A DNA stretch of 36,590 bases from an uncultured Anaerotignum sp. (GTDB taxonomy: Bacteria > Bacillota > Clostridia > Lachnospirales > Anaerotignaceae): assembly GCA_944381385.1 (NCBI GenBank), contig CALWKZ010000010.1, forward strand, positions 1-36,590, given 5' to 3'. The translations under genes were made by a program, and so were the position numbers. A model generated the notes under the pieces. The model had not been told where the DNA came from and made no database searches. It saw only the letters and a list, made by a program, of their open reading frames with translations. Shown piece by piece: positions 1-36,590 of the stretch (position 1 is the stretch's first letter; each line of letters begins with the position of its first letter).

Positions 1-120
1 AGATAAGATTTCCCATTCTTCGGAAGTAAGATCCCTTAAAGATAATGAGGTAGATAGGTTGGAGGTGTAAGCACGGTAACGTGTTCAGCTGACCAATACT
101 AATAGATCGAGGGCTTGACC
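1..120 (+). rRNA. 23S ribosomal RNA, 3' end (partial)
   Basis: The stretch ending in GATCGAGGGCTTGACC, with the preceding TGTAAGCACGGTAACGTG and GACCAATACTAATAG segments, is the conserved 3' terminus of bacterial 23S rRNA (domain VI). Only about 120 nt are inside the window. The exact 3' end is placed near base 120 by similarity to known termini. No 5S gene follows: only about 77 nt separate it from the first tRNA. Confidence 0.95.
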
Positions 121-197
121 TAATAAAAGATTTTATGATGACGTTGCTTGTGTTCAGTTTTGAAGGTGAATCCGGCTGATTGGAGACCGAATTATAT

Positions 198-270
198 AGG
201 GGTATAGTTCAGTTGGTAGAGCGTTGGTCTCCAAAACCAAATGTCGAGGGTTCGAGTCCTTCTGCCCCTG
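198..270 (+). tRNA. tRNA-Trp (anticodon CCA)
   Basis: A complete cloverleaf folds by eye. The acceptor AGGGGTA pairs with TGCCCCT, the D-arm is GTTC/GAGC, the anticodon stem TTGGT/ACCAA carries the loop CTCCAAA, and the T-arm has TTCGAGT. The anticodon is CCA (Trp). The discriminator is G270; the CCA tail is not encoded. It is the first of three tRNAs immediately after the rRNA. Confidence 0.95.
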
Positions 271-308
271 TTTTTCTTATATCACATACAGACGACAGCC
301 AAATATTT

Positions 309-382
<74 letters not shown>

Positions 383-388
383 TTTTGT

Positions 389-461
389 GGAAGTTTAGCT
401 CAGCTGGGAGAGCATCTGCCTTACAAGCAGAGGGTCACAGGTTCGAGCCCTGTAACTTCCA
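389..461 (+). tRNA. tRNA-Val (anticodon TAC)
   Basis: The acceptor GGAAGTT pairs with AACTTCC, the D-arm is GCTC/GAGC, the anticodon stem CTGC/GCAG carries loop CTTACAA with anticodon TAC (Val), and the T-arm ACAGG/CCTGT has loop TTCGAGC. The discriminator is A461. The 3' portion of this gene is repeated, increasingly degenerate, in the tandem array that begins at the next base. Confidence 0.95.
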
Positions 462-1012
462 CTTTTTTTATGCAAAAAAGACTAGCCGGGAAGAGTTGCG
501 CTGAAAGCTACAGGACACAGGTTCGAGCCCTGTAACTTCCACTTTTTTTATGTAAAAAAGCCTAGCTGGGAAGAGTTGCGCTAAAAGCTACAGGACACAG
601 GGGTGAGCCCTGTAACTTCCACTTTTTTTATGTAAAAAAGCCTAGCTGGGAAGAGTTACGCTAGAAGCTACAGGACACAGGTTGGAGCCCTGTAACTTCC
701 ACTTTTTTTATGCAAAAAAGACTAACAGGGAAGAGTTGCGCTAGAAGCTACTGGACACAGGAGTGAGCCCAGTCACTTCTTTTTTATGCAAAAAAGACTA
801 ACAGGGAAGAGTTGTGCTAAAAGCTGCAGGACACAGGTTGGAGTCTAGTAACTTCCATTTTTTTATGCAAAAAAGACTAACAGGGAAGGGTTGCGCTAAA
901 AGCTGCAGGACACAGGTTGGAACCCTGTCACTTCTTTTTTTATGCAAAAAAGACTAACAGGGAAGAGTTGCGCTAGAAGCTGCAGGACACAGGAGTGAGC
1001 CCAGTCACTTCT
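462..1012 (+). repeat. Tandem array of seven tRNA-Val-derived units (76-80 bp)
   Basis: Seven head-to-tail units lie at about 462-541, 542-621, 622-701, 702-780, 781-857, 858-935 and 936-1012; a stub of an eighth unit follows. Each has a T-run/ATGC/A-run inverted repeat (CTTTTTTTATGCAAAAAAG), then a D-loop-like TAGCTGGGAAGAG, a shortened middle, and a copy of the tRNA-Val T-arm plus 3' acceptor strand. In unit 1 the last 26 bases are identical to bases 436-461 of tRNA-Val. Units 2-7 diverge in the T-loop and from unit 4 on in the acceptor strand. The 5' acceptor strand is missing, so no unit can make a normal tRNA. The 3' AACTTCC of one unit can pair imperfectly with GGGAAGAGTT of the next, around the T/A-run stem. 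Confidence 0.9.
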
Positions 1013-1130
1013 TTTATGTGAAAAAGAAAAGTAGGGGAGATCGATCAGAAAGAATATTATTTATGATAAACCAACAGAACGCTATCAAATATTTTCATAC
1101 GGAGAAGAAGCATTTTTTCATAATAAAAAA

Positions 1131-1171
1131 ACAGGCGGAGATTTTAAAAAAGAAATCTCCGTCTGTTTTTT
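1131..1171. terminator. Bidirectional intrinsic terminator
   Basis: A 14-bp stem, ACAGGCGGAGATTT with AAATCTCCGTCTGT (one G-T pair), is followed by T6 on the plus strand and flanked by an A-run that gives U's on the minus strand. It can end guaD transcripts (minus strand) and any read-through from the rRNA/tRNA array. Bases 1013-1130 between the array and this hairpin hold nothing recognisable. Confidence 0.9.
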
Positions 1172-1179
1172 GTCTGATT

Positions 1180-2451
1180 TTAGAAAAGCTGTCTGCCTTC
1201 TACAAATTTATGGCACACCTCACCGTCTTCTGACAGATAGATGGCACGTTCCAGACGTTCTTCTATGGTGTATTCGCCGATATTGTCATAACGGCTGTCG
1301 TCCAGCACAAAAGCATCCAGCAGATAGCCCTTTTCAAAAGAGCCGACCTTGCCGAAAAATGCGCCGCCGCCTTTGGTGGCCAGATAGAATACCTCCGCGA
1401 CCGTCAAAGGCGCAAGCCGGTCATCTACTAGGCGCCATCTTAATTTGGAGACGCGGATGGCCTCTGCCATAGCGAAGAACAGAGAGCATCTGGTGCCGCC
1501 GGCGATATCGCTGCCCAGGCCCATAGGGATGCCTTCCTCCAGATAGCGTCTGACGGGGGCAATGCCGGAGGCCAGATTGGTATTGGATTCCGGGCAATGG
1601 GCGATGAATACGCCGCGTTCCTTCATAAGGGCGATTTCCTCATCGCCGCTCAGGACGCAGTGGGCCATGATGGTAGGACAGTTTTCGCCGCCAAAAAGGC
1701 CGAAGCTGTCGTAGGCGTCACCGTAGTTTTTGGAATGGGGGAACAGCTCCCGCACCCAGGCTACCTCGCCTCTGTTTTCGGACAGGTGGGACTGTACCGG
1801 AAGCGCATATTTTTTCTGGATCTCTCCCAGCTTTTCCAGCAGAGCGTCCGTACAGGAGGGCAGGAATCTGGGCGTTAAAATAGGCGTGACATGGGGATAT
1901 TTTTCCCGTACTTCTTCGATCCAGCGAATGGTCTCCTCCGCGGATTCCTCTGTGCCTTCCCGCAGGATATCGGGGCTGTGCCGGTCCATATTGACCTTGC
2001 CGACCATGGCGGCCAATCCCGCTTCCTCCAGCAGCTCCATGAGGATTTCCGTAGATGCCCTGTGGATCGTACCGAAAATACAGCCTCTGGTATTAGGGCC
2101 CTTCCGCATCTCTTCCACAAACCGGGCATAGTTCTTTCTGGCGTGATCCGGGTCGGCGTATTTTGCTTCCTGGGGGAAGGTATGGGTATCCAGCCACTCC
2201 AGCAGTTCCAGATCCATGCCCAGCGCGCGGAAACGGTACTGTGGCGCATGGACGTGCAGATCTGTAAAGCCGGGCAGAATCAGCTTTCCGGTATAGTCCA
2301 GAAGGGGATACGCCTGGTATTCCTCCGGCAGTGTTTGAAATACACCGGCGGAAACGCCGTCTTTGCAGACCAAATAACCGTCTTTCCAGCTTTCCATATG
2401 CTGCGGGTCCCTGCTCCAGCAGAGATCCCCTTTTAATACAAAGTTTTTCAT
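1180..2451 (-). CDS. guaD: Guanine deaminase
   Basis: 423 aa amidohydrolase that converts guanine to xanthine plus ammonia in the cytosol, the entry step of guanine catabolism. Visible signatures are the metal-binding PGFTDLHVHAPQ (H66, H68), the family-typical WLDTHTFPQEAKY segment, SHLSENRGE, MAHCV with a metal-ligand His, and GSDIAGG with the metal-ligand Asp. The length fits the guanine deaminase branch rather than dihydroorotase or cytosine deaminase. The ATG is preceded by AAGGAGG at 7-nt spacing. It is a single-gene unit ending at the bidirectional terminator at 1131. A purine-riboswitch-like leader lies upstream, which supports the substrate assignment independently. Confidence 0.92.
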   Translation of the reverse strand: MKNFVLKGDLCWSRDPQHMESWKDGYLVCKDGVSAGVFQTLPEEYQAYPLLDYTGKLILPGFTDLHVHAPQYRFRALGMDLELLEWLDTHTFPQEAKYADPDHARKNYARFVEEMRKGPNTRGCIFGTIHRASTEILMELLEEAGLAAMVGKVNMDRHSPDILREGTEESAEETIRWIEEVREKYPHVTPILTPRFLPSCTDALLEKLGEIQKKYALPVQSHLSENRGEVAWVRELFPHSKNYGDAYDSFGLFGGENCPTIMAHCVLSGDEEIALMKERGVFIAHCPESNTNLASGIAPVRRYLEEGIPMGLGSDIAGGTRCSLFFAMAEAIRVSKLRWRLVDDRLAPLTVAEVFYLATKGGGAFFGKVGSFEKGYLLDAFVLDDSRYDNIGEYTIEERLERAIYLSEDGEVCHKFVEGRQLF

Positions 2452-2473
2452 GTTCCTGCCTCCTTATTTTCAT

Positions 2474-2630
2474 AAAAAAATACCGTTACTCCCGTTCGTC
2501 AAAGTTTTCGCCCGGAAATGTCCGGAACACACCGCAAAAGAGCAGCAAATGCACTGCGGCGGAAAACTTATAGACGGTTGTCTGCGGTAACCGGTAGAAA
2601 CATCCAACCAAGGATAGATTGATATAAGTT
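2474..2630 (-). promoter_or_regulatory. Purine-riboswitch-family leader of guaD, variant core, with a predicted ON-switch platform
   Basis: Read on the minus strand, P1 is AACTTATA (2630-2623) with TATAAGTT, 8 bp and perfect. J2/3 contains the invariant TTTCTACC, P3 is CGGTT/AACCG with an L3 CCGCAGA, and L2 TTGGTT carries GG that can pair with CC of L3. The aptamer is 66 nt (2630-2565), close to the size of the xpt guanine aptamer. J3/1 reads TCTAT: C at the specificity position (guanine-like), but U where the xpt aptamer has A73. P2 is short (ATCC/GGAT) and J1/2 is enlarged. The P1 3' strand (CGTC-TAT-AAGTTTTC) can instead pair with GAAAACTT-T-GACG (2509-2497). Outside that, ACCGGTTAC (2595-2587) can pair with GTAACGGT (2489-2482), just before a U7 run (2480-2474). 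Ligand-free RNA would thus terminate and ligand-bound RNA would read through. Confidence 0.8.
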
Positions 2631-2637
2631 TCGATTT

Positions 2638-2667
2638 ATTATAGCACAGAGAAAACAGAAAAGACAA
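2638..2667 (-). promoter_or_regulatory. Promoter of the guaD riboswitch transcript
   Basis: On the minus strand the -35 TTGTCT (2667-2662), an 18-bp spacer and the -10 TATAAT (2643-2638, with an upstream TG) fit a sigma-A promoter. Transcription would start just ahead of the aptamer P1 strand, as expected for a riboswitch leader. Confidence 0.75.
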
Positions 2668-2759
2668 GAGGCAGGGCGGTTTTGCAGGGAATTCCCAATC
2701 CGTTGGAGGGGGCATACTCCTTGCCGGCCTGTGAAACGGAGAGAAAACGGAAATTTATG

Positions 2760-2788
2760 TTGTCCGTTCTGCGCAAAAAAGGTATGAT
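2760..2788 (+). promoter_or_regulatory. Promoter for the small 4-Cys protein gene
   Basis: TTGTCC (2760-2765), a 17-bp spacer and TATGAT (2783-2788) lie 22 bp before the start codon at 2810. Match to sigma-A consensus is moderate. Confidence 0.55.
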
Positions 2789-2809
2789 GGGAAGGAGGAG
2801 GGATAACGG

Positions 2810-2986
2810 ATGAGATCAAACTGTGAAACATGCATGTATTACGATTACGACGAGGAGTACGAGGAGTATTTCTGCCAGGTACAGCTGGACGAGGACGAAA
2901 TGGAGCGTTTTCTTTCCGACAGCTTTCAGAACTGCCCTTATTATCGTTTGGAGGACGAGTATAAGACCGTGCGGAAGCAGATGTAA
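2810..2986 (+). CDS. Small acidic 4-Cys protein (DUF6472-like)
   Basis: 58 aa. It starts at ATG 2810 behind a GGAGGAG Shine-Dalgarno. The sequence begins MRSNCETCMYYDYDEEYEEY and is strongly acidic and Tyr-rich. Four cysteines, C5-x2-C8, C22 and C42 (NCPYY), suggest a small metal-binding or redox fold. The pattern NCxxCxYYxYDEEY...CPYYRxxDEYKxVRKQM matches a short conserved family in Lachnospiraceae-type genomes that I recognise as DUF6472; its function is unknown to me. It has its own promoter, and the signal peptidase gene follows 92 bp downstream. The zinc-ribbon idea is inference. Confidence 0.8.
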   Translation: MRSNCETCMYYDYDEEYEEYFCQVQLDEDEMERFLSDSFQNCPYYRLEDEYKTVRKQM

Positions 2987-2992
2987 AAAAAC

Positions 2993-3020
2993 TTGCACTT
3001 TTCGACAAAAAAGGTATACT
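2993..3020 (+). promoter_or_regulatory. Promoter for the signal peptidase gene
   Basis: TTGCAC (2993-2998), a 16-bp spacer and TATACT (3015-3020). Transcription would start near 3027. This excludes the in-frame TTG at 3022 as start codon and favours GTG 3079. Confidence 0.6.
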
Positions 3021-3078
3021 TTTGTATAGCGGATTTTTCCGTAAAAACGGCGTGAGACGCAAAAGGAGCAGGATACAG

Positions 3079-3573
3079 GTGCAGGAAACGATCAAAGAAT
3101 GGGGACAAGTCATATTGCGGGCGGCGGTGGTGCTGCTGGTGCTGTTTTATTTCTGCTGGCCTGTGCGCATTCTGGGCAGTTCCATGGAGCCGACCTACAG
3201 CGATGGGGATATCCTCTGCTTTAGCCGGATCACGTCTATGACGGGAAATTATGACAGAGGCGATGTGGTGGTTTTTGATTATTACGCCGAGGGGCATAAG
3301 CAGACGGTCTTAAAACGGATCATTGCTCTGGGCGGAGACACCATCCAGATCCTGCCGGAAGGCGTTTTCTTGAATGGAGAGCTGCTGGAGGAGCCGTATA
3401 CTATGGGGACCACCACCGGTATAGCCGATATGACGGTGCCGGAGGGGACGGTTTTCGTCATGGGGGACCACAGGGACACCAGCTTTGACAGCCGGAACAT
3501 GGGCGTCATTTCCATGGAGGATTTGAAGGGAAAGGTGATTTTTTCCCTGTTCCCGCCGGGAAAAGCGGGATAA
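3079..3573 (+). CDS. lepB: Signal peptidase I
   Basis: 164 aa from GTG 3079, which has AAGGAG 10 bases upstream; an in-frame TTG at 3022 overlaps the promoter. It is a type I signal peptidase (S26) that cleaves signal peptides of exported proteins at the outer face of the membrane. One N-terminal membrane segment (VILRAAVVLLVLFYFCW) is followed by the catalytic serine in GSSMEPT. The catalytic lysine lies in LKRIIALGGDT, and the late conserved box is VMGDHRDTSFDSR. The length is normal for the short Gram-positive class. It forms a single-gene unit with a strong terminator 26 bp after the stop. Confidence 0.93.
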   Translation: MQETIKEWGQVILRAAVVLLVLFYFCWPVRILGSSMEPTYSDGDILCFSRITSMTGNYDRGDVVVFDYYAEGHKQTVLKRIIALGGDTIQILPEGVFLNGELLEEPYTMGTTTGIADMTVPEGTVFVMGDHRDTSFDSRNMGVISMEDLKGKVIFSLFPPGKAG

Positions 3574-3598
3574 TATCCTAATTTGAAAAAGAGATGAG

Positions 3599-3643
3599 GA
3601 CGGAGCGTATTTTCGTTGAAACGAAAGGCGTTCCGTCTTTTTT
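3599..3643 (+). terminator. Intrinsic terminator after lepB
   Basis: The stem GACGGAGCG/CGTTCCGTC (one G-T pair), with an inner TTTCGTT/AACGAAA stem, is followed by T6. Confidence 0.88.
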
Positions 3644-3666
3644 CTTCCCGGAGGCGGGGAAGTTGG

Positions 3667-3694
3667 GCATAAATCGCTTCTTTCATCATATATT
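3667..3694 (+). promoter_or_regulatory. Possible sigma-E-type sporulation promoter of the sipL-like gene
   Basis: GCATAAAT (3667-3674) and CATATATT (3687-3694), 12 bp apart, resemble the -35 and -10 of mother-cell sigma-E promoters. The match is loose. It is offered because sipL in clostridia is a sigma-E-controlled spore gene and no good sigma-A promoter is visible in this gap. Confidence 0.35.
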
Positions 3695-3710
3695 TACATA
3701 GAAAGGCTGG

Positions 3711-3743
3711 AGGGGCGCCCCTGTGGAGGATGTTCCCGGGAAC
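3711..3743 (+). repeat. Two adjacent 12-bp perfect palindromes
   Basis: AGGGGCGCCCCT (3711-3722) and GTTCCCGGGAAC (3732-3743) are both perfectly self-complementary and lie in the untranslated leader of the sipL-like gene, 33 bp before its start codon. Confidence 0.8.
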
Positions 3744-3775
3744 TGCCGTAAAAATGGTGAAGGAGGTTTTAGGAG

Positions 3776-5335
3776 ATGCCTTTGGAATTGGCGAAAGAAA
3801 AAATCACCCTGAAACAGCAGAAGGGGGAACAGACATCCCAGGTGTTGCTGGAGGGCGACGTGATCATACCGGACAGCAAGCCCGATGTAAAAGAGGTGTT
3901 GTACAGTCAGGGGCGGGTACGGATGGAGGAAGTAAAGACCGGCGAGGAAAAGGTGACGTTTTCCGGCGAGCTGGCGTTATGGATCCTGTACCGCGCGGCG
4001 GAAGGCGAGCGCCCTGTTTACGCGGTAACGTCTTCACTGCCGCTGCAGGATATGCTGCATATGGAAGGCGTACATAAAGACGATGCCGTGGAAGTGACGG
4101 CAGAGCTAGAGCATCTGGAATGCAGTATGATCAATGACCGGAAGATCGGCGTGAGAGCCGTGGTACGTGTGACAGCAATGGCGGAGGAAACAGCGGAGGC
4201 AGAAGTGCTGAAAGACGTTTCCGGCGACGGCGTGCAGCTCTATCGGGAAAAGATCCAGGCGGATATCCCGGTAACGGAGAAAAAGGACAGGTTTGTGGTA
4301 AAGGATGAATGGGTGCTGCCGGAGGAAAAACCGGAGATCGGGGAGATCCTCATGGAGCATATCACGGTGGCGGAGGAGGAGATCCGCCCGCTGGATGGGA
4401 AAATCTCTGTGCGGGGCGTTTTGCCGGTGACGGTGGTATACAGCGGTGCAGAGGACGGCATGCCCCAGGGCATGGAAAAAGAGATCCCCTTTGCCGGATT
4501 CATGGAAACGCCCCTGGCGTCATCGGACCGCGGGGCAGACGTGACCCTGACTCTGCTGGACTGGGAGATCCGTCCCCAGGTCAACGAGGACGGAGAAAGC
4601 AGAGTCCTTTCCATATCCGCTACGGTAGGCGCGCAGCTGGAGCTGTCGGAGGAACGGGAAGAGGAATGGGTGACGGATGCCTATGTGCCGGGAAAGGTCA
4701 TGGAGTTACAGAAAGAGACCATCCTCCTGCCTCAGACTGTAGGACGCGCAGGCAATCAGTTCGTGCAGAAGGAGACGGTGCGTCTGGAGGCGGGAGAGCC
4801 GCCCATGCTTCAGGCTGTGGCCGTATGGGGAGACGTGCATCTGACAGATGTGACCGCTGGTGAGGATGTGGCGGAGGCGGAAGGCACCATAGAGGTGGAA
4901 ATCCTCTATGACTGCAGCCAGGATGAGGAGCCGGTCTGTGTCCTGCACCGGACCTTCCCCTTTCAGCGCAGTGTGGAAATGAAAGGCGTGACGCCGGGAG
5001 ATCAGATCAAAGGCAGGGCCTCTCTGCGGGCACTGGATTTCCGGCTGGCGTCAGAAACGGAAGGCGAGCTGCGGGCCCAGGTGTCTTTGGAGCTTTTGGC
5101 CAGACGCATGGCGGAAAAGGAAACGGTGACACAGATTTTAGTGGAGGAAATGACGGAAGAGGTCTGCCGTCCCGCCGCTGTCATCTACACGGTGCAGTCG
5201 GGAGACAGTCTCTGGACCATTGCCAAGAAATACCACACAACCGTAGAGCAGATCTTGCAGATCAACGACATTGAGCAGCCGGAGCTGCTGCATCCTGGGC
5301 AGAAGCTGCTGATCCTACGGACCTGCCCTGTATAA
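3776..5335 (+). CDS. sipL: SipL-like spore coat/cortex morphogenesis protein (SPOCS/DUF3794 + LysM)
   Basis: 519 aa with an AAGGAGG Shine-Dalgarno. The N-terminus (EKITLKQQKGEQTSQVLLEGDVIIPDSKPDV) is typical of DUF3794/SPOCS proteins. Repeated SPOCS-type segments follow (for example the IPFAGFMETP and FPFQRSVEMKGV strands), and a C-terminal LysM domain spans residues 471-515 (YTVQSGDSLWTIAKKY...HPGQKLLIL). This order matches SipL of Clostridioides difficile, which binds SpoIVA and is needed to assemble the coat around the forespore. There is no signal peptide or membrane segment, in keeping with a mother-cell cytosolic protein. It stands alone between terminators. A different SPOCS/LysM paralogue cannot be excluded. 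Confidence 0.85.
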   Translation: MPLELAKEKITLKQQKGEQTSQVLLEGDVIIPDSKPDVKEVLYSQGRVRMEEVKTGEEKVTFSGELALWILYRAAEGERPVYAVTSSLPLQDMLHMEGVHKDDAVEVTAELEHLECSMINDRKIGVRAVVRVTAMAEETAEAEVLKDVSGDGVQLYREKIQADIPVTEKKDRFVVKDEWVLPEEKPEIGEILMEHITVAEEEIRPLDGKISVRGVLPVTVVYSGAEDGMPQGMEKEIPFAGFMETPLASSDRGADVTLTLLDWEIRPQVNEDGESRVLSISATVGAQLELSEEREEEWVTDAYVPGKVMELQKETILLPQTVGRAGNQFVQKETVRLEAGEPPMLQAVAVWGDVHLTDVTAGEDVAEAEGTIEVEILYDCSQDEEPVCVLHRTFPFQRSVEMKGVTPGDQIKGRASLRALDFRLASETEGELRAQVSLELLARRMAEKETVTQILVEEMTEEVCRPAAVIYTVQSGDSLWTIAKKYHTTVEQILQINDIEQPELLHPGQKLLILRTCPV

Positions 5336-5357
5336 ACGCTTTATATTGGCAAAAGGA

Positions 5358-5399
5358 GGCATGGCCGTCCCCTGACTGAGGATGGCTGTGCCTTTTTTT
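5358..5399 (+). terminator. Intrinsic terminator after sipL
   Basis: A 13-bp stem, GGCATGGCCGTCC with GGATGGCTGTGCC (three G-T pairs), is followed by T7. Confidence 0.9.
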
Positions 5400-5460
5400 A
5401 AAAAAGGATTTGTTCCGGCCATGTTTTCCGGTGGGCGGACTGGGCTTTGGGCTGTTTTTC

Positions 5461-5489
5461 TTTCCAAATAGCCGGGATTGTGATATAAT
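5461..5489 (+). promoter_or_regulatory. Promoter of the tmk cluster
   Basis: TTTCCA (5461-5466), a 17-bp spacer and a TG-A-TATAAT extended -10 (TATAAT 5484-5489). The -35 is weak but the -10 is consensus. Confidence 0.65.
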
Positions 5490-5561
5490 ACTTGCAAAAC
5501 CAAGTTTCACGGCCGCTCCGGCGGCATTTCGATTTTTTTGGAAAAAAGGATGCGTTGACAG

Positions 5562-6191
5562 ATGAAAGGGTATTTTATTTCCATAGAAGGTACAGACGGC
5601 AGCGGAAAATCCACACAGCTGGAGAAGATGGTATCATATTTAAAGGAACGTTGTCCCCGTGTAGAAGTGACCAGAGAGCCCGGCGGTACGCCTGTGGCGG
5701 AAAAAATACGGGAACTGATTCTGGACCCGGAAAACAAAGCCATGACAGCACGGACGGAAATGCTCCTTTACGCCGCCAGCCGTGCCCAGCATGTAGAGGA
5801 AAAAATACGGCCGCTTTTGGAAGAAGGCGCCGTGGTGGTGACGGATCGTTTTATAGATTCCAGCATTGCCTACCAGGCCTATGGCAGAGGACTGGGCCAG
5901 ATCGTAGGGGAGGTGAACCGCATCGCCGCGGATGGTCTGGAACCGGATCTGACCATATTTTTAGACCTTTCCCCGGAAGAAGGGATTGCCAGAAAACGGC
6001 GGGAGGAGCGGCACGAGATGGATCGGCTGGAACTGGAGACGCTGGCCTTCCACCGGAAGGTGTACGAGGGCTATGACGCATTATGCAGACAAAATCCGGC
6101 CCGTGTGGCCCGTATTGACGCGGCACAGTCTGTGGAGGAGGTATTTTCCCAGATCTGCCGGGCTTTGGACGCGGTGCTCAGCCGGAGATAA
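5562..6191 (+). CDS. tmk: Thymidylate kinase
   Basis: 209 aa cytosolic kinase that phosphorylates dTMP to dTDP in dTTP synthesis. The P-loop GTDGSGKS is at residues 10-17, the DR motif is in VVTDRFIDSSIAYQ, and the LID arginines are in ARKRREERHEMDRLE. Full length for the family. First gene of a cluster whose order (tmk, darA, holB, ricT, methyltransferase, rsmI) parallels the Bacillus tmk-yaaQ-yaaR-holB-yaaT-yabA-yabB-yabC region, with yaaR and yabA absent here. An AAAGGA Shine-Dalgarno precedes the ATG at a somewhat long spacing. Confidence 0.96.
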   Translation: MKGYFISIEGTDGSGKSTQLEKMVSYLKERCPRVEVTREPGGTPVAEKIRELILDPENKAMTARTEMLLYAASRAQHVEEKIRPLLEEGAVVVTDRFIDSSIAYQAYGRGLGQIVGEVNRIAADGLEPDLTIFLDLSPEEGIARKRREERHEMDRLELETLAFHRKVYEGYDALCRQNPARVARIDAAQSVEEVFSQICRALDAVLSRR

Positions 6192-6240
6192 AAGAAAGAC
6201 ATATACAGGGACATTTTCCGAAAAAAGGATTCCGGAAATT

Positions 6241-6264
6241 CAATTTCTATGGGAATTGTTTTTT
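6241..6264 (+). terminator. Weak intrinsic terminator or attenuator between tmk and darA
   Basis: The 7-bp stem CAATTTC/GGAATTG around loop TATG is followed by T6. The stem is AT-rich, so partial read-through into darA is plausible and would tune the rest of the cluster. Confidence 0.55.
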
Positions 6265-6278
6265 GAGGGGAGAAAGTC

Positions 6279-6344
6279 ATGGCGGCCCGCTCGGAGAAAC
6301 CAAGGAAAAACAGGTCTTTTTTTAGAGGGAGCTGCTTTTGTTAG
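6279..6344 (+). CDS. Possible 21-residue leader peptide upstream of darA
   Basis: ATG 6279 is preceded by GAGGGGAG and opens a 21-codon frame, MAARSEKPRKNRSFFRGSCF then C and stop; the peptide is basic. Its TAG stop (6342-6344) lies inside the TTAGGAGGGA Shine-Dalgarno of darA, so terminating ribosomes would cover or free that site. It lies between the weak terminator and darA. It may be a chance frame; no family is recognised. Confidence 0.3.
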   Translation: MAARSEKPRKNRSFFRGSCFC

Positions 6345-6355
6345 GAGGGATTTTT

Positions 6356-6682
6356 ATGAAGCTCATTATTGCCATTATACAGGACGAGGATGCGGGCGAA
6401 GTGATCGCCCATCTGAATGACGCGGAAATACAGGTAACCAGACTGTCCACCAAAGGCGGCTTCCTGAGAAGCGGCAATACCACCATTATGACGGGGATTC
6501 CCGATGAGCAGGTGGATATGGCCTTGAAGATCATCGAGGAAAACAGCAAGGCCCGGACACAGTATGCTACGCTGCCTTCTTCCTGTGGCGCCATGCATGG
6601 ATTTATCCTGGCGCCCATCGAAGTGAAGGTCGGCGGCGCTACGGTGTTTGTGCTGGATGTGGAGCAGTTCCACAAATTCTAA
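6356..6682 (+). CDS. darA: Cyclic-di-AMP receptor DarA/PstA (PII-like)
   Basis: 108 aa from ATG 6356 with TAGGAGGG at a good distance; an in-frame TTG at 6338 is less likely. PII-like trimer that binds cyclic di-AMP. Family features are the N-terminal MKLIIAIIQDEDAGEVIAHL, the loop TRLSTKGGFLRSGNTTIMTG and the C-terminal GGATVFVLDVEQFHKF. Known homologues are B. subtilis DarA (YaaQ) and S. aureus PstA, where the gene also sits between tmk and holB. The output target is unknown. The Shine-Dalgarno overlaps the stop of the short upstream frame. Confidence 0.93.
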   Translation: MKLIIAIIQDEDAGEVIAHLNDAEIQVTRLSTKGGFLRSGNTTIMTGIPDEQVDMALKIIEENSKARTQYATLPSSCGAMHGFILAPIEVKVGGATVFVLDVEQFHKF

Positions 6683-6700
6683 GACGAAGGAGCGTCTGTG

Positions 6701-7693
6701 ATGTACCGCTTTGACGAGATCTGCGGCAATGCCCGGCTGCTGGACCATCTGCAGGGGGCCTTGCGTACCAAACGGACTTCCCACGCCTATTTGCTGGCCG
6801 GCGGGGAGGGCATGGGCAAAAAACGCATTGCCCAGACCTTTGCCATGTGCCTGGAGTGCGAAGAAGGCGGAACGGAGCCCTGCGGCCGCTGTTCCAGCTG
6901 CCGGGCTTTCTTGGCGGGAAGCCATCCCGATATTGCAACAGTGCGCCCCACGAAAAAAACGCTGGGGGTAGACGACATCCGGGAACAGATTCTGGAGGAT
7001 GTAAAGCTGAAGCAGTACCATTACCCTTATAAGATCTATATTGTGGAGCAGGCGGATACCATGACGGTGCAGGCCCAGAACGCCCTGTTGAAAACCCTGG
7101 AGGAGCCGCCTGCTTATGCTGTGTTTTTGCTGCTGGCCCAGCGGATGGAGAATTTTCTGCCTACGGTCCTTTCCCGGACGGTGGTATTAAAGCTGCGGCC
7201 TTTACCGGAGCGGACGGTAGCTGAGTATCTCTGCCGGAAGAAGCAGGTTTCTCCGGAGGAAGCCGGCGTATTGGCGGCCTATGCCCAGGGAAGCATCGGT
7301 CGTGCCCTTTCCCTGCTGGAGGAGGAAGGCTTTGCGGCCATGCGGCAGGATATTCTGAGCAAACTGGAACGGCTGCCGACGGCGCCGCTTTCGGAGGTGC
7401 TGCTGTGGGCCAAGGAGCTGGAGCAGTATAAAGGCGATCCGCGCTTTCTGGATATCATGAGCCTTTGGTACCGGGATGTACTGGCGGCCAAACGGCTGGG
7501 GGACCCTTCTTTTTTGATCCAGCAGGACAAGCAGAGGGAGATCTTCGCCGCCGCGGTGGAATCTACGGCATCCCTGGCGAAAAAAGCTGCCGCCGTGGAA
7601 CAGGCCCGGCGTGCCCTGGCGGCAAACGGAAATTTTCGGCTGACCATGGAGGTCATGCTGATGCAGTTAAAGGAGAAAGAATCGAATGATTGA
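6701..7693 (+). CDS. holB: DNA polymerase III subunit delta'
   Basis: 330 aa from ATG 6701 (AAGGAG eight bases upstream; GTG 6698 is the alternative). Clamp-loader subunit. The N-terminal AAA+ fold shows GGEGMGKKR at residues 34-42, where the usual Ser/Thr after GK is replaced by Lys; this fits delta', which need not hydrolyse ATP. A zinc module follows with C53, C61, C64 and C67. NALLKTLEEPPAYAVFLL and the SRT of LSRTVVLKL are clamp-loader signatures. It overlaps ricT by 8 bp, suggesting translational coupling. Confidence 0.93.
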   Translation: MYRFDEICGNARLLDHLQGALRTKRTSHAYLLAGGEGMGKKRIAQTFAMCLECEEGGTEPCGRCSSCRAFLAGSHPDIATVRPTKKTLGVDDIREQILEDVKLKQYHYPYKIYIVEQADTMTVQAQNALLKTLEEPPAYAVFLLLAQRMENFLPTVLSRTVVLKLRPLPERTVAEYLCRKKQVSPEEAGVLAAYAQGSIGRALSLLEEEGFAAMRQDILSKLERLPTAPLSEVLLWAKELEQYKGDPRFLDIMSLWYRDVLAAKRLGDPSFLIQQDKQREIFAAAVESTASLAKKAAAVEQARRALAANGNFRLTMEVMLMQLKEKESND

Positions 7694-8558
7694 AGTAGTA
7701 GGCATCCGGTTTAAAAAAGCCGGTAAAATGTATTATTTTGACCCCGACGGCCTGCGGCTGGAGCGGGATCAGTACGCCATCGTGGAGACGGCCAGAGGTG
7801 TAGAATACGGTCTGGTCATCAAAGGAAATACCATGGTGGGAGAGGAAACCATTGTGCCGCCCCTGAAAAAGGTGCTGCGGGCGGCCACGGCGGAGGACGC
7901 CAGAACCATGGAGGCCAACGCCAAGAAGGAAGAGGAAGCCTTCCGTATCTGCCTGCAGAAGATCGCCCGCCTGGGGCTGGATATGAAGCTGGTGGATGTG
8001 GAGATCACCTTTGATAAGAATAAGCTGATCTTCTATTTTACTTCTGACGGCAGAGTAGACTTCCGGGAACTGGTGAAGGAGCTGGCGGCGGTATTCCGCA
8101 TGCGTATCGAGCTGCGGCAGATCGGCGTCCGGGATGAGGCGAAAATGCTCAACGGCATCGGCATCTGCGGCCGTGCCCTGTGCTGCGCTACTTTTCTGGG
8201 GGATTTCCAGCCTGTATCCATCAAAATGGCCAAGGAACAGAACCTTTCCCTGAATCCTACCAAGATCAGCGGCATCTGCGGCAGACTCATGTGCTGCCTG
8301 AAATATGAGGAAGATGTGTACGAGGAACTGAACCGGAAGATGCCCTTTGTGGGGGATATTATCTCCACGCCGGACGGCACCGGGGAGATTCTGGCTACCA
8401 ATGTGCTGATGCAGCAGGTAAAGGCGGCGGTGCGCAAGACGGAAAATGAACCGCCTACCATTGCTTTTTATCATGTGGACGAGATCAAGGTCATCAAGTC
8501 CAAGAAGAAAAGAAAGCATGAGCCTGTACCGGAGGAATTGAAGGCTTATGAGGACTGA
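7686..8558 (+). CDS. ricT: PSP1-domain protein RicT (YaaT)
   Basis: 290 aa. The PSP1 C-terminal domain is clear. Conserved cysteines sit in GICGRALCCATFLGDFQPVSIKMAKEQ and GICGRLMCCLKYE, the cluster-ligand regions of RicT. In Bacillus, RicT with RicA and RicF forms an Fe-S complex that stimulates RNase Y processing and affects Spo0A phosphorylation. Whether RicA and RicF exist in this genome cannot be told from the window. The start overlaps holB by 8 bp and the end overlaps the next gene by 11 bp. Confidence 0.93.
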   Translation: MIEVVGIRFKKAGKMYYFDPDGLRLERDQYAIVETARGVEYGLVIKGNTMVGEETIVPPLKKVLRAATAEDARTMEANAKKEEEAFRICLQKIARLGLDMKLVDVEITFDKNKLIFYFTSDGRVDFRELVKELAAVFRMRIELRQIGVRDEAKMLNGIGICGRALCCATFLGDFQPVSIKMAKEQNLSLNPTKISGICGRLMCCLKYEEDVYEELNRKMPFVGDIISTPDGTGEILATNVLMQQVKAAVRKTENEPPTIAFYHVDEIKVIKSKKKRKHEPVPEELKAYED

Positions 8559-9303
8559 TATCAAGATCAATCCCTGGGAGCGGGTGGACGACCTGCACCG
8601 GAAGGACTATCATATCATACAGGATCCGAAGCGTTTCTGTTTTGGCGTGGACGCCGTGATCCTCAGCGGCTTTGCCCGGGTGAAAAAAGGGGAGAAGGCC
8701 CTGGATCTGGGTACCGGCACCGGCATCATCCCTATCCTGCTGGAAGGCAGGACGGCGGGACAGCATTTCACGGGGCTGGAGATACAGGCGGAGAGCGTGG
8801 AAATGGCCAGACGCAGTGTGGCGCTGAATGAGCTGGAGGAAAAAGTGGAAATTGTAGAGGGAGACATCAAAGAGGCGGCGGCCATATTCGGCGGTTCCGT
8901 TTTTGATGTGGTCACCTCCAATCCGCCTTATATGAATGAGGGCGGCGGTTTGCAGAACCCCTCCGGGCCCAAGGCCATTGCCCGGCACGAGATCCTCTGT
9001 ACCCTGGAGGATGTAGTTTGCCAGGCGGCCAAGGTGCTGCGTCCCGGCGGCAGGTTTTATATGGTACACCGGCCCCATCGGCTGACGGATATTCTGGTGC
9101 TTTTAAGACAGTACCGCCTGGAACCGAAACGTCTGCGGTTCGTCCATTCCTATGTGGACAAGCCGCCGGTGATGGTGCTGGTGGAGGCAGGCAGAGGCGG
9201 CAGGCCTATGGTTCAGGTGGAGGCTCCCCTGGTGATCTACGAAGAGCCGGGGAAGTATACCCAGGAAATTTACGACATATACTATGGAGAAGGACAGGCA
9301 TAA
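8548..9303 (+). CDS. tRNA1(Val) (adenine-N6)-methyltransferase-like protein (YabB/TrmN6 family)
   Basis: 251 aa class I SAM-dependent methyltransferase. Motif I is LDLGTGTGIIPILL, and the catalytic NPPY (N125 onward, TSNPPYMNEGGG) is typical of N6-adenine methyltransferases. The N-terminus DIKINPWERVDDL and QDPKRFCFGVDAVIL match the TrmN6/YfiC and YabB family, which modifies A37 of a tRNA. The exact substrate here is inferred from the family. It overlaps ricT by 11 bp and is followed by rsmI one base after its stop. Confidence 0.88.
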   Translation: MRTDIKINPWERVDDLHRKDYHIIQDPKRFCFGVDAVILSGFARVKKGEKALDLGTGTGIIPILLEGRTAGQHFTGLEIQAESVEMARRSVALNELEEKVEIVEGDIKEAAAIFGGSVFDVVTSNPPYMNEGGGLQNPSGPKAIARHEILCTLEDVVCQAAKVLRPGGRFYMVHRPHRLTDILVLLRQYRLEPKRLRFVHSYVDKPPVMVLVEAGRGGRPMVQVEAPLVIYEEPGKYTQEIYDIYYGEGQA

Positions 9304-9304
9304 T

Positions 9305-10150
9305 ATGGCTGGAACATTATATTTGTGCGCGACGCCCATCGGGAATCTGGAAGACATGACCCTGCGGGTGCTGCGGATATTACAGGAGGCGGATGTGATC
9401 GCGGCGGAGGATACCCGCAATACACTGAAGCTATTGAATCATTTTGAGATCAAAACGCCCATGATCAGTTATCATGAGCATAATAAGGGCGCCAAAGGCC
9501 CCCAGCTGATCGAGCGGCTGCAAAAAGGGGAAAATATCGCTTTGGTTAGCGACGCGGGAATGCCCGGCATTTCCGACCCCGGCGCCGATCTGGTGCGTCT
9601 GTGTTATGAAGCCCAGATACCGGTAACGGTGCTGCCCGGCGCTTCGGCGGCGGTGACGGCGCTGGTGCTTTCGGGACTGGATACGAGACGCTTTGTGTTC
9701 GAGGGCTTCCTGCCGGCGGAGAAAAAGGAGCGTCGGGCCGTATTGGCAGCCTTGGAAAAGGAGCACCGCACCATGATATTTTATGAGGCGCCCCACCGGC
9801 TGCTGGATACACTGGCGGAGCTGGAGGATATTTTTGGCGGGGATCGGCCTATGGCCGCCCTGCGGGAGCTGACAAAGAAATTTGAGGAAGTCCGCCGGGG
9901 CACAGCGGCGGAAATAAGAGCCTCCTTTGACGGACAGCCGCCCAAAGGGGAATTTGTGCTGGTGTATGAGGGCTATTCTCTGGAGGCCCAGCGGCAGGCG
10001 GAAGCGGAAGGCTGGGCGAAGATCTCCATAGAGGAGCATATGCGCCGCTATCTGGAACAGGGCAGGAGCGAGAAAGAGGCCATGAAGCAGGTGGCCAAGG
10101 ATAGAGGTGTGTCCAAGCGGGAGATCTATCAGTATCTCCATAAAGAATGA
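9305..10150 (+). CDS. rsmI: 16S rRNA (cytidine1402-2'-O)-methyltransferase
   Basis: 281 aa from ATG 9305 (GAAGGACAGG upstream; the in-frame ATG 9284 lies inside the previous gene). SAM-dependent tetrapyrrole-methylase-fold enzyme that methylates the ribose of C1402 in 16S rRNA. Clear signatures: GTLYLCATPIGNLEDMTLRVL, AAEDTRNT, the glycine loop ALVSDAGMPGISDPG, LPGASAAVTALV and FVFEGFLP. The C-terminus (EGRSEKEAMKQVAKDRGVSKREIYQYLHK with a preceding Q) is the helical extension of this family. Last recognised member of the tmk cluster. Confidence 0.95.
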   Translation: MAGTLYLCATPIGNLEDMTLRVLRILQEADVIAAEDTRNTLKLLNHFEIKTPMISYHEHNKGAKGPQLIERLQKGENIALVSDAGMPGISDPGADLVRLCYEAQIPVTVLPGASAAVTALVLSGLDTRRFVFEGFLPAEKKERRAVLAALEKEHRTMIFYEAPHRLLDTLAELEDIFGGDRPMAALRELTKKFEEVRRGTAAEIRASFDGQPPKGEFVLVYEGYSLEAQRQAEAEGWAKISIEEHMRRYLEQGRSEKEAMKQVAKDRGVSKREIYQYLHKE

Positions 10151-10167
10151 AAGGCAGGTGGCTTGCC

Positions 10168-10536
10168 ATGTGGGAAAGCATTTTGACTACCGGATGGAAA
10201 CAGGTGCTGTTTTCGGCCATTGTGGCCTATGTGATCTGGGCGCTGGCGGAAAAATGGATGGCCTTCGCCAGAAGCCGGAAGAACCGCCGGACCTTTGGCG
10301 AGGCGGATATGATGCGGGTCATGGAACGTTGCCGGGAGCTGTTCCCCATTGAGACGGTGGCTTTTCGCGGCGACCAGTTCCAGCGGGGGACACGGGTGCG
10401 TATCGTGACCACCCAGGAGAATGTGATCGAAGGCGAATTGGTGGGCATGAACCGGGTGCATATGATCTGTATCCGTACCCAGAACCAGATCATTGCCCAT
10501 CAGCTGGACAAAATACAGCAAATGAAGAAAATATAA
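10168..10536 (+). CDS. Unknown membrane-anchored small protein with Sm-like pattern
   Basis: 122 aa from ATG 10168 (AGGTGG just upstream; the alternative ATG 10147 overlaps the rsmI stop). One N-terminal membrane segment (VLFSAIVAYVIWALAEKW) is followed by a basic stretch and a soluble C-terminal half. Residues of the form GTRVRIVTTQENVIEGELVG, then MNRVHMICIRTQNQ and IIAHQLDKIQQ, alternate like five short strands. The G-x-L-x-G-x-N/D and terminal KHAI-like HQLDKI resemble the Sm/Hfq fold. I do not recognise a named family. It probably is co-transcribed with rsmI, and a terminator follows. Confidence 0.7.
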   Translation: MWESILTTGWKQVLFSAIVAYVIWALAEKWMAFARSRKNRRTFGEADMMRVMERCRELFPIETVAFRGDQFQRGTRVRIVTTQENVIEGELVGMNRVHMICIRTQNQIIAHQLDKIQQMKKI

Positions 10537-10540
10537 AACA

Positions 10541-10583
10541 AAGATGTATTTTTGAGGAATTACTTGGAAATACATCTTTTTTT
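10541..10583 (+). terminator. Intrinsic terminator closing the tmk cluster
   Basis: The 11-bp stem AAGATGTATTT/AAATACATCTT ends in a T7 run. Confidence 0.85.
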
Positions 10584-10705
10584 GTTGTCGGAAAGAAAGA
10601 AGGTAAAGTTTCCCAAAAGGGGAAATTTATTCCCAAAGAGGAAGAAAAAAACGGGAAAAGCCTTGATTTCATAACATTCTTAACATTTTTTTAGCGGTTT
10701 CTTAA

Positions 10706-10761
10706 TTGAAAATTTATGGGGATGTGGCATATAATGATAACGAATCAGACCGACCGGTCTG
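10706..10761 (+). promoter_or_regulatory. Promoter and palindromic operator of the TetR gene
   Basis: TTGAAA (10706-10711), 18-bp spacer, TATAAT (10730-10735). About ten bases further on is a perfect 7-bp-arm palindrome, CAGACCG-AC-CGGTCTG (10746-10761). The ACCGACCGGT core is typical of TetR-family operators. Its position over the start of transcription predicts repression, most simply by the TetR protein encoded directly downstream. Confidence 0.78.
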
Positions 10762-10788
10762 TATGTTTTTGTCTAAAGGAGGGATAAC

Positions 10789-11445
10789 ATGAAAACAGAG
10801 CAGAATATCTTGCAGACAGCATTCCGGCTGTTTTTGGGCAAGGGGTTTTCCGATATCTCTACCAATGAAATTATTCGGGAAGCCGGCGCGACCAAAGGCG
10901 GCTTTTATTATTGCTTTAAAAGTCGGGAGGACCTGGTGCTGAAGGTCATCGAACGGTATCTGAAGCCTTATTATCTGTTCCCCATCGAGCGGATGGAACA
11001 GGTTTGGGAAAATAAACGGGTGGATACTTCCACCAGGACACTGCTGTGGGATGGATTTTTCGCTCCTCAGCGGTTCAAGGCATATCAGGAATATGCCGGT
11101 ATGGACATCGCTTTCCGGGATTTTTACTTCCTGCTGTATGAAGGCATGAAAAAATACGAGGAAGTGGAACAGTATTTCGCGGAGAATACTAGAAAGCGGG
11201 AGATTTGCCTGCGGCGGATATTGGAGCGGGGCAAGGAGAGAAAAGAGATCCCGGCCCATGTGGATCTGGACAGCTGCATCATGATGACGCTGGCCATGCA
11301 GGACGGCATCCTGGCACTGAAGGTGCTGGATGATAAGATCGACGACGAGGAAAAATACAGATATATGGAAAGACAGATTTGGAAAGAGTTAGTGGGACAG
11401 GACGCTTATGAGCGTTATCTGGACGGAGGTGTTGAAAGTGCATAA
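10789..11445 (+). CDS. TetR/AcrR family transcriptional regulator
   Basis: 218 aa. The N-terminal helix-turn-helix is clear: [44 protein letters not shown]. The C-terminal half is helical and unrecognised; it should bind a ligand. AGGAGG lies upstream of the ATG. A palindrome at 10746 between the promoter and the gene suggests autorepression. The stop codon lies eight bases inside the next gene, so regulator and activase are translated from one message. The natural ligand may be an acyl-CoA or other metabolite related to that partner, but this is inference only. Confidence 0.9.
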
Positions 11446-14400
11446 GAATCAGGAACAGCGCTATAAAATGGGGATTGATATCGGTTCTACGACCGTAAAG
11501 GTGGTTTTGGTCAACGAAGCCAACGAAATGGTGTTCCATCGTTATCGCCGCCATTTTTCCGAAATCAAAAAGACCGTAAAGGAAATCCTGGCGGAAGCAA
11601 AAAAGGAACTGGGCTTCTGCTATTTCTCCGCTATGATTACCGGCAGCGGCGGCGTTGCGCTGGCAAAGGCTGTGGGCGTGGATTTTATCCAGGAGGTTGT
11701 GGCTACAGCCAATGCCATTGAAACCGTAGCGCCCCAGACAGACGTTGCCATTGAACTGGGCGGCGAGGACGCCAAGATCATTTATTTCTCCGGTGGCAAT
11801 GTGGAGCAGCGTATGAACGGCGTATGCGCCGGCGGCACAGGCTCTTTCATCGACCAGATGGCAAGCCTGCTGCAGACAGACGCTACAGGCTTGAACGAAT
11901 ATGCGAAGGGCTATGAAGTCATTTACCCGATTGCTTCCCGCTGCGGCGTATTCGCCAAAACAGATATCCAGCCCCTTATCAACGAGGGCGCCAAGAAGGA
12001 AGACCTGGCAGCCTCTATTTTCCAGGCTGTTGTCAACCAGACCATCGCGGGTCTTGCCTGCGGCAAGCCCATCCGCGGCCATGTGGCCTTTTTGGGCGGC
12101 CCGCTGCATTTCCTGTCCGAACTGCGCCAGCGTTTTATCGAAACACTGCATTTGACAGACGAAACGGCCATTCTGCCGGAACATTCCCATCTGTTTGCCG
12201 CATACGGCACCGCGGTTTCCAATAAAGGCGAGGCGGAACTGGATTTCGATACGCTGCTGCGTCTGCTGGATCAGGGCGCGGAGCTGCAGATGGAAGTACA
12301 GAGACTGGATCCTCTTTTCGCCAATGCGGAAGAATACGACGCCTTCCAGAAGCGCCACAACAAAGACAAAGTAAAGAGAGTCCCTCTTTCTACATACAGC
12401 GGCGACGCCTTTTTGGGCATCGACGCAGGCTCTACTACTACAAAGGTTGCCCTGGTCAGCGACAAGGGCGATCTGCTGTACTCCTTCTATGCGGGCAACG
12501 AAGGCAATCCGCTGAAGGTGGTAATGCAGAGCCTGAATGAAATGTACGATATGATGCCGGAAGGTGTAACCATCCGCAATTCCTGCGTGACCGGCTACGG
12601 CGAGGGCCTTATCAAAGAAGCGCTGATGATCGATCTGGGCTATATCGAAACGGTTGCCCATTATAAGGCAGCACAGTTCTTCAAGCCCGATGTAGACTTT
12701 ATTCTGGATATCGGCGGACAGGATATGAAGTGTATCCGTATCAAGGACGGCGTTATCGACAGCGTTCTGCTGAACGAGGCTTGCTCCTCCGGCTGCGGTT
12801 CCTTTATCGAGACCTTTGCCAAATCCCTGAATTATTCCGTAGCGGATTTCGCCAAGATCGCGCTGTTTGCCAAAGCGCCTATCGACCTGGGCTCCAGATG
12901 TACCGTATTCATGAATTCCCGTGTAAAACAGGCCCAGAAGGAAGGCGCCGACGTATCGGATATTTCCGCAGGGCTGGCTTATTCCGTTATCAAAAACGCG
13001 CTGTTGAAGGTAATCAAGATCGCTGACCCTAAGGCGATGGGCAAATCCATGGTCGTACAGGGCGGTACTTTCTATAACGACGCCGTATTGAAGAGCTTTG
13101 AAATGATCAGCGGCAGAGAGGCTGTTCGTCCCGACATCGCCGGTATCATGGGCGCTTTCGGCGCGGGCTTGATCGCCAGAGATAAATACGCGGCCGGCTA
13201 CCAGACCACACTGGTTTCCAGAGAGGAAATGAACGCGCTGGAGATCCAGTCCTCCATGGCAAGATGCCAGGGCTGCACCAACCACTGCCTGCTGACCATC
13301 AACCGGTTCAGCGGCGGCAGAAGATTCATCACCGGCAACCGCTGCGAAAGAGGTCTGGGCAAGGATAAGATCGAAAATCCCGCACCTAACCTTTATGAAT
13401 ACAAACGTCACAGACTCTTTGACTATGAGCCTTTGACAGCGGAAGCGGCTACCAGAGGCACCGTGGGTATCCCCCGTGTGCTGAATATGTGGGAGGATTA
13501 TCCCTTCTGGTTCACCTTCTTTACGAAGCTGGGCTACCGGGTGGTATTGTCCCCTTATTCCACAAAGGCCATCTTTGAAAAGGGTATGGAATCCATCCCC
13601 AGCGAATCCGTTTGCTATCCGGCGAAGCTGGTCCATGGCCATATCATGTATCTGATCGAGCAGGGCGTAGATTTTATCTTCTATCCCGGCATCGTTTACG
13701 AAAGAAGAGACAGCAGCGCGGCGGACAATAACTATAACTGCCCTATCGTTGCTTCCTATAATGAAAATATCAAAAACAACGTGGAAGATCTGAAGGAAAA
13801 GAATATCACCTTTATGAATCCTTTCCTGTCTCTGGATAAGATCGAGACGGTCATCAAGCGTATGACCGACGAATTCGTTCCCATGGGCTGCGACGCCAAA
13901 GAAATCAAGGCGGCGGTAGAAGCCGGCTGGGAGGAATGGGACCATTTCCGCCAGGATATGCGCAAAAAAGGTGAGGAAACCGTGGCATATCTGAAGGAGC
14001 ATGATATGACCGGTATCGTTCTGGGCGGCAGACCCTACCACGTAGACCCGGAGATCAACCACGGCATTCCCGAATTGATCGCGGGCTACCATATCGCCGT
14101 ACTGACAGAGGACAGCGTAGCCCATATGGGCCATCTGGAACGTCCTACGGTAGTCCGTGACCAGTGGACCTACCATTCCCGTCTGTACGAAGCAGCCTCT
14201 TTTGTAAAGAAACAAGAAAATATCGAATATGTACAGCTGAATTCCTTCGGCTGCGGTCTGGACGCTGTGACCACCGACGAGGTAAAGGCTATCCTGACAG
14301 CGGCTGGCAAGATCTATACGGCTTTGAAGATCGACGAGGTGAATAACCTGGGCGCGGCAAGAATCCGTATCCGTTCCCTGATCGCCGCTATGGAGGACAG

Positions 14401-15739
14401 AAAAGAAAAGAAAGTGGAACTGAAAAAAGGCGACGCTTCTTTGAAGAGAGTGCTGTTCACCAAGGAAATGCGGAAGGATTACACCATCCTCTGCCCTCAG
14501 ATGTCTCCCATCCACTTCGATATTCTGGAGCCTGCCTTCCGTAAATGTGGCTATAACCTGGAGATCATGGCGGCTATGGATAAAGACGCTATTGACGCCG
14601 GCTTGAAATATGTAAATAATGACGCTTGCTATCCTGCCCTTATCACCATCGGGCAGCTGATGAACGGCCTGCTTTCCGGCAATTACGACCTGAACCGCAC
14701 CGCTCTGCTGATTTCTCAGACCGGCGGCGGCTGCCGTGCCACCAACTATATCGCCTTCATCCGTAAGGCCCTGGCAAATGCCGGAATGCCCAATATTCCC
14801 GTAATCTCCATCAACCCTGCGGGTCTGGAGAAGAACCCGGGCTTCAAGTATGAGCCTGCGCTGCTGCACAGAGCTATGCAGGCCCTGGTATACGGCGATA
14901 CCTTCATGCGTGTGCTGTACCGCACCCGTCCTTATGAGAAGGTGGAAGGCTCTGCCAACGCACTCTATGAAAAATGGAACGAAAAAGTAAAGAAAGATAT
15001 CCTGCGGGCGGACAGAAAGACCTTCTGTGCCAATATCGCAGGCATCATCCGGGATTTTGAGAACCTGGAGATCCATGAGGATATGAGAAAGCCCCGTGTT
15101 GGCGTTGTCGGCGAGATTTTGGTAAAATTCCATCCCACCGCCAACAACGATCTGGTCAACCTGCTGGAAAGAGAGGGCGCGGAGGCCGTAGTGCCTGACC
15201 TGCTGACCTTTGGTCTGTACTGCTGCTACAATGCGACCCAGAAGGAAAAATACCTGGGCGGTACCAGAAAGGGCCGGATGATCGCCAATGTACTGGCGAA
15301 AGTCATCGAATGGTACCAGAAGCCTTTGATGAAGGCACTGGATAAGAGCAAACGCTTCGACCGTCCCGAGGATATCCGTACCCTGGGCGAATATGCGAAG
15401 AAAGTGGTATCCCTGTGCAATCAGACTGGTGAGGGCTGGTTCCTGACGGCGGAAATGATCGAACTGATCCACAGCGGCGTGCCTAATATCGTCTGCACAC
15501 AGCCCTTCGGCTGCCTGCCCAACCACGTGGTCGGCAAAGGCGTTATCAAGGAACTGCGCAAACAGTATCCGATCTCCAATATCGTGGCTATCGACTACGA
15601 TCCCGGCGCCAGCGAAGTCAACCAGCTGAACCGTATCAAACTGATGCTCTCTTCCGCCGAAAAGAATCTGGCGGCAGGCAGAACAGAAACACCGAAGCAG
15701 CAGCATACCGTAACAAAAGCAGCCTTCCGTGTTTCTTAA
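11438..15739 (+). CDS. Giant acyl-CoA dehydratase activase-like fusion (two BadF/BcrA ATPase domains + DUF2229 + HgdB-like region)
   Basis: 1433 aa from GTG 11438 (GGAGG eight bases upstream). The first ASKHA ATPase domain starts with [11 protein letters not shown] (residue 12) and carries [12 protein letters not shown] (about 130) and [10 protein letters not shown] (about 168), the two cysteines that would hold a subunit-bridging [4Fe-4S] cluster. A second copy starts near 327 ([13 protein letters not shown]) with CSSGCGSF (about 448) and GSRCTVF (about 487). A cysteine motif CQGCTNHC sits near 610. DUF2229-like sequence follows ([26 protein letters not shown]), then a dehydratase-subunit-like C-terminal half with [16 protein letters not shown] and QPFGCLPNH. 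Such proteins are common in anaerobes but their substrate is not established. It may be an ATP-driven electron donor with its own acceptor. Codon use looks like a highly expressed gene. Confidence 0.85.
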
Positions 15740-15812
15740 GAAACAGCGGAAAAGAAGTATTGCAAAAAGCAGCTTTTTCGTAAGAGAAGATGTCAAATAA
15801 AACCTAAAAAAT

Positions 15813-15865
15813 AAGAAAGCTGAAACCCTGTGTCATTCATAAGGATTTCAGCTTTCTTGTTTTTT
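15813..15865 (+). terminator. Intrinsic terminator after the activase gene
   Basis: The 13-bp stem AAGAAAGCTGAAA with its complement TTTCAGCTTTCTT is followed by GTTTTTT. Confidence 0.88.
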
Positions 15866-15926
15866 ATGAAGATGCCCCGAAGTCTGTGTTTCTTTTAGGG
15901 CACAGGCTTTTGTTTGTGAAAAGGGC

Positions 15927-15957
15927 AAAAAAATATCCGGAAGCCTTGACTTCCGGA
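15927..15957 (-). terminator. Intrinsic terminator of the minus-strand membrane protein gene
   Basis: On the minus strand, TCCGGAAG/CTTCCGGA (8 bp, 6-nt loop) is followed by TAT7. It sits seven bases beyond the stop codon. Confidence 0.85.
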
Positions 15958-15964
15958 CGGTTTA

Positions 15965-16426
15965 TTATTTCTTGGACTGTTTTTCCATGGTACGGGTAAC
16001 GCTGGCAGAAATCTTTTCCGTAAAGGTCTTTTTCTTCTTGTCCGCCAGGTTCATACCGGTTACTGTGATGATATACATACCAGCCAGATCTACTTTGATA
16101 CTCTTTTTTACAGGCAGTACGTCAAAAACGGGCTTATCGCACATCAGTGTCACGATCTGAGGGCCAACCTTTGCTTTGACCAGGTTTGCTTTGCGCATTC
16201 TGGTGGATTTGGGCATCTGCTCGTATACAGACTTGGGCAGGTTGGTAGGAGAGGGTTTCTCCTGTTTCTTGTCGATGACGAAGATTTGTACCGTCATGCG
16301 GTTCTGGTCGATGAAGTCCTGTGCCTGGATCATACGGCGCATGCTCCGTTTGTTCAGATAGTAAAGTCCGCCCAGGATAGCAACGATGACAATAGCGACA
16401 ATGATGATGATATCCGATGGATTCAC
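15965..16426 (-). CDS. Unknown membrane-anchored protein
   Basis: 153 aa from GTG (16426-16424) with AAGGAGG eight bases upstream. A strongly hydrophobic N-terminal helix (DIIIIVAIVIVAILGGLYYL) is followed by a very basic soluble part rich in Lys and Thr, with alternating strands such as VQIFVIDKK, VTLMCDKPVFDVLP and MYIITVTGMNL. No known motif or family is recognised. It is a monocistronic unit, transcribed toward the activase gene and separated from it by two terminators. A perfect A/T-rich inverted repeat lies in its leader. Confidence 0.8.
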   Translation of the reverse strand: MNPSDIIIIVAIVIVAILGGLYYLNKRSMRRMIQAQDFIDQNRMTVQIFVIDKKQEKPSPTNLPKSVYEQMPKSTRMRKANLVKAKVGPQIVTLMCDKPVFDVLPVKKSIKVDLAGMYIITVTGMNLADKKKKTFTEKISASVTRTMEKQSKK

Positions 16427-16447
16427 GTGTAATTCCTCCTTGCAGTT

Positions 16448-16468
16448 AAAAAACGAAAGTCGTTTTTT
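16448..16468 (-). repeat. Perfect 9-bp inverted repeat in the leader of the membrane protein gene
   Basis: AAAAAACGA and TCGTTTTTT are separated by three bases. On the minus strand the hairpin would be followed by its own T6, so it could act as a weak attenuator 22 bp ahead of the start codon, but the stem has only two G-C pairs. Confidence 0.6.
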
Positions 16469-16559
16469 GTTTTCTCACGTTTCTTTATTGTATCAAAATT
16501 ACCGCCGTTAGGGAAGGGAAAATATAAAATTTTTCAAAAAAATTTGATTCTTTCGCGGC

Positions 16560-16588
16560 TTGCAGGACATCATTTTTTTTAGTATACT
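16560..16588 (+). promoter_or_regulatory. Promoter of the cardiolipin synthase gene
   Basis: TTGCAG (16560-16565), a 17-bp T-rich spacer and TATACT (16583-16588). Confidence 0.7.
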
Positions 16589-16635
16589 ATAGTATCAGAA
16601 ATCAGAAGGGGTATTTTGGGAAAGAGGTGAGGGCC

Positions 16636-18102
16636 TTGGGGCCTTTGACAGTCATTGCTTATCTGGCTTTTGCCATACTGGTAGGCAATATCATATTGGC
16701 GGGCTTTGTGGTGTTTTTTGAACGTAGGAATCCGGCCAGCAGCTGGGCCTGGCTCTTGGTGCTGCTGTTTATTCCGGGGCTGGGGTTTTTGATCTATATG
16801 ATCTTCGGCAGGAACAGCCGCCGGGAAAAGATGTTCCGGGAAAAAGAAGCCTACGACCGGCAGGTGTATTATGATTATCTGTTCCATGACGAGCGCTCCG
16901 GCGAAAAGATCAAGCGCCAGAAGGAGATCATAGAAAAAGGCGGCCGTCTGACGGAGGAGGAATATCTGACGGACTTGGCTTATCTGCATCTGAACTCCGG
17001 GAACTGGATGACTTTTAATAACCAGATCACCCGTTTTACCAATGGACGGGACAAGTTCGCGGCATTGGTGAAGGATATCCGGGCGGCTAAGGAATTTATC
17101 CACCTGGAGTATTATATCTGGCGGGGTGACCGGCTGGGAAAGGAGCTTTTGGAGGAGCTGACGAAAAAAGCGGCGGAGGGCGTAGAGGTGCGTCTGCTTT
17201 ATGACGGCATCGGCAATTCGGCGCTGCCAAGAAATTTTTTCCAGAAATTCCATCAGGCGGGCGGCTATTCGGCGGCTTTTCTGCCTCGGTTCTTGGTGCG
17301 GCTGAATTACCGCAACCACAGAAAGCTGTGTATCATTGACGGCAAGGTGGGGTATATCGGCGGCTTTAATGTAGGGGACGAATATTTGGGCGTTGTCAAA
17401 CGGTACGGCCCCTGGCGGGATACCCACCTGCGGGTGGAAGGCGACGCCATCGACCAGATGAACATCCGCTTTATCAAAGACTGGAACTTTACGGCGAAAA
17501 AGGGCCTGGTGGAGTTAGAGCGGCGGTATTTTCCTGTTCGGAAGCAGTTCGACGGTATCCGTACCCAAATTGTTTCCAGCGGCCCCGATACTAAGTGGCA
17601 CAATGTCCACAATGGCTATTTTAAGATGATTAACGAGGCAGAGGACCATATTTACTTGACAACGCCGTATTTTGTGCCCGATGACGGCATTTTTGAGGCC
17701 CTGCGGGTGGCGGCGCTGTCGGGACTGGATGTGCGTATCCTGATCCCCGGCAACCCGGATCATTTCTTCGTATATTGGGCCAGTATGTCCTACCTGGGCC
17801 AGCTGCTGGAGGCGGGGGTGCGCTGCTATCAGTATGAAAAGGGATTTATCCACTCCAAGTGCCTGTGCATCGACGGGCTGATGTCCTCGGTGGGCACCGC
17901 CAATATGGATATCCGCAGCTTTGCCCTGAATTTTGAGGTGAACGCGTTTCTGTATGACGCCGCTTTCACGCGGCTGCTGGAGCGGGATTTTATACAGGAT
18001 CTGAAAAGCTCTGTGGAGATCACCAGAGATTGGTACCGCCGCAGAAGATGGTGGTTTAAGGTGAAGGAGGCCGTGGCACGGCTGATCTCGCCTATGCTGT
18101 AA
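16636..18102 (+). CDS. cls: Cardiolipin synthase
   Basis: 488 aa from TTG 16636; the AGAGGTGA Shine-Dalgarno makes this start more likely than GTG 16627, which lies inside it. Two N-terminal membrane segments (to residue about 50) precede two phospholipase D domains. HKD motif 1 begins at H228 (NHRKLCIIDGKVGYIGGFN) and motif 2 at H406 (IHSKCLCIDGLMSSVGTANMD). The enzyme condenses two phosphatidylglycerols into cardiolipin at the membrane. The length is normal. The thioesterase gene starts 19 bp downstream, so both lipid genes probably share one message. Confidence 0.95.
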   Translation: MGPLTVIAYLAFAILVGNIILAGFVVFFERRNPASSWAWLLVLLFIPGLGFLIYMIFGRNSRREKMFREKEAYDRQVYYDYLFHDERSGEKIKRQKEIIEKGGRLTEEEYLTDLAYLHLNSGNWMTFNNQITRFTNGRDKFAALVKDIRAAKEFIHLEYYIWRGDRLGKELLEELTKKAAEGVEVRLLYDGIGNSALPRNFFQKFHQAGGYSAAFLPRFLVRLNYRNHRKLCIIDGKVGYIGGFNVGDEYLGVVKRYGPWRDTHLRVEGDAIDQMNIRFIKDWNFTAKKGLVELERRYFPVRKQFDGIRTQIVSSGPDTKWHNVHNGYFKMINEAEDHIYLTTPYFVPDDGIFEALRVAALSGLDVRILIPGNPDHFFVYWASMSYLGQLLEAGVRCYQYEKGFIHSKCLCIDGLMSSVGTANMDIRSFALNFEVNAFLYDAAFTRLLERDFIQDLKSSVEITRDWYRRRRWWFKVKEAVARLISPML

Positions 18103-18121
18103 GAAAGGAACGGGAAAGAAT

Positions 18122-18874
18122 ATGATGGTGGAAAAGGGCTATGAAGAGGATCTGCGGACCAGCTATTTTCAGCTGGATGGCAAAGGCAGGATGTCGCCGG
18201 CGGCGCTGTTGTCTGCTTTGCAGGAGGCGGCCATTTCCCATTCGGATCGTCTGGGGTATACGCCGGCCTATATGATGGAGCAAAACCGGGGCTGGGCCGT
18301 TCTCAACTGGCACATCCGCATCCATAGAATGCCGGTGCATCCGGAAACGTATCATTTGGAGACCTGGAGCTGCCGCTGCCGGAAGATGCAGGCGGAACGC
18401 GGATTCTTTCTCTATGACAGCCGGGGAGAACGGCTGATGGAGGTCATGAGCCGGTGGGTCTATATGGATATTGAGAAGCGGAAACCGGCCAATGTGCCGG
18501 AGGAGATGATCGAGGCCTATGGGGACAAGCAGATGCCGGCCATGGAGAATGAGAAATTCCTGATGCCGAAGGCGCCGGAGGAAGGCGAACCCATCCGCAG
18601 CCATGTGCGGGTCACCAGACGGGACACGGATACCAACGGCCACGCCAATAATGTGAAGTATCTGGAATGGGCCATGGATGATGTGCCCGATGAGATCTAT
18701 GACGCTATGGAGGCCAAGGATATCCGCATCGTTTACCGGAAGGAATGCCGTCGGGGGGATGTGGTGGAGCTGCGCACCTATGTGTTGGAGCATCCGGAGG
18801 GGAAGGAAACGAGGACCTTCCTGCTGGATACGGAAGGAAAGACCATTGCGGAGGCCGCTGTCCTCTGGAGTTAA
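18122..18874 (+). CDS. Acyl-ACP thioesterase
   Basis: 250 aa double hot-dog protein of the FatA/FatB-like bacterial family, which releases fatty acids from acyl carrier protein. The first hot-dog has EDLRTSYFQLDGKGRMSPAALLSALQEAA and GWAVLNWHIRI. The second holds the catalytic region RRDTDTNGHANNVKYLEW, with H174 and the neighbouring Asn and Asp. ATG 18122 and 18125 are both possible starts. It lies 19 bp after cls, suggesting a lipid-metabolism operon, and ends at a bidirectional terminator. Confidence 0.9.
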   Translation: MMVEKGYEEDLRTSYFQLDGKGRMSPAALLSALQEAAISHSDRLGYTPAYMMEQNRGWAVLNWHIRIHRMPVHPETYHLETWSCRCRKMQAERGFFLYDSRGERLMEVMSRWVYMDIEKRKPANVPEEMIEAYGDKQMPAMENEKFLMPKAPEEGEPIRSHVRVTRRDTDTNGHANNVKYLEWAMDDVPDEIYDAMEAKDIRIVYRKECRRGDVVELRTYVLEHPEGKETRTFLLDTEGKTIAEAAVLWS

Positions 18875-18883
18875 AGAAAAAAG

Positions 18884-18930
18884 CGGAAGGCCGTCCTGAA
18901 AAACAGGATGGGACCTTCCGTTATTTTTTT
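18884..18930. terminator. Terminator between convergent thioesterase and MFS genes
   Basis: A stem of CGGAAGG/CCTTCCG plus an inner GTCCTG/CAGGAT stem is followed by TTAT7. A-runs on the left side allow use in the minus direction too. Confidence 0.88.
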
Positions 18931-18934
18931 GGTA

Positions 18935-20101
18935 TTATGGCTGGGCTGGCGCTTTTTCCGCTCCGGCGAAGAACAGGAGCATGCCGAAAAAGCAGAAGGC
19001 CGTGGAGAACCATAGAGCGGGGGTGATGCCCCATAACTCGATGAGGAACCCACTGACGAAGCTGCCCAGGATGGTTCCGGCAGTGATGGCCATAGTGACC
19101 AGTGCCTGGCCCTTTACCTTGTCCCCACTGTCCAGCACTTTATCCGCGTAATAAACGGAGGCCGGCGTAAAGAGGGCAAAGGCGAATATTTGCAGCGTAA
19201 AGGAGCCGTAAATCAGAGGAAGGGTATAGGCCACAGCGGTGACCGCGCCCTTGATGACGAAAAATACGGCGGAAAATTTCAGGATGCTGCCATAGTCCCG
19301 GCCCTTGGAGATCCGGGCGAAAAGCACCATGACGATAAATTCCAGCATGGCTGTAAAGGCCAGCACACGGCCCATTTCCCCGTTGCCGTGGCCGCTGCGC
19401 TCCATGATCTGGATCAGATAGGTATTGATGGTGCTGTGAGAGAAGAATACCAGCACGATGCCGGAGATCAGGGCGGCGAATTTCGGATGGTGCCGCAGGA
19501 TTTCCATGGTCCCCGCCGAGGAGACTACGCTGCCGCCCCGCCCCCGCAGATCCGGGAAGAACCGCAGCAGTACCAGGATGGCGCCGTAGATGAGGATGCC
19601 GATAACGGGCAGGCATCTGGTAGAGAGCAGCACAGTAAGGCTGCCCAGGAAAAAGGTCAGCAGGGCGTAGGAAATGGAACCGATGCCCCGGGCGGTGCCG
19701 AAATTGATCTGGCAGCCGCAGTTGATCAAATGCATGGCCAAAGCGCTGAGCAAGGGCTGGAAGGACAGATGCAGCAGCAGGAGAGCCACATAACAGACGG
19801 CGGAAAATATTTTGGAGCCTGTGACGAAAAAAAGGGCTGCTGCCGGAACCATGGTGACCAATATCAGCAGCGTCATCAGGGAACGGATGGTAAAGCGTGT
19901 GCTTCTGTCGGCCGCCGCCGCCATGTGGGGCTGAAAAAGGGCCGAAAAAACACAGGAGAGGGCTACCACAGCCCCCACCTGTCCGTCTGAGAAATCTCTG
20001 TCCAGCAAAAATACGGCGGTAAAGCTGTAAAACACGCCGTAGCTCATCCAGTAAAGCCCCTGCAAAAGACTGTAGGCCTGGGAGATGCGTTTGCTGTTCA
20101 T
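18935..20101 (-). CDS. MFS transporter (LacY/nucleoside-permease-like)
   Basis: 388 aa with about twelve hydrophobic segments. The N-terminus (ISQAYSLLQGLYWMSYGVFYSFTAVFLLDRDFSDGQVG) and the pair of proline/glycine-rich loops (FQPHMAAAADRS, the family A-motif position) fit the MFS_1-like group that includes LacY and nucleoside permeases. The substrate cannot be read from sequence. It begins 35 bp after the stop of the methionine aminopeptidase gene on the same strand, so the two probably share a message. Confidence 0.85.
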   Translation of the reverse strand: MNSKRISQAYSLLQGLYWMSYGVFYSFTAVFLLDRDFSDGQVGAVVALSCVFSALFQPHMAAAADRSTRFTIRSLMTLLILVTMVPAAALFFVTGSKIFSAVCYVALLLLHLSFQPLLSALAMHLINCGCQINFGTARGIGSISYALLTFFLGSLTVLLSTRCLPVIGILIYGAILVLLRFFPDLRGRGGSVVSSAGTMEILRHHPKFAALISGIVLVFFSHSTINTYLIQIMERSGHGNGEMGRVLAFTAMLEFIVMVLFARISKGRDYGSILKFSAVFFVIKGAVTAVAYTLPLIYGSFTLQIFAFALFTPASVYYADKVLDSGDKVKGQALVTMAITAGTILGSFVSGFLIELWGITPALWFSTAFCFFGMLLFFAGAEKAPAQP

Positions 20102-20136
20102 AAATCGTTATACCTCACAATGCAGTAGTATCAAAA

Positions 20137-21006
20137 TCAATGGGTGATGACTTCCACGCCGTCCTCGGTGATAGCGACGGTATATTCCCACTGGGCGGAA
20201 AGAGAGCCGTCCTCTGTATAGATGGTCCAGCCGTTTTCCTCGTCCTGGTAGAAGTCCTCCTCGCCAGCGTTGATCATAGGCTCAATGGTAAAGACCATGC
20301 CGGGCACCAGCAGCATCCCGGTGCCTTTTTTGCCTACATGGCATACATAAGGCTCTTCGTGGAAGTCGTTGCCGACGCCGTGGCCGCCGATATCATGGAG
20401 CACCGTATAGCCATGGGCATAAGCGTGCTTGCTGATGACCTCGCCGATATCTCCCAAAAATCCCCAGGGACGTACTTCTTTCAGAGCCAGGTCCACGCAT
20501 TCTTTGGTGACCTCTACCAGCTTTCTGGCTTCCTCGCTGACGCTGCCGATGCAGAACATCCGGGAAGCGTCGGCGTAGTAGCCGTCCAGGATGGTGGTCA
20601 CATCCACGTTGATGATATCCCCGTCCTGCAGGATCTCGTCAGGAGAGGGGATGCCGTGGCAGATGACGTCGTTGATGGAGGTGCAGACGCTTTTGGGAAA
20701 GCCGCAGTAGTTCAAAGGAGCGGGAATGCCGCCGTGGGAAACGGTGTATTCATGGACCAGGGTATTGATCTCCTCTGTGGACATGCCCACATGGATTTTT
20801 TCCGCTACCATATCCAGAATTTCCGTGTTCAGTTTGCCGGCTTTGCGGATGCCTTCCAGCTGGGCCGGTGTTTTGATGAGGTCATGGGTAGGAACCTTGA
20901 CATGTCTTGCTTTATAGGCCGCGATCTTGTCGTCGAAAGATGCGTGGCACACCTTGTATTTTTTCCCGCTGCCGCACCAGCAGGGGTCGTTTCTGCCGAT
21001 CTTCAA
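20137..21006 (-). CDS. map: Methionine aminopeptidase type I with N-terminal SEC-C zinc motif
   Basis: 289 aa from a TTG start (21006-21004); AAAGGA lies upstream at a long spacing. The N-terminal SEC-C motif GRNDPCWCGSGKKYKVCH (C9, C11, C20, H21) should bind zinc and is found on one clostridial MetAP type. The catalytic metal ligands are visible: VDVTTILDGYYADASR (two Asp), HDIGGHGVG (His), FTIEPMIN (Glu) and QWEYTVA (Glu). The enzyme removes the initiator Met from new proteins. The promoter upstream is divergent from cysK. Confidence 0.96.
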   Translation of the reverse strand: MKIGRNDPCWCGSGKKYKVCHASFDDKIAAYKARHVKVPTHDLIKTPAQLEGIRKAGKLNTEILDMVAEKIHVGMSTEEINTLVHEYTVSHGGIPAPLNYCGFPKSVCTSINDVICHGIPSPDEILQDGDIINVDVTTILDGYYADASRMFCIGSVSEEARKLVEVTKECVDLALKEVRPWGFLGDIGEVISKHAYAHGYTVLHDIGGHGVGNDFHEEPYVCHVGKKGTGMLLVPGMVFTIEPMINAGEEDFYQDEENGWTIYTEDGSLSAQWEYTVAITEDGVEVITH

Positions 21007-21086
21007 TATTACTCACGATTCCTTTCTTTGTTGGTGTTTGTATGTTTTTTACTGTTATCACAGCAGTTTGCTTTTTTTCGTATTCC

Positions 21087-21115
21087 ATAGTAGCACAAAA
21101 AAACTTCCGTTACAA
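21087..21115 (-). promoter_or_regulatory. Promoter of map
   Basis: On the minus strand, -35 TTGTAA (21115-21110), a 17-bp spacer and -10 TACTAT (21092-21087). Confidence 0.7.
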
Positions 21116-21141
21116 TAGAAGGAAAAAAGAAAAGATGCGCC

Positions 21142-21170
21142 TTGACATGGTTTTTCGGCTGTGGTACTAT
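21142..21170 (+). promoter_or_regulatory. Promoter of cysK
   Basis: A consensus -35 TTGACA (21142-21147), a 17-bp spacer and -10 TACTAT (21165-21170), 44 bp before the cysK start. The leader is short, with no room for an S-box or T-box. Confidence 0.85.
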
Positions 21171-21214
21171 CCTCGAAAAGATGAAAGCAGTTTGCGCAGA
21201 AAGGATGATCGGCA

Positions 21215-22147
21215 ATGGCAAAGATATATCATAGTGTAGAAGAATTTATCGGGCGTACGCCTTTGATGGAACTGACCCATGCAGAGGAAAAGCTGGGACT
21301 TTCCGCGAAGATTCTGGCGAAGATCGAGTTTTTCAATCCCGGCGGCAGCGCCAAGGACAGAGTGGCACAGAAAATGGTGGATGATGCGGAGGCAAAGGGC
21401 CTGCTGAAAAAAGGCGCTACCATCATCGAGCCCACCAGTGGGAACACGGGCATCGGTCTGGCGGTCATGGCGGCGGCCAGAGGATACCATGCCATTATCG
21501 TCATGCCCGATACCATGAGCATGGAGCGGCGGATGCTGATGCAGGCTTTCGGCGCGGAACTGGTGCTGACGGAAGGCGCCAAAGGCATGGCCGGAGCCAT
21601 TGAAAAGGCGGAGGAACTGGCAAAAGAGATCCCCGGCGCTTTTATCCCCGGGCAGTTTGATAATCCCGCCAATCCCCAGGCCCATTATGAGACCACCGGC
21701 CCGGAGATCTATGAAGATACCGACGGAGAGGTAGATATTTTTGTGGCGGGCATCGGAACCGGCGGCACATTGACCGGCGTAGGCCGTTATCTGAAGGAGA
21801 AAAAACCGGCGGTGGAGCTGATCGGCGTAGAACCGGCCTCCTCTCCTTTGCTGACGGAGGGCAGAGCCGGCGCTCATGGCTTGCAGGGCATCGGCGCCAA
21901 CTTTGTGCCTTCTATTCTGGATACCTCTTTGTATCAGGAGGTTATGACCGTAACGGAAGAAGAAGCCTACGCGGCAGGAAGGATGCTGGCCAGAACAGAG
22001 GGCCTTTTGGTAGGCATCTCTGCGGGAGCGGCGCTCCATGCGGCCATAGAGGCGGCAAAACGCCCGGAAAACAAGGGGAAGAACATTGTGGTGCTTCTGC
22101 CGGATACGGGCGACCGGTATTTGTCCACGCCTATGTTTGCGGAATAA
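21215..22147 (+). CDS. cysK: Cysteine synthase A
   Basis: 310 aa PLP enzyme that makes cysteine from O-acetylserine and sulfide. NPGGSAKDRVA carries the PLP lysine K47, PTSGNTGIGLAVMAA is the substrate loop, and GIGTGGTLTGVGRYLK binds the PLP phosphate. GISAGAALHAAI near the C-terminus is also conserved. Full length for CysK. The gene is monocistronic with a strong promoter and its own terminator. Confidence 0.95.
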   Translation: MAKIYHSVEEFIGRTPLMELTHAEEKLGLSAKILAKIEFFNPGGSAKDRVAQKMVDDAEAKGLLKKGATIIEPTSGNTGIGLAVMAAARGYHAIIVMPDTMSMERRMLMQAFGAELVLTEGAKGMAGAIEKAEELAKEIPGAFIPGQFDNPANPQAHYETTGPEIYEDTDGEVDIFVAGIGTGGTLTGVGRYLKEKKPAVELIGVEPASSPLLTEGRAGAHGLQGIGANFVPSILDTSLYQEVMTVTEEEAYAAGRMLARTEGLLVGISAGAALHAAIEAAKRPENKGKNIVVLLPDTGDRYLSTPMFAE

Positions 22148-22162
22148 AATAGGCAAGAAAAA

Positions 22163-22199
22163 AAGCTCTGGTCTTGAGAACAAGACCGGAGCTTATTTT
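22163..22199. terminator. Bidirectional terminator between cysK and the convergent permease gene
   Basis: A 14-bp stem, AAGCTCTGGTCTTG with CAAGACCGGAGCTT (loop AGAA), has T-runs on both strands. The stop codon of the minus-strand permease (22195-22193) lies inside the stem. Confidence 0.9.
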
Positions 22200-23284
22200 G
22201 GTTGCTGGTGCGTTGTTTCTTCGGCGGCCGGAGGGTTGGAATGGCGTTCCTTTTCCCGGGTCTGGAAATAGGCCCGCAGCAGTACGGCGACGACAGGCCC
22301 CAGGATCAGGCCCCAGAAGCCGATGCATTTGAAGCCGAAGTACATGGAAAAGAGGGTCAGCAGAGGGTGCAGTCCGATCTGCGTCCCCAGAATCTTGGGC
22401 TGCATGATCTGCCGCATGATCTGCACGGCGGCATAGATGACCAGATAACCGATACACAGCTTGGTATCTCCCAGGATCAGATGGATTACCGCCCCGGGCC
22501 AGAGGATGAAGCCGCTGCCGAAAAAGGGCAGGGCGTCGATGATGGCGATGATGACGCTTAAGAGCAGGGCATAGGGAGAACGCAGGACCATCAGGCCGAT
22601 GATGCAGATGCCGAAGGTATAGATCATCAGGATCAGCTGTGTTTTCACATAACCCCAGAGGGAGTATTTCAGCTCTTTTCTGGTGCGGTTCAGGGATTCT
22701 CCCAGAAGCGGCGCGATATGGGCATTGGCCAGCGCGTAGATCTTGTCCCGGTCCTTTGTAAAGAAATAGGCGGAAAACAGGGCGACGATCAGTCCCAGCA
22801 GGAAACTGGGCACGCCTGTCAGCGAAGAAGAGCCGCTCTGTACCAGAGAAAGCAGTATGGAGGACAGGCTGCTCTGGACTTTTTCCAGATAGGGCTGGAT
22901 AGAGCCGGGCAAAGCCTGCCGCAGCGATTCCAGTTTTGCCCAGATATTGTCCATGGCCGCCTGTATGGATTCGATGTAATGGGGCAGTACCGTAAAGAAA
23001 GATCTGGCCTGGGCCTCAATACGGTTGCCGATGAGGGCGCCGAAAAGACCGATGACTCCAAACAGCAGGAAAAGACACAGCCAGGCGGAAATCCATCGGG
23101 GCACGCCCCGCCGCTGGAGCCGGTCCGCCAGAGGGCAGAACAGCAGGCTCAGCAGCCAGCCCACGAAAAAGGGCAGAAGAATCGGGAACAGATAACGGAA
23201 GAACAAAAAACAGAACAGGATGGCGCCGGACAGGATCGTCAGGTCAAAGAGTCTGTGCTTGTTTTTTCTGAAAAAATCATCCAT
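22193..23284 (-). CDS. AI-2E family transporter, YtvI-like
   Basis: 363 aa from ATG 23284 (AAAGGAAGTGA precedes it; an in-frame GTG at 23293 lies within that Shine-Dalgarno). It has about eight membrane segments with the family pattern: an N-terminal pair (ILSGAILFCFLFFRYLFPILLPFFVGWLL), a long amphipathic middle, and the conserved IIAIIDALPFFGSGFILWP and QIMQPKILGTQIGLHPL near the end. YtvI-type members are associated with sporulation in Firmicutes, but the transported molecule is not established. It is a single gene convergent with cysK, sharing its terminator. Confidence 0.88.
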   Translation of the reverse strand: MDDFFRKNKHRLFDLTILSGAILFCFLFFRYLFPILLPFFVGWLLSLLFCPLADRLQRRGVPRWISAWLCLFLLFGVIGLFGALIGNRIEAQARSFFTVLPHYIESIQAAMDNIWAKLESLRQALPGSIQPYLEKVQSSLSSILLSLVQSGSSSLTGVPSFLLGLIVALFSAYFFTKDRDKIYALANAHIAPLLGESLNRTRKELKYSLWGYVKTQLILMIYTFGICIIGLMVLRSPYALLLSVIIAIIDALPFFGSGFILWPGAVIHLILGDTKLCIGYLVIYAAVQIMRQIMQPKILGTQIGLHPLLTLFSMYFGFKCIGFWGLILGPVVAVLLRAYFQTREKERHSNPPAAEETTHQQPK

Positions 23285-23462
23285 ATCTGTCACTTCCTTT
23301 CCCGTACTTTGTTTTTATTATAATCTCTTTTGTGTAAAATGCGTATCCTTTTTTCCGGAATTTAAAAAGAATTAAGAAGGACAGAGACGTTTTGCAAGAA
23401 AACCGGTGGTTTTTCGGCAGATTATGCAAGACAGACGCCTGTTTTTTTGTATAACATGGCGG

Positions 23463-23491
23463 TTGTTTCTTTGTCCATTTTCAGGTACAAT
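23463..23491 (+). promoter_or_regulatory. Promoter of ispE
   Basis: TTGTTT (23463-23468), a 17-bp spacer and TACAAT (23486-23491), 43 bp upstream of the GTG start. The rest of the 23285-23460 gap shows only a possible minus-strand -10 (TATAAT, about 23320) for the permease gene. Confidence 0.6.
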
Positions 23492-23534
23492 AGAAAAAAC
23501 ATTGTATACAGTATAGAAAAAACGAGGGAACGCT

Positions 23535-24437
23535 GTGAAGGAAATCAGACTGAAAGCAAGGGCAAAAATCAATCTTACGCTGGACGTGACAGGAAAGCGG
23601 GAAAACGGATATCACGAGCTGAAAATGATCATGCAGACAGTGGGTCTGTATGACGGTGTACGGATACGGAAAATTCCGGAGCCGGAGATCCGCCTGCGCG
23701 CCAATGTTCCTTGGCTGCCTGCCGACAGCAGGAACCTGGCCTGGAAGGCGGCAGAGCTGATGCGGAGCACCTATGGCCTGACGGAAGGCGTGGAGATCGA
23801 GATCGATAAGCGCATTCCCGTGGCGGCGGGACTGGCCGGCGGCAGCACCGACTGTGCCGCTGTGCTGGTGGGGATGAACCGCCTCTTTGGATTGGGACTG
23901 CCCCTTTCCAGACTGGAGGAGCTGGCATTGACCATGGGGACGGATATCCCCTACTGCGTGCGCCGGGGGACGGTGCTGGCGGAGGGCGTCGGTGAGGAGC
24001 TGACGGATATTGTGCCGCCCTGCCCCTTCTGTTATGTGGTGCTGGTCAAGCCGCCGGTCAGCGTTTCCACGGCAAAGGTATACCAGAGCCTGCGCTGGGA
24101 TCAGGTGGAGGAACACCCGGATACCCAGGCCATGATCGATGCCATGGCGGCAGGAGATATCGCGAAAATGGGAAGCCTGCTGTGCAACGTGCTGGAAACT
24201 GTGACCATCCCTATGCATCCGCAGATCCAAAGGATCAAGGAAGCGCTCCTGGAAAAAGGAGCGGCGGGCGCTTTGATGAGCGGCAGCGGACCCACCGTAT
24301 TCGCTTTGTTTACAGAGGAAGAAACTGCGAAAAAGGCAGCCAGAGAAGTCAGAAAGCAATTTTCCGTAAAAGATGTGTTTGCGACACAGATCTACCACGC
24401 CGGCCGTGGGAATGGACGAAAGGAGAAAACAGTATGA
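23535..24437 (+). CDS. ispE: 4-diphosphocytidyl-2-C-methyl-D-erythritol kinase
   Basis: 300 aa GHMP kinase of the MEP isoprenoid pathway. It starts at GTG 23535 behind GAGGGA. The N-terminal ARAKINLTLDVTGKRENGYHEL and the ATP-binding PVAAGLAGGSTDCAAVL are diagnostic, as is the late MSGSGPTVFALF. Full length. Its stop overlaps the start of the GntR regulator gene (ATGA), showing translational coupling. Confidence 0.95.
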   Translation: MKEIRLKARAKINLTLDVTGKRENGYHELKMIMQTVGLYDGVRIRKIPEPEIRLRANVPWLPADSRNLAWKAAELMRSTYGLTEGVEIEIDKRIPVAAGLAGGSTDCAAVLVGMNRLFGLGLPLSRLEELALTMGTDIPYCVRRGTVLAEGVGEELTDIVPPCPFCYVVLVKPPVSVSTAKVYQSLRWDQVEEHPDTQAMIDAMAAGDIAKMGSLLCNVLETVTIPMHPQIQRIKEALLEKGAAGALMSGSGPTVFALFTEEETAKKAAREVRKQFSVKDVFATQIYHAGRGNGRKEKTV

Positions 24438-25108
24438 CGGATACAAAATTCAACATCAATTCTAATGAATACCTGCCTTTGCGGGACGTAGTTTTTAATA
24501 CCCTGCGGGATGCCATCCTGACCGGCAAGCTGCAGCCCGGCGAGCGGCTCATGGAAAACCAGCTGGCGGAAAAACTGGGCGTGAGCCGTACCCCTGTCAG
24601 AGAGGCGCTGCGGATGCTGGAGTTGGAAAACCTGGTGGAACTGGTGCCCAGAAAAGGCGCTCAGGTGCTGGATATGAGCGAAAAGGACATCGTGAATATC
24701 CTGGAGGTCAGAGGGGTTCTGGAGGGCCTTGCTACCAGTCTGGCCTGCAAGAAAATGACGCCGGAGCAGCTGGCGGAACTGAAGGCGCTGGAGGAACGCT
24801 TTGAAAAGGCCGTTGCGGAAAAAGCTCTGGAGGAGATCGCGGAGATCGACGAAGAGTTCCATAAGGTGATTTTTGCCGCTTCGGAAAACGATAAGCTGAT
24901 CCAGATCAGCACGAACTTACAGATCCAGCTGTATCGTTACCGTATGGCGCACCTGAAACTGGATTCCTCCATTCCCGCTATCATTGCCCATCATAAGGGC
25001 ATCATCCGCGCCATTGAGAACCATGAGGCGGAGGAAGGCATGAAGCTGGCACAGGGCCATGTAAAATATCATACGGAATTTATCCTGCGGGCAATGCGCA
25101 GCAAATAA
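24434..25108 (+). CDS. GntR family transcriptional regulator (FCD domain)
   Basis: 224 aa from ATG 24434 with AAAGGAG upstream, overlapping the ispE stop by four bases. The N-terminal winged helix reads LRDAILTGKLQPGERLMENQLAEKLGVSRTPVREALRMLE, the classical GntR/FadR pattern. The C-terminal FCD ligand domain has the helical VRGVLEGLATSLACKKM and HKVIFAASENDKL, with later His residues (AHHKGI, QGHVKYH) that bind metal in many FCD proteins. The ligand and targets are not evident; coupling to ispE does not by itself indicate isoprenoid control. Confidence 0.92.
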   Translation: MTDTKFNINSNEYLPLRDVVFNTLRDAILTGKLQPGERLMENQLAEKLGVSRTPVREALRMLELENLVELVPRKGAQVLDMSEKDIVNILEVRGVLEGLATSLACKKMTPEQLAELKALEERFEKAVAEKALEEIAEIDEEFHKVIFAASENDKLIQISTNLQIQLYRYRMAHLKLDSSIPAIIAHHKGIIRAIENHEAEEGMKLAQGHVKYHTEFILRAMRSK

Positions 25109-25117
25109 AAAGAATGG

Positions 25118-25159
25118 AACAGAGATTTTCTTTCAAAGGAGGAGAATCTCTGTTTTTTT
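25118..25159 (+). terminator. Intrinsic terminator after the ispE-gntR unit
   Basis: A 10-bp stem, AACAGAGATT/AATCTCTGTT, is followed by T7. Confidence 0.88.
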
Positions 25160-25258
25160 GTGCCCTGGACAGGGTGGGGTTTTTCAGTGGTGAAAAAGGG
25201 CGTTTCGGCAAAAGGCTTCGGGAAAAATTACAGTTTTTTTACAGGGTTTTTCTTTTGC

Positions 25259-25287
25259 TTGCAATCCACAAAGGGATGGCATAAAAT
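25259..25287 (+). promoter_or_regulatory. Promoter of the LysM/G5 gene
   Basis: TTGCAA (25259-25264), a 17-bp spacer and TAAAAT (25282-25287). Confidence 0.6.
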
Positions 25288-25334
25288 AAAAGGTGATTTA
25301 TGTATGATTTTCAGATTTGAAGGGAGGCGTCACG

Positions 25335-26441
25335 GTGGCGGATCAAAAGAAAAAGGAGCTGTTCCCCAAACGGGAGGAACGGGTGCCCTATGGCGGCGGA
25401 AAGCCGGTCAGAACTTCCGGAAAAAAGGAAAAACGGGGGAAGGAAAAGAAACCGAGGCGCGTACCTGCCGATAGGAAAACCGGCGGCAAAAAGCTGTCGC
25501 CCAAGCAGATCTTGATTCTGGCGGCGGCCGTTGTGGTCCTGATCGTGTTATTTGTTTGTTTCCGCAAAAACGGCGCGGAGGTTTTTGTGGCGGATCAGAG
25601 TATGGGGATTTTGAAGGATACCTCCATTACGGATACGGAAATCAAGGAAAACCTGGAGGCCCAGCTGGCGGAAAGCGTTGGCACGGCGGTACAGATCAAT
25701 GAAACCATCGCGGTGGAAAAGATACATATCGGCAATGATAGAAAAAGTGAGGTCTGCACCATGGAATATCTGCTGCCCCAGCTACGGAACATGGTGACCT
25801 ATAAGGTACAGGCATCCGTGATCTTTGTGGACGGCGGCGCCGTAACGCCTTTGGCAACGGAGGCGGAAGCGGAGCAGGTACTGGAACAGCTGAAAGAGCC
25901 TTATCTGCCGCAGGATGAAACCTCCAACGCGGAGATCAGTTTTGTGGAAACGGTGGAGATCCAGAGCCAGTTTGTGGATTCGGAAAATATTCTGACAGTG
26001 GAGGACGCTGTCAATGTACTGACGGGTACAACGCCGGTGACCCAGACCTATACGGTACAGACGGGGGACGGTCTGGCCAAGATCGCCGCGGAATACGATA
26101 TGACCACGGAGGAACTGTTGGAGGCCAATGAGGGCATGACGGTTTCCACGCCCATTTATGTGGGCCAGGTGCTGAATGTGGTGGTACAGCAGCCGATGGT
26201 TTCCGTTAAATCCGTGGAGACCCAGGTCCTGACTACGGTGGAGAAAAAGACCTATGAGTATCAGGAGGATAATACGAAACCCTCTTCCTACCAAAAGGTG
26301 ATCCAGCAGGGCAAGGACGGCCAGAAGAAGAGCACCATACAGATCACCCGCATCAATGGTTTTATTACAGAGGAAAAGGAAGTATCCAAAGAAGTGATCA
26401 CCGAAGCAGTGCCGGAGATCATTGTAAGAGGTACTTTGTAA
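25335..26441 (+). CDS. Membrane-anchored LysM and G5 domain cell-wall protein
   Basis: 368 aa from GTG 25335 (GGGAGG seven bases upstream). A very basic cytosolic tail of about 60 residues precedes one membrane helix ([18 protein letters not shown]). The outer part has an unassigned region of about 150 residues, then a LysM domain ([27 protein letters not shown]...YVGQVLNVV). A G5 domain follows ([18 protein letters not shown] to EIIVRGTL). Such proteins bind peptidoglycan; many relatives end in an M23 peptidase or 3D domain, but none is present here. It might be a scaffold or regulator of wall enzymes. Pgi follows 46 bp downstream. Confidence 0.88.
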
Positions 26442-26487
26442 TAGAATGAAAATATGGGGACAACATAAGAAAGAGGAGGAGTTAGAC

Positions 26488-27825
26488 ATGAGCATTACAT
26501 TTTCCATGAAGGGCGACGCCCTGAAAAAAGAGGACATCCTGGCACTGAGCGAGGAGGTGCGCAAGGCCCATTTCGACCTGCACCAGAAAACAGGCAAGGG
26601 CAATGACTTTGTAGGCTGGGTGGACTGGCCCGAGGCTTATGACAAAGAGGAATTTGATCGGATCAAAAAGGCGGCGGAAAAAATCCAGAAGCAGAGTCAG
26701 GTGCTGATCGTCATCGGTATCGGCGGTTCCTATCTGGGTACCAGAACAGCGCTGGATTTCATCAAATCCCCCTTCTATAACGAGGATAAGACAAAATCCA
26801 CACCGGATATCTATTTTGTGGGCAATAACATCAGCTCCGCTTATCTGAACGATATCCTGGGGATTCTGGGCAACCGTGACTTTTCTGTCAATGTCATTTC
26901 CAAATCCGGCACCACTACGGAGCCTGCCATTGCTTTCCGTATCTTCAAGCAGCTGCTGGAGACAAAATACGGCAAGGAAGGCGCCGCAGACAGAATTTAC
27001 GCTACTACAGACAAGGCTAGAGGCGCTTTAAAGACCATGTGCAACACAGAAGGCTATGAGACCTTTGTGATCCCCGACGACATCGGCGGCAGATTTACAG
27101 TCTTGACGGCAGTTGGTCTGCTGGCTATGGCGGTTGCCGGTGTGGATATCGACAAGGTTATGGAGGGCGCTCAGTGGGCGATGAAGGCTTACGGCAATCC
27201 GGAACTGGCAGAAAATCCCTGCTATCAGTACGCGGCGGCAAGGAACCTGTTCTATAAAGAAGGCAAGACCGTTGAGATTCTGGCAAATTACGAACCCCAT
27301 ATGACCTCCTTCGGCGAATGGTTCAAACAGCTGTATGCCGAAAGCGAAGGCAAGGACGGCAAGGGCGTATTCCCCGTATCCGCCAACTTCTCTACAGACC
27401 TGCACTCCATTGGCCAGTTTATCCAGGAGGGCGGACGGTACTTCTTTGAAACAGTGCTGTGGTGCAAGGAACCCAAGTCCACAGTGCTGGTGCCTTTTGA
27501 CAAGGAGGATCTGGACGGCCTGAATTTCCTGGCGGCAAAGGATATGCAGTTTGTCAACAGCAAGGCTTTTGCTGGTACTATGCTGGCTCATATGGACGGC
27601 GGCGTACCCAATATGGTAGTGGAAATGGATCGTATGGACGCATGGCACTTCGGCGCGCTGGTATATTTCTTTGAGAAGGCTGTGGGCATCAGCGGTTATC
27701 TGCTGGATGTGAACCCCTTCAACCAGCCCGGCGTAGAGGCATACAAGAAAAATATGTTCGCGTTATTGGGCAAGCCCGGTTACGAGGATATGAAGGAAGC
27801 GCTGGAGAAACGTCTGGCAGACTGA
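26488..27825 (+). CDS. pgi: Glucose-6-phosphate isomerase
   Basis: 445 aa from ATG 26488 behind GAGGAGG; an in-frame ATG at 26446 has no Shine-Dalgarno. It interconverts glucose-6-phosphate and fructose-6-phosphate. Signatures include [40 protein letters not shown] and the C-terminal [14 protein letters not shown]. Length fits the short Firmicutes class. The codon use looks optimised, as for a highly expressed glycolytic gene. Transcription may come from the promoter of the LysM/G5 gene; no obvious separate promoter is seen in the 46-bp gap. Confidence 0.96.
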
Positions 27826-27847
27826 TTTAAAAAATGAATATGACATG

Positions 27848-27888
27848 AAAAAAGGAGGCTGTTCCCTTAAGGGAACACCTCCTTTTTT
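27848..27888. terminator. Strong bidirectional terminator between pgi and marR
   Basis: An A-run/GGAGG arm and TGTTCCC pair with GGGAACA and CCTCC/T-run, leaving one bulged C; the loop is TTAA. It has a run of six A's on the left and six T's on the right, so it serves both strands. Confidence 0.92.
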
Positions 27889-27910
27889 GCGCACTGACGT
27901 AGGAGATTCA

Positions 27911-28348
27911 TCAGTCGTCTACGGAAATGGCAGCTTTCGCCGCCAGAGATAGAAGTCGTTGGAATTCTGCCTGTTCTTTTTTCGTCATTTGCTGTGTCAT
28001 CCGCTGGAAGATATGGTCGATCTGTTCTTTGATAAACGGATAAATCTGCCAGGATTTTTCTGTTGGCGAAATGTCATAGGTTCGTTTGTCCCTGGCGTTT
28101 GTAGAACGGACAAGAAACCCTGATTCCTCCAGCTTTGTGACAGTTTTGGCAATGACACTTTTATCCAGGGCCAGACGTTTTGTGATCTCGTCCTGGGTCA
28201 ATACCTGAAAATCGCAGATAATCAGTATGACGACCGCCTGCGCGGCGGTAAGTCCGTGCTGGATACAGCTGTTGTTGAGCCATACATGAGACTTACGATA
28301 TAGGATAGAAATAGACTTGAATGGGCTGTCTACAATATTTTGCATCAT
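27911..28348 (-). CDS. MarR family transcriptional regulator (divergent from MFS gene)
   Basis: 145 aa from ATG 28348 (ATGATG; AAAGGAGG upstream). The winged helix-turn-helix is visible: GLTAAQAVVILIICDFQVLTQDEITKRLALDKSVIAKTVTKLEESGFLVRSTNARDKRTYDISPTEKS. It is transcribed away from the MFS gene. Its own promoter overlaps operator site 1, so autorepression is predicted. It most likely represses the efflux gene and is relieved by a small molecule, as in other MarR-efflux pairs. The inducer is not known. Confidence 0.92.
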   Translation of the reverse strand: MMQNIVDSPFKSISILYRKSHVWLNNSCIQHGLTAAQAVVILIICDFQVLTQDEITKRLALDKSVIAKTVTKLEESGFLVRSTNARDKRTYDISPTEKSWQIYPFIKEQIDHIFQRMTQQMTKKEQAEFQRLLSLAAKAAISVDD

Positions 28349-28374
28349 GGAATCCTCCTTTGTTCTGTAACCTA

Positions 28375-28403
28375 ATTATACCTCAAACTGGTGGCAATTG
28401 CAA
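28375..28403 (-). promoter_or_regulatory. Promoter of the divergent marR gene
   Basis: On the minus strand, -35 TTGCAA (28403-28398, inside operator site 1), a 17-bp spacer and consensus -10 TATAAT (28380-28375). Confidence 0.8.
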
Positions 28404-28409
28404 CTGGTT
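28386..28409. promoter_or_regulatory. MarR operator site 1
   Basis: AACTGGT-G-GCAATTGC-A-ACTGGTT. The centre GCAATTGC is a perfect palindrome. The outer arms are G-variants of those of site 2, so this copy is less symmetrical. It covers the -35 of marR and abuts the -35 of the MFS gene. Confidence 0.8.
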
Positions 28410-28410
28410 A

Positions 28411-28439
28411 TTGACTTTGTTTCTGTTCTTTGCTATATT
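28411..28439 (+). promoter_or_regulatory. Promoter of the MFS efflux gene
   Basis: TTGACT (28411-28416), a 17-bp spacer and TATATT (28434-28439), placed exactly between the two 24-bp operators. Confidence 0.8.
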
Positions 28440-28441
28440 AA

Positions 28442-28465
28442 AACTAGTGGCAATTGCAACTAGTT
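28442..28465. promoter_or_regulatory. MarR operator site 2
   Basis: AACTAGT-G-GCAATTGC-A-ACTAGTT, a near-perfect 24-bp palindrome with a single mismatched pair. It covers the start point of MFS transcription. It is 21/24 or better identical to site 1 and lies 56 bp from it. Confidence 0.85.
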
Positions 28466-28493
28466 TTAGTGTGTAAAAGGAGTTGTATTTATA

Positions 28494-29666
28494 ATGGAAA
28501 CAGTAAATAAAATATGGAACAAAAACTTTATACTGCTATTTATCACAAATCTGCTGGTATTGGCGGCGTTTTACGCCTCTATACCTATTATCCCTGTTTA
28601 TTGTCAGGAGATCGGTATTACAGGGGCCGGAGTAGGGATTGTTTTGACGGCCATGTCTGTAGCGACGATTCTATTTCGTCCGGTTGCCGGTTATCTGCTG
28701 GATAATTTCAACCGCTATCGCGTGTATTTGCTATTTCTGGCGTTATTTTGTCTTTCCTTTCCAGGATTTATCGCCTTCCCTGTTTTTGGCCTGCTGATTC
28801 TGATCAGATTATATATGGGCGCGGTATATTCGGTTTGCGGTTCTGCCACCATGACGTTGGTCAGTGATGTTTTGCCGCCGAAAAAAATTACGGAAGGTAT
28901 CAGCCGTTTTGCCTTTACCATTTCCATTGGCATGGCTGTTGGCCCTTATGTGGGAATCCAGGTACAGAACCGTTTGAGCAGCAAAGCCTCCTTTCTGACG
29001 GTGTTTGCCATTACGGTTGTGGCTCTGATCTGTGTTTCCTGCTGTAGGATCAAATATCCCAAGACGGAACGGAAGAAATTTTCTCTGCGGGACTCCATCC
29101 ATAAGCCAGCCCTTCCTTTTATGGCAAACATGACGTTCCTTATGATTCCTTATGGTGCTGTAATCGCCTATTCCTCCATTCTTGCCCAGGAAAAAAATCT
29201 GATGTCGGTACTGCCGTATTTTTACATTTGTCTGGTAATCGGTATGCTGATCTCCAAAATATCTACACAAAAAATGATTGATGCCGGAAAACACAGGGTT
29301 TTGGTGTATATCAGCCTTTTGATTCTGGTCATTACCATGGCAAGCTATTTATTCCTGACGACGGGGGCGCATTTATTGATTGCCGGTTTCTTTTTTGGTC
29401 TGGGTTACGGCATTCTTCAGCCGCTGTTCCAGTCTTTTGTGACGGGGACAACGCCAGCGCCGAAGAGAGGCGTTGCCAATGCAACGTATCTGCTGTCTTA
29501 CGATATTGGGATCGGGATTGGTTCTTTGCTGATGGGATGCCTGCAGGAGACCATTGGCTTACAGGAAGGCTTCGCGTTAACGGCGATCGCTTATGTACTT
29601 GGCGGTATTGTATATCTGGTATATGTAGATGGCTATTATCGCAGGCTCAGAGAAGGGGAATCGTGA
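28494..29666 (+). CDS. MFS transporter (drug-efflux-like)
   Basis: 390 aa with about twelve membrane segments. The N-terminal FILLFITNLLVLAAFYASIPIIPVYCQEIGITGAGVGIVLTAMSVATILFRPVAGYLLDNFNRYRVY contains the A-motif loop (GYLLDNFNRYR) of 12-helix MFS exporters. AAAGGAG lies 11 bases before ATG 28494. A marR gene lies on each side and two operators flank its promoter, so regulated efflux of a toxic compound is likely. The substrate is unknown. Its codon use appears more AT-rich than neighbouring genes. Confidence 0.88.
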   Translation: METVNKIWNKNFILLFITNLLVLAAFYASIPIIPVYCQEIGITGAGVGIVLTAMSVATILFRPVAGYLLDNFNRYRVYLLFLALFCLSFPGFIAFPVFGLLILIRLYMGAVYSVCGSATMTLVSDVLPPKKITEGISRFAFTISIGMAVGPYVGIQVQNRLSSKASFLTVFAITVVALICVSCCRIKYPKTERKKFSLRDSIHKPALPFMANMTFLMIPYGAVIAYSSILAQEKNLMSVLPYFYICLVIGMLISKISTQKMIDAGKHRVLVYISLLILVITMASYLFLTTGAHLLIAGFFFGLGYGILQPLFQSFVTGTTPAPKRGVANATYLLSYDIGIGIGSLLMGCLQETIGLQEGFALTAIAYVLGGIVYLVYVDGYYRRLREGES

Positions 29667-29709
29667 AAATGGCGACCCTGGATTTGCTGAAGGGAAAAGG
29701 AGATGGAGT

Positions 29710-30201
29710 ATGGACGAGATCAAACATAAAACAGGAAAAATGCTGATCCAGCTGGGGAATGCGGTGACCTGGTTCCGGAATCAGAAGATGCGGCCCATGG
29801 AGCTGACTTCCAGCCAATCAGGGGTGATACAATACATCCAGAATCATTCGGATGAGAAAACAACGGCGGGGAATATCATCACACGGCTTTATCTTTCCAA
29901 GCCGACCATATCAAAAATCATGAAGCTGCTGGAAAAGAAGTCCATGATAGAACGGAATGTGGACGAAAGCGATTTCAGAAGAAGAGTTATTGTACTGACG
30001 GAAAAGGGGGTTTCTTTGGAAACGGATTTGAGAAAAATAGATTTACAGACGGAAGAAATTCTTCTGTACGGAATGACAGAAAAAGAAAAGGCGCAGTTTG
30101 GCTATTTGCTGCAGATGGCGCTGGATAATATGAATACGTATCGCGAGGGATTTTTACGCCAACGCAAGCGTGGGAAGCAAGTGCAGAAAGAAATATTTTA
30201 A
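29710..30201 (+). CDS. MarR family transcriptional regulator (downstream of MFS gene)
   Basis: 163 aa from ATG 29710 (AAGGAG seven bases upstream); a longer in-frame reading would overlap the MFS gene and lacks a ribosome site. The winged helix is visible: ELTSSQSGVIQYIQNHSDEKTTAGNIITRLYLSKPTISKIMKLLEKKSMIERNVDESDFRRRVIVLTEKG. It is co-transcribed with the MFS gene, with a 43-bp gap. It is clearly divergent from the upstream MarR, so the two may sense different molecules. The C-terminus is basic. Confidence 0.9.
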   Translation: MDEIKHKTGKMLIQLGNAVTWFRNQKMRPMELTSSQSGVIQYIQNHSDEKTTAGNIITRLYLSKPTISKIMKLLEKKSMIERNVDESDFRRRVIVLTEKGVSLETDLRKIDLQTEEILLYGMTEKEKAQFGYLLQMALDNMNTYREGFLRQRKRGKQVQKEIF

Positions 30202-30207
30202 AATGAT

Positions 30208-30246
30208 AATCTTCGGATGGAACGACAGTCCTCCGGAGATTTTTTT
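30208..30246 (+). terminator. Intrinsic terminator after the MFS-marR unit
   Basis: The 10-bp stem AATCTTCGGA/TCCGGAGATT (one G-T pair) is followed by T7. Bases 30247-30358 show nothing else recognisable. Confidence 0.85.
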
Positions 30247-30358
30247 GTGCAGATCCCCTGGATGCGGAGGTGACTTCAAAAAACGAGGGTTCGCTGGACA
30301 TAATAAAAAGATTGGAAAAGAGTTTTATTCAGATGAAATCGAAGTCAGGCAGCATTTC

Positions 30359-30387
30359 TTTACTTTTCTCCCTTCCTTTAGTATAAT
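30359..30387 (+). promoter_or_regulatory. Promoter of walRK
   Basis: TTTACT (30359-30364), a 17-bp spacer and consensus TATAAT (30382-30387). Confidence 0.7.
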
Positions 30388-30430
30388 AAAATTTAGGGAA
30401 AAAGTTGATTCTGAAGGGAGTATCGGATGA

Positions 30431-31123
30431 ATGGACAAAAAAGTATTGATCGTAGACGATGAGAAAAACATTGTGGATATCATCGCCTTTAATCTGAAAA
30501 AAGAAGGCTATCAGGTCATTACCGCCTCTGACGGCGAGGAAGGGGTCAAAAAGACCTTTGAGGAAAACCCGGACCTGATCCTTTTGGATATCATGATGCC
30601 GAAAATGGACGGCTACGAGGCCTGCCGCAAGATCCGGGAGAAAAAGCATACTCCCATCATCATGCTGACAGCCAGGGCCGAGGAAGTGGATAAGGTTCTG
30701 GGGCTGGAGATGGGCGCTGACGATTATGTGACGAAGCCCTTCGGCGTTAGGGAGCTGATGGCCAGAGTGAAGGCCAATCTGCGGAAGGTGGCGGCTTTGC
30801 AGGAGGCCGGCGGCACCGACAACAATGTATCCAAATTCGGCGGACTGTCTCTGAATACGGAGCGGTACGAGGTGAAAAAAGGGGATAAGGTGCTGGACCT
30901 GACCCTGCGGGAGTATGAGCTCCTGAAATTTTTGATCCAGCAGAAGGGTCAGATCTTCTCCAGAGAGGTACTGCTGGAAAAGGTCTGGGGATATGAATAT
31001 TTCGGGGATGTACGGACGGTGGACGTGACCATCCGCAGGCTGCGGGAAAAGATCGAGGACGATCCGGGCAAACCGGTTTATATCCTGACCAAAAGAGGCG
31101 TAGGCTATTATTTTGATTGTTGA
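30431..31123 (+). CDS. walR: Response regulator WalR-like (OmpR/PhoB family)
   Basis: 230 aa. The receiver domain has the acidic pocket VDDEKN and the phospho-acceptor D53 (LLDIMMPKMDG), with TAR and the K of TKPFG. The C-terminal winged helix has LTLREYELLKFLIQQKGQIFSREVLLEKVWGYEYFGDVRTVDVTIRRLREKIE. Together with a HAMP-PAS histidine kinase and YycH/YycI-like proteins downstream, this fits the essential wall-homeostasis regulator WalR (YycF) better than PhoP. TGTAAN boxes of WalR type lie inside the same locus at 32986. Confidence 0.9.
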   Translation: MDKKVLIVDDEKNIVDIIAFNLKKEGYQVITASDGEEGVKKTFEENPDLILLDIMMPKMDGYEACRKIREKKHTPIIMLTARAEEVDKVLGLEMGADDYVTKPFGVRELMARVKANLRKVAALQEAGGTDNNVSKFGGLSLNTERYEVKKGDKVLDLTLREYELLKFLIQQKGQIFSREVLLEKVWGYEYFGDVRTVDVTIRRLREKIEDDPGKPVYILTKRGVGYYFDC

Positions 31124-31141
31124 TAAACGGAGTGGGAACCA

Positions 31142-32932
31142 TTGCGCAGCATTAAATGGAAATTGATTATCATGTATCTGGGGCTGGTGCTGATCGTTAT
31201 GATCGTCAGCGGGACCTATATCCTGCTGAGCCTCAGGAATATCGAGGTGGATAAATCCAGGGAGCAGCTGGAGTTGTACGCGGAAAAAATCCAGGAACAG
31301 GTCATCGAGGGCGTAGAAGAGGAAAGGTTCCAGGACGCTTTGCAGCTGACAGTGACCAATGCCGTGGGCATCCAGGGGAATATCCTCAATGCCAATGGGG
31401 AGACCATTGCCTCTACGACGGCTTTGCAGGCACCCTATCCCCAGTATACGGATCAGGCTATCATTTCCGGCATGAACGGAACGGCCTCTTTCTCTACGGG
31501 GAAAAAGAGCACGGATTCCTTTGGCCTTCTGAAGGAATGGATGAGCTATGCCGTGCCCATCCGCGGTGAGGATGACAGCATCCAGTATATCATTTACACC
31601 CGTCTGGACGCCAGCGATATGCAGAGCAGCCTGAACGAGACCACAAAGATCATTGTGGCGGCGGTGGCCATCGCTTTGTTCTTGGCGGCCATCATGGGCT
31701 ATGTCTTTGCCCAGACCCTGACAGGGCCTATCCTGGCACTGACTAGAGGCGCCAAAAACATGGCGGAGGGCAATCTGAACCAAAGTCTGAAGGTGCGCAG
31801 CGCCGACGAGATCGGCCAGCTGACCAGCAGCTTCAACAACATGGCGGCGGAGCTGCGGAAGAACATGCGGGAGATTTCCAAGGAAAAGAATCGTCTGGAA
31901 ATTATTCTGCACAATATGAGTGACGGCGTGATTTCTTTTGATAAGGACGGCGATCTGATGCTGGCCAATACGGCGGCGGAGGAAATGCTGAAGGTGGAAA
32001 AGCTGGAGATGGATTTTTCCCATTTTATCCGGCAGTATGACATCAATTCCGGCGTTTATCTGGATATGGGGAATGAACCCTCCAAGAAGGTGACCTTCCC
32101 GGTGGAAAAACAGTTCTTAAATGCTATTTTTTCGCCCTATTACAATGCGAAAAATGAGATCGACGGCGTTGTAGTGGTATTGCAGGACGTTACGGAACAG
32201 AAAAAGCTGGACGATATGCGTAAGGAATTTGTGGCCAATGTATCTCATGAGCTGCGGACGCCTCTGACGACGATCAAGAGCTATACGGAGACCTTGATGG
32301 AAGGCGCCATTGACGACAGAGAAACAGCTATGGAATTTCTTTCCATCGTGGACAGCGAAGCGGACCGTATGGCCTTTTTGGTACGGGATCTGCTGCAGCT
32401 TTCCCGTTTTGACAATAAGCAGGTACGTCTGTCCATTTCCGAGATCGACATGAACGAGTTCCTGGAGACGACAGTACGCCAGAATAAGATCCATGCCGAA
32501 GCCAAACGGCAGGAGCTGACCTTTGAGCCTTACCCCAAAGACGTCATTATCTTTGGCGACAGGGACAGAGTGGGCCAGGTGGTCAACAATATCGTGACAA
32601 ACGCTATCAAGTACAGCCTGGATCAGGCCAAGATACGCATTTATATTACCGAGGACGATACGTATTACAAGATCTCCGTCAAGGATACGGGCATGGGCAT
32701 CTCCAGAGAGGATCTGCCCCGGATCTTTGAACGCTTCTACCGGGTGGATAAGGCCAGAAGCCGTGCCATGGGCGGCACAGGGCTGGGCCTTGCCATCGCC
32801 AAGGAGATCATGGAAAGCCATGGCGGCAGGCTGACGGCGGAAAGCGAATACGGCAAGGGCACTACCATGACCATGTGGTTCCCCAAGGACCGGCCGAAAC
32901 TGGAATATGAACAGGAGGACACAGAAGCATAA
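31142..32932 (+). CDS. walK: Sensor histidine kinase WalK-like
   Basis: 596 aa from TTG 31142 (GGAG upstream). Order: TM1 (residues about 7-28), an extracellular sensor loop of about 140 residues, TM2 (KIIVAAVAIALFLAAIMGYVFA), HAMP, PAS (LEIILHNMSDGVISFDKDGDLMLANTAAEEML), HisKA and HATPase. H369 is the phosphorylated His (FVANVSHELRTPLTTIKSY). The N box is QVVNNIVTNAIKYS, G1 is VKDTGMGIS and G2 is MGGTGLGLAIAKEIM. This is the WalK (YycG) plan. It starts 18 bp after walR. WalK senses wall state at the septum in Bacillus. Confidence 0.9.
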   Translation: MRSIKWKLIIMYLGLVLIVMIVSGTYILLSLRNIEVDKSREQLELYAEKIQEQVIEGVEEERFQDALQLTVTNAVGIQGNILNANGETIASTTALQAPYPQYTDQAIISGMNGTASFSTGKKSTDSFGLLKEWMSYAVPIRGEDDSIQYIIYTRLDASDMQSSLNETTKIIVAAVAIALFLAAIMGYVFAQTLTGPILALTRGAKNMAEGNLNQSLKVRSADEIGQLTSSFNNMAAELRKNMREISKEKNRLEIILHNMSDGVISFDKDGDLMLANTAAEEMLKVEKLEMDFSHFIRQYDINSGVYLDMGNEPSKKVTFPVEKQFLNAIFSPYYNAKNEIDGVVVVLQDVTEQKKLDDMRKEFVANVSHELRTPLTTIKSYTETLMEGAIDDRETAMEFLSIVDSEADRMAFLVRDLLQLSRFDNKQVRLSISEIDMNEFLETTVRQNKIHAEAKRQELTFEPYPKDVIIFGDRDRVGQVVNNIVTNAIKYSLDQAKIRIYITEDDTYYKISVKDTGMGISREDLPRIFERFYRVDKARSRAMGGTGLGLAIAKEIMESHGGRLTAESEYGKGTTMTMWFPKDRPKLEYEQEDTEA

Positions 32933-32985
32933 GTGTTTTTCCCTCCCAGACACCGCAGGAGAACAGGAAAAATGTGTTAGCAAAC

Positions 32986-33029
32986 TGTAAGTCCTTTGTA
33001 ACCATTCTGTAATATTTCCATTGTATAAT
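32986..33029 (+). promoter_or_regulatory. Three WalR-type boxes and promoter of the secreted-protein/yycHI unit
   Basis: TGTAAG (32986-32991), TGTAAC (32997-33002) and TGTAAT (33008-33013) are direct repeats at exactly 11-bp spacing; each adjacent pair matches the published WalR consensus TGTWAH-N5-TGTWAH. The consensus -10 TATAAT (33024-33029) lies ten bases after the last box, and no good -35 is present. This is the geometry of a response-regulator-activated promoter. Confidence 0.82.
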
Positions 33030-33082
33030 AAAGAAGCAGAAGAAAATGTAAGAACAAATTTCCCAGTAAGGAGGTGAGGGAG

Positions 33083-33523
33083 ATGAAAATTACAAGAAAA
33101 AGAATCATAGGAATGCTTTTGGCAGCTTTGATCTGTCTCTCTCCCGTCAGTGCCTTTGCTGCGGAGACGCCGGTCAGCGTCAGCAGCGGCCTGAATCTGG
33201 AAAGCTGGGAAACGGAATCCACCTTTGACGCCCAGCGTACCATTTATGGCGAAGCAAAGCCCGGAACGCAGATCAGCGTTTCCGTCAGCCAGAAAAATGC
33301 CAATGGGGATATGGTGGAGACACAGTACCAGAATCTGACAGTAGGTTCTTTGGGTATCTTCTCAGCAACCATTGAGCTGGCGCTGGGTTACAATTACGTG
33401 ACCTTGACAGCGGAAAAGAGCGGCTATGAAAAGACCTCCGATACGGTGACCGTAAAACGGGTATCCCAGAGGATCAAAAAAGAGCTGCAGAGCATGATCG
33501 CCCTGCCTGGCGCGTTAGGTTAA
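33083..33523 (+). CDS. Small secreted protein, Ig-like beta-sandwich candidate
   Basis: 146 aa from ATG 33083 (AAGGAGGTGA at optimal spacing). The signal peptide is clear: KITRKRIIGMLLAALICLSPVSAFA followed by cleavage before AETP. The mature part (about 120 aa) alternates strands, with TIYGEAKPGTQISVSVSQKN, LTVGSLGIFSATIEL and LGYNYVTLTAEKSGYEKTSDTVTVKRV. This resembles the Ig-like modules used by many wall-attached proteins, but it has no repeat, sortase site or wall-binding domain. Function unknown. It lies between walK and yycH under the WalR-box promoter, so a role in envelope sensing is plausible. Confidence 0.78.
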   Translation: MKITRKRIIGMLLAALICLSPVSAFAAETPVSVSSGLNLESWETESTFDAQRTIYGEAKPGTQISVSVSQKNANGDMVETQYQNLTVGSLGIFSATIELALGYNYVTLTAEKSGYEKTSDTVTVKRVSQRIKKELQSMIALPGALG

Positions 33524-33554
33524 TCAAAATTAGATAAAGAAGCGGTGAGATCAA

Positions 33555-34961
33555 ATGAAATTATACAAGATCACGAATTTTGTTATTGTTGTCTTGGTCA
33601 TAGCCGCTGTATATCAGACAGGAGAGTTATGGCTTCAGGGAACAACAAGCCATAACTTTTTTTATACCATTTTACAGAATATTTCCCAGAGCAGTGAAGA
33701 GGATCAGGCCAACGGGGAAGTCTTGCTGGCCACACGCTATGCCGTAGGCGACGGAGGCTCTAATTTCAGCGTCTATTACCCGGATGATGTGGGCAGCAGC
33801 GCTTTGCTGACCATAGCAAATGATACCATGGGCGAGATCCTTTCCGGCAACTCCGGTGAGGCGGTGACAGGAGAGGCGGACTGGAAAGAGATCCTGCAGT
33901 CCCGCTGTCTGGTGCTGCAGTATGATTTCCTTCTGTCGACGGAGGAATATCTGGAAAGCTATCGGAAGGCCAGAAGCGCCCAGGCGCTGGAGTATTTCGA
34001 TTACATTACCATTGTGCCGGGGAAGGTCAGCGGGGAAAAGAGCAGTGTATATTTCGTCAATTCCGAGAATAACGAATATCTTCTGTATACCAGTGTGAAA
34101 AGCAAATCGGCAGCGGCCCTTTATGAAGCCCTGCAAAAGAATGAGGATGATATGGTCTATATTTCCACGGGACAAAAGACCACCTCTTCCGTGCTGAAGC
34201 GGAACCTGTTCCTGCCTCAGTGGGCACAGCTGCCCTATTTCTATGCTACCCTGCGGCAGGACCCTGTTTTTGAGCAGGACGGAGCTGTCAGCCGGATGAC
34301 TCTGGAAAGCAGTGTAGAGGGATTTTTCAAGAATTTTTCTGCCGATTGGAGCACACGGGATGAGTACGGCAACTTTGCCTTTAGTGACAGCTCTGTGGTG
34401 GTAAAGTATTATCCGGGAGAACGGGTACTGGAGTATTACAGCTATGAGACCTACGGCACCGATAAGAACCAGGCCTCTTTGGCGGAGGGCTACCAGATCA
34501 GCTGTAATTTCATGCGCAACGATGCCTCCCTGCATACGGACGTATATCTGTCGGATATTATCCAGCAGGGGAATGAAGTTATCTACTGTTTCGACTATGT
34601 GGCGGAAAATCTGCCTATTTATCTTTCAGATACACTGAAGGAAGAGATCGGTATGGAACACGCCATTGAGATCACTGTGCGTGGGCAGGCTGTAAAAAAA
34701 TATCGTCGTTACGCAGTGGATTATGTGACAGAAGACAGGACTGCCGCTCTGGATGTGCAGTTTATCGACGCTTTGGACGAAGCCAACCGGGATTATCAGG
34801 AACAGGTGGAAGAGCGGATTGTGGATAATGTCCAGAATATCGTACTGGGGTATTACGCAGAGGATACCGAAAACATCGGTTTGAAATGGTTTGTGAATCT
34901 GTACGACCATTTGTTTATGATAGAGACCCAGAAAACGCCGCCGGCGGAGGTCAGTGAATAA
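33555..34961 (+). CDS. yycH: YycH-like regulator of WalK
   Basis: 468 aa. One N-terminal membrane helix (NFVIVVLVIAAVYQTGELW) is followed by a large extracellular part. Its place after walRK and before a YycI-like protein, the single anchor, and the domain (FFKNFSADWSTRDEYGNFAFSDSSVVVKYYPGERVLEY) match YycH. In Bacillus, YycH and YycI bind WalK from outside and hold it inactive. GGTGAG lies just upstream of ATG 33555. Sequence identity to known YycH is expected to be low; the call relies on layout. Confidence 0.78.
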   Translation: MKLYKITNFVIVVLVIAAVYQTGELWLQGTTSHNFFYTILQNISQSSEEDQANGEVLLATRYAVGDGGSNFSVYYPDDVGSSALLTIANDTMGEILSGNSGEAVTGEADWKEILQSRCLVLQYDFLLSTEEYLESYRKARSAQALEYFDYITIVPGKVSGEKSSVYFVNSENNEYLLYTSVKSKSAAALYEALQKNEDDMVYISTGQKTTSSVLKRNLFLPQWAQLPYFYATLRQDPVFEQDGAVSRMTLESSVEGFFKNFSADWSTRDEYGNFAFSDSSVVVKYYPGERVLEYYSYETYGTDKNQASLAEGYQISCNFMRNDASLHTDVYLSDIIQQGNEVIYCFDYVAENLPIYLSDTLKEEIGMEHAIEITVRGQAVKKYRRYAVDYVTEDRTAALDVQFIDALDEANRDYQEQVEERIVDNVQNIVLGYYAEDTENIGLKWFVNLYDHLFMIETQKTPPAEVSE

Positions 34962-34982
34962 AAAAAGAAAGGAGGGCGGTCT

Positions 34983-35840
34983 ATGGAATGGGGACGGGCC
35001 AAAAAATTCGTTATTGTGCTGCTGGTGCTGCTGAATGTTTGCCTGGCAGTATTGAATTACCAGCAGGAACGGGTCGGAGCCATGACGGCATCCCAGGAGA
35101 GGGCTATATTTGAAGTCCTTTCCCGCAACGGCATCACCATGTATACGGATTTGATTACGGAGACCCAGCCCATGAGCCGCCTTTCGGTAATGGTGCCTTC
35201 CTATACAAAGGAAGAACTGGAGCGGACGTTTTTTGACGGGGAAAAGACCGTGGTGGTGCCTGGCAAGACGTCCATGGTTTATCGCAGCGACCAGATCGAA
35301 ATGATTCTGGAGGGGGCTTACGGTCAGCTGGAATTTACGGATGTAGAAACGGGGGCAGGAGAAACTACCCGGGGCAGCGCTGTACAGCTGGCGGAGACCT
35401 ACATGAATGGCATCAAATCGGCTTTCCCTGACTTTGTATCGGCCGATGTGATGGATACAGAGGATGGCTACTGTGTGGAGTTTTACCAGAAATATGATGG
35501 CCATTCCGTATTTTCCAACTGGTTTAAGATCTATGTCTGTGCCCAGGGGATTTACCGTGTGGAATTTTCCTACTGCCAGATTATAGGTTATCAGGGGGAT
35601 AAAAAGGATATTTTTTATGCGGATGAGGCTCTTTTGACCTTTATGCAGGCGCTTTTGCGCCAGGAAACAACGGAAAGCGAGGTCACCGTCAACCGTATGG
35701 AGCTGGGCTATGATCTGGTGGAGCAGACGGAATCCGTTTCCGGCGGCACACTGAATCTGGTGCCCTGCTACCGGATCGACACTATGGAGCTGGATACGCC
35801 GTATATCATCAACGCCTATACCTGTCAGGTGGTATCCTGA
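34983..35840 (+). CDS. yycI: YycI-like regulator of WalK
   Basis: 285 aa. The N-terminus MEWGRAKKFVIVLLVLLNVCLAV is characteristic of YycI, giving a single membrane anchor. The rest is extracellular, with EEALLTFM-like (ADEALLTFMQALL) and the C-terminal CYRIDTMELDTPYIINAYTCQV repeats of the YycI fold. AAAGGAGG precedes the ATG, 21 bp after yycH. In Bacillus it forms with YycH a complex that restrains WalK. The usual next gene, walJ (yycJ), is not present here; a terminator follows. Confidence 0.85.
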   Translation: MEWGRAKKFVIVLLVLLNVCLAVLNYQQERVGAMTASQERAIFEVLSRNGITMYTDLITETQPMSRLSVMVPSYTKEELERTFFDGEKTVVVPGKTSMVYRSDQIEMILEGAYGQLEFTDVETGAGETTRGSAVQLAETYMNGIKSAFPDFVSADVMDTEDGYCVEFYQKYDGHSVFSNWFKIYVCAQGIYRVEFSYCQIIGYQGDKKDIFYADEALLTFMQALLRQETTESEVTVNRMELGYDLVEQTESVSGGTLNLVPCYRIDTMELDTPYIINAYTCQVVS

Positions 35841-35897
35841 GAATGGAACGGAAGGGACCTTGCGGAAAAGCCTCTTCAGGGCATCTTCATAAAAATC

Positions 35898-35945
35898 AAG
35901 AAGGCTGAGATCCTTATATACACAGGATTCTAGCCTTCTTTTTTT
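35898..35945 (+). terminator. Intrinsic terminator after the wal locus
   Basis: AAGAAGGCT with AGCCTTCTT, plus an inner AGATCC/GGATtCT stem, is followed by T7. Confidence 0.88.
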
Positions 35946-35968
35946 AGATTTTATTTGAAATGTTTTCT

Positions 35969-36045
35969 TATAAAGACAGCCATGGCAATTCCCCATAAGA
36001 AGTCAGGAAAATCCAATGCTTTCTTAAGGGGAAGCTGCTTTTTTT
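35969..36045 (+). promoter_or_regulatory. Possible feoA leader with attenuator-like hairpin
   Basis: A possible -10 TATAAA (35969-35974) without a good -35 is followed by a hairpin GCTTTC/GGAAGC (36018-36035) and TGCT7 ending at 36045, 85 bp before the feoA start. No Fur-type 19-bp palindrome is evident. Confidence 0.35.
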
Positions 36046-36130
36046 GCGCCTGTTTTTCCGGAGGAAAAGCACTTTTGGGGCCGGCAGCCATATATTGGCC
36101 ATAACAGGATATTTTCCGGGAGGGATTAGG

Positions 36131-36355
36131 TTGGCAGACGGAATTTCTTTGAAGGAGGTCCCTCTGGGTCTGGTGTGCCGGGTGGAAGGAGCGGAGGAGC
36201 TGCGGCTCATGGAGCTGGGATTCTGCCGGGGGAGCATGGTGCGTCCCATGTATAGCTGTGTCCGGGGCGGTACCAGGGTCTACGGGGTAAAGGGCACCAT
36301 GATCGCCCTGCGGGACGCGGACGCGGCACAGATCTTAACAAGGGTGGTGGAGTAA
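36131..36355 (+). CDS. feoA: Ferrous iron transport protein A
   Basis: 74 aa from TTG 36131, preceded by GGGAGGG at normal spacing; a longer reading from 36044 has no recognisable homology in its extension. It is a small SH3-like cytosolic protein that assists FeoB. The family pattern ISLKEVPLGLVCRVEGAEELRLMELGFCRGSMVRPMYSC and TMIALRDADAAQI is clear. feoB begins at the very next base after the stop, as in other feoAB operons. Confidence 0.9.
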   Translation: MADGISLKEVPLGLVCRVEGAEELRLMELGFCRGSMVRPMYSCVRGGTRVYGVKGTMIALRDADAAQILTRVVE

Positions 36356-36590
36356 ATGGGCAAAAGACTTCGGGTGGCTTTGGCGGGCAATCCCAATACA
36401 GGCAAAAGCACTATATTCAATGCTTTGACCGGATTGAAACAGCATACGGGCAACTGGTCGGGTAAGACCGTCGGCACAGCCAAGGGCAGATGTATGATCG
36501 GCGGGCGGGAAGCGGAGATCGTGGATTTGCCGGGGATCTACTCCCTGTTTTCCGACTCGGCGGAGGAACGCTACGCCAAGGAGTTTTTGC
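36356..36590 (+). CDS. feoB: Ferrous iron transporter B (5' end, cut by window)
   Basis: The first 78 codons are present; the rest lies beyond the window. The N-terminal GTPase domain shows the P-loop GNPNTGKST (residues 11-19), the switch region [11 protein letters not shown] with a Thr for G2, and [16 protein letters not shown] for G3. This is characteristic of FeoB, which moves Fe(II) across the membrane. It directly abuts feoA. Confidence 0.95.

Follow-up and report, generated by a model that had tools for sequence, protein, structure and literature searches.

A guanine-I type riboswitch probably turns on a guanine deaminase gene by transcription antitermination in the window, by which we mean the whole 36,590-nt stretch of DNA analysed here; we put the probability of this reading at roughly 0.8. 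The model is based on aptamer homology, pocket conservation, gene association and mutually exclusive pairings. The purine riboswitch aptamer lies on the minus strand between a sigma-A-type promoter and the guanine deaminase ORF, and we infer guanine binding, terminator function and the direction of the switch for this leader as follows. When guanine is scarce, the RNA would refold so that the 3′ strand of P1 and C74 pair with 2497–2509, and UACC(G)GUUAC of J2/3-P3 would pair with GUAACGGUA before U7, so that RNA polymerase would stop ahead of the gene. When guanine is present, it would be held between U22, U51, U47 and C74, with P1 and P3 locked; the terminator could then not close and guanine deaminase would be made. 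The enzyme would in turn convert guanine to xanthine, which would amount to substrate induction.

Read 5′ to 3′ on the minus strand, the locus comprises the promoter, the aptamer (2631–2564), a spacer of ∼75 nt, the terminator 3′ arm, U7, a Shine-Dalgarno sequence (AAGGAGG) and the gene, with its start codon at 2451 (Table 1). The promoter search returned one site where 0.2 were expected, and TGTGCTATAATAAATCGAAACT of the promoter region is kept in L002, the closest relative. Since the predicted transcription start lies near 2631, P1 would form the 5′ end of the RNA.

Table 1. Features of the riboswitch locus (window coordinates)
Feature	Position	Strand	Remarks
Sigma-A-type promoter TTGTCT-18-TATAAT, TG before second hexamer	2638..2667	(-)	10/12 matches
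Purine (guanine-type) riboswitch aptamer, three-stem junction	2564..2631	(-)	RF00167 36.5 bits; group model R1 (covariance model from 25 aptamers, the window's copy among the training sequences) 76.7 bits
P1 5′ strand AAACUUAUA, pairs with 2572-2564	2623..2631	(-)	Compensatory U-A to G-C change, window versus L002
J1/2 UCA; U22 kept, A23 changed to C	2620..2622	(-)	Only copy of 70 with C23
P2 AUCUAU/UUGGAU and L2 CCUUGG; kissing GG at 2609-2608, A33 changed to C	2602..2619	(-)	
J2/3 GUUUCUAC; U47, U49, C50, U51, A52, C53 all consensus	2594..2601	(-)	
P3 CGGUU/AACCG and L3 ACCGCAGAC; kissing CC at 2587-2586, A65 changed to G	2575..2593	(-)	
J3/1: U73, then specificity base C74 at 2573	2573..2574	(-)	C74 in 70/70
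P1 3′ strand UAUAAGUUU, common to aptamer P1 and terminator helix	2564..2572	(-)	
Predicted terminator 5′ arm UACC(G)GUUAC, within aptamer (J2/3-P3-L3)	2587..2596	(-)	Same logic kept in relatives
Alternative partner of J3/1 and P1 3′ strand (GAAAACUU with AAGUUUUC; GACG with CGUC, pairing C74)	2497..2509	(-)	
Predicted terminator 3′ arm GUAACGGUA	2481..2489	(-)	Identical in L002
U7 tract of terminator	2474..2480	(-)	Identical in L002
Guanine deaminase gene, 423 aa, intact, monocistronic within window	1180..2451	(-)	TIGR02967 E 6e-105

The protein encoded by ORF 1180–2451(-) resembles guanine deaminases most closely. Its TIGR02967 match (351.5 bits) falls below the curated cut-off of 375.4 and stands far above that of any other deaminase family. 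It scores 250 bits against human guanine deaminase (2uz9) versus 70 bits against 8-oxoguanine deaminase (7ww2), and its best solved relatives are the Clostridium (2i9u), human and yeast guanine deaminases. We rejected an assignment as 8-oxoguanine deaminase on the strength of the TIGR02967 match and of 7ww2 trailing far behind the guanine deaminases. The window and L002 enzymes are 91% identical at a dS of ∼1.1, with a dN/dS of 0.055, which indicates that the gene is kept under purifying selection. The host genome also encodes a molybdopterin hydroxylase of the xanthine dehydrogenase superfamily, so breakdown beyond guanine deaminase is possible. Among the viral contigs searched for guanine deaminase, none was found carrying the enzyme.

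The original prediction placed the leader in the purine riboswitch family, leaving its strand unspecified, and named a covariance search with RF00167 as a check. Run here, the search returns a match spanning 2551–2647(-) with 36.5 bits and an E-value of 2e-4. The gathering score, 37, is half a bit higher, so a default Rfam scan misses this riboswitch; others just below the threshold likewise escape routine annotation. RF00167 has no other match in the host genome, which is represented by an assembly of 81% completeness with Anaerotignum as its closest relatives. The P1, J2/3, P3 and GG/CC loop motifs were located correctly at the outset, with nine pairs in P1 and five in P3, and by pocket and architecture the sequence is that of a guanine-I type member.

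Comparison with relatives refines this anatomy. We aligned 70 copies with a fit to the structure (94.7% of cells paired) and used a free alignment of 25 copies as comparison. The fitted alignment, which holds 57 distinct sequences, has changes on both sides in 18 of 20 pairs, a count that none of 500 shuffles reached; the free alignment has them in 13 of 20, above all shuffles. Eleven positions never vary among the 70 aptamers (U22, G46, U47, U49, C50, U51, A52, C53, C74, U75 and A76), and the GG of the kissing loops is likewise present in every copy. The CC partner is present in the window, where A33C and A65G depart from the loop consensus. Compared with most other purine aptamers of the order, P2 and P3 form hairpins that are ∼3 nt shorter, here and throughout the guanine deaminase group. 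The short P2 and enlarged J1/2 first described for the window arose from a misread fold: J1/2 has the usual three nucleotides of the aligned relatives, and P2, with its U-G wobble and terminal U-U, looks as it does in them. Nor is U73 a special mark, as had been thought. Position 73 varies freely (A in 30 copies, U in 22, C in 18), and U is common in the group.

What the first reading overlooked are the A23C, A33C and A65G changes of the window copy. C23 and G65 are unique among the 70 aptamers, and C33 marks one of two copies without A33. In the structures of xpt and add, positions 23, 33 and 65 help to build the A23-G46-C53 triple and the quadruples between the loops, and make no direct contact with the ligand. 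Because the changes fall at tertiary-contact rather than ligand-contact bases, a weakened fold is more probable than a changed ligand, and the three changes may weaken this copy. Taken further, they could mean that the window copy is decaying and binds its ligand poorly while its relatives retain a working riboswitch. The RF00167 score, the lowest of any copy in its genus (36.5 versus 39.9–53.7 bits), would fit such decay. However, the compensatory pair change in P1 relative to L002, and the identity of the −10 box, terminator arm and U7 with those of L002 despite a gene dS of ∼1.1, speak for a maintained element, and we consider decay unlikely. A different conjecture is that the short-armed guanine deaminase aptamers form a separate guanine subclass with a relaxed position 73 and much better discrimination between guanine and xanthine than guanine-I, in which A23C of the window would be a further step in the pocket; we regard this as a long shot.

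The case for antitermination begins with the pairings, which lie where the original prediction put them: the P1 3′ strand and J3/1 (2562–2576) can pair with 2497–2509, and UACC(G)GUUAC (2596–2587) with 2489–2481, directly before U7 (2480–2474). Because the terminator uses J2/3-P3 and the P1 3′ strand, aptamer and terminator are mutually exclusive. Folded freely up to U7, the leader reaches −45.5 kcal/mol with UACC(G)GUUAC/GUAACGGUA and AAGUUUUC/GAAAACUU paired and C74 bound to G2500. Enforcing the aptamer gives −38.7 kcal/mol, a cost of 6.8 kcal/mol, and the stem at U7 is lost. By this model, nanomolar guanine binding could cover the gap. In partial transcripts of ∼78 to 134 nt, an aptamer-like P1/P3 fold is best at most lengths; it thus precedes synthesis of the competitor and would leave a time window for the ligand. 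The predicted terminator is long, branched and bulged, and its fold energy is only modestly better than that of shuffles (z = −1.45), so the case for a terminator rests on comparison with relatives. We sampled 500 structures per leader, scoring as a terminator any stem of at least 6 pairs. In the window, the terminator fraction falls from 0.35 in the free leader to 0.00 with the aptamer enforced. The computed folds support the ON logic that had been predicted from the exclusive pairings, and the catabolic gene to which that logic was thought suited is indeed present downstream, as guanine deaminase.

Most relatives are predicted to switch in the same direction. Downstream of 64 guanine deaminase aptamers, we found a U6 run in 46 leaders; the 18 that lack one include some that may act otherwise. 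In 41 of the 46, the arm that leads into the U run finds its partner inside the aptamer, versus 109 of 460 (24%) mononucleotide-shuffled spacers, and the usual pairing joins CUACCGU of P3/L3 to ACGGUAG. The mean terminator fraction over these leaders is 0.85 free versus 0.12 with the aptamer enforced. Forty behave as ON-like and one, L002, runs in the opposite direction. Other purine RNAs put through the same sampling, but with only P1 enforced (n = 26), include 8 ON-like, 2 OFF-like and 10 terminating in both states.

The exception comes from the closest relative. In L002 (2826–2990), a 7-pair local terminator, CCGUUGC/GUAACGG, is predicted that is compatible with P1; the terminator fraction there is 0.61 free and 0.95 bound, against the ON logic at that locus. 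If a local terminator likewise formed beside the bound aptamer of the window, the leader would be an OFF switch or constitutive, and ligand would not raise expression. With P1 enforced, the window does permit a weak 3-pair stem adjoining U7. Yet none of its 500 samples with the aptamer enforced contains a terminator of at least 6 pairs, and the 40 ON-like relatives point the other way. A substrate that shuts off its own catabolic gene would also make little sense, and we judge an OFF or constitutive leader quite improbable.

The association between aptamer and gene extends well beyond the window. In 80 related guanine deaminase loci of clostridial genomes, mostly from Lachnospiraceae and Oscillospiraceae and, as nearest relatives, not independent, our covariance model places an aptamer no more than 600 nt upstream of 60 genes and none at the other 20, in line with the first identification of guanine deaminase as the riboswitch target. 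Of 196 genomes sampled evenly across the order, 41 encode the enzyme, and a comparison of coordinates places an RF00167 match directly upstream in 7 of these. The link is therefore frequent in part of the family and not universal.

Several related loci have features of their own. Two tandem purine aptamers lie upstream of guanine deaminase in L006 (2682–2928) and L007 (2655–2909), and in both the first is followed by its own U-run terminator; tandem guanine riboswitches are rare, with seven doublets described (PMC9481103). In L021 (4390–4480), xdhA, which encodes a xanthine dehydrogenase subunit and directly follows guanine deaminase, has a second such aptamer in front of it. An aptamer of the same family in L058 (1183–1271) is upstream of a membrane protein gene, with guanine deaminase as the next gene; the protein resembles an NCS2-type purine permease and has no NCBIfam match at 1e-10. 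In L083 (1508–1596) and L085 (1508–1595), an ORF resembling FAD-dependent oxidoreductases is preceded by a short-armed purine aptamer for which an ON fold is predicted, and the L085 protein likewise lacks an NCBIfam match at 1e-10. Within the genus of the window, L003, L004, L005 and L093 have one extra J3/1 base (CG before C74), which recalls guanine-II, but without its J2/3 insertion.

Riboswitches built on the same scaffold offer several points of comparison. The adenine riboswitch pbuE of B. subtilis turns ON by disrupting a terminator built from aptamer sequence; it has U74, and we rejected the adenine class for the window because C74 stands at 2573. A 2023 PNAS study of the 8-oxoguanine riboswitch is said to describe a same-scaffold ON switch before a purine-base deaminase gene. 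In that class, which we compare through a review's description, the ligand-recognition bases are mutated (PMC11625349), whereas those of the window are consensus and its enzyme is a guanine deaminase. The window shares with guanine-I (RF00167, e.g., B. subtilis xpt) the three-stem junction, U22/U47/U51/C74 and the GG/CC kissing loops. Unlike guanine-I, it has P2 and P3 hairpins ∼3 nt shorter, belongs to a group in which position 73 is not fixed as A, and is predicted to be an ON rather than an OFF switch, placed before guanine deaminase and not before biosynthesis, salvage or uptake genes. The guanine-II riboswitches of Paenibacillus have guanine-type pocket bases and predicted ON logic as well, but they have a one-nucleotide insertion in J2/3 and an insertion in J3/1 and mostly precede phosphoribosyltransferase genes (PMC9295807); we rejected this class because J2/3 and the UC of J3/1 have no insertions in the window. 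The 2′-dG-III and xanthine-II variants are likewise ON switches before purine breakdown genes, but they use other pocket bases for their ligands, 2′-deoxyguanosine or guanosine in the former and xanthine, with U51G, in the latter (PMC9295807). Xanthine-II was rejected since U51 is kept and the J2/3 and J3/1 insertions are absent.

These comparisons bear on the suggestion in the original prediction of a variant aptamer whose ligand could be any of several purines. A changed specificity, for xanthine, 8-oxoguanine or 2′-deoxyguanosine, might be read from A23C, A33C and A65G, which are unusual and lie close to the junction and the kissing loops, and such ligands are bound by natural variants (PMC9295807; the 8-oxoguanine class is cited in PMC11625349), but it is very unlikely: every ligand-contacting position is as in guanine-I, with U22, U47, U51 and C74 intact and invariant in the group; the J2/3 and J3/1 changes of the xanthine and 2′-deoxyguanosine classes, including U51G and the insertions of xanthine-II, are absent; the enzyme resembles guanine deaminase more than it does 8-oxoguanine deaminase; and xanthine, as the product of the enzyme, would be a poor inducer.

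The guanine-responsive ON switch that we favour is not new in its logic, which is already known in the purine riboswitch family and has been published for guanine-II, xanthine-II and 2′-dG-III variants (PMC9295807); the predicted logic of the window agrees with these variants and with the gene. We found no report tying a guanine or purine riboswitch to guanine deaminase in the open-access literature searched, and Rfam-based gene lists may include the link. The nearest connection is that of NMT1/xanthine-I with guanine deaminase-like genes, for which its authors infer repression. If true, our model would describe RNA-based substrate induction of purine breakdown in gut Clostridia, with the classic guanine aptamer turned from an OFF into an ON switch to serve a degradative enzyme. 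It also touches on the need for such a sensor to tell a substrate, guanine, apart from the product of its own enzyme, xanthine.

Elsewhere in the window, tRNA-Val (389–462) is followed by seven tandem copies of ∼80 nt (462–1020(+)), each with a decayed 3′ part of the tRNA (ACACAGGTTCGAGCCCTGTAACTTCCA) and a T-rich linker.
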